Shown piece after piece: positions 1 to 64,000 of a DNA stretch of 64,000 bases. The stretch is from Rhodospirillaceae bacterium (lineage in GTDB: Bacteria > Pseudomonadota > Alphaproteobacteria > UBA6615), in contig PASR01000014.1 in assembly GCA_002713365.1 (NCBI GenBank), positions 1 through 64,000 of the forward strand, given 5' to 3'. The notes beneath the pieces were generated by a model. That model worked only from the letters and a program-made list of their open reading frames with translations, was not told where the DNA came from and did not search any database. The position numbers and the translations under genes are program-made. Within the stretch, counting starts at the first letter, position 1, and each line of letters opens with the position of its first letter.

Positions 1-2
1 AA

Positions 3-89
3 CGCTTATATAGATCTATACTAGAAATAGATGCTGCCCATCCGGATGCAAACCATAATCTAGGGGTGTTAATCGTTCACATTATTTAA
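3..89 (+). pseudogene. C-terminal end of a TPR-like reading frame, possibly truncated
   Basis: An open frame enters from the left edge and stops at 87-89. Its last residues include LEIDAAHPDANHNLGVL, a clear match to the helix-turn-helix consensus of a tetratricopeptide repeat. The frame then ends after only a few hydrophobic residues (IVHII), in the middle of what would be a repeat, so it looks like a truncated gene rather than a natural C-terminus. Its stop overlaps the stop of the convergent TPR gene on the other strand. Only about 29 codons are visible, so a genuine gene extending to the left cannot be excluded. Confidence 0.35.
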
Positions 90-1762
90 TCTGGTAATAA
101 ATCAAAGGAGATGATTATCCGTTCTCCCTCGTTTTTTATTGGTATGGTGTAGTGAAAAAGAGAAGAGGGAAAAAAAACGATATCTCCAGTATTGGGTTTA
201 TAGCGGAATGTTGGAACATTTTCATTAATTGCAGTGTAGTTCTCTCCACGTAGTGAAAACTCAATTGCCCCTTCATCTTTATTTTCTGATTCAACTAATT
301 GTAAATATATAACTCCACTTAGCCAGCCGCCAGGATGAATATGTGGTGTCTGAAATCCACCTTTATGATTTGTAATCGACCAGCCGTATAATGATATTTT
401 TTTAGGCCAAAATTCTATGAAACCACATTTGGTCGATTTAAATTTATTATAATAGAGCTCTATTTCATTTCTAATAATATTTTCTAGACCTAAAACGCTA
501 CCAGAGCTTTTTCTAAATAAGTTTGTTGTTGTGTGAAAACCATTTCTAGTAGCTCTTTTTCTGGGCTCCCAAACGTTTGGTTCTTGTTTTAATTCTTCAA
601 GTAATTCAGCGGTAAATTTTTTGGGATTTTCTTCATGATAATCCAAACTGCTAAAGTAAATAAGATCTAGGGGTTTTTTACAAAATGAATGAGTATTTTC
701 TTCATTTATTTGATCATAAACAAATGCGCATAAAGCGGCCACCTCAAGATTAATTTTATATTTGTCACTATTATTTTTTAGTCTTTCTGTAAATTCATCA
801 TGTCTGCCCAGAGCGTGTAGGCATAGTAATGATTGTATAAATGATTCTTCATCATCAAATTTATCAAAGGCGGAAAGTGCCTCTGCATAATTTTTAAGTT
901 TATAATAAACCAGACCGATGGGGTAATATGCTCTTGTAAATTTAGGATTAATTTCCAAAACTTTATATAAACTTTTGAGGGCAGCTTTGGTATCACCTTT
1001 CTCTAAAAAAATAACCCCTAGAGAAAAATGAAAAATATGGACGGTTGGCCTGAGCTTAATCGCTCTTTGATAACTCTCTATTGCTGCATCAGTATCTTTA
1101 TTATCGGCTAGAGTTGTAGCCAGATTATAGTGTATTGTGGCATCGTTGGGGTTAAGCTGAACTGCATGCTTAAAACGCTCTAACGCCTTTTTAATATAAC
1201 CTTCTTTTACTAGTACCGAGCCTAAGTTGCTATGCGCTTCCGCATAGTCAGGGTTCAGTTCAATTGCATCTTGGTAGCTGCTGATTGCATCTGAAAAATT
1301 ATTTTCTTCTTTGTAGGAAGCACCTAGATTATTATGAAGCTTTGGATTTTTAGGCGTTAACTCTATTGCTCTTTGGTAAATTTTTATGGCTGCCTTGTGA
1401 TTCTTTTGTTCTTGTAAGACTGTGCCAAGATTTAGATACGCTTCCGCATAACTTGGATTATGATTAATTGCTTTTTGGTAATTTTTTATTGCCTCAGAAA
1501 AATCACCTTTTTCCTTATAAGCTACACCTATGTTATTATATGCTTCTGCGTCTGTCGGATTGAGTTTAATAGCTTTTTTATAGTATTGAATAGCTAAATC
1601 AAAGCGACCCAAGGAAATATTTGATGCACTTAAAATCTTCATCAGAGTGATGTCATTAGGGTATTTCTCTAATAGGGCCTCACCTTGTTGAATTACTTTT
1701 TCAAAGTGGTGTTCCTTATATAAAGAATAGAGAGCAACTAGTTTTTCTTTAGTTAAAGTCAT
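86..1762 (-). CDS. TPR-repeat protein fused to a 2OG-Fe(II) oxygenase-like domain
   Basis: The 558-residue protein has about eight TPR units over residues 35-300 (repeated pattern A-x-x-x-Y-x-x-A-I-x-L-x-P). A linker follows, then a C-terminal domain from about 370 onward that resembles the putative 2OG-Fe(II) oxygenase family (TIGR02466/PF13759 type). The metal ligands appear to be H474 and H476 (HIHPGGW) with the distal H537 (LFHYT), and R548 could bind 2-oxoglutarate. TPRs usually bind protein partners, so a substrate-recruiting hydroxylase is a reasonable inference; the substrate is unknown. There is no signal peptide, so it is likely cytosolic. It runs opposite to the tRNA-Ser and to the stand-alone oxygenase at 2438-3151, which shares the same C-terminal domain type. 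Confidence 0.8.
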   Translation of the reverse strand: MTLTKEKLVALYSLYKEHHFEKVIQQGEALLEKYPNDITLMKILSASNISLGRFDLAIQYYKKAIKLNPTDAEAYNNIGVAYKEKGDFSEAIKNYQKAINHNPSYAEAYLNLGTVLQEQKNHKAAIKIYQRAIELTPKNPKLHNNLGASYKEENNFSDAISSYQDAIELNPDYAEAHSNLGSVLVKEGYIKKALERFKHAVQLNPNDATIHYNLATTLADNKDTDAAIESYQRAIKLRPTVHIFHFSLGVIFLEKGDTKAALKSLYKVLEINPKFTRAYYPIGLVYYKLKNYAEALSAFDKFDDEESFIQSLLCLHALGRHDEFTERLKNNSDKYKINLEVAALCAFVYDQINEENTHSFCKKPLDLIYFSSLDYHEENPKKFTAELLEELKQEPNVWEPRKRATRNGFHTTTNLFRKSSGSVLGLENIIRNEIELYYNKFKSTKCGFIEFWPKKISLYGWSITNHKGGFQTPHIHPGGWLSGVIYLQLVESENKDEGAIEFSLRGENYTAINENVPTFRYKPNTGDIVFFPSSLFHYTIPIKNEGERIIISFDLLPD

Positions 1763-2155
1763 TAGGCATACCTAAATGCTTTTGATAGATTAATAGTATA
1801 AGAACAGCTAAATAAAATTAACTTACCTTTAAATTTAATAACTTTTATTAGTTAAACATATAAAGTTAATGATATCTATAAATGAAAATTTAGTTGTTCA
1901 ATAATACTAATAACTTTAATCTTATAAAGAGAGGAAAGAGAATGTTCGAATCTCTTTTATCAATTATTTAAATATTAATTTTTACAAAACCGCCGTTATC
2001 TAGGGCTCGGATGCGAGGATACGACAACTCATAACATATACTATCTTAGTAAAAGCAAATTTATGAAGAGTACGGATGGGTTTTTCTACGATTCTCACTC
2101 ACAATGCCCGTATCCCTTGAACATAAGGGTTATTTGTCATAAACATTTGCATAAA
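1763..2155. other. 393-base intergenic stretch
   Basis: A+T-rich DNA between the reverse TPR/oxygenase gene and tRNA-Ser. It contains two small hairpins. One is a 7-bp stem at 1935-1941/1951-1957 whose loop carries a GTTCGAATC string like a tRNA T-loop. The other is at 1997-2021 (TATC and CTCG paired with CGAG and GATA). No coding frame with recognisable content was seen; a frame running through 2063-2338 overlaps the tRNA and is spurious. Promoters for the TPR gene and the tRNA must lie here but no convincing hexamer pair was found. Confidence 0.5.
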
Positions 2156-2245
2156 GGAGAGGTGGCAGAGTGGTTGAATGCGCCGGTCTCGAAAACCGGT
2201 ATGCCTGCAAGGGTATCGAGAGTTCGAATCTCTCTCTCTCCGCCA
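2156..2245 (+). tRNA. tRNA-Ser (anticodon CGA)
   Basis: A class II tRNA of 90 bases including an encoded CCA end. The acceptor stem GGAGAGG pairs with TCTCTCC (the last pair is G-T), followed by discriminator G and CCA at 2243-2245. The anticodon loop CTCGAAA sits between CCGGT and ACCGG and gives anticodon CGA. A long variable arm follows, and the T-arm has GTTCGAATC. The long variable arm together with discriminator G fits serine; it decodes UCG. Confidence 0.95.
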
Positions 2246-2437
2246 TGCATTGCCACTAGAATTTATTTGCTAAGATATTTTTCACTTGTAACTACTTCTA
2301 CTTTTGAATCTTTTTATTGCGATAGGTTTTTTTTATAATCATACTGTCTATTGTACTCGTGTCTGATAAATCATAACCAACTATAAGCAGAAAAACAGAT
2401 GGTCTATTTAATATAAAAAATTGAAGGCACTGATTAA

Positions 2438-3151
2438 ATGAACATAGAAAATAACACAAATAATAATTCTGTTGAAAATTATCAGATCATACCGATTATG
2501 CCGGAAGCAATGGCTATTTTTCAAATAGACAAGAAAAAACATCAAGAATTTAAAGCAAAAATAGAACATCTCATGGATACTGCGGATGATAAATATAGAA
2601 GGGATGTACCTCCAGAAGATAAAAGAGAATTTCTATGTAATAACAGATTCCAAAATGTGTTATTAGATTTTCCAGATTTAAAAGAACTTCATTCAATATT
2701 AGAAGAATCTGCGCTTGATTTTATCAAAAAGACTGGTTTCACCTGTGATCAAGTTGTCATCACAGACGCGTGGGTTAATAAATATCGGCTTGGGTCTACT
2801 CTGCCTACTCATAGACATGCAAATTCATATATTTCAGGCAATTATTTTATAAATTATGATAAATCAATAAATTCTCCATTAACTTTTACCAATGACAGAG
2901 TGGTAACCAGTCAAGCACCTGCTATTAAACTTGAGCCGGATAAATCTAACAAAACGCCCTATAATAGACCTGATTATTCAATTTTATGTGATGAGGGAAC
3001 AGTTCTATTATGGAAAAGCCATCTACTTCATGGGTACTCAAAACCAGAAATGGGAGATAATCGTTTGACTCTGAGCTTTAATGTAATGCCAAAAATAGCC
3101 GGTGTTGGAGAACAGTTTTCATTCGCGGTTGATGAAAATAATAGAGTATAG
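2438..3151 (+). CDS. Putative 2OG-Fe(II) oxygenase (TIGR02466-like)
   Basis: A 237-residue single-domain protein. H125 and H127 (THRHANSY) followed by a SGNYF strand, then H198 (SHLLHGYS) and R209 (DNRLTLSFN) form the expected metal and 2-oxoglutarate ligands of a double-stranded beta-helix oxygenase. The same layout is seen in the C-terminal domain of the neighbouring TPR fusion, so the two probably share ancestry. Length is slightly above the roughly 200 residues usual for the family. No signal peptide. It lies downstream of tRNA-Ser and upstream of rplU, in the same direction as both but separated by A+T-rich gaps, so it is probably its own unit. The substrate cannot be told. Confidence 0.75.
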   Translation: MNIENNTNNNSVENYQIIPIMPEAMAIFQIDKKKHQEFKAKIEHLMDTADDKYRRDVPPEDKREFLCNNRFQNVLLDFPDLKELHSILEESALDFIKKTGFTCDQVVITDAWVNKYRLGSTLPTHRHANSYISGNYFINYDKSINSPLTFTNDRVVTSQAPAIKLEPDKSNKTPYNRPDYSILCDEGTVLLWKSHLLHGYSKPEMGDNRLTLSFNVMPKIAGVGEQFSFAVDENNRV

Positions 3152-3253
3152 ATAAATTAATTTTTTATATAAGACTTTAGAAATGAACCTCTCTACAATC
3201 TATTAATCTTTGGTATATAGGTAAAATCATGTTACGAAACATGCTATCAGTAG

Positions 3254-3281
3254 TTGACAGGGACGTAGGCTCGGGTATAGT
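3254..3281 (+). promoter_or_regulatory. Sigma70-type promoter for rplU-rpmA
   Basis: A consensus -35 hexamer TTGACA (3254-3259) is separated by 16 bases from TATAGT (3276-3281). The pair sits about 115 bases before the rplU start codon and in the right direction. The long 5' leader it implies would leave room for autoregulation by the ribosomal protein, but no recognisable L21 leader fold was seen. Confidence 0.6.
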
Positions 3282-3397
3282 CCCGATCGCGTGAAACTAA
3301 CCATAATTAATGGTATTTCTGCGTTTATTTCTTTATGAATTTTAGAATACTGATCGTTTATTACACTACGGTATGACACACATTTGGATTGAACAGC

Positions 3398-3979
3398 ATG
3401 TATGCAGTAATTAAAACAGGCGGTAAGCAATATCGCGTAGAGAATGGTGATATTATAGAAGTAGAAAAACTTCCGGCAGACGCTGGAAGTACGATTTCAC
3501 TATCTCCAGTGCTGATGTTTAACGACGATAAGGCAAGTAAAGTAGGTAATCCAGTGATTGAGGGTGCTGCTGTCAGTGCGGAAGTACTTGAACAGACCCG
3601 TGGTGATAAGATTATTGTATTCAAGAAAAAACGACGTAAAGGCTATAGACGCACGATTGGCCATCGACAAGACCTTACAGTTCTTAAGATTACAGACGTT
3701 ACTGGTAAATCTAAGGGGACATCTACAAAGACTGCTAAAGCTAAAGTGACGACAGATGATGTGCCGAATACAAAAAAGGCTAGCGAGTCAAAAGTAACTG
3801 AATCTAAAACGGCATCTGCTGAAAAGAAACCAGCGGCTAAGAAACCAGCGGCTAAGAAACCAGCGGCTAAGAAAGCAGCGGCTAAGAAAGCAGCGGCTAA
3901 GAAACCAGCAGCTAAGAAAGCAGCAGCTAAGAAGCCAGCGGCTAAGAAACCAGCGGCTGAAAGTGGTGATAAGGAGTAA
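3398..3979 (+). CDS. rplU: 50S ribosomal protein L21 with a Lys/Ala/Pro-rich tail
   Basis: L21 is a structural protein of the large ribosomal subunit that binds 23S rRNA. The start is the ATG giving [14 protein letters not shown], the canonical L21 N-terminus; an upstream in-frame TTG at 3389 is ignored. The family core ends near residue 103. The remaining 90 or so residues form a low-complexity basic tail with nine KK(P/A)AA repeats, resembling histone H1-like tails. C-terminal extensions occur in some alphaproteobacterial L21 proteins, but this one is long. Encoded six bases upstream of rpmA, the usual pair. Confidence 0.96.
3824..3958 (+). repeat. Nine 15-bp tandem repeats inside rplU
   Basis: Nine in-frame copies of a 15-base unit (type AAGAAACCAGCGGCT) encode KK(P/A)AA pentapeptides. 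Copies differ at the third codon (CCA or GCA) and at silent positions. Because the unit length is a multiple of three, slippage would change tail length without a frameshift. Confidence 0.95.
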
Positions 3980-3985
3980 TTAACG

Positions 3986-4243
3986 ATGGCTCATAAAAAA
4001 GCAGGTGGTAGTTCAAGAAATGGTCGTGATTCGGCTGGTCGACGTTTAGGTGTAAAAAAGTACGGTGGTGAGGTTGTTATCCCCGGAAATATTATAATTA
4101 GGCAGCGAGGAACTAAGTTCCATCCAGGTGAAAATGTTGGCATGGGTAAAGATCATACGATTTTTGCTTTAATTGAAGGCCATGTATCTTTTTCAAGAGG
4201 TCGTAATGGGCGTGCATTTGTTTCGGTTCAGCCTCCTGTCTAA
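3986..4243 (+). CDS. rpmA: 50S ribosomal protein L27
   Basis: An 85-residue protein opening with [16 protein letters not shown], the standard L27 N-terminus, followed by [12 protein letters not shown] and [16 protein letters not shown]27 reaches the peptidyl-transferase centre of the ribosome with its N-terminal tail. The length is normal. It follows rplU by six bases and is separated from obgE by 80 bases containing a hairpin with a T run. Confidence 0.98.
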
Positions 4244-4271
4244 AAAAAGTATTAGAGGGCTTAGGTTTTTC

Positions 4272-4303
4272 GGGGAGGTTGGGAAACTAATCTCTCCGTT
4301 TTT
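4272..4303 (+). terminator. Possible intrinsic terminator or attenuator between rpmA and obgE
   Basis: GGGGAG (4272-4277) pairs with CTCTCC (4292-4297; five canonical pairs and one G-T), followed after one G by five T. It could end or attenuate the ribosomal-protein transcript before obgE. The stem is short, so read-through is likely. Confidence 0.45.
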
Positions 4304-4323
4304 AATTGTGGAGTTGAATTTAA

Positions 4324-5370
4324 ATGAAGTTCCTTGATGAAGCCAAAGTATACGTTCAATCCGCTTCAGGGGGAAACGGATGTGTGGCTTTTCGTCGTGA
4401 AAAAAATGTTGCTTATGGAGGTCCCAACGGAGGTGATGGCGGACGTGGCGGTGATGTAGTTCTTGAATGTGTTGGTGGACTGAATACTCTTATAGACTAT
4501 CGGTATCAGCAACATTTTAAAGCTCAGAGAGGAAAAGACGGCCAGGGAGCAAATTGTAGTGGAGCGTCCGGTGTAGATGCAGTACTGAGATTGCCTGTTG
4601 GTACACAGATACTAGCTGAAGATAAGAAAACTATTTTAGCTGATTTAACCTATGAAGGACAGCGCGTTATTATAGCTAATGGGGGAGATGGTGGTCGCGG
4701 TAACGCTCAGTTTAAGTCATCAATTAATCAAGCCCCACGTCGAGCCGAAACTGGGTGGCCTGGCGAGGAAGCATGGTTATGGTTACGTCTAAAACTTATT
4801 GCTGATGCCGGTCTAGTAGGAATGCCTAATGCTGGAAAGTCTACATTCTTATCTGCGGTAAGTAGAGCCACACCAAAAATTGCTAATTATCCATTTACAA
4901 CCTTACATCCGGTTCTAGGGGTAGTGGAAACAGATGGTAATGAATTTGTAGTGGCTGATATTCCAGGTTTAGTGGAAGGTGCGCATGAAGGTAAAGGGTT
5001 AGGAGATAGGTTTTTAGGGCACGTTGAAAGATGTCGAGTTCTTCTGCACTTGATTGATGGTACATCAGGTGTACAAGCTGCAATAGAAGCATATAAAACT
5101 GTACGTGCAGAGTTAGTTGCTTATGGGGGTGGTTTGGCGGACAAACCTGAAATTATATCATTAAATAAGGTTGATGCGTTAATTGAAGACGATATTGATG
5201 AAGTGTCAGAAGCACTTAAAAGAGTTTCTAATCAAGAAGTCTTATGTATATCTGCAGTCGCTGGCCATGGCGTTACTGAAACCTTACGAGCCATATATAA
5301 CCATATTGAAGAAACAGAAACAAAAAAAACTGGGGTTTCTTGGGAAATACCAGCAACAGCAGAAGTTTAA
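4324..5370 (+). CDS. obgE: Obg-family GTPase ObgE/CgtA
   Basis: A 348-residue ribosome-associated GTPase involved in late 50S assembly and growth control. The N-terminal Obg domain (residues 1-158) has the glycine-rich [14 protein letters not shown] type repeats. The G domain begins with GMPNAGKST (about 166-174), followed by NYPFTT, a DIPG switch II motif and NKVD near 284. Length and order match short alphaproteobacterial homologues that lack a large C-terminal OCT domain. proB starts 25 bases after the stop, indicating co-transcription. Confidence 0.97.
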
Positions 5371-5395
5371 ACTTTACCGTGACAGGGGCGTTACA

Positions 5396-6523
5396 GTGAT
5401 TTCTCTTAATGAAAGTCGACGATTAATAATAAAAGTCGGCTCTGCTTTACTAGCAGATGAAGAAGGTAATCTGCGGGTTAAATGGATTGATGAGCTGGTG
5501 GCGGATGCTGCGGAGCTTTTTCATAATGGGACAGAAATTATTATAGTGTCATCAGGCGCAATTGCTGTTGGACGTCGTATATTGGGGTTAGCAGCTGGTC
5601 CTAGAAATAGAGCGTTGCGTCTTGAAGAAAGTCAGGCAGCTGCAGCTACAGGACAAGTTCGATTGGCGCATTCTTGGCAAGAAGCCCTTGCTAGACATAA
5701 TCTACTGGCGGCTCAAATACTCCTAACTACGGAAGACACCGAAAATAGAAGGAGATATTTGAATGCTCGTTCTACAATTACTACTTTATTAAAGCTGGGT
5801 GTTGTTCCAATAATAAATGAAAATGACACTGTAGCAACTGAAGAAATAAGGTTTGGTGATAATGACCGGCTTGCAGCGAGAGTTGCACAGATGATAAGCG
5901 CGGATACATGCATCATACTTTCTGATATTGACGGTTTGTATACCGCTGACCCTAGTAAGACAGATAATGCAAACCATATTGATCAGGTTCATTCTATTAC
6001 AAGTGATATTGAAAAAATGGCTGGTTCTACATCAAATGATGACGGCTCTGGTGGTATGATTACCAAAATTGAAGCTGCGCGAATTGCTATGCAAGCTGGC
6101 TGTCGACTTGTGATCAGTGATGGACGAATTAAAAGACCGTTGCGTTCTATTGATGAAGGCGCGAGGTGTACTTGGTTTGTCGCGGAGGCAGAGCCTATGA
6201 CAGCACGTAAACGTTGGATAGCTGGAAGCTTAAATCCCGTTGGTACAGTTTATATAGATCCTGGTGCTGCTAAGGCGCTGGTTTCTGGTAATAGCTTGCT
6301 TCCCGCTGGTGTCGTAAGGGTAGAAGGTAATTTTGATAGAGGTGATCCTGTTATAATAAGCAATGATAAAGGTATAGAAATGGCACGTGGTCTTAGTGCT
6401 TATTCTAGTGATGACGTAAACCGAATTCGAGGACTAAAGAGTAATCAGACTGAAGAGGTGCTTGGCTATCGAGGGCGCGAGGAAATAATCCATAGAGATG
6501 ATTTAATTATTAGTAAGTTATAA
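5396..6523 (+). CDS. proB: Glutamate 5-kinase
   Basis: Phosphorylates L-glutamate to gamma-glutamyl phosphate, the first step of proline synthesis. I place the start at GTG 5396, giving MISLNESRRLIIKVGSALL, preceded by AGGGG at a good spacing. The open frame extends upstream into obgE but that part is not family-like. The result is 375 residues, a usual length. The amino-acid kinase domain (VSSGAIAVG, NENDTVATEEIRFGDND, LSDIDGLYTADP) fills about residues 1-255, and a C-terminal PUA domain about 275-365. Confidence 0.95.
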   Translation: MISLNESRRLIIKVGSALLADEEGNLRVKWIDELVADAAELFHNGTEIIIVSSGAIAVGRRILGLAAGPRNRALRLEESQAAAATGQVRLAHSWQEALARHNLLAAQILLTTEDTENRRRYLNARSTITTLLKLGVVPIINENDTVATEEIRFGDNDRLAARVAQMISADTCIILSDIDGLYTADPSKTDNANHIDQVHSITSDIEKMAGSTSNDDGSGGMITKIEAARIAMQAGCRLVISDGRIKRPLRSIDEGARCTWFVAEAEPMTARKRWIAGSLNPVGTVYIDPGAAKALVSGNSLLPAGVVRVEGNFDRGDPVIISNDKGIEMARGLSAYSSDDVNRIRGLKSNQTEEVLGYRGREEIIHRDDLIISKL

Positions 6524-6758
6524 TAGCTATATTTTTTTGGGTATATTTATTTGCAATTTGTTAATTTATACGCAATTAGTATGATTATTAGATTAACATC
6601 ACAGCTATTTTGAAGTGAAAAAGTACTTATTATATAATGAATAGGCAGTAAACCTTACATAAAGAATTATTGTTAGTTATTGAATAACTAAAATGAGGTA
6701 AAACCGCCTATGAAATTTATAATCTTCACTACTATGTCATGAGAAAGATGTGAAGAAG

Positions 6759-8045
6759 ATGACTTTATCAAATAATAATACAAAAAATGTTGATATAGAG
6801 TCTGTAATGCTAAATATGGGAGCCTTAGCTAGGAAAGCTGGTCGAATACTTGCCCAGGCTTCGAGTGAGGATAAGGATTCAGCGATATTAGCTGGAGCAC
6901 TAGAGATTAGTAATAGGCGACTTGATATATTAGCTGCTAATGAAAAAGATTTACAAGCTGGACTAAAAAAGGGACTAAGTGACTCGTTAATTGATCGTCT
7001 TAAACTTGATAATGGAAGAATTGACTCTATTGTTCATGGATTGGAAGAAGTAGCCTCTTTAGATGATCCAGTTGGTTTAGTTCTTGATGAATGGGATCGT
7101 CCTAATGGACTAAAAATTTCACGTGTGCGTGTTGCACTGGGTGTTATAGGAATCATCTATGAATCTCGGCCTAATGTAACTGCTGATGCAGGAGGACTTT
7201 GTCTAAAAGCAGGAAATGCAGCGATATTACGTGGTGGATCAGATACCTTTCATACTTCAGGCGTAATCCTTGAATGTATGCAGCAAGGGCTTAATTTTGT
7301 AGGATTACCCATAACCTGTCTGCAGGCTCCTCCAACGACTGACCGCCAGGCAGTGGGCGCTATGCTAGCAATGAACCATTTTATTGATGTAATAGTTCCT
7401 AGGGGCGGAAAATCACTTGTAGAACGTGTACAAAATGAAGCTCGTATGCCTGTTTTTGCTCATCTGGAAGGTTTGTGTCACACCTATGTTCATGAAAAAG
7501 CTGAGTTGCAGATGGTGCGGTCGGTAATTATTAATGCTAAAATGCGTCGTACTAGTATCTGTGGTGCTACAGAGACTATTTTAATTGACCAAACAGTCAT
7601 CCAAAAAATATTAAGACCCATCGTAGATGATTTAACTAATGCGGGGTGTGAGGTTCGTGGTGATCAGTTGTCAAAAGAAATTGATAATAGAGTAATAGAC
7701 GCAACTGAACAGGACTGGGACACCGAGTATTTAGACTCTATTGTTTCTATAAAATCTGTAGAAGGAATAGATGATGCTATTAATCATATCAACTATCATG
7801 GCTCAAATCATACAGATGCAATCATTACCGAAGATAACCAGGTGGCAAAACAATTTTTGGAACAGGTAGATAGCGGTATAGTAATGCATAATACCTCTAC
7901 TCAGTTCGCTGATGGCGGTGAATTTGGAATGGGTGCTGAAATTGGCATTTCCACAGGCAGATTGCATGCGAGAGGACCTGTAGGTGCCGAACAACTGACT
8001 ACATACAAGTATATTGTGCGTGGTTCAGGACAGGTGCGACCCTAA
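6759..8045 (+). CDS. proA: Gamma-glutamyl phosphate reductase
   Basis: Reduces gamma-glutamyl phosphate to glutamate semialdehyde, the second proline step. The catalytic cysteine lies in RRTSICGATE (about residue 268), and the late FGMGAEIGISTGRLHARGP stretch is typical. I prefer the ATG at 6759 to an in-frame GTG at 6750 because AGAAAG at 6742-6747 is better spaced from it; the choice is not certain. A 226-base gap separates it from proB, unusually wide for this pair, and contains a ten-codon open frame at 6710-6742. nadD follows almost directly. Confidence 0.96.
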   Translation: MTLSNNNTKNVDIESVMLNMGALARKAGRILAQASSEDKDSAILAGALEISNRRLDILAANEKDLQAGLKKGLSDSLIDRLKLDNGRIDSIVHGLEEVASLDDPVGLVLDEWDRPNGLKISRVRVALGVIGIIYESRPNVTADAGGLCLKAGNAAILRGGSDTFHTSGVILECMQQGLNFVGLPITCLQAPPTTDRQAVGAMLAMNHFIDVIVPRGGKSLVERVQNEARMPVFAHLEGLCHTYVHEKAELQMVRSVIINAKMRRTSICGATETILIDQTVIQKILRPIVDDLTNAGCEVRGDQLSKEIDNRVIDATEQDWDTEYLDSIVSIKSVEGIDDAINHINYHGSNHTDAIITEDNQVAKQFLEQVDSGIVMHNTSTQFADGGEFGMGAEIGISTGRLHARGPVGAEQLTTYKYIVRGSGQVRP

Positions 8046-8047
8046 TT

Positions 8048-8662
8048 GTGAGTTTATTAAATACACGGGTATCTGGATTTGGTAAGCAAAGAATAGGACT
8101 TCTTGGGGGTTCGTTTAATCCTGCCCATGAGGGGCATTTATATATTAGTATAGAGGCTTTAAAACGCCTTAAACTTGACGCTGTTTGGTGGTTAGTTTCA
8201 CCGCAAAACCCTCTAAAAAGTTCTAAGGGCATGGCTTCGTTAAACGTAAGGTTACTCTCTGCGCACAAAGTGGCTTTACATCCCCGGATTCGTGTTACTG
8301 CTATAGAAGAGCAGCTAGGTACACGTTATACCATCGATACGCTTGTAAGGATTAAACAAAAATTTTCTACTACACGGTTTGTATGGATTATGGGATCTGA
8401 CAATTTATTGCAAATTCCCAGTTGGTACCATTGGAATCAAATATTTAGCACCGTATCTATTGCAGTTTTTGCTAGAGAATCCTATGACTTTAAGGCCTTA
8501 GCGGGAATGGCAGCACATCGTTACAGGAATAGTCGTTTGCCCATAGAGCGTGCAGCGGGTTTAGCAACCAGTGAGCTGCCAGCCTGGACTTTTTTGCCTT
8601 TGCGTTGGCACTCTGCTAGTTCAACCAGTATTCGATTATCAAAAGATTGGTTAGGTACATAG
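8048..8662 (+). CDS. nadD: Nicotinate-mononucleotide adenylyltransferase
   Basis: Transfers AMP to nicotinate mononucleotide to make deamido-NAD in NAD synthesis. The 204-residue protein has the nucleotidyltransferase signature GGSFNPAHEGHLYI near the N-terminus, WIMGSDNL in the middle, and SSTSIR near the C-terminus. The start is GTG, two bases after the proA stop, so translational coupling is likely. Position before rsfS and rlmH is the common alphaproteobacterial arrangement. Confidence 0.96.
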   Translation: MSLLNTRVSGFGKQRIGLLGGSFNPAHEGHLYISIEALKRLKLDAVWWLVSPQNPLKSSKGMASLNVRLLSAHKVALHPRIRVTAIEEQLGTRYTIDTLVRIKQKFSTTRFVWIMGSDNLLQIPSWYHWNQIFSTVSIAVFARESYDFKALAGMAAHRYRNSRLPIERAAGLATSELPAWTFLPLRWHSASSTSIRLSKDWLGT

Positions 8663-8710
8663 AATGAATTATATAGCCGGGGTAATATCACTAAAGAGGA
8701 TAGAAATATT

Positions 8711-9097
8711 GTGAAATCAAAAGAAAAACCTTCTCCAAATACTGCTATAAATATATTACACCTAGTTGAAAAGTCTCTAGATGATGATCAGGCAAATGAC
8801 GTAACCGTAATATCTTTAATGGGTAAAACTGACATCGCAGAGTATATGGTAATAGCGAGCGGTCGCTCCGCACGTCACGTAGATTCAACAACGGATCATC
8901 TCATATCAAAACTTAAAAAAGCTGGTGTAACTGGGATTCGTAGCGAAGGCCGCCATTTAAAAGACTGGGTCTTAATTGATGCTGGTTATGTAATTATAAA
9001 TTTATTCCGACCAGAAGTAAGATCCCATTATAATTTGGAAAAGTTATGGGAAACTGAAATTCATGAGAGAAACTTAAACGAATTTGTAAAAAATTAG
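8711..9097 (+). CDS. rsfS: Ribosomal silencing factor RsfS
   Basis: RsfS (Iojap family) binds ribosomal protein L14 and blocks subunit joining when nutrients are scarce. The 128-residue protein shows the family core DYMVIASG-like motif (EYMVIASGRSARHV), the GIRSEGRHLKDWVLIDAG stretch and VINLFRPEVRSHYNLEKLW. Start is GTG. It lies between nadD and rlmH, its usual place. Confidence 0.95.
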   Translation: MKSKEKPSPNTAINILHLVEKSLDDDQANDVTVISLMGKTDIAEYMVIASGRSARHVDSTTDHLISKLKKAGVTGIRSEGRHLKDWVLIDAGYVIINLFRPEVRSHYNLEKLWETEIHERNLNEFVKN

Positions 9098-9111
9098 ACG
9101 TGGCGCTTTAG

Positions 9112-9573
9112 ATGCGTGTATCAATTATAGCAATAGGGAAGGCCAGGGTAGGACCTGAATCCATGCTTTTTAAAAATTATTTTGAAAGAATAAATGCCTG
9201 GCCGGTTACGCTAGTTGAAAAAGAACTTAGAAAAAAAATAGATGTAAATAAGGTTGCCACTGTGGAGTCAGAATTACTGATGAAAGCTATTCCTAAAGGT
9301 GCTTTTATTGTTGTACTTGATGAACACGGAAAAGAGCTCCCAAGCAAAGGATTTGCACAGCTAATAAATGAATTAAGTACATTAGGTCATAGAGAGATGG
9401 CTTTTATAATAGGAGGAGCTAATGGTCTTTCTCCCTTGATGCTTCAGTCTGCTGATTACGTGCTTTCATTGGGAAAAATGACGTGGCCACATATGCTTGT
9501 AAGGGGGTTGTTAATTGAACAAATTTATCGTGCTCAGCAGATTAATATGGGCCATCCCTATCATCGTGATTAA
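9112..9573 (+). CDS. rlmH: 23S rRNA pseudouridine-1915 N3-methyltransferase RlmH
   Basis: A SPOUT-family methyltransferase modifying helix 69 of 23S rRNA. The 153 residues have normal length. VLDEHGKELPSKGFA, FIIGGANGL and the C-terminal SLGKMTWPHMLVRGLLIEQIYRAQQINMGHPYHRD form the SAM-binding trefoil knot signature. Fourteen bases after rsfS, so part of the same operon. Confidence 0.97.
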   Translation: MRVSIIAIGKARVGPESMLFKNYFERINAWPVTLVEKELRKKIDVNKVATVESELLMKAIPKGAFIVVLDEHGKELPSKGFAQLINELSTLGHREMAFIIGGANGLSPLMLQSADYVLSLGKMTWPHMLVRGLLIEQIYRAQQINMGHPYHRD

Positions 9574-9654
9574 TAGAACCTAAAGAAAATTTGTTGAGAA
9601 GTACTTAATAACTATTGAAATAAAAATATTTTTAATTGAGGTAAATAAAACTAA

Positions 9655-10296
9655 ATGATGAATAATTTGATACTTCTTCGTCACGGTCAAAGCCAATGGA
9701 ATTTAGAGAATCGTTTTACTGGTTGGCATGATGTTGATTTGACAGATAACGGAGAAGCAGAAGCTAAGAAAGCAGGCAGTTTAATAAAAAAAATAACTCT
9801 TGATCGTGTTTATACCTCTACCTTAAAGCGTGCACGACGAACAGCTCTTATGGCTTTAACTGAAGCCGAATCTAAGGGGAGCAATGTCAGTAAAATTAAG
9901 AATAATGGTAATTGGGGTTTTATAGAGAGTGATGCTTTGCGGGAACGTGATTATGGCGATTTAGTTGGTCTTAATAAAGAGGAAACTGCTAAGAAATATG
10001 GTTCTAATCAAGTACACCTCTGGCGTAGAGGTTATGAAGTCAAACCACCTGGCGGTGAAAGTTTAGCAGATGTAGTTCAAAGGGTTCGTCCTTACTTCGA
10101 AAATGAAATTTGGCCAAATGTCATTTCTGGAGAGAATATTTTAGTTGCTGCACACGGCAATAGTTTGAGAGCGGTTCTCGTGATAATAGGAGAGTATGAA
10201 CCTGAGGATATACCTAATATCGAATTACCTACAGGAAAACCTTTGGTATTTGATGTAATGAATGGTGTAAAGAAACGTAAATATTACCTTGAGTAA
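9655..10296 (+). CDS. gpmA: 2,3-bisphosphoglycerate-dependent phosphoglycerate mutase
   Basis: Interconverts 3- and 2-phosphoglycerate in glycolysis and gluconeogenesis. The phosphohistidine motif LLRHGQSQWN is at residues 6-15, ENRFTGWHDVDLT follows, then RERDYGDLVG and the second histidine in VAAHGNSLR. Length 213 matches the short alphaproteobacterial dPGM. Two adjacent ATG codons (9655 and 9658) could serve as start. In many relatives the unrelated cofactor-independent GpmI and an EnvC-like peptidase occupy this position between rlmH and ctpA; here neither is present. Confidence 0.95.
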   Translation: MMNNLILLRHGQSQWNLENRFTGWHDVDLTDNGEAEAKKAGSLIKKITLDRVYTSTLKRARRTALMALTEAESKGSNVSKIKNNGNWGFIESDALRERDYGDLVGLNKEETAKKYGSNQVHLWRRGYEVKPPGGESLADVVQRVRPYFENEIWPNVISGENILVAAHGNSLRAVLVIIGEYEPEDIPNIELPTGKPLVFDVMNGVKKRKYYLE

Positions 10297-10421
10297 TAAG
10301 TATTATTTTTGGTTTATGCAGATAACTTTTTACCAAATTTTTATCTTTACTTAAGAAATAAGAAAAAATTAATAAACCTTCTGCCAGGAATGGTAGCTAG
10401 TATCGACAGAGTAGGTGAATA

Positions 10422-11687
10422 ATGAATAATTTTTTAATTAAAATAACTATTCTAACGTTATTTGTTTTTTATCCCTCAATCTCTTCAGCTTCAGGAAATG
10501 GAGAAACATTTCGTCAATTAGAGCTCTTTGGTGATATATTTGAGAAAGTTCGAAAATTCTATGTTGAGGATACTAATGATAAAAAACTCATTGAATCAGC
10601 TATAAACGGAATGCTGCAATCACTTGACCCTCATTCAAGCTATTTAAATGAGGACAGTTACAGTGATATGAAGGTTCAAACTAGAGGAGAGTTTGGGGGC
10701 TTAGGAATAGAAGTTACTATGGAACAGGGGTTTGTGAGAGTTGTATCTCCTATAGATAATACTCCAGCCGCTCGTGCAGGGCTTGAGACTGGGGATTTTA
10801 TTACTCATTTAGATGGTAAACCAGTACTTGGTATTAATTTAGCTGAAGCAGTGGATAAAATGCGCGGTCGAGTTGGGTCAGATATTAAGTTGACTATTCG
10901 TCGAGAAGGAAAAGATCCATTCGATGTTGTAATTACGCGTGCTATTATTCAAATACAATCCGTACGTGGGCGTGCGGAGGATAAAATTGGCTATCTACGT
11001 ATTACGTCGTTTAATGACAAAACATATAGTGGACTTTCACGTGAGATTAATAAATTAAAAAAAGAATTAGATGATAATATGCATGGTTTAGTTCTTGATT
11101 TAAGGCGTAATCCAGGTGGGTTACTTCATCAGGCCATTAAAGTATCCGATGCATTTCTAGAGCGTGGTGAAATTGTTTCAACAAGGGGAAGAAACAATAA
11201 AGGATCGAAGCGTTTTAATGCTCGGTCGGGAGACTTAATAAATGGTCTACCAATGGTTGTTTTGATAAATGGTGGTTCGGCTTCAGCCTCTGAAATTGTT
11301 GCTGGAGCATTACAAGACCATCGTAGGGCCGTGATAATGGGAACTCAATCATTTGGTAAAGGTTCAGTGCAGACAATTATGCCAATATCAGGACATGGAG
11401 CTATGCGCCTGACTACAGCATCCTACTTTACCCCTAGTGGAAGATCTATACAAAAAACTGGTATTACGCCAGATATAGAGGTTCAGCAGGTCAAAGTAGA
11501 GACTACTGGTAAAAAAATTCGTCTAAGAGAAAAGGATTTAAGAAATGCTCGAGATGGAGAGAAACTTGCACCTAAACCATCTAATCCGCAAATTAATAAA
11601 GCTACGAAGACTAGTGACTATCAATTAAATAGGGCTATAGACCTACTCAAAGGCATATCATTATATAGTATATCTACTACTAAATAA
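10422..11687 (+). CDS. ctpA: S41-family C-terminal processing peptidase
   Basis: A 421-residue periplasmic protease that trims or degrades proteins from their C-termini. Residues 1-23 form a signal peptide (NNFLIKITILTLFVFYPSISSA). A PDZ domain spans about 90-170. The peptidase domain carries the catalytic serine in GGSASASEIVAGAL near 287 and the lysine in SFGKGSVQT near 312. The C-terminal 60 residues are basic and poorly conserved. Position before rppH is conserved in Alphaproteobacteria. Confidence 0.94.
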   Translation: MNNFLIKITILTLFVFYPSISSASGNGETFRQLELFGDIFEKVRKFYVEDTNDKKLIESAINGMLQSLDPHSSYLNEDSYSDMKVQTRGEFGGLGIEVTMEQGFVRVVSPIDNTPAARAGLETGDFITHLDGKPVLGINLAEAVDKMRGRVGSDIKLTIRREGKDPFDVVITRAIIQIQSVRGRAEDKIGYLRITSFNDKTYSGLSREINKLKKELDDNMHGLVLDLRRNPGGLLHQAIKVSDAFLERGEIVSTRGRNNKGSKRFNARSGDLINGLPMVVLINGGSASASEIVAGALQDHRRAVIMGTQSFGKGSVQTIMPISGHGAMRLTTASYFTPSGRSIQKTGITPDIEVQQVKVETTGKKIRLREKDLRNARDGEKLAPKPSNPQINKATKTSDYQLNRAIDLLKGISLYSISTTK

Positions 11688-11786
11688 TAATGATTGTTAT
11701 AAAGATTTTATTTATTAAGTTTGACAAAATGCAGCTCGAAACGTTTTTTTTACTAGAGTTTTAATTTTACTAAATTGCTTATTACA

Positions 11787-12308
11787 ATGGATATAAGTTC
11801 CGAGATCAGGAAAAAAATTTCTAATGGAAAAGGCTATCGTCCTTGTGCCGGAATTATGTTGTTTAGTCGTATTGGAAAAATTTGGGTGGGACAGCGTATT
11901 GACTCTGTTAATGCTTGGCAGATGCCACAGGGTGGTATTAATGAGAACGAAGAACCGCTTAATGCTGCCATACGTGAGCTTCATGAAGAAACAGGAACCG
12001 ATAACGTAAGACTACTTTCTGAATCGAAAGAGTGGCTAAAATATGATTTACCTTCTGAAATTGTAACTCAAATATGGGATGGTAAATATAAGGGACAAAC
12101 GCAAAAATGGTTCGCGTTCCTATTTTTAGGTGAAGACCACGAAATTGATATTCATAACGTTGATGAACCAGAATTTCAATCATGGAAATGGATAAGTATT
12201 AGTGAGTTAGTTGGTCTAGCTATTGACTTTAAAAAACCAGTTTATAAGGCAGTTGTTTCCGAATTCAACAAAATATCTCAATCCTTAGCTTCTGACGATA
12301 ATAATTAA
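11787..12308 (+). CDS. rppH: RNA pyrophosphohydrolase (Nudix)
   Basis: Removes pyrophosphate from 5'-triphosphate RNA, starting RNase E-dependent decay. The Nudix box GGINENEEPLNAAIRELHEE is complete (G-x5-E-x7-REL-x-EE). YRPCAGIMLF, WQMPQGGI and QKWFAFLFLG are typical of RppH. The start is placed at ATG 11787 (MDISSEIRKK) rather than at an in-frame TTG twelve bases earlier; no strong ribosome-binding site precedes either. Length 173 is normal. Confidence 0.94.
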   Translation: MDISSEIRKKISNGKGYRPCAGIMLFSRIGKIWVGQRIDSVNAWQMPQGGINENEEPLNAAIRELHEETGTDNVRLLSESKEWLKYDLPSEIVTQIWDGKYKGQTQKWFAFLFLGEDHEIDIHNVDEPEFQSWKWISISELVGLAIDFKKPVYKAVVSEFNKISQSLASDDNN

Positions 12309-12337
12309 GGTAGAAAGTTTTTTATAATATTATATTA

Positions 12338-13165
12338 TTATTGAGCTGTTGAAGTTTGCTGATTAGCTTTAGCGTTAAGGAAGTAACATGCTATTTTAGC
12401 TGTAATTGCAGCTAGCTTTGAATGAGGTTTAATTCCCACAGCTTTAAAAATAAGCATTATTCCCCTTTCGACATGATGTGGACGATAAAACCCGTAGGCT
12501 CGGGACATATAGGCACGAACGCACTGCTTTCTATCATATTTTTCACCTAAATTATTTGCAGCATAATATGCATATGCTAACTCATCATCTTCACTTTCAC
12601 TTATGCGGCTTACTCCAACTAATATACGCCGTATTATACCCAGTCGTTCAATTGTGCGATATCGTGCCATGTGAGAATAAAACAGCTTATAGTGCCTAAT
12701 TTCATCACGTGCTATATTTCGACATATCTCTCGTAAAACTGGCTCGGCGGTAGCTTCACGGAGAGCAGTGTAATACGAAGAGGTTCCTACCTCTACCATA
12801 CATCTAGCAACCAGCTCACCACATCGAGAACCTCTTACTGATTTATTTGTGGCGGTTGGCAAGGTAATTTTAGACGAAAAATTTTTAAATCTACTCTCAA
12901 AATCAAAACTAGGATCCGCTAGTTTTACCCACTTTACTAGAGCTTCTCCGTGTTGTACTTCCTCTGCTCCCCAGCGAATAGCTGCTGATTGAAATTCAGG
13001 GTCATCATAGAATACATTACTTAGATACTCGGCATAGATACTACCATTATGTTCTACTAGAGCTGCTCCTTTAACAATACGTAGCATTTCAGGATCAACT
13101 TTTAATGGATCAAAGTTATCCCAAGGTATGTCGTCAAGTGTCCAATGCTTTTTATAACCCGTCAT
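12338..13165 (-). CDS. Ferritin-like (di-iron) domain protein
   Basis: A 275-residue soluble protein with two di-iron helix motifs: EEVQH around residues 68-72 and RDEIRHYKLF near 155-165. Further glutamates are in the helices before them, consistent with a four-helix ferritin-like fold. The specific activity cannot be told; rubrerythrin-like, oxygenase-like and desaturase-like proteins share this pattern. It is convergent with rppH and lies upstream of nothing obvious; atpC ends 193 bases to its right in the same direction. Confidence 0.7.
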   Translation of the reverse strand: MTGYKKHWTLDDIPWDNFDPLKVDPEMLRIVKGAALVEHNGSIYAEYLSNVFYDDPEFQSAAIRWGAEEVQHGEALVKWVKLADPSFDFESRFKNFSSKITLPTATNKSVRGSRCGELVARCMVEVGTSSYYTALREATAEPVLREICRNIARDEIRHYKLFYSHMARYRTIERLGIIRRILVGVSRISESEDDELAYAYYAANNLGEKYDRKQCVRAYMSRAYGFYRPHHVERGIMLIFKAVGIKPHSKLAAITAKIACYFLNAKANQQTSTAQ

Positions 13166-13358
13166 CGAAGTCTCTTCTCCCTGCGGTTTACAATAAATTC
13201 AATGACTCAATATACTCCCGAATCAAATATTATCTAAATTGTATAGAGATGGGTTCATCCCGTCAAAGCCCATTAACAGCATATAGTTTATTTATAAATA
13301 TCAATTAACTAAGAAATTAATAAACTATGATAAAAACCAATATAATGGTGAATAAAGA

Positions 13359-13778
13359 CTACTGATACACTGGTGAGTTAATAGCTGCCAGTTTTGCTCG
13401 CTGTATATTTACTCTGTTTTCTGCCAATTTTTTTGCTGTTTTTTCATCTGTTTTATTAAGTTCATCTATAGCTATTTGTAGGTCAGACTCTACTATCGCC
13501 TTATCCATTTTGTCGACAGGGAGTGCTTCCTCAGCTAGAACTGTACATCTATCTGAGGTAACTTCGGAAAATCCGCCCGCAACAAATATACGGGAGCTAA
13601 TTGTTCCGTTCGTAAAAATATGAATAACGCCTGGCCGCACAGTGGTAATGGTAGGTGAATGTCCAGGTAAAACTCCAAAGTCACCTTCACTACCAGGTAC
13701 AACAACCATTTCAACTTCTTCCGACATAAGAAGTTGTTCCGGTGAGACTAGTTCAAATTGAACCAATGTTTCTGACAC
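13359..13778 (-). CDS. atpC: ATP synthase F1 epsilon subunit
   Basis: Central-stalk subunit of the membrane ATP synthase that couples rotation and can inhibit ATPase activity. The 139 residues start with a SETLVQFELVSPEQLL-type N-terminus and contain PGSEGDFGVLPGHSP, the family signature. Last gene of the atpHAGDC operon; 11 bases separate it from atpD. Confidence 0.96.
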   Translation of the reverse strand: MSETLVQFELVSPEQLLMSEEVEMVVVPGSEGDFGVLPGHSPTITTVRPGVIHIFTNGTISSRIFVAGGFSEVTSDRCTVLAEEALPVDKMDKAIVESDLQIAIDELNKTDEKTAKKLAENRVNIQRAKLAAINSPVYQ

Positions 13779-13789
13779 TTTCTTATTCC

Positions 13790-15211
<1,422 letters not shown>

Positions 15212-15250
15212 CTATTTTCTCCTGCCCTATTGGGCTAACTCCGTTTATAC

Positions 15251-16162
15251 CTAAAGAGCTTCAGCGCCTGAAATAATTTCAATCAATTCTTTAGTTATGA
15301 AAGCTTGTCGTGTCCTATTGTAATTAATTGTTAATTGATCAATTAGATCCCCAGCATTACGTGTTGCATTGTCCATTGCTGCCATTCTTGCCCCTTGTTC
15401 CGAGGCAAATGATTCTAGCATTGCTCGGTATACTTGAATAGACATATTTCTGGGTAATAGATCAGTTAGGATAGCGTTCTCTTCGGGTTCATAATCATAG
15501 GCAACATTCATGCCTACGTTTTTTATTGAAGCATCATTTTCTGAAGATTGCAGAGATTCCGAAGAAGTTGGCGCAAAAGGTATGAGTTGCTGTGGTGTAA
15601 CTATTTGAGATAGCGCCGATTCAAATCTATTATAAACTATAGTACAAATATCAAACTCATTATTTTCATACATAGTTGTTATACGAGAGGCAATTGAAGC
15701 CGCAACATCAAATCCAGGTGCCGGTTTTGCTGTGTCTTCTATAGTATCTATGATTTTATCACTAAACTCAGATCTTAAAAGGCCTAGTCCTTTGCGTCCA
15801 ACAATAAGTAGTTTTACCTCTTTACCTTCTGAAACAATCGTCCGTACTTGTCTTCGTGTCCACCGAGCAATATTGGTATTAAAACCACCACAAAGGCCGC
15901 GGTCAGTAGTCATAACAACTATAAGCTGAACATCACTTTTACCAGTTCCTGCTAATAATGGTGGAGCGCTAGATATGTCATTAATACTCTCAGCAACAGA
16001 GCCCAGCATACGTTCCATACGTTCGGCGTAAGGGCGCGCTGCAATTGCTTGTTCCTGGGCTCGACGTAGTTTAGCTGCCGCCACCATCTTCATTGCAGAA
16101 GTGATGCGTTGTGTGGACTTAACAGAAGTGATTCTTACCCGCAGGTCTTTAAGGTTTGCCAT
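15251..16162 (-). CDS. atpG: ATP synthase F1 gamma subunit
   Basis: Rotating central shaft of F1. The 303 residues begin [35 protein letters not shown], and end with the equally conserved [39 protein letters not shown]-type helix. [13 protein letters not shown] is present. Lies between atpA and atpD in the same direction. Confidence 0.97.
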
Positions 16163-16195
16163 TTCTATTTACGCCTGTTTAGTCCCTTTTATGTC

Positions 16196-17725
16196 TTAGG
16201 CAAATGTTTTAACAAAGGCCGAAACTATATCGGCGAGTTTAGCATCTATATCTTCGCTTAAGTCGCCAGCATCACGAATTGCGGCTGAGACATCTGAATG
16301 ATTACTGCGAATATGGTCAAGTAGTTGAGCTTCGCAACGATTAATTTCTGATACATCCACATCATCAAGATAACCACGAACCCCAGCATATATTGCAATT
16401 ACCTGTTCTTCTATGGGCATAGGCGAATACTGAGGTTGCTTTAATAACTCGGTTAATCTAGCTCCTCTAGCGAGCAGTCGCTGTGTGACCTGGTCAAGGT
16501 CCGAAGCAAATTGAGAAAATGCTTCCATCTCTCTAAATTGTGCGAGCTCTAATTTTATTGTTCCGGCAACCTTCTTCATTGCTTTCGATTGTGCTGCCGA
16601 TCCTACACGGCTTACTGATAGGCCCACATTTATTGCAGGGCGAACCCCTTTATAAAACAAGTCAGTTTCTAGGAATATTTGGCCATCAGTTATAGAAATT
16701 ACATTTGTTGGTATATACGCAGAAACATCATTAGCTTGAGTTTCTATGACAGGCAGAGCTGTTAGAGACCCTCCACCTAAATCATCATTCATCTTAGCGG
16801 CTCTTTCTAGCAAACGTGAATGAACGTAGAAAACATCACCCGGATATGCTTCACGTCCAGGTGGCCGTCTTAGAAGTAGAGACATTTGACGGTATGCTAC
16901 CGCCTGCTTTGAAAGGTCATCATATATGATAACAGCGTGCATGCCATTATCTCTAAAATATTCACCTATTGCACAACCTACATAAGGCGCCAAAAACTGT
17001 AGAGGTGCAGGTTCTGAAGCTGAAGCAGCTACTACCACCGTATAATCCATGGCGCCGGAATCTTGAAGCGTTTTTACAACTTGCGCCACCGTTGAACGTT
17101 TTTGTCCAATCGCTACATAAATACAGTATAGCTTTTTTGTCTCGTCATCTGAGTCATTTACGGCTTTTTGATTAAGAATTGTATCGATAGCTACAGCAGT
17201 TTTTCCTGTTTGCCGATCACCAATAATTAATTCTCTCTGCCCTCTGCCTACCGGCACGAGGGAATCTAGAGCCTTTAGTCCAGTCTGCATAGGTTCTGAT
17301 ACTGATTGACGTGGAATAATGCCAGGTGCTTTGACCTCAACCAAACGTCTTTCGGTTGTTTCAACAGGTCCGGCTCCATCAATCGGATTTCCTAAGGCGT
17401 CAACGACTCTACCTAATAAGCCCTTACCTACGGGGACATCTACTATGTCTCCAGTACGTTTAACTGTATCGCCCTCTTTTATATCTCTATCGTCTCCAAA
17501 AATAACGATTCCTACGTTATCTGTTTCTAGGTTTAGTGTCATTCCTTTAATGCCACCTGGAAATTCTACCATTTCTCCAGCCTGGACATTGTCGAGTCCG
17601 TAAACACGCGCAACACCGTCACCAACAGATAAGACTTGGCCTATCTCTGAAACATCAGATTCTGCATCGAAATTAGCAATTTGGTCTTTTAAAATTGCAG
17701 AGATTTCCGCCGCACGAATTTCCAT
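16196..17725 (-). CDS. atpA: ATP synthase F1 alpha subunit
   Basis: Non-catalytic nucleotide-binding subunit of F1. The 509 residues include the P-loop [13 protein letters not shown] near 169-181, [30 protein letters not shown], and [10 protein letters not shown]. Length is normal. Its ATG overlaps the stop of atpH by one base, so the two are translationally coupled. Confidence 0.98.
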
Positions 17726-18285
17726 TACTGGGCTCCCTTCATGGCCAACTGCAGGCGCTGCAGTTTTGTTTTAAGTGATGCATCTATCATACGTGACCCA
17801 ACTTTAACTATTAAGCCACCTATAAGTGAAGAATCTATTTTTGCATCAACTGTTACCTTGTTACCTAGCGCGCCTCTCAATACATTGGTAACAGAGTCTA
17901 TTTGTGATTCATTAAGTTCTTTAGCAGAAGTAACCTCTGCTATAATTTCGCCACGTCTTCCAGCTAACTCTGCTAGGAATGCTTCAATTGTGGCTGGTAA
18001 TATAAAAAGTCGATTGTTTTGTGCGATGACTGCAATGAAACGCTGCGTAAGGCTATTGGCCTCAGCTTTCTGCATAATTTTTTCGATAGCCAGCTTCTTT
18101 TTATCAGTGTCAATCAAAGGAGAACTAATAAGTATTTTTAGGTCTTCGCTTTCATCAAGCAGTGATTGCAATTTCGTGAGGTCTTGGGCAATATTATCCA
18201 ATATCCGCCCTTCATCTGCTAATTCATAAACAGCTAAAGCGTAACGTTCGGCTATAACATTGACTATGTTTGAATCCGTTGCCAC
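17725..18285 (-). CDS. atpH: ATP synthase F1 delta subunit
   Basis: Peripheral-stalk subunit (OSCP-like) joining F1 to the F0 b subunits. The 186-residue protein has the typical [13 protein letters not shown]-terminus and the C-terminal [26 protein letters not shown] signature. First gene of atpHAGDC; the F0 genes are elsewhere, as is usual in Alphaproteobacteria. AAGGAGCCGCC precedes the start as a strong ribosome-binding site. Confidence 0.96.
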
Positions 18286-18517
18286 TTTTGGCGGCTCCTT
18301 GATAAATTATGTGTCCCGTAACAAGGAACAGTTAACTATCTGTTTTATATTAATAAAATCTATATTTTAACAAACCTAACCAAAGGTGGTAAGGAAGCAG
18401 CAGCTTGGTAGCACAAGGTATTCGCGGTGGCAAGTTTTGAGCTATTAATAAATGGCAGAATTCTGGGCATTTAATAATAAGTGCACTTGGCGACATTTCG
18501 ACGCGCTACGGTTTTAT

Positions 18518-20761
18518 TTATAGAAAATTGTATGGATCAATATCTACACGTATTTTTGTATTTGAAGGCACCGCTACTTTTTCAAGCCACGCACGAATTA
18601 AGGGTTGGAGTGGTTGTTCACGATTTGTTTTTAGTAGAAAGCGACGCCTGTGTTGCCCTCTTAAAACTGCGATTGGTGCGGGTGCAGGACCAAGAACATG
18701 AATATCTTTTCCTAAGGGTGCATTGTAAGCTAGCTGGGAAGCCAAGCGATCAGCCTTATAGCTATCATTACTAGTCACAATAATGGCTGCTAGTCGTCCA
18801 AATGGGGGCCAGCCACCTTCTTTCCTATTTTTTTCCTCTAACTCCATAAAGGATTCTCGGTCACCTTTAACCATTGCTTCCATGACAGGATGTCCAGGTT
18901 GATACGTTTGCAATATTACACGCCCTGGACGTTCTGCTCTTCCGGCACGACCTGCAACCTGATGCAGTACTTGGTAGGTGCGTTCACTGGCACGTAAATC
19001 CCCTCCGCTAAGACCAAGATCGGCATCAACAATCCCAACAAGTGTAAGGTTCGGAAAATGATGTCCTTTGGCAACCATCTGTGTTCCCACTAATATATCT
19101 ATTTCTTGTGCCTCCATACTAGCTATTAACTCCCGCGCGGCTTTTGGACTTCGAACAGTATCACTAGTCATTATTCTAACTCTTGCATGTGGAATAACTG
19201 TTTTAAGTTCTTCTGCGACGCGTTCTACTCCTGGGCCACAGACTGTCAGAGAGTTGCTGGCTTCACAATTAGGGCATGTATCGGGTGTTATAATTTTATA
19301 TTCACAATGATGACATTGAAGTGATGTTTGCAATCGATGTTCCACCAACCAAGCACTGCAATTGGGACACTTAAACCTATGGCCACATTTGCGGCATAAA
19401 GTGAGGGGAGCGTAACCACGACGATTTAAAAATAGTAGTGATTGCTCCCCTGAAATAATATTTTTGTTTAATGCTTCACGCAAATCGAAGGATAAGAACT
19501 CGTTAGTTTTAAGTTGGCTATCACGCATGTCGGTTGCTTCTAGAAGAGGAAGTACTGCAGGTCCGTATCTTCTAGGTAGCTCAAGTCTATTAAACCTTTT
19601 TTTTAGGACATTAACTCTAGTCTCAATTGAAGGCGTAGCTGAGGAGAGAACTATAGGGCATTTAGAAATTTGTGCCCTAACAATAGCCATATCACGTGCT
19701 TGGTAGGTTACACCTTCAATTTGCTTGTAAGCTCCTTCGTGCTCTTCATCAACAATCAATAAACCTAATTTCTGAAATGGTAAAAATAAGGCAGATCTGG
19801 CTCCTACAACTACTTTTGCTTCGCCTGTAGCTACAGACTGCCAGGCAAGACGTCTTTTAGATTCATTTAGTTCAGAATGCCAAACAATTGGTGCTGCAGA
19901 AAAACGCCTTTGAAAACGATCAAACCATTGTGGGGTTAATGATATTTCAGGTAATAATACCAATGCCTGTTTTCCTAGCCGTAACGAGGTGGCTATAGCT
20001 TCAAAATAGACTTCAGTCTTACCTGATCCTGTTACACCGTCTAGTAAAGTAACATCAAATTTATAATTAGTTACTTTTTCTGAAAGATAATTGGCAGCAT
20101 TTTTTTGTTTTTTGCTTAATATTATCGTATGGAGATGGTCTGGGTCTGGTTTTTTAAAAGTAGACTGGGGAGATACATACAAGGTTTTTATATGACCACT
20201 CTTGGCTAAGTTGTTAACCACGCCCCTGCTAACCTTTGCTTCCAAGCATAAATCATGCATATTTTTGGGGGAACTATTAGCAAGTATATCTAGGACACGT
20301 TTGCGTGATTGTGTGATTCTTAAATCACTTGTTCTTTTAGATGTATTTTTTGGAATTGTAAAAGCTATTAGTGGTTTTGTAGGCACCAGAATACTTCTTA
20401 CGTTCATAGCCATGCGAAGAACTGCACCTTGAGGAGTGACTGAGTAAGAGGCCAACCAATCAATAAATTTTCTTAGAGTTATAGGTAAAGGGGTAACATC
20501 TAAACGTGAAATGACAGACTTAATCTTGCTAAGATCATTTTTATTACCAGATTTTTCCCAAACCACCCCCACTACTTGTCTTGAACCAAGTGGGACTTTA
20601 ACAAAATCCCCGAGTTTTAGTTCTAAGTTTTCAGGTACGCTGTAATTATATGCTTTGGCTAGAGGTAAAGGAATCAAGACGCTGACCTGTTCTTTGCCAT
20701 CTTTTTTAGGCATTTTAGGAAGGTCTATATTATTGCAAGCAGTGGTATCTATCTTTTTCAT
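18518..20761 (-). CDS. priA: Primosomal protein N' (replication-restart helicase PriA)
   Basis: 3'-to-5' helicase that reloads the replisome at stalled forks. The 747 residues contain the DNA-binding N-terminal domain, the Walker A motif DGVTGSGKTEVY, the DEEH box, and a zinc-binding insertion with paired cysteines (CRKCGHRFKCPNCSAW, CHHCEY, CPNCEAS), then QMVAKGHHFPN and the QVAGRAGRAERPG motif VI. The start may lie slightly downstream, since the first 25 residues are not family-like. Position between atpH and transaldolase is conserved in relatives. Confidence 0.96.
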   Translation of the reverse strand: MKKIDTTACNNIDLPKMPKKDGKEQVSVLIPLPLAKAYNYSVPENLELKLGDFVKVPLGSRQVVGVVWEKSGNKNDLSKIKSVISRLDVTPLPITLRKFIDWLASYSVTPQGAVLRMAMNVRSILVPTKPLIAFTIPKNTSKRTSDLRITQSRKRVLDILANSSPKNMHDLCLEAKVSRGVVNNLAKSGHIKTLYVSPQSTFKKPDPDHLHTIILSKKQKNAANYLSEKVTNYKFDVTLLDGVTGSGKTEVYFEAIATSLRLGKQALVLLPEISLTPQWFDRFQRRFSAAPIVWHSELNESKRRLAWQSVATGEAKVVVGARSALFLPFQKLGLLIVDEEHEGAYKQIEGVTYQARDMAIVRAQISKCPIVLSSATPSIETRVNVLKKRFNRLELPRRYGPAVLPLLEATDMRDSQLKTNEFLSFDLREALNKNIISGEQSLLFLNRRGYAPLTLCRKCGHRFKCPNCSAWLVEHRLQTSLQCHHCEYKIITPDTCPNCEASNSLTVCGPGVERVAEELKTVIPHARVRIMTSDTVRSPKAARELIASMEAQEIDILVGTQMVAKGHHFPNLTLVGIVDADLGLSGGDLRASERTYQVLHQVAGRAGRAERPGRVILQTYQPGHPVMEAMVKGDRESFMELEEKNRKEGGWPPFGRLAAIIVTSNDSYKADRLASQLAYNAPLGKDIHVLGPAPAPIAVLRGQHRRRFLLKTNREQPLQPLIRAWLEKVAVPSNTKIRVDIDPYNFL

Positions 20762-20884
20762 CAGTTACACTCTATTACCCGACTCGGAAATGACCAATAT
20801 AAGTTTTACTTTTGTTTTCTGTTATTTGTCGGTTATTGGTGAATACAGTGTTTTTTTAACTTCTAGATCGATAGGATTATAGCG

Positions 20885-21562
20885 ATGAAATTTTTTATCG
20901 ATACAGCGGACCTGGATGAGATTAAGGAACTTGCTGATACAGGATTACTTGATGGCGTAACAACAAACCCTTCTTTGATTGCTAAATCAGGGGGTAATAT
21001 TTTAGATGTGATCGCCGGTATATGTGAAATAGTTTCAGGGCCTGTTAGTGCTGAGATAACTGCTACCGAAGTAGATATGATGCTAGAAGAAGCAGAAATT
21101 CTAGGGTCAATTGCGTCTAATGTTACTATCAAGGTTCCCTTAACTGTAAACGGTTTAAAAACGTGTAAGTTGCTTCGGGAACAAAATAAAATGGTTAACG
21201 TCACATTATGCTTCTCAGCTAGTCAAGCTTTGCTTGCGGCTAAAGCAGGGGCAACTTATATATCTCCATTTGTTGGTAGAATTGATGATGTAGGAGGTAA
21301 TGGGATGGACTTAATAGATGAAATTGTTGGTATATATAGCCAGTATCCAGGCATAAAAACCGAAGTTCTTGTAGCTTCTGTGCGTCATCCTTTACATGTC
21401 ATTGAGGCAGCAAAGATTGGAGCGGACGTAGTTACTTTGCCACCAAGTGTTTTGCGTCAGTTATTTTCGCATCCCTTGACTGATAAAGGGTTAACAGCCT
21501 TTTTAGATGATTGGAGAAAAACTGGCCAGTCTATTATCGAACAATCAAAAACACGAGCATAA
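20885..21562 (+). CDS. tal: Transaldolase / fructose-6-phosphate aldolase-like protein
   Basis: A 225-residue member of the short TalC-like family, acting on sugar phosphates in the non-oxidative pentose phosphate route. [16 protein letters not shown] and [13 protein letters not shown] match the family N-terminus. The Schiff-base lysine is in VTIKVPLTV (near 85), and [11 protein letters not shown] is typical. Whether it acts as transaldolase or as fructose-6-phosphate aldolase cannot be told by eye. Divergent from priA and upstream of DUF484 and xerC. Confidence 0.9.
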
Positions 21563-21595
21563 ATTTTAAAATAAAATGGAATAAGGCTGTATTAA

Positions 21596-22327
21596 TTGAG
21601 TCAAAAAGTAAGCAAATCTGATGAAATTCAAGTATCCGATCTAAACTCAAAACAAGTTGTGGAATATTTAAATAATCACAATGATTTTTTTGTTAAGCAC
21701 CCGGAATTACTGTCGAGAATGCAAATACCGGATCGCGTATTTGCCGATTCTAAGTCTAAAGCAAATTCAGTTGTGGATCTGCAACAAGTAATTTTAGGTA
21801 GATTGAGAAAGGAGCTGCTTAATGTTTCTAGAAAACATGATAACTTAATTGATTCTGGACGCAGCAATCAGCAAAGCCAATCTCGTATAAATACTGCTGT
21901 ATTAAGGCTTTTGTCAGCCAGAACATTAGAACATTTTGTAGAACTAATGACTGTTGATTTGGTTGGTCTTTTAGATATCGATTCTGTTGCTTTGTGTTTG
22001 GAAAATGGAACCATTACACCAGCAATATCGAACGGAATTAGAATTTTACCGAACGGTACAATAAATAAATTTATTTCAACGGATCGCAAAGTTGTTTTAC
22101 GAGATAATATAGTTGGGAATAGTTTTATATTTGGTGAGACATCAGGCTTGGTAAGTTCTGAGGCAATTTTACGATTAGAAATTCAGAAGGACGGACCACC
22201 GGCAATCTTTGCAATGGGAAGCCGTCATCCCCAACATTTTCATGTTGGGCAAGGAACTGAGCTTCTGGCATTCCTTGCCAATATAATGGAGCTATGTATC
22301 TGTAGATGGCTAGACCTCCCGCATTAA
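21596..22327 (+). CDS. DUF484 family protein
   Basis: A 243-residue protein of the family that accompanies xerC in many Proteobacteria. The N-terminal VVEYLNNHNDFFVKHPELLSRMQIPD stretch is the family hallmark, followed by a coiled region and a GAF-like fold. Function is unknown. Start is TTG at 21596. Its last 22 bases overlap the xerC open frame, consistent with coupled translation. Confidence 0.85.
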   Translation: MSQKVSKSDEIQVSDLNSKQVVEYLNNHNDFFVKHPELLSRMQIPDRVFADSKSKANSVVDLQQVILGRLRKELLNVSRKHDNLIDSGRSNQQSQSRINTAVLRLLSARTLEHFVELMTVDLVGLLDIDSVALCLENGTITPAISNGIRILPNGTINKFISTDRKVVLRDNIVGNSFIFGETSGLVSSEAILRLEIQKDGPPAIFAMGSRHPQHFHVGQGTELLAFLANIMELCICRWLDLPH

Positions 22328-23304
22328 ATTTTGACATTAACTTTGTCGTCGTCAGCGATACAATGCTTAGACGCGCAATTCAAAAATGGCATGAAAAACT
22401 GTATAGTGAACGTCATTTATCACCTTATACTCTAGTTGCATATGTTCATGATTTAAATGCTTTTTTATGTTTTATATCCTTACATCAAGGTGACAAGCCT
22501 AGGTTAAAAGATTTAGCTGATTTAAAGTCTGGTGATTTTCGTGCGTGGTTAGCTTACCGCACTCGTAAGGGTATGGCACGTAGCTCAACTGCTAGAGCTG
22601 TATCAGTTGTAAGAGGCTTTTTTAGATTTCTTGATCATGAGGGATTGGCTCATAATGTTTCTATTAGTTCAGTGATTAGTCCTAAGAAGTTTTATTCTAC
22701 TCCAAAAGCATTAGCGGTTTCAGAAATGAAAGATCTTTTGGAAAGAGCGGGTGAACCTATAATGAGTAAATCTCCTAAGTGGGTGTATATTAGGGATGTA
22801 GCTGTGTTTTCATTGTTATATGGCGGAGGTTTGCGTATTTCTGAGGCCTTAAATCTAAATTTTAATGAATTTCCATTAGTACCTAGTCCTTCGGGCAATA
22901 ATATCATTATAAAAGGTAAGGGTGATAAACAACGTTTAGTTCCAATTCTTCCTGCAGTTATAAATGCGATTACTGATTATATTGAATCTTGTCCTTATAA
23001 ACTATCTGAAAAAGGTCCTTTGTTTATAGGTGTTCGTGGCGGACGGCTGAACGCTAGAGTTTTGCAGTATCGATTACAGGCGCTAAGGGGGTATCTTGGA
23101 TTACCTAAAGAAGTTACCCCTCATTCCTTGAGACACTCTTTTGCAACGCATTTATTAGGGGCTGGTGGTGATTTAAGAACTATACAAGAATTGCTAGGAC
23201 ACGCCTCTCTATCTTCTACCCAACTTTATACAGATGTTGATACAGAGCGCTTAATGGACGTTTACGGACAAGCCCATCCTCGAGCATCAATAAAAAAAGC
23301 ATAG
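22306..23304 (+). CDS. xerC: Tyrosine recombinase XerC
   Basis: Site-specific recombinase resolving chromosome dimers at dif together with XerD. The N-terminal core-binding domain covers about 25-115. The catalytic part contains arginine in GGGLRISEALNL, lysine in KGKGDKQRLVPI, HSLRHSFATHLL, GHASLSSTQ and the nucleophilic tyrosine in LYTDVD. The 332-residue frame begins with about 15 residues that may not be translated; an alternative ATG lies at 22363. Context next to DUF484 supports XerC rather than XerD or a phage integrase. Confidence 0.92.
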   Translation: MARPPALNFDINFVVVSDTMLRRAIQKWHEKLYSERHLSPYTLVAYVHDLNAFLCFISLHQGDKPRLKDLADLKSGDFRAWLAYRTRKGMARSSTARAVSVVRGFFRFLDHEGLAHNVSISSVISPKKFYSTPKALAVSEMKDLLERAGEPIMSKSPKWVYIRDVAVFSLLYGGGLRISEALNLNFNEFPLVPSPSGNNIIIKGKGDKQRLVPILPAVINAITDYIESCPYKLSEKGPLFIGVRGGRLNARVLQYRLQALRGYLGLPKEVTPHSLRHSFATHLLGAGGDLRTIQELLGHASLSSTQLYTDVDTERLMDVYGQAHPRASIKKA

Positions 23305-23346
23305 ATTTAAGTTTTTAGAGTTTTATATTTAATAATTATTATACTG

Positions 23347-24549
23347 CTACTTAGCTAATGGTTTAATTGGCCTGTCGTTTATTGACGCATGTACTATAAC
23401 TGCAATAAAGCCCAAAAATATAGATATCCACCAGACAGTTGAATAAGACCCCGTTAAGTCAAATAATTTTCCACCTAGCCAGACGCCTGAAAAGCTTCCT
23501 ATCTGGTGGCTAAGGAACACTATACCAAATAGCGTGGCCATATAACGCGTGCCAAAAATTTGTGCTACTATACCGCTAGTTAGAGGCACTGTGCCTAACC
23601 ATAAAAGCCCTATCAAGCAACAAAACACTATAACAGTAGTTGGACTAGCTGGAATTGTAATAAAAAAATAAATTGCAAGAGAACGCAGGGCATATAGCCA
23701 GCAAAGCAAATATTTTTTACTATAGCGCCCACCTAAAAACCCAAAACCCCACGATCCTAAACCGTTAAAGATTGCAATTAGAACTAGGGCTGTAGCTGCC
23801 AATTCTCCTGAGAAATTAAGATCACCAAGATATGCTGGAAGGTGTGCTGCAATGAAGCGTACCTGAAAACCACACACAAAAAAACCTATAACAAGTAATA
23901 TGTAACCGGAGTGATTTCGTGCTTCATTTAGGGCTTCCCCCAATCTTTGTTCAGAAGCAGTAACTTTTTTAGTTTTTTCAGCAAATATTATAAAAACAGC
24001 GAGGGGTACAATTAACGCCGCTATAAATGCAATTACAATAAGTGTACCCTGCCAGCCACTTTTATCTATTAAATGTTGACTGAAAGGTACAATTATAAAT
24101 TGGCCAATAGTACCGAAAGCGGTAACCGTACCTAACCACATGCTTCGTTTTTCAGCACTTACATTACGGCTGACTATAGATAGTATTACAGGCATTCCAC
24201 ATGTGGCAGCTGCGGCACCTACCAGTAGCCCTGAACTTATAAACATCGTAAAAGGAGTATTTGATTGGGACATGAATATAATACCTAGTGCATAAACAAG
24301 CCCTCCTATAATCATAACCCGAGCGGGATCCCATCTGTCAGCCAAAGCTGCTACAAAAGGCGTTGCAATACCAATCATTAGAGCCTGGGTTGCTAAAGAT
24401 AGAGATAAAACTTCTCTTCCCCATCCTAATTCTACACTTATTGGGAGCATAAATAGCCCAAAAGTTTGTTGTATGCCTGTGCCAATAGCTATTATTCCAA
24501 GGGCGCATCCAATGATCACATAAGTTATTTGTTTTTTTTGTAAGACCAT
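23347..24549 (-). CDS. MFS transporter
   Basis: A 400-residue inner-membrane protein with about twelve hydrophobic segments. ADRWDPARVMIIGG after the second segment is a variant of the major facilitator A motif. The N-terminal YVIIGCALGIIAIGTGIQQTFGLF resembles oxalate/formate or monocarboxylate antiporter-type members, so a carboxylate substrate is plausible but not shown. It is the downstream partner of a second MFS gene (gap 71 bases). No regulator gene is adjacent. Confidence 0.8.
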   Translation of the reverse strand: MVLQKKQITYVIIGCALGIIAIGTGIQQTFGLFMLPISVELGWGREVLSLSLATQALMIGIATPFVAALADRWDPARVMIIGGLVYALGIIFMSQSNTPFTMFISSGLLVGAAAATCGMPVILSIVSRNVSAEKRSMWLGTVTAFGTIGQFIIVPFSQHLIDKSGWQGTLIVIAFIAALIVPLAVFIIFAEKTKKVTASEQRLGEALNEARNHSGYILLVIGFFVCGFQVRFIAAHLPAYLGDLNFSGELAATALVLIAIFNGLGSWGFGFLGGRYSKKYLLCWLYALRSLAIYFFITIPASPTTVIVFCCLIGLLWLGTVPLTSGIVAQIFGTRYMATLFGIVFLSHQIGSFSGVWLGGKLFDLTGSYSTVWWISIFLGFIAVIVHASINDRPIKPLAK

Positions 24550-24620
24550 GGTCTTCCCTGATTTACATATAAAAATAATTTAGTTTATTTTGATTAGAAA
24601 ACCTTGAATTGATAAATGTA

Positions 24621-25826
24621 TTAAGTGTTTAAACTAACTTTACCCAGCTTTATTAAAGAGATTAGTCCCATCACAGATCCAAAACCTATTGTAGCAAAAG
24701 CAATTACCCAGGCGTTTGCACTAGACTGTCCTCCACTAAAGTCGAGGGCTAACCCTGCACATAAGGGACCTAGCAATGCCCCGGTAAAGCCAAGTATGGA
24801 ATGTACGGCGAGTGTAGCTCCGCGATAACCTGATATAGCTGCTCCCGATGCTCCAGCTGTGAGAGATGCGGAATCACCCATAACAAACCCGCTATATATA
24901 ATTATAAATATTGCTGCTGCTCCAATTGATAAACTCGCACTATAACCGGTTATTATGGATGTTAAACTGGCAAAAACCATGATTACTATAATGGTTTTTC
25001 GTCGACCATAGCGTTCCGATATTTCATTTCCAATAATACTAATTGGTCCACCAATTACACTTGCAACTCCAGCAATGATAGTTGCGCTAATAATACTAAA
25101 CCCTGTCTTTTCTGCACCTGCAAAAACTAAGAATGCTACTATCCATGCACGGAGAGCAAACAGTTCCCATGAGTGTCCAATATAGGCCAAAGTATATGAC
25201 ATAGCTTTGCGGTTTTTAAAAACTGGACGAAAATCGAGTAAATGAGTATGTGGAAGTTGATCTTTATTAATATTATAAGTTTTTAGAAATAATAAAGTTA
25301 CTATTATGGCTAAGATTGGCCCGAGAGCACTTAGAGCAAATGCCCAACTCCACCCTAGCCAATCTGCCACCATTCCAGACAAAATAAAAGATACTGCAGT
25401 TCCTAAAGAAAAACATGCGGTATAAAATGCAATAGCGCGTGAAGGGTTAGTCTTTTTAATTCTGTCTGTCATAACTCTTAGTCCAGTCATATAAGTACCT
25501 CCAATTCCTGCACCATGTACTATTTGCCAAGTAAGAGCAGACCAGAATCCATTCGCTAAAAAAGTAAATCCTAATAAGCCAACAATAGAAATTATTAGTC
25601 CAATAATATAAATACAACGTGAATCTATGCGATCGGTTAGAGAAACAAGAACTGGAACTGATAACACATATCCAGCGAAAAAAACTCCACTTACCCAGCC
25701 AGCCTGAGTGTTAGTTAGTTCCCATAGAGGCATTAAAATAGGAATTAGAGCTGGGAAAGTTGCAAAGCCCGTCATACTTAGGACATGGGCAAAGCACATT
25801 ATCATTATAATTTTCCAAGCCTTCAT
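24621..25826 (-). CDS. MFS transporter
   Basis: A 401-residue membrane protein with about twelve transmembrane stretches. SLTDRIDSRCIYIIG is the A-motif region, and NEISERYGRRKTIIVI is the matching loop in the second half. It is only distantly similar to the adjacent MFS gene, so the two are not a recent duplication. The pair occupies the place downstream of sucCD where sucAB is usually found. Substrate unknown. Confidence 0.8.
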   Translation of the reverse strand: MKAWKIIMIMCFAHVLSMTGFATFPALIPILMPLWELTNTQAGWVSGVFFAGYVLSVPVLVSLTDRIDSRCIYIIGLIISIVGLLGFTFLANGFWSALTWQIVHGAGIGGTYMTGLRVMTDRIKKTNPSRAIAFYTACFSLGTAVSFILSGMVADWLGWSWAFALSALGPILAIIVTLLFLKTYNINKDQLPHTHLLDFRPVFKNRKAMSYTLAYIGHSWELFALRAWIVAFLVFAGAEKTGFSIISATIIAGVASVIGGPISIIGNEISERYGRRKTIIVIMVFASLTSIITGYSASLSIGAAAIFIIIYSGFVMGDSASLTAGASGAAISGYRGATLAVHSILGFTGALLGPLCAGLALDFSGGQSSANAWVIAFATIGFGSVMGLISLIKLGKVSLNT

Positions 25827-25977
25827 TTTAATATCAGGTCCTTTTAAACAGGAAATGTGTATGATTAAATGTGCTGAAACTCTTACTTAAAGTTAAATAT
25901 GTCTATTGATCAAACAGCTAACTTATTTTTAAGGGTGATTATTATTTTATTTTTACGAACGGTACTATTATTTATTT

Positions 25978-26853
25978 TTAGCTGCTTAGGGCTTTCAACA
26001 TAGTACTTCCAAGCTCTGCTGGAGAATTAGCAACATAAATTCCCGCTGAATTCATGGCCTCAATTTTAGCCTCTGCAGTTCCTTGACCTCCGGATATAAT
26101 TGCTCCGGCATGGCCCATCCTATTGCCTGAGGGAGCTGTTACACCAGCTATAAATCCAGTAATAGGTTTTTTTATAGAAGAATTTTTAATGAAGTCGACT
26201 GCCTCTTCTTCAGCCGATCCCCCAATCTCACCGATCATTATAATACCTTCTGTTTCATCATCATCGAGAAACATTGAGATAATATCAATATAATGACTTC
26301 CGTTTACTGGATCTCCTCCTATACCAACACAAGTGGTTTGACCTAATCCAGCTGCGGTAGTTTGGGCAACTGCTTCGTAGGTTAGAGTTCCAGATCTCGA
26401 TACAATACCAACACGTCCTCTCCTGTGTATATGGCCTGGCATAATTCCGATTTTGCATTCCCCAGGCGTTATAATACCGGGGCAGTTCGGACCGATTAGC
26501 CGAGTTTTTGTACCACTTAAAGCTCGTTTTACCATTACCATGTCAATTACAGGAATTCCTTCTGTAATACACACAACTAATTCAATACCTGCTTCAATAG
26601 CTTCGAGTATAGCGTCGCCAGCATATGGAGGAGGTACATAAATTACCGAAGCATTAGCTTCCGTTTGAAAAACAGCCTCGGATACAGTATTAAAAACTGG
26701 AAGATTTAAATGGGAGGAACCACCTTTTCCGGGCGTTACCCCTCCCACCATGTTAGTTCCATAAGTGATTGCTTGCTGTGAATGAAAGCTGCCTTGAGAG
26801 CCTGTTAGCCCTTGGCATATGACTTTTGTTTTATTATTTACCAAAACAGACAT
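25978..26853 (-). CDS. sucD: Succinyl-CoA synthetase alpha subunit
   Basis: Forms the succinyl-CoA ligase with SucC, making ATP or GTP in the TCA cycle. The 291-residue protein has [15 protein letters not shown] at the N-terminus, [19 protein letters not shown], and the phosphohistidine in [13 protein letters not shown]. Separated from sucC by three bases, clearly one operon. Confidence 0.98.
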
Positions 26854-26856
26854 ATT

Positions 26857-28053
26857 TTATGATGCCTTTGCTACTTCATTGACTATTTTTCTGGCTGCAT
26901 CGGCAAGATTATCCGCTGAGACAATTGGTAGCCCAGAATCTATAAGAATTTTTTGCCCTAATTCAACATTTGTTCCCTCTAAACGCACAACTAGGGGAAC
27001 ATTGAGTTCTACTTCGTGTGCTGCCGCTATGACCCCTTCTGCAATTACATCACACCGCATTATGCCACCAAAAATGTTGACCATTATTCCTTCTACGTTA
27101 GGATCAGATAATATAATTTTAAAAGCTGTAGTCACACGCTCTTTATCTGCAGATCCACCTACGTCTAAGAAATTTGCTGGTTGGCCCCCATAAAGTTTGA
27201 TTATGTCCATGGTTGCCATCGCAAGACCTGCTCCGTTAACCATGCAGCCTATTGATCCGTCAAGTTTAATATAGTTAAGATCATGCTTTGAGGCTTCGAG
27301 CTCCATTGGATCTTCTTCATCCTCATCACGAATTGCAATTATTTTGGGCTGACGATAAAGCGCGTTATCATCGAAATTCATTTTAGCATCAAGCACGACT
27401 ATTTCATCATCATCTGTGATTACAAGAGGATTAATTTCAATTAGAGAAGCGTCTAGGTCAATAAATGCTTTATAAAGGCTAGACATCATATCTGAAGCAT
27501 TTTGAATTTTATTTTCAGGAATACCAAGTAAATAAGATATTTTTCGAGAATGAAAAGCCTTTAATCCACTAACTGGATCAATCGGTAATGTTAGAATCTT
27601 TTCTGGTGATGTTTTTGCTACAGTTTCAATATCCATACCGCCTTCAGTAGAGGCTATTATTGTAATGTTCGAATTACTACGATCTATCAAAATTGAAAGA
27701 TAAAGCTCACGACTAATGTTACAGCCTTCTTCGATATAGACTTGTTTTACCTTTTTTCCTTCAGGCCCTGTTTGTTTAGTGACTAACACCTGGCCAAGCA
27801 TTTCAGCTGCATGGGCTTTGACTTCTTCATTGCTTCTTGCAATCCTGACACCACCTTGGCCATCGGGGTTATTAGTAAACCTGCCTGCTCCCCTTCCTCC
27901 TGCATGTATTTGGGATTTTACTACCCATATTTTTCCACCTAGGTCTTGAGCTATTTTTGCTGCTTCGTCCGCATTAAAGGCTATTTTTCCTTTTGGAGTT
28001 TTAATATTATACGATGATAAAATCGCTTTAGCCTGATACTCATGAATATTCAT
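26857..28053 (-). CDS. sucC: Succinyl-CoA synthetase beta subunit
   Basis: Nucleotide- and succinate-binding subunit. The 398 residues begin [22 protein letters not shown], the standard start, and include the ATP-grasp signatures [14 protein letters not shown] and [28 protein letters not shown]. Upstream gap to mdh is 190 bases and probably contains a promoter. Confidence 0.98.
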
Positions 28054-28243
28054 AGTAACTTTTGCCCAGTTGGGAGAGAATGGAGTTCAAAACTCAGTAA
28101 AGTATGACATTGTATAAACTTGTGTGGTTACCAGCCCATAAGTGACATAACTAAAATTTTATTACTTAATTTAAACATAGTACATTTATAAAGTTTCTCA
28201 TGTAATATTATATATTAACGCTAAATATTATTTATATTGATTA

Positions 28244-29218
<975 letters not shown>

Positions 29219-29327
29219 TTAATTATCCTAGAGTAAGTTCATTAAGTATATCGCAGCTATATAGATAATCTAGCTACTATTGTACCTGCTGTGTAACCCT
29301 TATTTCCAAGGGGTTCAACCCGCAGAT

Positions 29328-30500
29328 CTATAAGCTTTCATTATCTTCTGAGCTTGATAGATGAATCGAACCTAAGTAGTCGTCAGCTTGCATTTCAATA
29401 AGCCTTGAAATTGTTCGTTGAAATTCAAACGTTACGTCTCCTGATGAATAAATTTTACTGGGTTCTGTTTCTGCACTAGCAAATAAATTGACTTTTTTCT
29501 CATATAGAGAGTCAATTAGAACCACAAATCTTTTTGCAACTTCTCTTTCTTCAGCATGTAATTTAGGAATTCCATCTATCATTATAGTATGAAACCGGTT
29601 TGCAATTTTTAAAAAGTCTGCCGCACTTCGTGGTGTACGGCAAAGTTCATCAAAACTAAAGCGTGCTACCCCATGAGCGGCCTTTGACACAATTATTTTG
29701 CGACCAAGAACTGTAAGTTCAACCTCAGTTGTGGGATCATTATCAGTCAAGGCTTCAAATGCTCGATTAAGTTTTTCAGTGGAGGTGTTGCCTAGTGGTG
29801 AGTAGTACACAGGCTGTCCTTTAAGCCTATCTAGCCGAAAATCTATACCAGTATCAATATCAAAAACATCCAGGTGATCGCATATTAGATCAATAAATGG
29901 CAGAAAACGGTCACGTTGTAACCCATTCTTGTATAGTTCTTGTGGAGACGTATTGGAGGTGGCTATTACTACTACGCCTCGTTCAAATAGTTTTTGAAAC
30001 AATCTGCTAAGAATCATAGCATCAGCTATATTTACTACATGAAATTCATCGAAGCACATTAACCATGTGCTATCAGCTATGTCGGAAGCAACGGCCATTA
30101 GTGGATCTTCACGTTTTTTTGTGTTTCTTTCTTTAGTTAGACGCTCTTGAACTTCCAGCATAAATTCATGGAAATGGACTCGACGCTTTTCTTTCACTTT
30201 TGATGAATTAAAGAATAAATCCATCAACATTGATTTTCCCCGACCAACTGGGCCATGTATGTATAAACCACGAGGTGTCTCGGTATTGGGCTGTCTTATT
30301 CTAAGAAACTTTTTCCATCCCATTATCCATTTATCTTTAGTGTGTTGATGGCTTTCAACACTTTCATATAAATCTTGTAGTTTTTTAGCTCCAATCTCTT
30401 GTGAAACATCTGTTTTTAGTTTTCCAGACTCAATTAGAGTCTGGTATACCCCTAGTGGAGAGAGTTTATTGTTATTTGATTTAATTATTCCTTCAGGCAT
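29328..30500 (-). CDS. zapE: AFG1-like ATPase / cell division protein ZapE
   Basis: A 390-residue AAA-type ATPase that in E. coli associates with FtsZ under low oxygen or stress. The P-loop is GPVGRGKSMLMDLFF. The Walker B region LMCFDEFHVVNIADAM and RRVHFHEFMLEVQ are diagnostic of the family. Its place next to mdh is conserved in relatives. 50 bases separate it from the upstream SAF-domain gene. Confidence 0.93.
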   Translation of the reverse strand: MPEGIIKSNNNKLSPLGVYQTLIESGKLKTDVSQEIGAKKLQDLYESVESHQHTKDKWIMGWKKFLRIRQPNTETPRGLYIHGPVGRGKSMLMDLFFNSSKVKEKRRVHFHEFMLEVQERLTKERNTKKREDPLMAVASDIADSTWLMCFDEFHVVNIADAMILSRLFQKLFERGVVVIATSNTSPQELYKNGLQRDRFLPFIDLICDHLDVFDIDTGIDFRLDRLKGQPVYYSPLGNTSTEKLNRAFEALTDNDPTTEVELTVLGRKIIVSKAAHGVARFSFDELCRTPRSAADFLKIANRFHTIMIDGIPKLHAEEREVAKRFVVLIDSLYEKKVNLFASAETEPSKIYSSGDVTFEFQRTISRLIEMQADDYLGSIHLSSSEDNESL

Positions 30501-30550
30501 GGCGGCGGACCAATACGCTTTACAATTGATTCTTGCAACTCTCGTACATT

Positions 30551-31867
30551 TTAGGCAGCAGTATTATGTAGAGTTTTGTCAGTGAACATAAACTCCATCT
30601 CTTTTCTTACTTTTACTGCCGGATTATTATTATCTATATCTACATCATTCCAGGTTATTTGGTCATTCTTTTGAATTGAATTTTTAAGTTTTATATTATT
30701 TGCTAGACCTATTGGTAGTCCACCGGATGCAAGACTATCATTAGCCGGTAGTAGCTTTCCATATACGGTGAACCCGCCCTCGCCATCGAGTATTTCACCA
30801 GCCTGAAGGTTCTTTTTAGCTGTAGCCACTACATCGCCTATAAATCCACATGCTTGCCCTGTAGGTTCACGCCGCAAAGCCACACTTGCAACAGATATAC
30901 CTAATTCAAGACCTATTAAGTGAAAAGGTTTCCATAGCGCTGAATATTGGCCACTCGGGTCCGTTTGAAGGCCATATTCTGCAAAACAACTGGTTACATA
31001 TTCGCTTGGGGATTTGAATACAACATAAACTCCCCATCTTAGATCGCCAAATACATGCCGTCCATCACGTTCTTCAGATGAAATAACTTCCACTTGACCT
31101 TTATGATGTAAGTGTCCCCCTTCTTCTTCAGGTCTTAATATTAGTGGAAGATCACGAACTCCGACGGGAGGGAAAGTTAACCCTCTTGGAGAAGGAGTGA
31201 GGTTAGTTGCATTAGAAACTGCTGCCATTTCTATTGCGGACTTTGTACCATCCAGAAAGGAGTTAAACATTTTAGGATTCATCCCCCCAGCATCCGCCTG
31301 CTCAGCCGTAATCCCATAATGTTGCCATACCTCATCGGGAGTGACGTAATGATATCCTTCTAGATATTTAGTGCCTTTGCCGGCTGCAATGACGTCTAGG
31401 CCACAAGTGCGAGCCCAATCAACTTGCTCACATATTAATGCTGGTTGATCACCGTAGGCTAGAGAATAGACTATATTGGATTGGCGAGCTTTTTCCGCTA
31501 GTAATGGCCCAGCTAATGCATCAGCTTCTACATTAACCATAATTATATCTTTTCCATGTTCACAACATGCAAGGGCATTTGTTATTCCAGCCTCAGGACT
31601 GCCCGTGGCATCTATGACTAGATCTACATTTTCAGAGCTGATAGCTGATATTGTATTATCTGTAATATTAGTTTCACCAATACCTGAACGAATGCATGCT
31701 TGTTTAGCTTGAGATGGGTTTAAATCAACAATAGTAGAAATTATTATTCCTGGAGTGCGACTTGCCTGAGATAGGTACATTGTTCCAAACTTTCCTGCAC
31801 CAATGAGACAAACACGAATAGGATTGCTTGTTTTTTCTCGCTCGAGCAATAAATTATAAAGGTTCAT
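30551..31867 (-). CDS. SAF-domain NAD(P)-dependent oxidoreductase (COG4091-like)
   Basis: A 438-residue protein with an N-terminal Rossmann fold (VCLIGAGKFGTMYLSQ) resembling homoserine dehydrogenase, a middle catalytic-like domain, and a C-terminal SAF region (ATAKKNLQAGEILDGEGG) related to sialic acid synthase and altronate dehydratase. This combination is a predicted dehydrogenase family often found in sugar-acid or polyol catabolism loci; the substrate is unknown. It is part of a three-gene insertion between sdhB and zapE, and is transcribed divergently from the CMD gene. Confidence 0.7.
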   Translation of the reverse strand: MNLYNLLLEREKTSNPIRVCLIGAGKFGTMYLSQASRTPGIIISTIVDLNPSQAKQACIRSGIGETNITDNTISAISSENVDLVIDATGSPEAGITNALACCEHGKDIIMVNVEADALAGPLLAEKARQSNIVYSLAYGDQPALICEQVDWARTCGLDVIAAGKGTKYLEGYHYVTPDEVWQHYGITAEQADAGGMNPKMFNSFLDGTKSAIEMAAVSNATNLTPSPRGLTFPPVGVRDLPLILRPEEEGGHLHHKGQVEVISSEERDGRHVFGDLRWGVYVVFKSPSEYVTSCFAEYGLQTDPSGQYSALWKPFHLIGLELGISVASVALRREPTGQACGFIGDVVATAKKNLQAGEILDGEGGFTVYGKLLPANDSLASGGLPIGLANNIKLKNSIQKNDQITWNDVDIDNNNPAVKVRKEMEFMFTDKTLHNTAA

Positions 31868-31987
31868 AGGATAATTTCCTTATTATTCATTATTTGCATT
31901 TTCATTATCTCTTCATATTATCCTTTAAGGCAACCTAATCCGGCCAAGTATTCGTATTAAAATAAAAACTTTAAAGAAGGAAATGAG

Positions 31988-32545
31988 ATGGGTAATTATA
32001 ATGAAGCAGCCCGAGTGTCTGGTGTATCTCGTGAAGATTTTCCCAGTCATAAAATTGAAATATTTGATCACATTTTACAAACACGTAAACTATCTTTTAT
32101 GGCCGAGCTATTTGCTGTCATGGCTCATAGTCCCGGAGCACTTAAGTCAGTTGCATCAGTAGGTGAGCACGTGCGTTTTCAAAGTGTACTAGATGAGGTG
32201 TTGCGGGAAATGATAATTTGTACAGTATCCCAAGAAGTTGGTAACTATTATGAATGGTGTCATCACATACATCGTATGCCTAAAAATATGCAAAAGGTAA
32301 TAGGAACCGAATCGGCAGAAAATTTGCCTGAACCGACTGGATCGGTATTACGTTATTCTCGGTTAGTAGCAAATAACAAAAAAGTTGATGACAGCCTGAT
32401 AGAAGCTATTCGTAGCTCTCTAGGTAATGTTGGATTGATTGATCTAACAGTAATGGTTGGTTACTACCAACTGATAGGAACGTTTTGCAATACGCTACAT
32501 GTACCTATCGAAAGCAGCCTTGAACGTATTCCGTTTAATAAATAA
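31988..32545 (+). CDS. Carboxymuconolactone decarboxylase family protein
   Basis: A 185-residue all-helical protein. The motif EVGNYYEWCHHIH matches the CMD/AhpD helix with its conserved Glu, Trp-Cys and His residues, although the CxxC pair of AhpD is not present. Such proteins act as peroxidases, decarboxylases or of unknown function. The start ATG is preceded by AAGAAGGAAATG. It is the only forward gene in this stretch and is convergent with the PhyH gene, with 13 bases between the stops. Confidence 0.7.
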   Translation: MGNYNEAARVSGVSREDFPSHKIEIFDHILQTRKLSFMAELFAVMAHSPGALKSVASVGEHVRFQSVLDEVLREMIICTVSQEVGNYYEWCHHIHRMPKNMQKVIGTESAENLPEPTGSVLRYSRLVANNKKVDDSLIEAIRSSLGNVGLIDLTVMVGYYQLIGTFCNTLHVPIESSLERIPFNK

Positions 32546-32558
32546 AAAGCTTTTATAA

Positions 32559-33350
32559 TTATACTTCAGATTTAGATAATTTAAGAAGACAATTATCTGA
32601 TAATGGTTTTATTGGAGTAAAGTCTCTATGTGCTATCCATTCTTCACGTTTAAATTGGCGTATATGATTGTCAACGTGACACAGACTTAAATAAACTATT
32701 GTACGATCCCATGGACTTATATTTCCTGGAGAAGCGTGCACAAGGTTTGAGTGAAACATTAATAATGAACCAGGTTTACCTCGAGGTGCTACCATCCCCC
32801 CCTCTTTTGATAGACGGGTTACTGTTTCTTTATCTAAAGTCCAGAGTGGATAGGACGTAGTTAAAGTATCATGACCTGCCTCAATAACTCCTGCTTTGTG
32901 GCTTCGCGGTATAAACATTAATGGTCCGTTGAACTCAGAAACCTCATCTAGAAATAATGCAATATTCATAGCTCGTGGCTCGGGCATTAAGTCGTCTCGA
33001 GCCCAGGTACCGTAATCTTGATGCCACTGCCAAACATCTCCATCGAATGCTGCTTTACCGTTTATTTTAAATTGATGCATATAAACTGGCCCATTTACGA
33101 GCTGCATTACAGGCTCTATGAGACGTGGATGTGCAGCAAGTGCTCGGAAGGCTTGATTATATTTATGCGCTGCAAATGCAGTGCGCACTGATTCACGGTT
33201 TTTTTCTCGCCATACTTCCTTGCGTTGCATGGCAAAGATTTTGGGCACTTCTTTCATAAGGATGTTAATTTCTCTCTGAGAAAATACATCAGGAAGGAAT
33301 ATCCACCCTTCTTTTTCGAATTCACTAAGTTGCCGTTTATTTAATTTCAT
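32559..33350 (-). CDS. Phytanoyl-CoA dioxygenase family protein
   Basis: A 263-residue 2-oxoglutarate/Fe(II) oxygenase of the PhyH superfamily. WQWHQDYGTW holds the H-x-D iron ligands, and the distal histidine is in LMFHSNLVHASPGN; an arginine follows in WDRTIVYLS. Related proteins hydroxylate ectoine, alkylphosphonates or other small molecules, so the substrate is not settled. It neighbours sdhB but is separated by 129 A+T-rich bases. Confidence 0.8.
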   Translation of the reverse strand: MKLNKRQLSEFEKEGWIFLPDVFSQREINILMKEVPKIFAMQRKEVWREKNRESVRTAFAAHKYNQAFRALAAHPRLIEPVMQLVNGPVYMHQFKINGKAAFDGDVWQWHQDYGTWARDDLMPEPRAMNIALFLDEVSEFNGPLMFIPRSHKAGVIEAGHDTLTTSYPLWTLDKETVTRLSKEGGMVAPRGKPGSLLMFHSNLVHASPGNISPWDRTIVYLSLCHVDNHIRQFKREEWIAHRDFTPIKPLSDNCLLKLSKSEV

Positions 33351-33479
33351 CGTGTTGATTTCATCTTGATGATGGTTAATTATTTATTGTGAAATTTAAA
33401 TCTACATACGTATTTCAATTAATCCTTTTTTATAAAGCCAAATTATTAAAAACATAAAATATTACTAGTTTAATAAATT

Positions 33480-34280
33480 TTACAATTGTCGTTCTAGCAT
33501 CATTTTCTTAATTTCGGCTATAGCTTTTGCTGGATTAAGGCTCTTTGGACAGGTTTTTGCACAGTTCATAATTGTATGACAGCGATATAATCTAAATGGA
33601 TCTTCTAGTTGGTCCAGTCTACTACCGGTCGCCTCATCTCGGCTGTCAGCAAGCCATCTGTAGGCTTGCAGAAGTATAGCAGGACCCAGATATCTATCAG
33701 AATTCCACCAATAGCTTGGACAGGACGTTGTACAACAAGCACAAAGAATACATTCATACAGCCCGTCGAGTTTTTCACGGTCTTCAACTGACTGTAATCG
33801 CTCTCTTTCGGGCGGTTGACTATCTGTTTTTAACCAAGGTTCAATTTCTCTATATTGAGCAAAAAAATGAGTCATGTCCGGAACTAAGTCTTTAGCTACT
33901 GGCTGGTGAGGTAGAGGATAAATTTTTATATCACCTTTTACTTCTGAATTGTACGAGGTGCATGCAAGTGTATTTGTTCCATCTATGTTCATAGCGCATG
34001 ATCCGCAGACCCCTTCTCGACAGGAGCGTCGGAATGTAAGTGTAGGATCTATTTCATTTTTAATCTTCATTAAAGCATCAAGGACCATAGGGCCACAGCT
34101 ATCCATGTCGAGTACGTAGGTATCGACTGTCGGGTTTTCTTCATCGTCTGGTGACCAGCGGTAAACTTTGAATGTTCGTGTGTTTTTTGCACCCTCTGGT
34201 TCGGGCCATACTTTTCCGTCTTTAATCTTTGAGTTTTTAGGAAGTGTAAAATCCGCCATCTGTTTTAAATCCTCTGTCAA
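33480..34280 (-). CDS. sdhB: Succinate dehydrogenase iron-sulfur subunit
   Basis: Transfers electrons from SdhA to ubiquinone. The 266-residue protein carries the [2Fe-2S] cysteines in [15 protein letters not shown] and a distal C, then [16 protein letters not shown] and [17 protein letters not shown] for the [4Fe-4S] and [3Fe-4S] clusters. Last gene of sdhCDAB. Confidence 0.98.
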
Positions 34281-34320
34281 ACAGTATTAGGTGCTATAGG
34301 GCTCAAGGTGCGTTAATAAC

Positions 34321-36117
34321 CTAGTAAACACGAGCTTTTGGTGGAAAGCTCTGTACTTCATTAGACATCGGTTGGAGAACAACAGGCCGATAACCAATTT
34401 CAGTTTTACCTTTATCATCAATCCAACATAGTGTGTGTTTCATCCATTCTGAATCATCGCGCTCAGGATAGTCTTCACGGGCATGAGCACCGCGGCTTTC
34501 TGTACGATTTACGGCCGAACCCAAGGTAGCTACTGCTTGTGTCATAAGGTTATCAAGTTCCAAGGTTTCGACTAAGTCAGTATTCCAAATCATTGATCTG
34601 TCAGATACCTGAAGGTCATCTAATCCCCCCCATATATTGTCGAGTTTATCAACTCCTTCTTGAAGCACCTCACCGGTTCTAAATACTGCGCAATGGTCTT
34701 GCATAGTTCGCTGCATTTGCAGTCTTAGATTTGAAGTGGGCGTTCCTCCTTTTGCGTAACGCAGTCTATCGAGACGATCCAAAGCCTTATCACCTGCTTT
34801 TTGTTCCAGAGGTTTATGAGACGAACCTGCTTTTACTTTTTCTGCTGCCTGATTTGCCGCTGCTCTTCCAAAAACCACTAGGTCAAGTAATGAATTTGAT
34901 CCTAGTCGGTTAGCCCCGTGCACAGATACACAAGCGGCCTCACCTATAGACATAAGTCCTGGAACTGGAGTCGAAGGGTCACCGTTTTTTAAGGTTACAG
35001 CTTCTCCGTGATAGTTGGTTGGTATTCCTCCCATATTATAGTGACAAGTCGGTAGAACGGGTATTGGTTCTTTAGTCACATCAACTCCTGAAAAAATCCG
35101 CGCCGTTTCTGCTATGCCTGGTAATCGTTGATTTATAACGTCAGAATCAAGATGCTCCAAATGAAGGTGTATATAATCTGCTTCTGCACCAACACCTCTA
35201 CCCTCACGCATTTCTATAGTCATTGAACGACTGACAACGTCTCTACTGGCTAGGTCTTTTGCTGATGGAGCATATCTTTCCATAAAGCGCTCACCTTCGG
35301 AATTAGTTAGGTAACCACCTTCACCTCTTACACCTTCAGTTATTAAACAACCTGCACCGTATATACCGGTAGGATGAAATTGTACAAACTCCATGTCTTG
35401 CAGAGGTACTCCGGCGCGAGCTGCCATGGCAACACCGTCACCTGTCTGAGTGTGAGCCCCCGTACAAGAAAAATATGTACGGCCATATCCCCCTGTAGCA
35501 ACTACAGTTTGATGAGCTCTGAAACGATGTATGCTCCCATCCTCAAGGTTCCAAGCCATTACACCTCGGCATTCACCGTCTTCGTCCATAATAAGATCTA
35601 AGGCAAAATATTCTATAAAGAACTCGGCATCATACCTGAGCGCTTGTTGGTAAAGGGTGTGTAAGATCGCATGACCAGTTCTGTCAGCCGCAGCACAAGT
35701 GCGCTGCGCTGTGCCTTCTCCATAATTAGTGGTCATTCCTCCAAATGGGCGTTGATAGATTTTTCCTTCGTCAGTACGACTGAAGGGCACTCCCTGGTGT
35801 TCCAATTCTATTATAGCGGGCATAGCTTCTCGCACCATATACTCTATAGCATCTTGGTCGCCTAACCAGTCAGAGCCTTTAACGGTATCATACATGTGCC
35901 AGCGCCAATCATCTTTGCCCATATTTCCCAAAGCAGCTGAGATGCCTCCTTGGGCTGCAACAGTATGGGATCGGGTTGGAAAAACCTTCGTAATACATGC
36001 GGTTTTTAGGCCTTTATTAGCCATACCAAAAGTTGCACGTAGACCGGCACCTCCAGCTCCAATAACTACTACATCATAATCATGATCAATAATTTCATAA
36101 CTACCATTAACTGCCAT
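34321..36117 (-). CDS. sdhA: Succinate dehydrogenase flavoprotein subunit
   Basis: Oxidises succinate to fumarate with covalent FAD. The 598-residue protein contains [13 protein letters not shown], the FAD-linked histidine in [30 protein letters not shown] and [14 protein letters not shown]. Length and motifs are standard. Its start overlaps the sdhD stop by one base. Confidence 0.98.
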
Positions 36118-36500
36118 TACGCAACTCCAAATGTAATTGATAGCACCGCGAATACCGATGATAAGCCCAAAACGATTACTGTACCTTTAGTTATAATTAA
36201 CAACCCAATCTCCATAGGTTTATTATGAACGTAATCTTCAATCACGACTTGAAGTCCTAACTGCGCGTGATGGAAGGTAGCAACTATTAGTAGAATAAAT
36301 AGTATTGCATTGATAGGATTACCAATAAATTGTTGAGCATTATTATAATCATTCCCAGTTGCCGATATCATTGCAACTACGAACCATATGGTAAGTGGAA
36401 TTAAAGCTATTGCAGTGACTCTTTGCGCCCACCAGTGTTTAGTGCCTGATTTTGCAGAGCCTAGACCTCTTGCTCTTCCCAGAGGCGTTTGTAAATTCAT
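36117..36500 (-). CDS. sdhD: Succinate dehydrogenase membrane anchor SdhD
   Basis: A 127-residue hydrophobic protein with three membrane segments. It begins [20 protein letters not shown], a stretch typical of alphaproteobacterial SdhD, and [17 protein letters not shown] holds heme- and quinone-site residues. Lies between sdhC and sdhA, one base after sdhC. Confidence 0.93.
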
Positions 36501-36501
36501 A

Positions 36502-36897
36502 TTAACTCCCTCCCATTACTACATACCCGGCTATCCAGGTGACAATTGTAAGAACAATTGAGGATATTATAACCAGCCATCCGGTCAAATAGGCTGTATT
36601 CAATTCAAATCCACGACCTGAATCCCAGGCAAGATGTCTAATCCCATTTGCTAAGTGATAAAACAATGCATATGTCCAACCGAGTAATAAAATACGACCC
36701 ATAGTCGACCCAATGCATCGTTGTGCAGTATCATAATAGTCTGGCCCGCTGGCGGCAGCAATTAGCCACCAAACTAGCAATAAAGTGCCGATTGCTAGGG
36801 CAATACCAGTTATACGGTGCAATATTGAAAGAACAGAAGTTAGCTGTGGTTTGTAAACCTGTAGATGAGGTGACAACGGACGGTTATCAATAGCCAT
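36502..36897 (-). CDS. sdhC: Succinate dehydrogenase cytochrome b556 subunit
   Basis: Membrane anchor binding heme b and ubiquinone. RPLSPHLQVYKPQLTSVLSILHRITG is diagnostic, and three membrane helices follow. I choose ATG 36897 (MAIDNRPLSP) because the purine-rich GGAGAAAAAG directly upstream then acts as the ribosome-binding site; the longer frame from 36912 would translate through it. First gene of sdhCDAB. Confidence 0.94.
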   Translation of the reverse strand: MAIDNRPLSPHLQVYKPQLTSVLSILHRITGIALAIGTLLLVWWLIAAASGPDYYDTAQRCIGSTMGRILLLGWTYALFYHLANGIRHLAWDSGRGFELNTAYLTGWLVIISSIVLTIVTWIAGYVVMGGS

Positions 36898-37298
36898 AAA
36901 CTTTTTCTCCATAGCTTTTAACTAATTAGCAAAGCTCATAAAAAAACAAGCGTCTTAGCTTGGTTGAATAATTGCCGCTCATTATAGAATATATATAATA
37001 AAGCGCCGACTAATCCAGTACTAAACCAGTATAGAGTCATAGATTTTTTAGACTGGGAGGATATTTTCGTCAATTGCAGTGATCTTAATTATTGAAATTT
37101 TTAATATTAATTTATTTATCTTTTTAATTAAGCTTATGGAATGCATCTGTGGAAAACCTGTGGAGGAACTGTGTTTATAATTACTATTTATGCACAGAAA
37201 AATGATATTTTACCATGATTTTAGATTGCTCAAATGCATTAAAAAATTAGATGATAGTGAGTGCATGCGTGGGCATGACGACTGGCCATTAATCTTTT
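36898..37298. other. Intergenic region with DnaA-box-like cluster (possible oriC)
   Basis: About 400 non-coding bases upstream of sdhC. 37085-37138 is almost pure A/T (8 G+C among 60 bases in 37081-37140, by hand count). Directly after it lie TGTGGAAAA (37148-37156), TGTGGAGGA (37159-37167), TGTGTTTAT (37170-37178) and TTATGCACA (37188-37196). The last is a perfect match to the DnaA-box consensus TTATNCACA, and the first is a one-mismatch box on the other strand. An A+T-rich unwinding-like tract next to clustered boxes is the layout of bacterial origins. A reverse-strand TATAAT at 36982-36987 may belong to the sdh promoter. dnaA, hemE or parAB are not nearby, so the origin call is tentative. 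Confidence 0.35.
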
Positions 37299-37327
37299 TT
37301 GTAAATTACCGCTTGCGGGTTTATAAA
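37299..37327 (+). promoter_or_regulatory. Sigma70-type promoter of the large noncoding RNA
   Basis: TTGTAA (37299-37304), 17 bases, then TATAAA (37322-37327). The spacer contains a perfect palindromic element CCGC-TT-GCGG (37309-37318). The expected start, six to seven bases downstream, coincides with the first RNA hairpin at 37333. No coding gene follows for 1.3 kb. Confidence 0.55.
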
Positions 37328-37332
37328 AATTA

Positions 37333-38228
37333 AAGACTGTTGCCCGAGGGGGCGTCTTGAAATGGTTAATGGAAGTTTATTAAGAAAATAGTCCTAGTCT
37401 TCGGACATTAGGGTTATGGGATTGATAAATAAGGTTGGCAGAAGGTTAGGTTCTTCGGAATCCTTACCTCGGGAAGGCTTTCTGCGCCGGGCTATAGCGG
37501 AAACGAAGCGTTTGCTCGTTTTGAAGATGTTAATAGCTTTCGGTATGTCTATACCGATCCCGGTGATGTTAGATCAAGCTTTGGTCTTAGGAGTAAAGCT
37601 GTTTAGCAGTTTCGGGTGAAGTGGGTGAATTGTTCAACGACCTTTCGGGGTTTATTGGAGGTTACTTCAGACAACCGAGGATGGATATAAGTTGCTGCTT
37701 TGGTGGCTCCTCGTGCCAAAGATCTAAGGTCTGAGGCAAATTTTTTCTCTGTAGTTTTGGCTACGGTGTATTAAGTGAGGTTAGCAGATTAAATGCTTAG
37801 GCTTTTTCTGTTAACTGCTGAGAGAGACAGCGTTTCGTTTTAAGGCTCTCGCCGGCTGTAAAAATGAGATGTAGCCTGGTAACCCGATTAGTTCCTACGT
37901 GAATTAGTTAGGAAAAAGGCAGAAGTGGTAATTTTGGTCCATGGGCTCGTGATTTGCTGGTTTTCCTATGATGATGGTGTAAAGCCGTGATCATGGTGGC
38001 TATTAATAGGAGATTATGTATCGGCCAGGGATATGTTAGTCTCAGATATGTAGTTATAGAGCTAAGCAGATAGCAATTGCATCGTTTAGTTAATATTAGA
38101 AATTAATTTCTAATATTACTAAACAACTGGTCAAAAGTGTGAGGGGAGTGATCTCTAAACTCAATCGACCAGGAAAGCGTCAGGCGTCACGGGCTCCGCG
38201 TCCATGAACCTGGCGCTTTCTTTTTTTT
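37333..38228 (+). ncRNA. Large structured noncoding RNA (~895 nt), class not recognised
   Basis: A 0.9 kb block, far richer in G+C than its flanks (34 of 60 bases in 37441-37500), bounded by a promoter and a strong terminator and without a credible protein. Hairpins visible by eye: AAGAC/GTCTT enclosing GCCC/GGGC (37333-37358); CCTAGTC-TTCG-GAC..TAGG (37393-37412); a TTCG-capped stem near 37450; AAACGA/TCGTTT (37501-37521); TCGGTAT/ATACCGA (37540-37557); CTTTGG/CCAAAG (37698-37721); TTCCTA/TAGGAA (37892-37914); AGCC..TGATCA..GGCT (37983-38001); an 18-bp stem with one bulge (38084-38124); CTGGTC/GACCAG (38127-38172). GAGAG/CTCTC and ACAGC/GCTGT (37822-37859) interleave as in a pseudoknot. It lacks the conserved cores of RNase P RNA, tmRNA, SRP RNA and 6S that I know. 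Confidence 0.65.
38173..38228 (+). terminator. Strong intrinsic terminator
   Basis: GAAAGCGTCAGG (38173-38184) pairs with CCTGGCGCTTTC (38209-38220) over twelve positions with a single G-T wobble, followed immediately by eight T. No protein gene ends upstream, so it terminates the large noncoding RNA. Confidence 0.9.
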
Positions 38229-38679
38229 AATTCTGGGAATTACTTGGGATAATATTTTATAGCCATTATTCATAACAAAAAGGGGTCTAGAATTATTTCC
38301 AGACCCCTTCATTGTAGGCGTCAATATTAAATGCTCCGCATCCAAGTACTTATCTGTTACCTGTTATCAGCGCTCCTTCGCGTCGGTCAATAATTTTTTA
38401 TGGGAAATTTATATTTATATTTTTGAGTAAACTTAAAAAGAAAAATATAATCTAATTTTACTACTAAAATATTAAAGAATGGATCCTAATGTCAGTAATT
38501 TAATAAAATTATTCATTTAGTGGCAATATTTTGTTATTTATTTTAGAGATCAAATAATTAATTTTAATGAATGTTTCTTTTGTTAGATGGTCTTTTATGA
38601 GATGAAATAATCATTTGTGAGTTATATTTTATATTAATAATTTGGTGATTTAAATGCTAAACTCTTTCAAAGTTATATC
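38229..38679. other. Intergenic stretch between the large ncRNA and the LysE-like gene
   Basis: About 450 bases without a protein gene. The left part holds a 9-bp GC-rich hairpin (38280-38309) and a G+C-rich patch (38326-38390) that together look like a short reverse-strand RNA gene. The right part (38400-38679) is very A+T rich with nothing recognisable apart from the presumed promoter region of the LysE-like gene. Confidence 0.5.
38275..38356 (-). ncRNA. Candidate short reverse-strand RNA with its own terminator
   Basis: On the reverse strand a possible promoter TTGACC (38390-38385), 16 bases, GATAAC (38368-38363) precedes about 80 bases ending in a hairpin. The hairpin pairs AGGGGTCT (38281-38288) with AGACCCCT (38301-38308), and a five-T run follows on the reverse strand. 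No reverse gene lies upstream to need this terminator. The -10 element is weak, so the call is tentative; the hairpin might instead simply block transcription. Confidence 0.35.
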
Positions 38680-39312
38680 TTGACCGACTTAATAATCATA
38701 AATGGCTTTATTTTTGGCTTAGTTTTAGCCGCTCCTGTTGGGCCGGTGGGTGTTCTTTGTGTCCAACGTACGTTGTCAGAAGGTCGGATGCATGGTCTGT
38801 TATCTGGGCTAGGAGCAGCTGTCGCTGATGCAATTTATGGTGCAATTGCCGCATTTGGAGTTAGTGCGGTCCAACTTTGGATCGTTGACCACCAGTCTAG
38901 TCTGCGAACTATAGGTGGAATTGTTTTGCTATTACTGGCTGCTAAAACCCTGCTTGTGCGTTCTAATAGAAATAACCAAAAGAATGTAGGAAAGCTCCAT
39001 ACAGAGAGTTTATTGCAGGATTTTATCTCTACTTTTTTATTAGCTATTACAAACCCAGTTACTATGCTTACTTTTGCTGGTTTATTTGTAACCCTTGGCG
39101 CAACTGATGTAGGTGATTCTGTCAATAATGCCGCACTACTAGTGTTTGGTGTGTTTATAGGTTCTGCTCTTTGGTGGTTCGCATTGGCATTTACAGCTAA
39201 TTTGGCTAGACCGTATCTTGATGGTGGCTATCAAAAATGGGTTGCTCGAATTTCTGCAGCTATTCTGATTAGTTTCGGTGTTTATGCATTATTAACTGCC
39301 CAGTTTTATTAA
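38680..39312 (+). CDS. LysE-family amino-acid exporter-like protein
   Basis: A 210-residue membrane protein with about six hydrophobic segments. LAAPVGPVGVLCVQRTLSEGRMHGLLSGLGAAVADAIYG is the LysE/RhtB family signature. Members export amino acids or related compounds; the substrate is unknown. Start is the TTG at 38680, since no ATG gives a family-like N-terminus. It stands alone downstream of the noncoding region. Confidence 0.85.
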   Translation: MTDLIIINGFIFGLVLAAPVGPVGVLCVQRTLSEGRMHGLLSGLGAAVADAIYGAIAAFGVSAVQLWIVDHQSSLRTIGGIVLLLLAAKTLLVRSNRNNQKNVGKLHTESLLQDFISTFLLAITNPVTMLTFAGLFVTLGATDVGDSVNNAALLVFGVFIGSALWWFALAFTANLARPYLDGGYQKWVARISAAILISFGVYALLTAQFY

Positions 39313-39395
39313 TTTTAATATATTATTTGTTTATAAGTTTGTTTTTTCGATAATTACGGGGCGGTAAATTTAAAAAACCCGAGGTAAAAATATTT

Positions 39396-40229
39396 ATGTG
39401 GCCAAATACTGTTGAACTTAGGGATTTCTATTCTTCTAGCCTTGGACAATTAACGTGCAGAATAGTAAGGCGTCAGATATACAACTATTGGCCAGTCACA
39501 AATGGGATGAATATTTTAGGAGTGGGATTTACAAACCCTTATTTGAGACCATTTTATTGCAAAGAATCAAATGTTATTTCCATTGCTCCTGCAGGCATGG
39601 GAGTTTTACCATCTGGAGAAACAGAAAAATTAAATAAAAATAAAGTGTGCCTCTCGGATGAGAGTAATCTGCCTTTTTCTGATTTATCTATGGATCGAAT
39701 TATCTTGGTGCACGGCCTGGAATATACAAATAAAGTTAATGAATTATTAAGAGAGTTATGGCGAATATTGGCTGATGGTGGGCGGCTTATCATTGTAGTA
39801 CCAAACCGACGTGGCGCTTGGGCTCATGATGATAAAACTCCATTTGGCCAAGGACACCCTTATTCTTTAGAGCAAATTAATAAAGTTTTAAGGCAGTCTA
39901 TGTTCACGCCTCTTAGGGGAAAACGAGCGTTATTTATCCCGCCGTCAAACAGGAGGTTTTGGCTGGCTATGGCGCCTGCCTGGGAAAGTTTAGGTGCGCG
40001 CTGGTTTGGGGTTCTGGGTGGTGTAGTGATAACCGAATCTGCAAAACAAATTTATGCTGGTACCACGGTAGGTAAACATAAGGTTGGTGCGAGGTATTCT
40101 AATCTGTCTCCAGGGATGTCCTCTCGATTTGATCCTATAGAAAATACTATTGATTCTGCCGGCTTAATAGATAAATCGCTTCTTCGGCAAACCAATTTGT
40201 CCACCGTCCTACAGAAAGTCTGGATGTAG
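39396..40229 (+). CDS. SAM-dependent methyltransferase (class I)
   Basis: A 277-residue protein with a methyltransferase fold: MNILGVGFTNPY in motif I, LPFSDLSMDRIILVHGLEY in the motif II region and LREIWRILADGGRLIIVVPNR-like motif III (ELWRILADGGRLIIVVPNR). The family is common in Alphaproteobacteria, often beside the glyoxalase gene gloB; the substrate is not known. Its last 83 bases overlap the end of the convergent metW gene. Confidence 0.8.
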   Translation: MWPNTVELRDFYSSSLGQLTCRIVRRQIYNYWPVTNGMNILGVGFTNPYLRPFYCKESNVISIAPAGMGVLPSGETEKLNKNKVCLSDESNLPFSDLSMDRIILVHGLEYTNKVNELLRELWRILADGGRLIIVVPNRRGAWAHDDKTPFGQGHPYSLEQINKVLRQSMFTPLRGKRALFIPPSNRRFWLAMAPAWESLGARWFGVLGGVVITESAKQIYAGTTVGKHKVGARYSNLSPGMSSRFDPIENTIDSAGLIDKSLLRQTNLSTVLQKVWM

Positions 40230-40785
40230 CACGACCTGAATGGTCAATACTTACTACCCTATCTATTACGAAACCCATATCTTCTGCAAGTGTGACGAAG
40301 TCGGTCATAGTGCAAAAGCGTATATTGGGCGAATCACACCAGATATAAGGAAGCTTTTCAGAAATAGGGCTCCGGCCTTTTACTAGTAGATCATAAAGGA
40401 CCCGCCAGTAACCGAAATTCGGGAAACTTACGATGGCATGACGACCTATACGTAATAATTCATTTAATGTAATTCTCACTTCATATATAGATTGCAGAGT
40501 CTGTGATAGAATCACGTAATCAAAGGAATCCGATGGGTAGTTTTTTAAATCGGCCTCGGCATCGCCTTGAACTACGGCTAGGCCCAGACTTACAGAACGA
40601 TTTACACCTTCTTGGCTAAGCTCAATTCCACGACCATCCACCTGTTTATTGTGCACTAGATAATCTAATAGAGCTCCGTCACCGCAACCAATATCTAGCA
40701 CCCGGCTTCCGGGGTTAATCATGTCTGCTACCCGCTGTAAATCTATTCGGTTTTGAATTGTTTTGTTAGATTGGTTTTGATTCAT
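40147..40785 (-). CDS. metW: Methionine biosynthesis protein MetW
   Basis: A 212-residue SAM-binding-fold protein that accompanies MetX in methionine synthesis and is thought to support homoserine acylation. VLDIGCGDGALLDYL, DYVILSQTLQ, VSFPNFGYWRVL and LPYIWCDSPNIRFCTMTDF are diagnostic. Starts two bases after metX. Its C-terminal 28 codons overlap the convergent methyltransferase gene. Confidence 0.94.
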   Translation of the reverse strand: MNQNQSNKTIQNRIDLQRVADMINPGSRVLDIGCGDGALLDYLVHNKQVDGRGIELSQEGVNRSVSLGLAVVQGDAEADLKNYPSDSFDYVILSQTLQSIYEVRITLNELLRIGRHAIVSFPNFGYWRVLYDLLVKGRSPISEKLPYIWCDSPNIRFCTMTDFVTLAEDMGFVIDRVVSIDHSGRATSRLSVGRWTNWFAEEAIYLLSRQNQ

Positions 40786-40787
40786 GG

Positions 40788-41993
40788 CTAATCTATTCTT
40801 GCTATTCTCAGACCTCGTTGTTCTGCAGCACCAGCAAGGAAACCAGACAAAATACTAAAAAACTCTGGTTCCTTAAGAAGGAAAGCATCATGACCTGCAT
40901 CAGTTTCAATCTCAACAAAGCTTACCGAGGCTGCTACTGCATTTAGCGCGTGTACTATTAATCTTGACTCAGATGTTGGAAACAGCCAATCCGAAGTAAA
41001 ACTAATTAAGCAAAACCTTACTGATGTTTCTCCAAAAGCAGCCGATAAAACACCGTTATGCTCAGCGGCTAAATCAAAATAGTCCATTGCCCTAGTTGTA
41101 TAAAGATAAGAGTTGGCGTCGAATCGTTCAACAAACGTACTTCCTTGATGTCGAAGATAACTTTCTATCTGAAAATCAGCATCAAAGCCATAACTTAAAT
41201 CTGAACGGTCTTGTAATTCTCGACCAAATTTACGATGCAAGGCTGAATCTGACATATAAGTTATATGAGCAGCCATTCTTGCTACTGATAGTCCTCTATG
41301 AGGCAGCACATCGTATTCATAGTAATTTCCTCCATGCCAATCAGGATCGGCCATTATAGCCTGACGACCTACTTCATGAAATGCTATGTTTTGTGCCGAG
41401 TGACGAGCAGAACCAGCGATAGGTATAGCACAAAAAACGTTCTCGGGGTATCTGGATGCCCATTCTAAAACTTGCATTGCCCCCATTGAACCGCCGGTAA
41501 CACAAAATAATTTTTTAATACCTAGATGGTCTATCACTAACTTCTGAACAGCTACTATATCGGTAATTGTTATAATTGGAAAATCTAGTCCAAATTGCTT
41601 TTTTGTCTTAGGATTAAGATCTTTTGGCCCTGCAGTTCCCATGCAACCGCCAAGAACATTAATGCAAATTACAAAATAATCGTCTGTATTTATAGGTAGA
41701 TCGGAGCCTATAACCATATCCCACCAACCAGCATTGCCAGTTATCGGATGTTTTTCGGCAGCGAATTGATCTCCAGTCAGAGCATGACAGACTAGAATAG
41801 CATTAGATTGCTCACTATTTAAAGTTCCATACGTTTGGTAAGCAACGGTAAATGGACCCAGGTATTGTCCTGATGCTAGCTTTAGCGGTACTGTCTCTCC
41901 AAGCACGATGGTATGTCCTGGTAGGTCATTGTCAGCTGGTACGACAGCTATTGAATTAGTTTTTTGTTCATTTGTATTAGATGTTGAAGACAT
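40788..41993 (-). CDS. metX: Homoserine O-acyltransferase MetX
   Basis: Alpha/beta-hydrolase enzyme that acylates homoserine (acetyl- or succinyl-CoA as donor), the first committed step to methionine. The 401-residue protein has [21 protein letters not shown], the nucleophile serine in [14 protein letters not shown], and a C-terminal aspartate and histidine ([15 protein letters not shown]). Donor specificity cannot be read with confidence. No SAM riboswitch was seen upstream; a reverse TTGACA (42080-42075) may be its -35 element. Confidence 0.93.
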
Positions 41994-42147
41994 AGTTTAT
42001 TGCAGTTCGTATTTGATCCTTATTTTTAAAATATAGTATAAGTAAGTTATCCTCTAAGTTGGCTATTACTCGGGTGTCAACGTTTTCTTTGCTAAAATAT
42101 TATTATCAGATTATTAATTGTAAGCTATTTCATGGAAGAATTGAAAG

Positions 42148-43011
42148 ATGAACGAAGATCCTACAAGCCTTGACGAGCTTCGTCGTAAAATAGATACAGT
42201 AGATGATTCCATTCATGACTTATTAAAGAAGCGCGCTGATTTAGTAAAACAAATAGGTGTGCTAAAAAATAGCCAGCAAACTAATATTTTTCGACCATCG
42301 CGTGAAGCTTTATTATTGAGGAGATTGTTGGCACAAAATTCTGGTGACTTTTCATCTATATCCCTCATAAGGGTATGGAAAGAAATAATTGGTGCATCCA
42401 CGCAAATGCAAGGCGGACTAAAAATAGCTTATTGTTCCATCAAAAATAATTTGAATGCAAATAGGTTAGTACGGGAAGGTTTTGGGTCTTCTGTCTCTTT
42501 AGTAAACCTGCAGTCTCCAGAAGAGGTTATTCAGTCAGTAATTAAAGGAGAAGTTTCCTTAGGGTTAGTTCCATTTCCTCAACAAGAAGATCTGATACCT
42601 TGGTGGCCTATGTTACATAGTTCTAAAAATGAAGAATTGGCACAAGTAGTTGCAAGTGTTCCTTTTGTAATGTCAGGCGAAGATCCTAATATTAACGGCA
42701 TAGAAGCATTTGTCATAAGCCCAAACCAAGCTGAACCCTCTCATGATGACAGAAGTCTTATTATATTTGAATTTAAGTCCCCTGCTCAAGAATCTGCCAT
42801 TAGTGCGGCTTTGACTATGAGAGGTTTAGATCATAGTAGTATTATATATTGCCGAGACTCTGTTGTTACAGGAAATTATTTGTATTTAGCTGATATTTCA
42901 GGGGATATATATCTAGACGAAATTCAGCTTGAGGAGGCTAGGTTGGATTTATCTGCATTGTCCTTACGCAGAGTGGGTTTATATGCATCTCCAGTAATTG
43001 TAACTGGTTAA
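42148..43011 (+). CDS. Chorismate mutase with a C-terminal regulatory-like domain
   Basis: The 287-residue protein begins with an AroQ-type chorismate mutase domain (LDELRRKIDTVDDSIHDLLKKRADLV, then IFRPSREALLLRRLLAQN; residues 5-90). It converts chorismate to prephenate for phenylalanine and tyrosine. The rest (about 95-287) resembles a degenerate periplasmic-binding or prephenate-dehydratase-like fold without clear catalytic TRF motif, as in the alphaproteobacterial homologues upstream of hisC-tyrA. Twenty bases before hisC, so co-transcribed. Confidence 0.88.
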   Translation: MNEDPTSLDELRRKIDTVDDSIHDLLKKRADLVKQIGVLKNSQQTNIFRPSREALLLRRLLAQNSGDFSSISLIRVWKEIIGASTQMQGGLKIAYCSIKNNLNANRLVREGFGSSVSLVNLQSPEEVIQSVIKGEVSLGLVPFPQQEDLIPWWPMLHSSKNEELAQVVASVPFVMSGEDPNINGIEAFVISPNQAEPSHDDRSLIIFEFKSPAQESAISAALTMRGLDHSSIIYCRDSVVTGNYLYLADISGDIYLDEIQLEEARLDLSALSLRRVGLYASPVIVTG

Positions 43012-43030
43012 ATATGTTGGGATTAGGAGT

Positions 43031-44134
43031 ATGAATCGATTGTTACGACCTCAAACTAAAGAAGGCATTTTGCGACTTAAACCATACGTAGGAAGTGAAT
43101 CTAAGTTAATTGAGGACTCACTAATAAATATTAGTTCAAATGAAAGTGCTTTTGAGGCAAGTATTCTAGCGCGTGACGCATATATTAATGCCTCTAAAGA
43201 CCTTAGGTGCTATCCAGAAATTGATGCCATCACTCTTCGTAAAGCAATTGCAAAAACATATGAACTGAATGCCGATAGAATTATCTGTGGAACTGGGTCG
43301 GATCAAATTATAGATTTAATTGCTCTTGCCTATGCAGGGGTTGGAGATGAGGTGGTTTACAGCGCTCATGGATTTCAGATGTATCCGATTGCAGCGCATT
43401 CAGTTGGAGCTATGCCTGTTGCGGCACCAGAACAAAACCTAACTTCCAGTGTTGATGCAATACTTGATAAGGTTAACGATAGCACAAAAATAGTTTTTCT
43501 TGCTAATCCAAACAATCCTACTGGAACAATGTTAACCCAAGATGAACTAAATCGTTTACATTCTGGCTTACCTAGTGATGTTGTTTTTGTAATTGATGCT
43601 GCCTATGCGGAATACGTAACCCAAAGTAATTATGAGCCAGGTATTGAGTTAGCTGGAAAAGAAGATAACGTAATAATGACAAGAACCTTTTCTAAAATTT
43701 ATGCCCTAGCTAATCTTCGGGTGGGTTGGGCTTATGGGCCAACTGATATTATAAAAACTCTCGATCGGATAAGGCCTCCTTTCAATGTGAACGGTCCCGC
43801 TATTGCTGCTGCTGTTGCAGCTCTTGGTGATCAAGAATATATAGAAAAGTCTAGGAGCTATAATCAGAAGACATTGTCTTGGTTTATGGACGAGGTTAAA
43901 GCTATGGGTTTGGTAGTGAATCCGTCAGTAGCAAATTTTGTTATTATTCATTTTGATTCTAACTCGTCAAAAAACTCAGAAGTTGCTTATCAATATTTAT
44001 TTGATAGGGGAATTATAACTAGGCGAGTTGATGGCTACGGCCTTCCTGATTGGGTAAGGGTTTCGATGGGTACACAGGAAGAGATGTTAAAAGTACGTAA
44101 TGCACTTAAAGAGTTTATGGAACAAGATGAATAA
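43031..44134 (+). CDS. hisC: Histidinol-phosphate aminotransferase
   Basis: A 367-residue PLP enzyme. NISSNESAFEAS, GTGSDQIIDLIALAY, LANPNNPTGT, VIDAAYAEY and the PLP lysine in TRTFSKIYALANLRVGWAYG match HisC. Together with tyrA it may also transaminate prephenate or aromatic amino acids, as HisC enzymes placed in this operon often do. The last eight bases overlap tyrA. Confidence 0.94.
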   Translation: MNRLLRPQTKEGILRLKPYVGSESKLIEDSLINISSNESAFEASILARDAYINASKDLRCYPEIDAITLRKAIAKTYELNADRIICGTGSDQIIDLIALAYAGVGDEVVYSAHGFQMYPIAAHSVGAMPVAAPEQNLTSSVDAILDKVNDSTKIVFLANPNNPTGTMLTQDELNRLHSGLPSDVVFVIDAAYAEYVTQSNYEPGIELAGKEDNVIMTRTFSKIYALANLRVGWAYGPTDIIKTLDRIRPPFNVNGPAIAAAVAALGDQEYIEKSRSYNQKTLSWFMDEVKAMGLVVNPSVANFVIIHFDSNSSKNSEVAYQYLFDRGIITRRVDGYGLPDWVRVSMGTQEEMLKVRNALKEFMEQDE

Positions 44135-45092
44135 AAACCCAATATTTAAGCGAGTAGCAATCATTGGTATAGGTTTGATAGGGTCTTCGCTATCACGTGC
44201 TATAAAAGCTAATCGATTAGCTACACATGTTGCTGTTCATGATATTAGCTTAGATGCTTTAGAGATGGCAGAAAAACTTTCTATAGCTGATAGCTATCAT
44301 GAAAAAATTTCTGATGCCGTTTTAGACAGTGATTTGATTGTATTAGCGATTCCGGTTCGAGTTTATGGAAAAACTGTATCTGCTATGGTTTCTTCTCTTT
44401 CTTCTGGAGCTATTTTGACGGATGTAGGGTCTGTTAAAGAAGAGGTTATACGTGTTTTAAAACCTATATTACCTCCCAATACTTATTTAGTACCAGGTCA
44501 TCCTGTTGCTGGGACAGAACACTCAGGACCAGAATCAGGGTTTTCTAATTTGTTCCAAGACCGCTGGGCTATCTTAACCCCTGAACCTGAAACAGATAAG
44601 AATGCAATTCAAATTGTAAAAGAAATGTGGCACAGAGTTGGAAGCGATGTTGAAATTATGGAGGCTTCCCATCACGATAGAGTTCTAGCAATTACTAGTC
44701 ATTTACCGCACTTAATTGCATATACAATTGTCGCTACTGCTGCAGATCTAGAGAATCAGCTAAAAACCGAAAAAGCTGATGAAGATATGGTAACCACTGC
44801 TGAGGTAATAAAGTACTCAGCGGGAGGGTTTCGTGATTTTACGCGGATTGCTGGATCAGATCCAGTGATGTGGCGGGATGTATTTTTGAGTAATAAGGAA
44901 GCAGTTCTCGAGATGCTCGGACGATTTACTGAAGACCTTTCCGCTCTGCAAAAGGCAATTCGTTGGGAAGATGGTGATCAGCTGGAAGCATTATTTACAC
45001 GGACTCGTTCTATCAGGAGAAGTGTTGTTGAAGCGGGACAAGCTGGAGGTTTTCAGTATACTGAGGTGAGCTCAGATAAATCTGAAATATGA
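44127..45092 (+). CDS. tyrA: Prephenate/arogenate dehydrogenase
   Basis: Oxidative decarboxylation of prephenate (or arogenate) on the path to tyrosine. The 321-residue protein has VAIIGIGLIGSSLSRAIKA, LTDVGSVKEEV, PGHPVAGTEHSGPES and SHLPHLIAYTIV. I place the start at ATG 44127, inside the hisC end, rather than 27 bases upstream, because MNKNPIFKRVAIIG is the family-like N-terminus and the overlap suggests coupling. Confidence 0.94.
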   Translation: MNKNPIFKRVAIIGIGLIGSSLSRAIKANRLATHVAVHDISLDALEMAEKLSIADSYHEKISDAVLDSDLIVLAIPVRVYGKTVSAMVSSLSSGAILTDVGSVKEEVIRVLKPILPPNTYLVPGHPVAGTEHSGPESGFSNLFQDRWAILTPEPETDKNAIQIVKEMWHRVGSDVEIMEASHHDRVLAITSHLPHLIAYTIVATAADLENQLKTEKADEDMVTTAEVIKYSAGGFRDFTRIAGSDPVMWRDVFLSNKEAVLEMLGRFTEDLSALQKAIRWEDGDQLEALFTRTRSIRRSVVEAGQAGGFQYTEVSSDKSEI

Positions 45093-45094
45093 GT

Positions 45095-46183
45095 TTAAGG
45101 TTTTATTTCTGGCCAGACAATTATAGGTGTCTTTAGAAGAGAAATTGGTCCTATATTAATTTGACCATTTTGCAGTGTAATGGGTATATCTGTTATCTGT
45201 TTTATAGTTCCATTATTTTTTCTAGTTAGAGAGGCGAGAGCCACCCTAAAAAGAATAGCATTTGTTTTAGACAAAGCTCCAGATTTTTCCAGGCTTTTTA
45301 GAAGCTTAACTGCATTAATGATTTGTATTGTAAATGCACCAATAGGTTGTAGGTTTTGGTCAAGTGCTAAAGTCCCGTTAGCCTGTATTTTTACTGATCC
45401 CCATTTTAGAAAAAAAGAGTTAACATCTAAAGAGCCACCGTCATTGCGCCATCGTATAAGTTTTAATTTATTTATAGCTTGTGTATTTAAATACCCGTTT
45501 AATGCAAGATCAAAAGAAAATTCATCTATTATGTTGCCAAAGTTGTTTCTTATATTTTCACTGAGCAAATTTTCTATGATTTTAATCTTCTTGGCAGATA
45601 AGCTTAAAGAGAAAGAATTTTTGTAGGGGTTTAATGACTTAATATTAACAAAAGCACTATTTTTTACTATTGTTTCAAATTTCCCCTGTTTTATTTCTAA
45701 TGCCTTTTCCTTACCTGGTAAATTTAGTTGTAAATTATTAAATTCACCATAAATTTTTTCATTAAACTGTCGTGTTGGTTTTACAAGAATTTCACCTTTT
45801 AATGTTTCCGATATAATTTCGGCTGACCACTTGGCTTTGCCATAAATAATATTTAATGCATGTAAGCCTGGGCTAAAATATTTTATTGATTTAGGTTTTA
45901 TTGGGGATAACACAAGCGTTATAAAAGTGGGCTCCCAAATTACCTTACCATCGAAATACTTTACTAATATATTAGGTTCATTGATTTTGATGTTTAAATT
46001 TATTGGATAACCATTAATACTAATATTTTTCCAATTTATTTCAATATTACTCTTTTTTTGGTTCTTTGCCCATATCGCTATATTACTTTTTGTGTCTTGA
46101 GCAATTAAAAACCATGTTGCTGTAATAATAATAAATATAATAATTATGAAACTGCCAACAATCTTAGCAATATTCCAGTACAT
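45095..46183 (-). CDS. DUF2125 family protein
   Basis: A 362-residue protein with a single N-terminal membrane anchor (IVGSFIIIIFIIITATWFLIA) and a large extracytoplasmic part rich in beta strands and lysine/asparagine. Position convergent with tyrA, and the IEINWKNISINGYPINLNI and SLDVNSFFLKWGSVKIQANGTLALDQNLQPIG stretches, fit DUF2125, a conserved alphaproteobacterial envelope protein of unknown role. Only two bases separate its stop from that of tyrA. Confidence 0.75.
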   Translation of the reverse strand: MYWNIAKIVGSFIIIIFIIITATWFLIAQDTKSNIAIWAKNQKKSNIEINWKNISINGYPINLNIKINEPNILVKYFDGKVIWEPTFITLVLSPIKPKSIKYFSPGLHALNIIYGKAKWSAEIISETLKGEILVKPTRQFNEKIYGEFNNLQLNLPGKEKALEIKQGKFETIVKNSAFVNIKSLNPYKNSFSLSLSAKKIKIIENLLSENIRNNFGNIIDEFSFDLALNGYLNTQAINKLKLIRWRNDGGSLDVNSFFLKWGSVKIQANGTLALDQNLQPIGAFTIQIINAVKLLKSLEKSGALSKTNAILFRVALASLTRKNNGTIKQITDIPITLQNGQINIGPISLLKTPIIVWPEIKP

Positions 46184-46296
46184 ATGATTGATTGGCCTAT
46201 ATAATTAGTAATAATTTAAATATGCAAATTGCAATTAACACTCAAATTCTCATGTTCTTTCCATTAATATTAGCAAAAATCTGAGTATAAGGCATT

Positions 46297-46932
46297 ATGA
46301 AAAAACTACAGCCCGATCTTAGTCATATAAAAGAACAATATAGCCTTTCAAAAGATGAACTTACTAAAACTATTGAGGCAGTTATGTTGACGCATGCTAA
46401 GGACCGTGACTTATGGGTGTTTGCCTATGGTTCTTTAATGTGGAGACCTGCTTTTGACTTTATTGAAACTCATACTGGCTTAGTTCATGGTCTTCATAGG
46501 TCTTTCTGTGTTTATTCACATTTTCATCGCGGAAATAGAAAACGGCCCGGTTTAGTTCTTGGTTTAGACAAAGGTGGCAGCTGCAAAGGAGTTCTATATA
46601 AGGTTTCTGCTAAAAGTGCTAAATCTGTAGTTAAGTATCTTATAAAGCGCGAAATGGTGACTAATGTGTATCTCCCTAGATGGGTCTCGGTTCATTTTAA
46701 TAATAAGGTGGTTCGGGCACATACCTACGCACTATCTCGTAAGCATATTCAATATGCGGGAAAGTTAAATGCTAACAAGGCGGCCAAATACATAAGAAAG
46801 AGCAAAGGTGTTAGTGGGTCAAATATCGAATATTTAATAAACACCATAAAATATTTGGAAAAATTAAATATTAACACTTCTGAATTTAATGATTTACTTA
46901 TTTTAGCAAAAACTCAAAGTAACTTGGGTTAG
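46297..46932 (+). CDS. ChaC-like gamma-glutamylcyclotransferase
   Basis: A 211-residue protein. WVFAYGSLMWRPAFDF is the ChaC substrate-binding loop, followed by GLHRSFCVYS, RPGLVLGLD and GVLYKVSAKSAKSVV. In known members the enzyme cleaves glutathione to 5-oxoproline and Cys-Gly. The catalytic glutamate is probably in KREMVTNVY. Divergent from DUF2125. Confidence 0.88.
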   Translation: MKKLQPDLSHIKEQYSLSKDELTKTIEAVMLTHAKDRDLWVFAYGSLMWRPAFDFIETHTGLVHGLHRSFCVYSHFHRGNRKRPGLVLGLDKGGSCKGVLYKVSAKSAKSVVKYLIKREMVTNVYLPRWVSVHFNNKVVRAHTYALSRKHIQYAGKLNANKAAKYIRKSKGVSGSNIEYLINTIKYLEKLNINTSEFNDLLILAKTQSNLG

Positions 46933-46968
46933 ATGCATGACCTATAAGGTAAGGGTGTAAAATATAAG

Positions 46969-47712
46969 CTACATAGAAAGATGTTCTAAGGCTTCATTTT
47001 GTAGCTCGATGGTTGCTGACTCGATAGAATTTTCAAGTTCACTCATAAATTCCTCACGATTTAATCCTGGGGGAATAGGTTTCAGATATTCTACTACTAT
47101 CTTTCCAGGGCTCATCTTTAATGAACGTCGCGGCCAGAAAAGACCTGAGTTTAATGCTACAGGTATAACGGTTTGGTTTAGGCTAAGATATAGAGCAGCT
47201 ACTCCATGATGGTAGGGTTTTTTTACACCTGGTAATGTTCTTGTGCCTTGAGGATATATTACTATGGGCCGCCCAGCAGTTTTATGAGCGTGTGCCTGCT
47301 TTAACATTTCTTTAAGAGCAAAAGCGCCGCCATTTCTATCAACGGCGATATGATTGGCACGTTTTAGATACCAACCAAATATTGGAATTAATAGAAGCTC
47401 TTTTTTTAAAACTATTGCTGCATTTTTCGTCATTAAGTTAATTGCTAAGGTATCCCATGCTGATTGGTGTTTCATTGCAATTATTACAGGTCCATCTTCA
47501 ATAAATTTTTTCCCCCGTTCGCGGTACTCAATTCCTATAATTAATTTTAATATTAAGAATGTTCCTTTTACCCAGAATCGTCCTACAACCATTATGGTTT
47601 TAGTCTGACATGGTAATAAAGGGATTGCTGCTAAACCAATAATCGCAGTCCAGCTATAAAATAGTAAAGTAAAGATCAGCGGACGAATAATATTTATTTT
47701 ATGAGAAATCAT
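46969..47712 (-). CDS. plsC: 1-acyl-sn-glycerol-3-phosphate acyltransferase
   Basis: Adds the second acyl chain to lysophosphatidic acid in phospholipid synthesis. A 247-residue membrane-associated protein with the H-x4-D motif in MKHQSAWDTLA, then IVIYPQGTRTLPG and PVALNSGLFW. One or two hydrophobic segments lie near the N-terminus. Nine bases after ydcF in the same direction. Confidence 0.92.
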   Translation of the reverse strand: MISHKINIIRPLIFTLLFYSWTAIIGLAAIPLLPCQTKTIMVVGRFWVKGTFLILKLIIGIEYRERGKKFIEDGPVIIAMKHQSAWDTLAINLMTKNAAIVLKKELLLIPIFGWYLKRANHIAVDRNGGAFALKEMLKQAHAHKTAGRPIVIYPQGTRTLPGVKKPYHHGVAALYLSLNQTVIPVALNSGLFWPRRSLKMSPGKIVVEYLKPIPPGLNREEFMSELENSIESATIELQNEALEHLSM

Positions 47713-47721
47713 ATTCAGTTC

Positions 47722-48342
47722 TTAGTGAGTCAGTAGAATTCGAATATAAGTCGCAATGTACTTAGTATATTCAGCTATTAAGAGCCTTATGGTTCCTTGC
47801 TGGCGCCACCATTTGTTCATATTAACATTAGTAGGATGTACTGTGTACGGTATAATTATTGCTTTTGGTAAAGTTGTTTGAAATTCCAACAAACTTCTTG
47901 GCATATGGTAATTAGCGGTCACTATGTATAAAGACGAAAACTGCTTTGATCTTATCCAATGTGCTGTTTCTGTTGCATTTCCAAATGTATTTTCAGCATT
48001 ATATCCCAGTGTAATGCAACAATCTAACATTTTACCATCAATATTCCGGTTTTTAAGGAGAATTGTTTTATCAACTCCGCTATCTACACCTGATATGAAA
48101 AGTTCAGTTGATTTGCCTTTTTGAAGAAGATTTAACCCTTGCTCAAGTCTTCCCCTTCCTCCAGTTAAGACAACAATCGCGTCAACTGTATTTATACTGA
48201 TGTTTGAAACAGAATAGGTACTTGATATTTTATTTAAATATGTGAAAAACCCCAAAAACCAAAGTCCTATTAGGGATATCAATAATATTAATAGATATCT
48301 AGAGAATCTACTTAATTTACGGCGTTTTATTTTATTAGCCAT
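47722..48342 (-). CDS. YdcF-like (DUF218) membrane protein
   Basis: A 206-residue protein with an N-terminal membrane segment (YLLILLISLIGLWFLGFF) and a DUF218 domain: AIVVLTGGRGRLEQGLNLLQKG, LFISGVDSG, NTFGNATETAHWIR and YHMPRSLLEF. Such proteins are linked to envelope or cyclic polysaccharide metabolism, but the reaction is unknown. In relatives ftsEX lies upstream; here the divergent zinc-ribbon gene comes next instead. Confidence 0.85.
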   Translation of the reverse strand: MANKIKRRKLSRFSRYLLILLISLIGLWFLGFFTYLNKISSTYSVSNISINTVDAIVVLTGGRGRLEQGLNLLQKGKSTELFISGVDSGVDKTILLKNRNIDGKMLDCCITLGYNAENTFGNATETAHWIRSKQFSSLYIVTANYHMPRSLLEFQTTLPKAIIIPYTVHPTNVNMNKWWRQQGTIRLLIAEYTKYIATYIRILLTH

Positions 48343-48536
48343 TTTAACTGTATCAATGCATTCTAAATCCGATTTTTAAAATCTGGATCTTTGTTATAAA
48401 TATTTATGTATTAATTGTTATGATTAAAACTATAATCATATTAGACCATTGACCAACTGTTAGGTAATATATTTAACGATAAAAAACTGATGCAATAATT
48501 AGTATATGTTTGAACAATATTTTTGGCGTAACCGTT

Positions 48537-48911
48537 ATGATCCTTGGTTGTCCAGAGTGTAATACGAGATTTGTGGTCGATGCAAAAGCTTTGCGTCTGA
48601 AAGGCCGTTATGTGAAGTGTGGTAAGTGCGAACATTTGTGGTTTGCTATTCCTTCTGCCCCTAGTTTAATAGATCCAGTCAGCGTTACACCTTTGGATTA
48701 CCTCGAGCGCTCTTCGATAAAAACCCCTAATTTACCAGTTATTTCGGAAACAAAAGTCAAAGAAAACCTAGCCATATCATGGCTTGTGGTTTTTTCTCTT
48801 GTTTTATTGATTATTGTTTTGATTTGGTTTGGACGTGATTCAATACTTTATATTTGGCCAGAAACTGAAGTAGTATATAACTGGATAAATAACAATTTCT
48901 TAAAAGAATAA
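48537..48911 (+). CDS. Zinc-ribbon (MJ0042-type) membrane protein
   Basis: A 124-residue protein. MILGCPECNTRFVVDAKALRLKGRYVKCGKCEHLWFA forms a two-CxxC zinc ribbon at the N-terminus, and a single membrane helix (LVVFSLVLLIIVLIWF) lies near residue 85. I use ATG 48537; an in-frame TTG 27 bases earlier gives a non-family extension. The family typically sits opposite ftsE in Alphaproteobacteria. Its role is unknown. Confidence 0.82.
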   Translation: MILGCPECNTRFVVDAKALRLKGRYVKCGKCEHLWFAIPSAPSLIDPVSVTPLDYLERSSIKTPNLPVISETKVKENLAISWLVVFSLVLLIIVLIWFGRDSILYIWPETEVVYNWINNNFLKE

Positions 48912-48944
48912 CATTAAATAAAAGCGGGCATTTTTAATTAGTGC

Positions 48945-50216
48945 TTATTTGATATTATTTTGCCATGGAGCTAATAACTCTCTACTAATCTGTTCTTCCA
49001 GGGTCTCACGTCTCCTAATCAATGCGTAATCTTTGCCGCTTACTAGAACTTCTGGAACCAATAGACGACTGTTATAAGTAGAAGCCATAACTGCTCCGTA
49101 AGCTCCAGTGTCCTTAATAACAAGTAGGTCTCCAGATACTGGGCTAGATAGTGGATATTCTGTAGCAAAAGTATCCCCTGTCTCGCATACTGGACCTACT
49201 ATATCGACTTTTATAAGATCTGCAGTGCCTAAAGGTTCTCGTGCCTCTTGAATACTATGCTGAGCGTCATATAGAGCTGGACGCAGTAAGTCATTCATAG
49301 CTGCATCAACAACTACAAATCGCCTGTATCCAGTATCCTTATAGTAGATAACCCTAGTTAATAAAATTCCTGCATTACCTGTAAGATAACGCCCTGGCTC
49401 GAAAATGAGATCACAATCTAAATTTCCAATTGTTCTTTCAACAATTTTGGCATAATCATTAGGATTAGGAGCCGTATTATTACCATATGAAATTCCTAGA
49501 CCACCACCCAGATCTAACCTTTTGATTTCAATACCATTAGAACGTAGGTCTCGAGTAAGTTTAGCGACATTTTTGAATGCAGTTTCAAATGGTGTTAGAT
49601 CAGTTAGCTGACTTCCTATATGAACAGCTATAGAAACTGGGTTCAGACCAGGTAGGGAAAATGCTTGTTTAAATATATCTTTTGCCTGTGATATATCAAT
49701 TCCAAATTTATCTTCTCTGCGTCCAGTAGAAATCTTATGATGTGTCTCCGCATCTACGTCTGGATTAACTCTGATAGCAATATCTACGGAAGTATTTTTG
49801 CTTGCCGCAATATCCGACAATGATAATAGTTCTGGAAGAGATTCAACGTTGAATTGTAAAATACCTGCCTCTATCCCAGCTGATAATTCCTCATAGGTCT
49901 TGCCAACTCCTGAATAGACAATTTTCTTGGGTTTCACACCTGCAGATATTGCCTTCATTAACTCACCATTAGAGACGACATCAGCTCCAGCACCTAAATC
50001 AGCAAGTGTTTTAATTACCGCTAGGTTAGAGTTTGATTTCATCGCAAAACAAACCTGTGTTCGTTGACTAGAAAAAGCGTTTGTAAAAGCTTTATAAGCC
50101 TCCTGCATTGCTTGTGTAGAGTATATATATAATGGTGTTCCCACGTCAGCGGCTATAGCTGAAATAGCAACATTTTCGGCATATAAATCTCTATTTTTAT
50201 AGGAAAACGCATTCAT
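48945..50216 (-). CDS. lysA: Diaminopimelate decarboxylase
   Basis: PLP enzyme making lysine from meso-diaminopimelate. The 423-residue protein has the PLP lysine in CFAMKSNSNLAV, HIGSQLTDL, RLDLGGGLGI, EPGRYLTGNAG, and the C-terminal GPVCETGDTFA. Lies nine bases after the small lipoprotein gene lptM, in the conserved argH-lptM-lysA order. Confidence 0.97.
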   Translation of the reverse strand: MNAFSYKNRDLYAENVAISAIAADVGTPLYIYSTQAMQEAYKAFTNAFSSQRTQVCFAMKSNSNLAVIKTLADLGAGADVVSNGELMKAISAGVKPKKIVYSGVGKTYEELSAGIEAGILQFNVESLPELLSLSDIAASKNTSVDIAIRVNPDVDAETHHKISTGRREDKFGIDISQAKDIFKQAFSLPGLNPVSIAVHIGSQLTDLTPFETAFKNVAKLTRDLRSNGIEIKRLDLGGGLGISYGNNTAPNPNDYAKIVERTIGNLDCDLIFEPGRYLTGNAGILLTRVIYYKDTGYRRFVVVDAAMNDLLRPALYDAQHSIQEAREPLGTADLIKVDIVGPVCETGDTFATEYPLSSPVSGDLLVIKDTGAYGAVMASTYNSRLLVPEVLVSGKDYALIRRRETLEEQISRELLAPWQNNIK

Positions 50217-50225
50217 ATTTATGTC

Positions 50226-50369
50226 TCAGCGTGCTGGATAGTTCCTGGGGTACGTAATTTCTTTACCTGATGGGGGAGTAGGCGCCCCCTTTTTTCCACA
50301 GGATGAAAAAGTTAATAGTATAACAGATGCGATAATAAAAGTCTTTGTAATACAACTTACTTTAGACAT
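50226..50369 (-). CDS. lptM: Small lipoprotein LptM (YifL-like)
   Basis: A 47-residue lipoprotein. A hydrophobic signal (TKTFIIASVILLTFSSC) ends in a lipobox, with C24 as the lipidated residue, then GKKGAPTPP, the hallmark of LptM, which in E. coli helps LptD assembly. The ATG overlaps the TGA of argH by one base (TGATG), so translation is probably coupled. It lies nine bases before lysA. Confidence 0.85.
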   Translation of the reverse strand: MSKVSCITKTFIIASVILLTFSSCGKKGAPTPPSGKEITYPRNYPAR

Positions 50370-51772
50370 CATAGATATCTTTTGCGTGCGATTGCTGCAG
50401 ATGCAAGAACATTTTCAGGGGCTGTACCTCCTTCACTAGTGCGCCGGGATATTGAGGATTCTATAGACAATACTGATATTACGTCATCTGTAATGCGGCG
50501 ATCGATTGATTGCATTTCGGTCAAAGGAAAATCCTCTAGAGATAAATTTTTATCATAGGCTGCTTTAACAATTTTACCTGTAACCTTATGAGCCTCACGA
50601 AACGGTAATCCGACAGATGTTACCAACCAATCTGCAAGATCTGTCGCTGTAGGATATCCTTTTTGCGCTGCCATATACATTGCTTCCGGAATAGGTTTAA
50701 GATCGTCCACCATACCTATTATTGCATTAAGTGATAATAGTAGTGAGTCCATTGAATCAAATACTGGTTCTTTGTCTTCTTGCATATCTTTACTATAGGC
50801 GAGAGGAAGAGCTTTCATGACAGACAGCAGTGTCATTAAATTTCCAAAAACCCTTCCAGATTTTGCCCTAGAAAGTTCTGCTGCGTCTGGATTTCTTTTT
50901 TGTGGCATCATTGAACTGCCAGTTGTAAAAGAATCTGAAAGTTCTATGAAGCCAAAGCTGTCACTACACCAGAGAATAATTTCTTCTGAAAAACGCGAAA
51001 TATGAGTCATAGTAATGGCAGCAGAAGAAAGAAATTCCAGTGCGAAATCGCGATCGGAGACCGCATCTAAAGAGTTAACCATTGGACGATCAAAACCCAG
51101 AGATTTAGCAGTATGTTGCCTATCTATTGGATATGTTGTTCCAGCCAACGCCCCAGCCCCTAGGGGTGATTCATTCAATCGCTTGCGACAGTCTGAAAAT
51201 CTACCGCGGTCACGGCCAAACATTTCAACATAGGATAGTAAATGGTGACCAAAGGTTATTGGTTGTGCTGTTTGCAAATGCGTATAGCCTGGCATTATTA
51301 AATCTGCATATTTCTCGGAATTATCTATTAAAACCGATTGTAGTTTGCACAATAATTTATCTATATCATCCAGTGAGTCTCTTACCCATAGTCGAAAATC
51401 AGTAGCAACTTGATCATTACGTGATCGTGCTGTGTGTAAACGTCCTGCTGGTTCACCGATAAGTTCTTTTAAGCGTGATTCAATGTTCATATGAATATCT
51501 TCAAGCTTCTCAGAAAAAGAGAAGTTACCGGCTAATATTTCTTGCGAAATCAGTTCTAAACCTTCATTAATTGCTTTACCATCTTCAGGGGTTAGAATGT
51601 CCTGAGCAACTAACATATCTGCGTGCGCTCGAGAACCTGCGATGTCTTGTAAAAACAGGCGACGGTCAAACGCTATAGAGGCATTAATTTTTTCCATTAT
51701 ATCAGCCGGTCCGCCGGTGAAGCGTCCACCCCAATGTGCGTTAGAGGATTTGCTATTATCGTTTGGGCTCAT
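50369..51772 (-). CDS. argH: Argininosuccinate lyase
   Basis: Last step of arginine synthesis, splitting argininosuccinate to arginine and fumarate. The 467-residue protein carries [58 protein letters not shown] and the fumarase-superfamily signature [12 protein letters not shown]. Normal length. Divergent from the TlpA-like gene, 35 bases apart. Confidence 0.98.
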
Positions 51773-51807
51773 TTTAATTCAGCAACCTATTTTGTAGAGA
51801 TACTATT

Positions 51808-52422
51808 ATGCTAAAATTGTTTCTTACTTTAATTGTAATTGCCAGCATTTTCGTATCAGTTTCGGCATATTCGGACCATGGTAAACCACCAATTCAAGGA
51901 ATCGTAAATAACTTTACAGAACTGAGCAGACCTGCACCAGCGTCGATTACTCCTTTATTATCAAGAGACCAAGGGCAAATAACCCTTGAAACCTATCATG
52001 GCAAGTTTGTTTTGTTAAATTTTTGGGCTACGTGGTGCGTTCCATGCATGCACGAATTACCCTCTTTAAGTAGGCTAAATGCTCAACTTTCTGATGAAAA
52101 CTTTCAAGTTATATTGGTTAGTCAAGATCGTGGAGGCTTTAAGCAGACTGATAAATTTTTAAAAAAACATAAAATTGATATTTCCGGGGCATTTATTGAT
52201 AATAAATTAAAATACTCTCGCGCTATGAAGATAAATGCCATACCAACGACTATATTGATTGGCCCTACCGGCACAGAGATAGGGAGGTTGGTTGGATCAA
52301 TTGAATGGGATCACCCAGAAGCAATTGCCTTAATAAATTATTATCTTAAACATGAGATCAAGGATAAAGGTAAAATAAGTTTAATCAAGAAAATAAGACG
52401 ATACTTTAGTAAGTCGTTTTAA
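51808..52422 (+). CDS. TlpA-family thioredoxin-like protein
   Basis: A 204-residue exported thiol-disulfide protein. The N-terminus (LFLTLIVIASIFVSVSA) is a signal peptide or anchor. FWATWCVPCMHELPSL holds the WCxxC active site around residue 76, and cis-proline follows in NAIPTTILIG. Family members reduce periplasmic proteins, for example in cytochrome assembly. The location opposite argH is conserved. Confidence 0.9.
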   Translation: MLKLFLTLIVIASIFVSVSAYSDHGKPPIQGIVNNFTELSRPAPASITPLLSRDQGQITLETYHGKFVLLNFWATWCVPCMHELPSLSRLNAQLSDENFQVILVSQDRGGFKQTDKFLKKHKIDISGAFIDNKLKYSRAMKINAIPTTILIGPTGTEIGRLVGSIEWDHPEAIALINYYLKHEIKDKGKISLIKKIRRYFSKSF

Positions 52423-52454
52423 TATTAGAATTTTCTCTTGTACTAAAACAGTGT

Positions 52455-53327
52455 TTATCGAGTAGCAGATTTTTTGTCGTTCTTATAATCATAGAAGCCT
52501 CGCCCAGTTTTACGGCCTAACCAACCAGCATCAACATATTTTACCAGAAGTGGACATGGTCTATATTTGGAATCTGCCAGACCTTTATGGAGTACTTGCA
52601 TTACTGAAAGACATGTATCTAGACCTATGAAGTCTGCCAGTTCCAATGGGCCCATAGGGTGATTTGCACCCAGCTTCATAGCAGAGTCGATACTGTCTAT
52701 ACTGCTAACCCCTTCATGCAAAGTGTATACGGCTTCATTAATCATAGGTAGCAGAATCCGGTTTACTATAAATGCTGGAAAATCTTCTGATATAATGCCT
52801 AACTTACCCAGTTGTGTAGTAAGGTCTTTGATTAAATCAGTGGTGTTTTTATCCGTCGCCAAACCCGGTATTATTTCAACTAATTTCATAACTGGTACTG
52901 GGTTAAAGAAATGCATACCAATAAATTTATCCGCCCGATCTGTGGCTGAGGCTAGGCTTGTTATTGATATAGAGGAAGTATTTGTGGCTATAATTGCATT
53001 AGGCTTTAAGTGAGACGATAATTCTTTTAATATTTTAATTTTTACCTGTTCTTGTTCTGTCGCTGCTTCAATAACTAAATCGCAGTCGCTTACGAGATTC
53101 ATTTCCGTACCAACTTTTATACGGTCCAGAGCAGCTAATCTATCTTCCTCTTCTATTAAGTTTCTTTTAACCTGTCTTTCCATATTTGTGTTAATTTTAT
53201 TAATTGAGTTTTGTAGTAGTATGTCAGAAACATCAATTAAATTCACTTCAAACGATGCTAATGAACTCACCTGAGCAATACCACTACCCATCTGACCAGC
53301 GCCTATTATTCCAATTTTTTTAAACAT
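52455..53327 (-). CDS. 3-hydroxybutyryl-CoA dehydrogenase
   Basis: NAD(P)-dependent oxidation of 3-hydroxyacyl-CoA in fatty-acid or PHB metabolism. The 290-residue protein starts MFKKIGIIGAGQMGSGIAQVSS (ATG 53327; an in-frame TTG 15 bases earlier is less likely). HFFNPVPVMKLVEII and the GANHPMGPLELADFIGLDT stretch are diagnostic. It follows etfA in the order etfB-etfA-hbd, common in relatives. Confidence 0.93.
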   Translation of the reverse strand: MFKKIGIIGAGQMGSGIAQVSSLASFEVNLIDVSDILLQNSINKINTNMERQVKRNLIEEEDRLAALDRIKVGTEMNLVSDCDLVIEAATEQEQVKIKILKELSSHLKPNAIIATNTSSISITSLASATDRADKFIGMHFFNPVPVMKLVEIIPGLATDKNTTDLIKDLTTQLGKLGIISEDFPAFIVNRILLPMINEAVYTLHEGVSSIDSIDSAMKLGANHPMGPLELADFIGLDTCLSVMQVLHKGLADSKYRPCPLLVKYVDAGWLGRKTGRGFYDYKNDKKSATR

Positions 53328-53361
53328 ATTTAAATTTGCCAAGCTTTAGAAAAAAACTATT

Positions 53362-54318
53362 TTAGGAAAGTATTTTAGTTAATTCGTCATTAAGTTCGGG
53401 TAACGCCTGAAATAGGTCGGCGACGAGACCATAGTCGGCCACCTGAAAAATCGGTGCCTCTTCATCTTTATTAATTGCCACTATAACTTTAGAGTCTTTC
53501 ATTCCAGCTAAATGTTGGATGGCCCCAGAAATTCCTATGGCTATGTATAGTTCCGGCGCGACAACCTTACCGGTTTGACCAACTTGCCAGTCGTTTGGAA
53601 CAAAACCTGCATCAACGGCTGCTCGAGATGCGCCCATTGCGGCCCCGAGCTTATCTGCGATGGGTTCAATTAAATCGAAATTATCACCTGATCCCATGCC
53701 GCGTCCACCAGATATTATAACCTGAGCAGTTGTTAGTTCTGGGCGATCGCCACTTGGCTCTGACGTGCTAAGAAACATTGATTTTTCTTCATCATTATTA
53801 CACGCTACTGTCTCTACCTCAGCGCTACCACCATCTTCTGACGCTTGATCAAAATTAGTAGTTCTTACTGTTATAACCTTGATTTTGTCTGTAGATTTAA
53901 CTGTTGCTAACGCATTTCCAGCATAAATTGGTCTTATGAAAGTTTCTTCATCAATAACTGTGGATATTTCAGATATCTGTTGGGTATTTAGTAGAGCAGC
54001 AACTCGGGGTAGAAAATTTTTACCAAAGGTAGTTGCTGGTGCAAGTATATGGCTGAAGTCTTCTGCTAAACCAATAACAAGTGCAGACAAATTTTCAGCT
54101 AAGGCGTGTTCTTGAGAAACATTATCTGCAAGAAAAACTTTACTTACATTATTTATCTTACTTGCTGCAGTTGCCACGTCCTTACAATTATTTCCCGCAA
54201 CTAAAACAACGATTTCACCAGCCCCATGAGAAGAAAGCTCATATGCCGCTGTTATAGTGTTGAGTGTAGAGGGCTGTAATGACGTATTATTATGTTCGGC
54301 TATAACAAGGATACTCAT
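53362..54318 (-). CDS. etfA: Electron transfer flavoprotein alpha subunit
   Basis: FAD-binding subunit that passes electrons from acyl-CoA dehydrogenases to ETF-quinone oxidoreductase. The 318-residue protein has the C-terminal FAD signature ([57 protein letters not shown]). Its start overlaps the etfB stop by one base. Confidence 0.97.
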
Positions 54319-55067
54319 TATATAACTCTCGCTTCATTTTTGAGTTTTTCTACCAGAGCGGTAACAGATTCAACCATAACGCCTGCCTGGCGGACTGGTG
54401 GTTCTTCTACTGAGAGGGTTTCCAGACGCGGTTTAGTATCAACGTTAAGTTCGTCTGGTGTGAATTCGTCAATAGGTTTTTTCTTAGCCTTCATTATATT
54501 AGGAAGCGATGCGTATCTAGGTTCGTTAAGACGTAAGTCAACTGTCAAAATAGTTGGTAAACTAACTTCTATATTTTCAAGGCCGCTATCTATCTCACGA
54601 GTTATGTTAGCCTTATCTCCATTAAATTCAATTTTTGATGCAAATGTTCCTTGAGACCACCCTAGAAGGGCTGCGAGCATCTGACCGGTTTGATTAGAAT
54701 CATCATCAATGGCTTGTTTTCCAAGTATTACAACTTTTGGCGATTCCTTTTCTACTAAGTGTTTAAGTATTTTTGCTATTGCTAATGGTTCTAAATCTTC
54801 ATCTGATTTAACATGTATACCTCTATCTGCTCCCATAGCCAGCCCTGTGCGTATAGTTTCTTGGCATTGCTGTACGCCTATAGAGACAATAATAATTTCT
54901 TCTACTACTCCGGATTCCTTCATTCTAATTGCTTCTTCGACAGAAATTTCATCGAAGGGGTTCATAGACATCTTAACATTACTTGTTTCGACGCCTGTTT
55001 TATCAGCTTTAACACGAACTTTTACGTTATAATCAATTACACGCTTAACGGGGACGAGGACTTTCAT
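54318..55067 (-). CDS. etfB: Electron transfer flavoprotein beta subunit
   Basis: AMP-binding partner of EtfA. The 249-residue protein begins [22 protein letters not shown] and contains [38 protein letters not shown] and [29 protein letters not shown], all standard. Upstream lies a palindromic TTACAT-N6-ATGTAA at 55114-55131, a possible operator. Confidence 0.97.
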
Positions 55068-55113
55068 GATTGATTTTGCCTAAATGTTTTGTTTGATGGT
55101 TCTAAGTTATATT

Positions 55114-55131
55114 TTACATGTGAAAATGTAA
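55114..55131. promoter_or_regulatory. Inverted repeat upstream of etfB, possible operator
   Basis: TTACAT and ATGTAA half-sites separated by six bases, centred about 55 bases before the etfB start. Size and position suit a dimeric repressor of fatty-acid genes, but in A+T-rich DNA a chance palindrome is also possible. Confidence 0.25.
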
Positions 55132-55270
55132 TTACAGTGAGCAAACATTTTTCTATCTATTTATCTTAAACTTTTTTAAAAAACCATATACTCGCATGAT
55201 TATATTTTTATTAGCCAATTATAGAATTTTAATCAATCCAGCATGCCGAAGGGAATTAAGCAAGTCAATC

Positions 55271-55852
55271 TTACCTATTATCTCCAGGTATCCAAAGTAC
55301 ATCAGTTGTTCCCTTATCATTAAGGTGACGTGCTAAAACAAATAAATGATCAGATAAACGATTAATATATTTTAACGCTATGGGGTTTACTGATTCTCTT
55401 GTTGCTAACTCCACCATTTCTCTTTCGGCACGACGGGCAATAGTTCTGGCAAGATGTAGATAAGCTGATGCAGCTCTCCCACCAGGTAGTATGAAAGACT
55501 TCAACGGACTCAGGTTCTCATTTAATTCATCTATTTCTTTTTCCAACCTAGCCACTTGGACATCAACAATTCTCAGAGCCTCATTATTATCCTTTGATGA
55601 CAATGATTTTTTTTCAGGTGTGCATAAGTCTGCCCCAAGATCGAAAAGATCATTTTGTAATCGAGCAAGCATTTTATCAATATCAGATTCGGGTTCAACG
55701 TTTAGACGCACAATACCAATAACTGAGTTGGCTTCATCAACAGTTCCATAGGCGGATACTCTAGTATCGTATTTAGGTACGCGTTTGCCAGAACCTAATG
55801 AGGTTTCTCCAGAGTCACCGCCTCGCGTGTAAATACGTGTAAGTTGGACCAT
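55271..55852 (-). CDS. Cob(I)alamin adenosyltransferase (PduO type)
   Basis: Makes adenosylcobalamin from cob(I)alamin and ATP. The 193-residue protein starts with TRIYTRGGDSGETSLGSG, then KYDTRVSAYGTVDEANSVIG, FILPGGRAASAYLHLARTIARRAERE and a C-terminal NRLSDHLFVLAR, all diagnostic. Implies use of a B12-dependent enzyme. Upstream of etfB in the same direction with a 200-base gap. Confidence 0.94.
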   Translation of the reverse strand: MVQLTRIYTRGGDSGETSLGSGKRVPKYDTRVSAYGTVDEANSVIGIVRLNVEPESDIDKMLARLQNDLFDLGADLCTPEKKSLSSKDNNEALRIVDVQVARLEKEIDELNENLSPLKSFILPGGRAASAYLHLARTIARRAEREMVELATRESVNPIALKYINRLSDHLFVLARHLNDKGTTDVLWIPGDNR

Positions 55853-55985
55853 AACTTTATTCCTGGTTTATATTTAAAAAAGTATTGACGATTTTGTTTA
55901 CTATTAAAATTAACTTAGTTTACTAAATTATAAATTTTCAATATTTTTCTTGGTAATCAGGCATCAATCTATAAGGAATTTTAAA

Positions 55986-56837
55986 GTGTCTCTTTATCGT
56001 CATATATCTGCCTGCAATGCACATGATTTACAAAATTATCAACCTTTTATTATTGATGAAAAACAAATTGGCTGGGTACCTCACAAATTTATATTACACC
56101 TTAAACAATGGCCTGAAATCTTTAATTTGATAGATAATAAGGTTTTTTTTACTAAAGACATTACTGGTTTGGATGAAAGAACTAGGATAATGCAGGAAAT
56201 TTGTGAAGAACTTGAATTACAAAAGCTGATACCGGAGAAAAGAAAAGAAAATTTTACTGTTATGAGGCAGTATGGCGAGAAACCACTTTTTTACCTTGAT
56301 CGGGCATGGATGCCAGTATTTGGCTTTATAGCTCATGGCATTCATATAAATGCATATGTAGAAACTGCTGGTGATATTGATATGTGGATTGGTGTACGCA
56401 GTTTAAATAGCCGTGTGGATCCAGGGAAGCTCGATAATATGGTGGCTGGTGGTTTACCTAGTGGGTATACATTAGAAGAGAATGTAATTAAAGAATCTTG
56501 GGAAGAGGCTTCAGTGCCTATGGCTCTGGCACAAAAATCGAGACCGGTTGGAACGCTAAATTATAATTTGAGTGTGGAAGATGGCCTTCGTAGAGATGTT
56601 CTTTATATATATGACTTAATTGTTCCTTCTGATTTTTTTCCCGTTGATCAACTAGGAGAACATAGTAGCTTTTTCAAGTTACCAGTGACCGAAGTTTTGC
56701 AGGTTGTTGAAAAAACTAATAACTTTAAGTTCAACATAAATTTGGTCATAATTGATTTTGCTATTCGGTATGGAATAATAAAAGCAGACCATCCGGAATA
56801 TTTATTATTAAACAAAAAACTAAGGTCACCGAAATAA
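55986..56837 (+). CDS. Nudix hydrolase with DUF4743 N-terminal domain
   Basis: A 283-residue protein. The N-terminal half (to about 140) resembles the DUF4743 domain of thiamine-pyrophosphokinase-like Nudix proteins. The second half has WIGVRSLNSRVDPGKLDNMVAGG and a Nudix box VAGGLPSGYTLEENVIKESWEEA with the E..WEEA core. I use GTG 55986 (MSLYRHISACNAHDL) because AAGGAA lies eight bases upstream; the open frame extends 12 codons further. Substrate unknown. Confidence 0.82.
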   Translation: MSLYRHISACNAHDLQNYQPFIIDEKQIGWVPHKFILHLKQWPEIFNLIDNKVFFTKDITGLDERTRIMQEICEELELQKLIPEKRKENFTVMRQYGEKPLFYLDRAWMPVFGFIAHGIHINAYVETAGDIDMWIGVRSLNSRVDPGKLDNMVAGGLPSGYTLEENVIKESWEEASVPMALAQKSRPVGTLNYNLSVEDGLRRDVLYIYDLIVPSDFFPVDQLGEHSSFFKLPVTEVLQVVEKTNNFKFNINLVIIDFAIRYGIIKADHPEYLLLNKKLRSPK

Positions 56838-56858
56838 TTAATTACTTTTTGTGGTGGG

Positions 56859-57821
56859 ATGATGAATACTGAGAAAATTTGTGTGGTTGGTTGTAGTGGT
56901 TTTGTAGGCAGTCATGTAACCGCTGAACTGTTGTCGCGTGGCTATGACGTACATGGCACACTACGTGACACTCAGGGAGAGAGTGCAGGTTGGTTATCGT
57001 CTGAGGTGGCTGCTTATGCAAGTGATTCGAATAACTTAACACTTTTTGCAGTGGATGTTTTTGATAAAAGATCCATAAGACAATCAATGGAGAATTGCAG
57101 CGGGGTTATTGTTTGTGCTGGTTCTCCTTTAGTTGTGCCGGAGACAATAGATCTTATGGTTGCGGTTGCAGAGAATGTCTCTGATATGGCGATCGATGCG
57201 AAAATAACTCGAGCAGTTTTTACTTCAAGTACTGGATCTACAAACCCAATGGAGGGTGAACCACCACTTAAAAATGAAAATTTACATTGGTCTAACTCTA
57301 ATTATCAACTTGCAGAAAAAAAATATGCAGCTGTAGGTAAAACACTTTTAGATCAAAAAGTTCTCAATAAAATGGCGAATGCTAGAGAAAAATTCCGAGT
57401 TTGTGTTATAAATCCTTCAATGATTGTTGGTCCTGCTTTCCAAAAGGATCCTGTTGTTAGTCTTTGTCGATTTGCAGATATTATCAATGGAAAAAGATTT
57501 TCTGAGAAAATCCCTAATAGCTCCAATTCAATAATCGATGTCCGCGATCTGGCAAAACTTCACGTAAATGCTTTAGAAAAAGAAGAAGCAAAAGGACGCT
57601 ATTTTGGTGTTAAAAAAAGTTGGCACTGGAGAGATATTCTTAAGGCTCTTGAGGTTGCCTGTAATAAATATACTATGCCTCAAATTGATCCTTATGAGAC
57701 GCCGGTACGGGCGACACAGTTTGATTTCACCCGTCAAAATACACTAGGAGTTAAGTTACGTGATATTGACGAAATGTTTGTAGGTTTAGTTGCGGAGTTA
57801 GATAGACGCGGGATGATTTAG
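56859..57821 (+). CDS. NAD(P)-dependent epimerase/dehydratase (extended SDR)
   Basis: A 320-residue protein with the nucleotide-binding motif VVGCSGFVGSHVTAELL, SSTGSTNP and Tyr-x3-Lys in YQLAEKKYA. The DVRDLAKLHVNALEKEEAKGRYF stretch is typical of dihydroflavonol reductase-like and cinnamoyl-CoA reductase-like SDRs. The biological substrate is unknown. Twenty-one bases after the Nudix gene, so probably in the same transcript. Confidence 0.82.
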   Translation: MMNTEKICVVGCSGFVGSHVTAELLSRGYDVHGTLRDTQGESAGWLSSEVAAYASDSNNLTLFAVDVFDKRSIRQSMENCSGVIVCAGSPLVVPETIDLMVAVAENVSDMAIDAKITRAVFTSSTGSTNPMEGEPPLKNENLHWSNSNYQLAEKKYAAVGKTLLDQKVLNKMANAREKFRVCVINPSMIVGPAFQKDPVVSLCRFADIINGKRFSEKIPNSSNSIIDVRDLAKLHVNALEKEEAKGRYFGVKKSWHWRDILKALEVACNKYTMPQIDPYETPVRATQFDFTRQNTLGVKLRDIDEMFVGLVAELDRRGMI

Positions 57822-57843
57822 CTAAATTTTAAGAAGGTGGAAT

Positions 57844-58752
57844 TTAAAACTTTATTCCTATATCGCTTTTTTCTGTTGAAGCTATGTTTTTTATGGCTTC
57901 TAACCAAATATCTGTTCCCTTAATGCCTCTTGCGCGCAAAGATCTAAGCGTAAGAGAGTTTTCCCTTTTAGCTAATCTTTTACCATTAGTGTCTGTCAGT
58001 AATGGTGTGTGCTGCCATTCAGGAGTTTCTAAGTCTAGCAGTGCTTGGAGTATTCGGTGGACATGAGTTGATTCAAAGAGATCATTACCCCTATTAATCA
58101 GGGTTATACCTTGTGCTGCATCATCTATCGTAACCGCTAAATGATAGCTGGAGGCAATATCTTTTCTGGCAAGAACTACGTCACCAATATTATTGATCTG
58201 GACTATTTGTTTGCCTCTTATTCTGTCATACCATGTTAAATTTCCAACTATATGTTTAGCTTTGGTGATATCTAGTCTTAGGGCATAAGGTTTACCGCTT
58301 CCAATAAGTGCATTTCGCTTCTCATTTTCTAAGTTCCTACAGATTCCAGGATAAATTGGACCAAAACTATTATTTTTATGAGGGGCATTGTTAGAAACAT
58401 TTATCTCTTCTAAAATATCTTTACGTGTGCAAAAACATGGATAAAGTAGTTTCATCTCAGACAAACTATTTATTGCCCTCTTATATGCCTCGCTCCTATC
58501 CGATTGACGCATTACTGGTTTATTCCAGGATATACCAAGCCATTCGAGATCTTCGTATATACACTCTTCAAATTCTTTACTTCTGCGTTCTTTGTCCAAA
58601 TCCTCGATTCTTAGAATAAACTGACCATTACTATGCTGGGCTAATCTCCATGCGAATAGAGCTGCATAAGCATGACCTAAATGCAAATACCCTGAAGGTG
58701 AAGGAGCAAACCGTGTTACGGTTCTAGAAATATTTTTGTGTATATTGGTCAT
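57844..58752 (-). CDS. gluQ: Glutamyl-Q tRNA(Asp) synthetase
   Basis: Attaches glutamate to the queuosine in the wobble position of tRNA-Asp. The 302-residue protein is a truncated glutamyl-tRNA synthetase without anticodon domain: FAPSPSGYLHLGHAYAAL at the N-terminus, zinc-site cysteines (PCFCTR, YPGICRN), the GIT/LINRGNDLFESTHV region and LLTDTNGKRLAKR as KMSKS variant. Convergent with the SDR gene. Confidence 0.93.
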   Translation of the reverse strand: MTNIHKNISRTVTRFAPSPSGYLHLGHAYAALFAWRLAQHSNGQFILRIEDLDKERRSKEFEECIYEDLEWLGISWNKPVMRQSDRSEAYKRAINSLSEMKLLYPCFCTRKDILEEINVSNNAPHKNNSFGPIYPGICRNLENEKRNALIGSGKPYALRLDITKAKHIVGNLTWYDRIRGKQIVQINNIGDVVLARKDIASSYHLAVTIDDAAQGITLINRGNDLFESTHVHRILQALLDLETPEWQHTPLLTDTNGKRLAKRENSLTLRSLRARGIKGTDIWLEAIKNIASTEKSDIGIKF

Positions 58753-58819
58753 TTAATAGTTCTAAGATAAAATTCATTGGTATCATAAAAATTTAACTTT
58801 TAGTCCAAACTATAATGCG

Positions 58820-59434
58820 ATGAAAACTAGAAAAAGTATAGAATCAGGTTTATCTGATTTATCGAAAATAGATCCTCGAATAAAGTTGTTATGGGATAAT
58901 GTTGGGACACCGTTACCTCGGGCGCGTAAGCAGGGTTACAAAGAATTACTTCGAATTATAATAGGCCAGCAACTATCTACTCAAGCAGCAGCTTCTATTT
59001 GGCAACGCCTGGAACAGGCTAATTTGTTTCTTAATAAATCAAACTTTCTTGTTCGTAGTGATGAAGACTTACGCGGCCTTGGCTTAAGTAGACAGAAAAT
59101 AAAATACATTAGAGGTTTAATCGAATCCATCAATGAGGGCACTTTGAGGTTAGATTGTTTAGATCGTTCATCTGATGAGGAAGCTATAAATATTCTAGTT
59201 CAACAAAAAGGTATTGGGCGTTGGAGTGCAGAGGTTTACCTGCTATTTGCTATCGGACGGGCTGATATAATGCCCGCAGATGACTTAGCATTATTGAAAT
59301 CTGCTGGTTATCACTTTGGTGACGGTAAACGATGGACTTCTGAGAAGTTACGAAATGAAGCCGAAATATGGAGACCTTGGCGTAGCGCAGTAGCAAGACT
59401 TCTATGGCACGCTTATAATGTTAAGGTAATTTAA
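58820..59434 (+). CDS. DNA-3-methyladenine glycosylase II-like (HhH-GPD)
   Basis: Base-excision repair glycosylase of 204 residues. ELLRIIIGQQLSTQAAASIWQRLEQ and the HhH motif LVQQKGIGRWSAEVYLLFAIGRADIMPADDLALLKS with the catalytic aspartate (PADD) match AlkA/3MeA glycosylases without the [4Fe-4S] cysteines. A short AlkA-like protein. The alpha/beta hydrolase gene follows by 23 bases. Confidence 0.88.
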   Translation: MKTRKSIESGLSDLSKIDPRIKLLWDNVGTPLPRARKQGYKELLRIIIGQQLSTQAAASIWQRLEQANLFLNKSNFLVRSDEDLRGLGLSRQKIKYIRGLIESINEGTLRLDCLDRSSDEEAINILVQQKGIGRWSAEVYLLFAIGRADIMPADDLALLKSAGYHFGDGKRWTSEKLRNEAEIWRPWRSAVARLLWHAYNVKVI

Positions 59435-59457
59435 TAAATAATAGTTATGAGGGTGAT

Positions 59458-60117
59458 ATGTCAGACAAACCTGTCCTAACGGGACCGTCCTATGCTCCAG
59501 ATTCTGAAGGACCTGCAAAACAGATAGTTATATTTTTACATGGTGTAGGGGCTAATGGCGATGACCTGATTGGCCTAGCACCGGTATTATCAAGATCGTT
59601 GCCTAATACACAATTTTTAGCACCGAATGCTCCCGAACCATGTGATATGGGGCCGTTTGGCTACCAGTGGTTTAGCCTACAAGATCGAAGTCCAAGCGCT
59701 ATTGAAAGTGGTGTGCGAGCGTCTGCAGATTTGGTTAATAAATTTATTGATGATAGCTGTGAATTATATAATGTTGAGCCTAACAAGGTAGCTCTGTTTG
59801 GATTTAGTCAAGGTTGTATGATGTCGTTATTTGTTGGTTTGCGACGTGAGAGGGCGCTTGCAGCTATTTTAGGTTATTCTGGAACTTTGGTTGCCCCAGA
59901 AAAACTATCTAATGAGATAGTTAGCCGTCCACCAGTGTTATTGGTTCATGGAGAAGAGGATCAGGTTGTTCCCTTTCATATGTTTGAAAGAGCTAAGGCC
60001 GGGCTTCTATCAGCTGGCGTTGACGTGAATGCACTAAGTCGACCAGGATTAGGTCATGGAATTGATGAAGAAGGGCTTGGAAAAGGATTAGAACTATTAG
60101 TAAATCAATTGCTTTAG
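59458..60117 (+). CDS. Phospholipase/carboxylesterase family hydrolase
   Basis: A 219-residue alpha/beta hydrolase. VIFLHGVGANGDDLIGLAP supplies the oxyanion region, the nucleophilic serine lies in LFGFSQGCMMSLFVG (GFSQG), and the catalytic aspartate and histidine in VLLVHGEEDQVVPF and GLGHGID. Such enzymes are acyl-protein thioesterase or esterase-like; the substrate is unknown. Confidence 0.88.
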   Translation: MSDKPVLTGPSYAPDSEGPAKQIVIFLHGVGANGDDLIGLAPVLSRSLPNTQFLAPNAPEPCDMGPFGYQWFSLQDRSPSAIESGVRASADLVNKFIDDSCELYNVEPNKVALFGFSQGCMMSLFVGLRRERALAAILGYSGTLVAPEKLSNEIVSRPPVLLVHGEEDQVVPFHMFERAKAGLLSAGVDVNALSRPGLGHGIDEEGLGKGLELLVNQLL

Positions 60118-60230
60118 TATAAATTAGTAAATAGTAGCTTGAATCATGTATTTTATTTGTAGATTTTAATGTGTTGGCAATATTCGTTATTTTATAAAAA
60201 AACGTTATAGACCAATGAGGAGCTGTTATT

Positions 60231-60791
60231 ATGGAAGCAGCGTTAAAAAATTACACGACACTAGTATTAAATGCTGACTTCCGTCCGCTTAGTTATTATC
60301 CTTTATCCGTATGGCCTTGGCAATTGTCAGTTAAAGCTGCTTTATCAGGAAGAGTTAATACAATTGTAGAGTATGACCGAGTTGTGCGTTCTCCCAATAT
60401 GGAAATGGCTCTGCCAAGCGTGGTTTCATTAAAAGAATACGTCAAACTGGTTAACCGGCCGGCATTTACCCGTTTTAATGTTTTTTTGCGTGATAAATTT
60501 ACCTGCCAATATAGCGGTCAACGCATGCCATCTCATGAATTAACATTTGATCACGTTATACCCAAATCACGCGGCGGTCTCACTACATGGGAAAACGTTG
60601 TAACTGCTTCAAGTGAATTTAACCTGCGAAAAGGTAATTTAACTCTTGAACAGGCTGGTTTAAGTTTACTTAATTTACCCTGTTGTCCCAGCGCCTGGCA
60701 GTTAATGGAAAATGGTAGAAGTTTTCCACCAAATTACCTTCATACTAGCTGGCAAGATTACCTTTATTGGGACACTGAACTCGAGCAATAA
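60231..60791 (+). CDS. HNH endonuclease family protein
   Basis: A 186-residue protein of a family widespread in Alphaproteobacteria. VLNADFRPLSYYPLSVWPWQ, FNVFLRDKFTCQYSGQRMP, LTFDHVIPKSRGGLTTWENVVTASSEFNLRKGN holds the HNH core (DHV ... N ... N). The zinc cysteine pairs seen in many homologues are mostly replaced here (CQYS and SSEFN instead of CxxC), so metal binding may differ. Not associated with phage genes; function unknown. Confidence 0.85.
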   Translation: MEAALKNYTTLVLNADFRPLSYYPLSVWPWQLSVKAALSGRVNTIVEYDRVVRSPNMEMALPSVVSLKEYVKLVNRPAFTRFNVFLRDKFTCQYSGQRMPSHELTFDHVIPKSRGGLTTWENVVTASSEFNLRKGNLTLEQAGLSLLNLPCCPSAWQLMENGRSFPPNYLHTSWQDYLYWDTELEQ

Positions 60792-60825
60792 TATATATTA
60801 TTGCTTATCTGAATCCTCGAAGTTC

Positions 60826-61428
60826 TTAGATGCGTGTGGAAAGCCAAATAGCGAGACGAGAACTAGCTTTTACTGCTCTTGATAGTATTGGATAAGTTTC
60901 ACTTGATCCTTCAATTTGACTAACGTCATTTTCAGAAGTAGCGGCTATATGGTTAAGGCCAATTTTCTTGTGCTCAATTTCTTCTGCACGAAAATCATCT
61001 ATTATATCGCTAAGCTCTTTCTCATCATCCCCTAATTTTTCGTATTGTTCATTGTAATGTTCTTCAATTACCTCTTCAACGGCGACAGTACAGGCCATTG
61101 CTGCCCGCTCACTTATAGCGGCGCTTAAAACTCCAAGTGAGTAACCTGCAATATGCCAAAGTGGTGATAAAACTGTAGGTCGGACCCTGCGTTTAATGAT
61201 CATTTGGTCGAAAGTTTCGAGATGTCTTTTTTCTTGGTCAGCCATATGCTGAATAACTTTACCTATCGGACGGTTTCCAAGTACTGCAAGCTGGCCTTCA
61301 TAGATACGTGCAGCGCCATATTCTCCGGCATGATCTACACGTATCATTTGCTCAATTTGTGTTTTTTTATCAGGATCTCCGTGAAGGAGTTGATTATTTT
61401 TAAGTATTTTTTTGTTTTTTACGGTCAT
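60826..61428 (-). CDS. coq7: Demethoxyubiquinone hydroxylase Coq7
   Basis: Di-iron hydroxylase of the penultimate step in ubiquinone synthesis. A 200-residue protein with a ferritin-like arrangement: RVDHAGEYGAARIYEGQL, MADQEKRHLETFDQMI, CTVAVEEVIEEHYNEQ and DDFRAEEIEHKKIG hold the E/ExxH ligands. I use ATG 61428; an in-frame GTG six bases upstream is the alternative. Confidence 0.95.
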   Translation of the reverse strand: MTVKNKKILKNNQLLHGDPDKKTQIEQMIRVDHAGEYGAARIYEGQLAVLGNRPIGKVIQHMADQEKRHLETFDQMIIKRRVRPTVLSPLWHIAGYSLGVLSAAISERAAMACTVAVEEVIEEHYNEQYEKLGDDEKELSDIIDDFRAEEIEHKKIGLNHIAATSENDVSQIEGSSETYPILSRAVKASSRLAIWLSTRI

Positions 61429-61448
61429 TATCACAAATGTTTAAATAT

Positions 61449-62036
61449 CTATAAATAAAATTTTAATCCTATATAGCCTAGGCATAGAATTATACAAATA
61501 ACTAAAATGAGCCAACCAAGATAACGTTCAATGAATTTTCGAATAATTGGGCCAAAATACCAAAGTAAACCGGCTATTAAAAAGAAACGCAATCCTCTAG
61601 AAATAGCTGAAGCAATACCAAAGGTAAATAGATCTAAGTGGGTTACTCCACTAGCAATGGTAATTACCTTGTATGGAAATGGTGTAATGCCAAAGAAAGC
61701 AACAATCCAACCACCCATTTCAATGTAACGTTGGCTAAAGCGGTAAAATGCACTTTCCAACCCATATAGATAAATAACTTTTTGGCCTATAGTATCAAAA
61801 AGAAACGCACCAATTGTATAACCAAGAAAACCTCCCAGAACGGACATTATAGTACAAATTGTAGCTAATCTCCATGCCCGCTCGCGTGCAGCTAATATCA
61901 TAGGGATTAGAATTATATCTGGAGGTATCGGAAAAACTGAGCTTTCAGCAAAGGCGACTGCTGCTAGAATCCAGACCGCATAACGTGCAGAGCTTACATG
62001 TATAACGTAATTATATATCTTACGCATAACTGACAA
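61449..62036 (-). CDS. DedA/YqaA-family membrane protein
   Basis: A 195-residue membrane protein with four to five hydrophobic segments. SSVFPIPPDIILIPMILAARERAWRLATICTIMSVLGGFLGYTIG and FFGITPFPYKVITIASGV are signatures of the VTT/DedA family (YqaA branch), involved in lipid flipping or membrane homeostasis. Fourteen bases from coq7 in the same direction. Confidence 0.9.
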   Translation of the reverse strand: MSVMRKIYNYVIHVSSARYAVWILAAVAFAESSVFPIPPDIILIPMILAARERAWRLATICTIMSVLGGFLGYTIGAFLFDTIGQKVIYLYGLESAFYRFSQRYIEMGGWIVAFFGITPFPYKVITIASGVTHLDLFTFGIASAISRGLRFFLIAGLLWYFGPIIRKFIERYLGWLILVICIILCLGYIGLKFYL

Positions 62037-62178
62037 GACCTCGTATCGATCTTAAAATTATTTCATGCCCTTTAGCAGTAGCGCGTATCATATGTCCACA
62101 TTTTGTGATGATTGGTAAATCAATTAGATTGCTAACATTGACGCATAAAGGATAGACTATTAGTTCTTTTAATTAAAT

Positions 62179-62265
62179 GCGGGCGTGGCGGAATTGGTAG
62201 ACGCGCGGGATTCAAAATCCCGTTCTGGCAACAGAGTGAGAGTTCGATTCTCTCCGCCCGCACCA
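62179..62265 (+). tRNA. tRNA-Leu (anticodon CAA)
   Basis: Class II tRNA, 87 bases with encoded CCA. Acceptor GCGGGCG pairs with CGCCCGC, discriminator A and CCA at 62263-62265. The anticodon loop TTCAAAA between CGGGA and TCCCG gives CAA. A long variable arm and T-loop GTTCGATTC are present. Decodes UUG. Confidence 0.96.
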
Positions 62266-62342
62266 TTGATAATTACTAATTGGCCCTGAGTTTCTTTATT
62301 TATAAATGCTAATCTCAGTGCTGAAACGAGAGCGAGGAAGCT

Positions 62343-63101
62343 ATGGCTGATTATAAAACTGCTTTTTCAAATCGCAATTCTGATGAAATAACTCCCGTTA
62401 TGCGTGCTAATATTAATAAAACTCTAGCCAGGGCATTAACTACTTTGGAGGCCAAGACTGAGCCGGAGCACACCGCTCTAGTTGTAGTTGATGTTCAGAA
62501 CGACTTTTGCGCTGAAGGCGGAATGCTAGATACAGAAGGATTCGATTTGACGCGTATTCAAACTATGGTGCCCAGGCTGGTTAATCTAATTTCAAAAGCT
62601 CGTGAGGCCGGTTGTTTGATTGTTTATATTCAGACTATCTACAATGCAGAGATGAACCTGATGTCTGATGTCTGGCTGGAACAGTCTTTGCGACAGTGGA
62701 AGGGAAGATTCATCGAGTATCCGGTCTGCATGCAAGGTGGTTGGGGTGGAGATTTTTACGATGGCATAAAGCCACTTCCCGGCGAACCTATTATACATAA
62801 GCACCGATATGGTGGTTTTATTGGTACAAATCTCGATATGGTATTGCGTTCCAATGGCATTCGATCGCTTATCATGACTGGTGCTATAACTAACGGTTGT
62901 GTTGAATCGACCGCTCGAGATGGCTTCTTTCATGATTACTACATAGTTTTTGCTGATGACTGTACTGGCACTGTTAATGAAGATATGCACAATGCGACTC
63001 TCGTAAATATCGACCGTTGGTTTGGGCAGGTAGTGAAAGCCGAAGAGGTAATCAGTTGCTGGCATGATGCTGGGAAACTAGACGATGAAGTAGCAAGTTA
63101 G
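62343..63101 (+). CDS. Isochorismatase-like cysteine hydrolase
   Basis: A 252-residue protein. The catalytic aspartate is in VVVDVQNDFCAEGG and the nucleophilic cysteine in TGAITNGCVESTARDGFFHDY; the lysine is probably in HKHRYGG. Members hydrolyse amides (for example ureidoacrylate or biuret-type substrates) or enol ethers; it is not assignable further. It is separated by 73 bases from the acyl-CoA dehydrogenase. Confidence 0.85.
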   Translation: MADYKTAFSNRNSDEITPVMRANINKTLARALTTLEAKTEPEHTALVVVDVQNDFCAEGGMLDTEGFDLTRIQTMVPRLVNLISKAREAGCLIVYIQTIYNAEMNLMSDVWLEQSLRQWKGRFIEYPVCMQGGWGGDFYDGIKPLPGEPIIHKHRYGGFIGTNLDMVLRSNGIRSLIMTGAITNGCVESTARDGFFHDYYIVFADDCTGTVNEDMHNATLVNIDRWFGQVVKAEEVISCWHDAGKLDDEVAS

Positions 63102-63174
63102 CAATAATTTTACCCTCTTAGATTGGGTTTAATTGCAGTTCCCTTATAATTTAATTTACGGGCCTTTTGAAAAT

Positions 63175-64000
63175 ATGAATGATAGCTTTATTGATATAAG
63201 ATCTTCAGTTGCATCTCTTTGTGAGGAATTCAATTTAGAATATTGGCGCGAACTTGACGAGCAAAGGGCCTATCCATCCGAGTTTGTTGCTGCAATGACT
63301 AAGTCAGGTTTTTTAGGGGCTTTAATCCCTGAAGAGTATGGGGGTAGTGGCTTGGGGATATCTGCAGCTGCTGCAATACTAGAGGAGGTCCATATAAGCG
63401 GAGGCAATGCGGCTGAATGTCATGCACAAATGTATATAATGGGGACTGTGTTAAAACATGGCTCCAATGAACAAAAGAAAAAATACTTACCGGAAATTGC
63501 TTCTGGAAATATTAGGCTGCAGGCCTTTGGTGTAACTGAACCTTCTAGTGGCACTGACACTGCTAGTCTTACTACTACCGCAAAGCTTGAAGGAAATAAC
63601 TATATTGTTAATGGACAAAAAGTATGGACATCTCGTGCAGAGCACTCAGATTTAATGCTGCTTTTAGCACGAACAACTCCAAGAGAAGAAGTAGAGCGTC
63701 GCCACCAGGGCCTATCAGTATTTTTAGTAGATATGAAGACCTCTGTCGGCCAAGGTCTTTCTATCCGGCCGATAAAAACAATGATTAACCATGCTACGAC
63801 AGAAGTGTTTTTTGATAACTTGGTTGTACCTGCTGAGAATTTGATTGGAGAAGAAGGTAAGGGGTTTAGATATATACTGGATGGTATGAATGCTGAACGA
63901 ATACTCATATCTGCGGAATGTATTGGAGATGCCAGGTGGTTTGTTAAAAAAGCAACTGAATATGCAAACGATAGAAGTGTATTTGGAAGACCAATTGGTC
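63175..64000 (+). CDS. Acyl-CoA dehydrogenase (3' end beyond window)
   Basis: The frame starts at ATG 63175 and is open to the right edge (275 codons visible). FLGALIPEEYGGSGLGISAAAAILEEVH, AFGVTEPSSGTDT, the substrate and flavin region NGQKVWTSRAEHSDLMLLLART, and VFGRPIG near the edge identify an acyl-CoA dehydrogenase. It would deliver electrons to the EtfAB encoded nearby. The catalytic glutamate lies beyond or near the edge and the substrate chain type is unknown. Confidence 0.93.
   Translation, partial: MNDSFIDIRSSVASLCEEFNLEYWRELDEQRAYPSEFVAAMTKSGFLGALIPEEYGGSGLGISAAAAILEEVHISGGNAAECHAQMYIMGTVLKHGSNEQKKKYLPEIASGNIRLQAFGVTEPSSGTDTASLTTTAKLEGNNYIVNGQKVWTSRAEHSDLMLLLARTTPREEVERRHQGLSVFLVDMKTSVGQGLSIRPIKTMINHATTEVFFDNLVVPAENLIGEEGKGFRYILDGMNAERILISAECIGDARWFVKKATEYANDRSVFGRPIG

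Follow-up and report, generated by a model that had tools for sequence, protein, structure and literature searches.

The long RNA gene between sdhC and LysE

Within the window (the 64,000-nt stretch of DNA analyzed), the segment bounded by sdhC (Sdh_cyt, on the minus strand) and by a LysE gene (38680-39312) holds an inverted pair of DnaA boxes, a conserved promoter-like element, a long structured noncoding RNA that closes with an intrinsic terminator, and a convergent gene for a small RNA (sRNA) (Table 1). The 5' ends given for both RNAs are estimates from sequence conservation. A first-pass annotation had placed here a discrete long structured RNA of unknown class, with its own terminator, at 37333-38228; that part of its reading stands, and its promoter and 5' end, the latter off by about 70 nt, do not. 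It had also overlooked the DnaA-box pair (37148-37196) and the convergent sRNA (about 38356-38278).

Table 1. Features of the locus, in window coordinates
Feature	Position	Strand	Remarks
DnaA box TTTTCCACA (reverse), first of the inverted pair	37148..37156	-	matches TTWTNCACA
DnaA box TTATGCACA (forward), second of the pair	37188..37196	+	matches TTWTNCACA
Conserved promoter-like element TTGCTC ... GATAGT	37226..37258	+	aligned as TTGCc/t ... cATAnT, 17 loci
Long structured noncoding RNA	37262..38228	+	~970 nt; 5' end predicted from conservation
Invariant CTCGCCGGC hairpin element in the long RNA	37844..37857	+	identical at 17/17 aligned loci
Hairpin with invariant loop TATCGGCCAGGG in the long RNA	38013..38037	+	constant in aligned loci save 1-2 stem letters
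Long perfect hairpin	38084..38124	+	in relatives, sequence replaced and pairing kept; one subgroup without the hairpin
3' terminal hairpin (12 bp) and U8	38173..38228	+	intrinsic terminator; most conserved domain
sRNA-complementary site	38182..38204	+	AGGCGTCA at 38182-38189; GCTCCGCGTCCA at 38193-38204; exposed pentaloop UCCGC
Convergent small RNA, ~79 nt	38278..38356	-	conserved at 18/18 loci; predicted transcription start
sRNA core UUGGAUGCGGAGC and UGACGCCU; sRNA terminator	38345-38333 and 38323-38316; 38310-38279
sRNA promoter TTGACC-N16-GATAAC	38363..38390	-	conserved in 18 loci

Several lines of evidence bear on the nature of this block. As had been claimed for 37333-38228, it has no credible protein, the longest open reading frame (ORF) being 67 aa. 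In the aligned long RNA loci, gap lengths are not multiples of three (8/80, 2/90, and 0/32) and the substitutions lack codon periodicity, and because of these gap lengths and this absence of codon phase a coding function is excluded. The suggestion that the block is an unrecognized small protein gene or an mRNA leader, which could draw on the spurious ORFs present in the GC-rich relatives, therefore has a negligible probability: none of these ORFs is conserved, the gaps would shift the reading frame, and, as regards a leader, the intrinsic terminator precedes the next gene, and the neighbors differ between families.

The segment 37333-38228 folds at -308.7 kcal/mol, against -258 +/- 6.7 kcal/mol for its shuffles (z -7.5), and the G+C contrast that had been reported for the region (34/60 and 8/60) is correct. 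The terminator, too, is as first described: its stem pairs 38173-38184 to 38209-38220 (12 pairs), and eight T follow at 38221-38228. Homologous loci are found widely within the alphaproteobacterial family of the window: synteny of the long RNA is kept in 18/24 genomes, and blastn matches its 3' end in 17 of the 23 other family genomes, with the named matches being marine Alphaproteobacteria MAGs (e.g., MarineAlpha12_Bin1) and Rhodospirillaceae bins. Every one of these family loci with both ends readable is flanked by sdhC, at 1.1-1.3 kb, and on the opposite side by pdxY and/or LysE.

When aligned, the long RNAs display invariant blocks alternating with variable hairpins, and the hairpin with the TATCGGCCAGGG loop extends to the divergent genome G003 and, as ACCGGCCAGGGGTGC, to G004. 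The 18 sequences were split into subgroups A, B, and C of 6, 7, and 5 members, respectively, for which RNAalifold recovers 99, 56, and 58 covarying pairs versus means of 53, 21, and 25 in refolded column shuffles, with energies below those of the shuffles at z -15, -20, and -19. All 18 loci taken jointly give 74 covarying pairs versus 30 in shuffles (maximum, 42; z -12), and canonical pairing, at about 92%, drops to about 40% with slid partners. Compensating base changes in homologues are thus found across the 18 loci (z -12 to -20), and, as judged by comparison of these sequences, the block is a real gene for a long structured RNA.

This RNA falls outside the known classes. In the window, cmscan returned nothing in the region at the gathering score and only chance-level matches at E<=5, an outcome in keeping with the first-pass annotation; Rfam 15 (GOLLD, ROOL, OLE, and all others) gave no match over the RNA in the homologues at E<=1 or 0.5; and a scan of nine divergent or other-family loci found nothing across the RNA. 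RNase P RNA and tmRNA, both set aside at the outset, are indeed encoded elsewhere in the genome of the window, the former (RF00010) at G000:C12:181612-182008 and the latter (alpha-tmRNA, RF01849) at C12:201905-202233 and on C9. The portion of the literature covered, including keyword matches in genome-wide ncRNA surveys, holds no matching earlier description in alphaproteobacteria. The giant RNAs GOLLD, ROOL, and OLE (PMC12286853) resemble it in size class, in dense structure, in the lack of a protein, and in a function that is not obvious; it differs from them in having no Rfam match, in being chromosomal and vertically kept, and in possessing a DnaA-box promoter, a dedicated convergent sRNA, and a body of about 140 to about 970 nt. 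A phage origin was rejected because viral contigs contain no exact match to the 22-base loop motif, and a plasmid origin because blastn found no match to the f65 version in plasmids.

Two side observations came from the same scans. The alpha-tmRNA occurs twice with equal score (G000:C9:14912-15240 and C12:201905-202233), as a duplicate or through assembly redundancy. Further, RF02800 (Rp_sR47, Rickettsia sRNA47) matches the window at 11100-11404 on the minus strand with 71 bits, above gathering; this match lies antisense within a ctpA-type S41 peptidase ORF (10422-11687, plus strand) and probably reflects conservation of the protein gene, not an sRNA.

DnaA boxes upstream of the long RNA

The promoter first assigned to the RNA, TTGTAA-N17-TATAAA (37299-37327), can be read in the sequence, but the relatives do not keep it and it falls within the transcript; conservation places the 5' end near 37262 and not near 37333. 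Counterparts of the conserved promoter-like element, of the TTGTTGC...ATAtC type, are seen in several other families, and the 5' hairpin downstream of it (GTGCATGCG...GGCATGAC) is kept at all loci. Upstream of this element is a block, CTGTGGAAAACCTGTGGAGGAACTGTG...TTATGCACAG, which contains both DnaA boxes; at 16/18 family loci both are present in inverted orientation with a spacing of exactly 40 bp. The upstream blocks, 2.34 kb in all, contain 34 such boxes, and the other 56 kb of the same loci contain none. With boxes counted across families at <=1 mismatch to TTATCCACA, a cluster lies upstream of the RNA in 14/14 divergent or other-family loci, and pairs 40-41 bp apart recur in f113, f65, and one f68 locus. 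From the boxes themselves, we infer that DnaA acts at this locus.

DnaA boxes suggest a replication origin, a candidate that GC skew rules out: on a 1.17-Mb contig of a relative (G005:C3), the skew minimum is at about 400 kb and the locus at 1060 kb; the window contig likewise has no GC-skew minimum at the locus. CcnA of Caulobacter crescentus is a 182-nt RNA located at the origin and presumably activated by CtrA (PMC8959179). Like CcnA, the long RNA is an alphaproteobacterial ncRNA with DnaA boxes nearby and a potential link to cell-cycle regulation; unlike it, the long RNA has a partner sRNA, and neither the origin location nor the length of about 182 nt is found at the locus, which GC skew places away from the skew minimum and whose RNA measures about 970 nt.

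Another parallel is offered by datA, DARS1, and DARS2 of Escherichia coli (PMC4585315, PMC10950094), which share with this locus a DnaA-box cluster away from the origin at a conserved chromosomal place; the locus differs from them in that its boxes precede the promoter of a conserved structured RNA. Loci of the datA/DARS type promote DnaA-ATP hydrolysis or nucleotide exchange and carry IHF/Fis sites. It could be argued that the DNA itself is the functional entity, as a DnaA-binding locus of the datA/DARS kind or as an origin, with transcription being secondary. The invariant box pair and its fixed 40-bp spacing are consistent with such a role, as is the report that, in E. coli, transcription beside datA governs datA occupancy (PMC10950094). 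We regard this as unlikely, in that GC skew on both the relative and window contigs argues against an origin, and the covarying RNA structure, which extends over about 900 nt, and the complementary sRNA would be left unexplained.

A convergent small RNA complementary to the terminator

The sRNA gene is convergent with the long RNA gene and does not overlap it. Its promoter region is near-invariant (TTTGACCGAcGCGAA...TTGATA) and keeps a constant distance of 50-51 nt to the core at 18/18 loci; the family core itself, UGGAUGCGGAGC...UGACGCCU, is retained in 18/18 loci, and in the sRNA terminator the sequence changes and the pairing is maintained among the 18 loci. This core can base-pair with the loop of the long RNA terminator and with the 5' arm of its stem, and at 22/22 loci this terminator-loop site is the best sRNA-pairing window of the long RNA. 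For the window pair, the co-fold of the sRNA with the 3' domain beats the separate folds by 4.5 kcal/mol. Loop and core change in a compensatory fashion, with CUCCGC/GCGGAG in f1 and f8 (UCCGC with GCGGA holding for most of f1 and for f8) and CCCGC/GCGGG in G003, f65, and f113. Such conserved and compensated complementarity between the two RNAs is one mark of an antisense-controlled pair, another being an effect of the small RNA on the level or processing of its long partner.

A covariance model (CM) of the sRNA built from the family only (R2) recovers the sRNA in G003, G012, and f113 (E 6e-6) and weakly in f65. In the divergent family genome G012 (L102 3006-3138), the sRNA adjoins pdxY, and another gene takes the place of the adjacent long RNA.

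One alternative role for the sRNA is in trans, on mRNAs, with the long RNA serving as its sponge or decoy. The strong and conserved complementarity at the terminator loop would fit this, as would G012, where the sRNA is retained and no long RNA adjoins it. Against it, the 12-mer complement GCTCCGCRTCCA has no site outside the two RNA genes in six genomes (G000, which is that of the window, G001, G002, G010, G016, and G018), a result that applies to the full 12-mer, so that shorter seeds may exist; in genomes beyond those six, extra 12-mer sites are at control level. A sponge would also have no need of a structured body, and we consider this role rather improbable.

In the ColE1 RNA I/RNA II and CopA/CopT systems, a small dedicated RNA recognizes a long RNA by loop pairing. 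The locus shares with them the combination of a long RNA, a small dedicated RNA, and loop pairing, and it differs in that the genes are convergent, nonoverlapping, and chromosomal and in that the target is the loop of a 3' terminator. The parallel extends to the idea of an antisense-controlled primer RNA akin to ColE1 RNA II, which would be suited by the joint presence, at a single locus, of DnaA boxes, a long structured RNA, and its small complementary partner. That idea is very unlikely to apply, given that the site is a single chromosomal one away from the skew minimum, that the complementarity of the sRNA is to the 3' terminator and does not stem from overlap of the genes, and that the long RNA terminates instead of priming.

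Counterparts in other families and a proposed two-RNA module

A CM built on the 3' domain yields weak matches outside the family, three of which, from one genus, have the stem common to all and DnaA boxes upstream. Stem and loop patterns, each run on 385 genomes of the class, located the terminal hairpin in six additional families (f8, f23, f65, f66, f68, and f113); the reversed-pattern controls gave zero matches. Convergent sRNAs with covarying cores accompany it in three of the six (f113, f65, and f8); in f66, f68, and f23, a simple core search, with the CM applied to tested representatives, found no adjacent sRNA. The weak CM matches L089, L090, L107, L108, L110, L114, and L117 and pattern matches L135, L139, L142, and L153 were rejected as lacking the element or unsupported; the pattern matches L023 (Actinobacteria) and L036 (Microgenomatus) are without the stem and look like chance.

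The gene neighbors of the long RNA vary by family, and in the six additional families its body measures between about 140 nt and 0.6-1 kb. The f65 body, of about 140 nt, has one hairpin unit (fold z -5.2); the f113 body consists of 10.5 tandem copies of a 33-nt unit, and the f8 body also consists of repeats. In f113 and f8, the repeats form UUCG-capped tandem hairpins with paired GGAA strands, of which f65 has one copy; no tandem units were found in the window RNA. At L147 (1135-1481) and L152 (966-1487), GGAA stands opposite GGAA in the internal loops of such UUCG-capped tandem hairpins. These GGAA/GGAA internal loops have the potential for four tandem G.A pairs, and they are possibly a protein-binding module. 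Homology across the families would be carried by the ends, i.e., the DnaA boxes, the terminal hairpin, and the sRNA; because the body is so variable between families, it is uncertain that it has one function throughout.

CsrB/CsrC and RsmY/Z are built of tandem hairpins with GGA-containing elements. Tandem hairpins with such elements occur here in the f113 and f8 versions only, and in contrast to CsrB/CsrC, the GGAA strands oppose each other in internal, not hairpin, loops, and the genome of the window lacks CsrA. Might the long RNA nevertheless titrate a protein, as CsrB and RsmZ do, its repeated hairpins sequestering a regulator? The tandem arrays of f113 (10.5 x 33 nt) and f8 and the single hairpin copy of f65 lend this some appeal, which is countered by the window RNA being without tandem units and by the absence of CsrA (PF02599) from the complete genome of the window, G002, and the f8, f66, f68, and f23 members. 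Some relatives do encode CsrA; since the complete genome of the window and others are without it, CsrA is not the general ligand, and a CsrA sponge was rejected. Titration in general appears doubtful to us, with a protein other than CsrA being a possible partner.

What the genomic sequence shows, namely two genes for conserved and structured RNAs that are complementary to each other, the noncoding nature of the long RNA, and the DnaA boxes, leads us to favor, as a fairly probable arrangement, a two-RNA module wherein a DnaA-gated scaffold RNA would have its level set by a dedicated antisense sRNA. Transcription from a promoter below the inverted DnaA-box pair would yield the long, highly structured, untranslated RNA, and DnaA, on binding the boxes, would gate this transcription by replication state. 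The transcript would end in the terminator hairpin with its nearly invariant loop; the short convergent sRNA, which would be expressed from its own strongly conserved promoter, carries sequence complementary to that loop and to the 5' stem arm. We postulate a kissing contact of the sRNA with the exposed loop (YCCGC with GCGGR) that leads to opening of the terminal hairpin; the sRNA might thereby control termination of the long RNA or the stability of its 3' end, and in this way its quantity. The gain from invasion by the sRNA is modest (-4.5 kcal/mol), which weighs against this mechanism, and the sRNA gene of G012, with no adjoining long RNA, and the negative searches for an adjacent sRNA in f66, f68, and f23 speak against the module. 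The body would act as a scaffold or binding platform, because the other families shorten or expand it (to one hairpin or to tandem UUCG-capped hairpins), with both ends fixed. More tentatively, the system could be an RNA sensor of replication state, gated by DnaA, in which the body recruits or sequesters a protein and the sRNA sets the dose, with the ends kept across families and the body shortened, tandemly expanded, or rebuilt.

The two-RNA module would add to the alphaproteobacteria, in several families, a class of large structured RNA absent from Rfam, with an anatomy comprising a DnaA-box promoter, a variable body, a conserved terminator loop, and a dedicated convergent sRNA. If DnaA does gate the long RNA, replication control would be connected with a long noncoding RNA encoded away from the origin. 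The natural sizes, from about 140 nt in f65 to about 970 nt, would permit structural work on a minimal form.

Some further peculiarities were noted at individual loci. G206 has the short RNA version in two copies (L140 and L146), with the convergent sRNA seen only at L146. Within an ORF neighboring L147 (G326; 533-657) lies an 18-bp tandem repeat of 6.9 copies. The f66 copies (L088, L091, L131, and L133) are situated near rpsB, with sub- or near-threshold matches to the Rfam "rpsB sRNA" on both sides.
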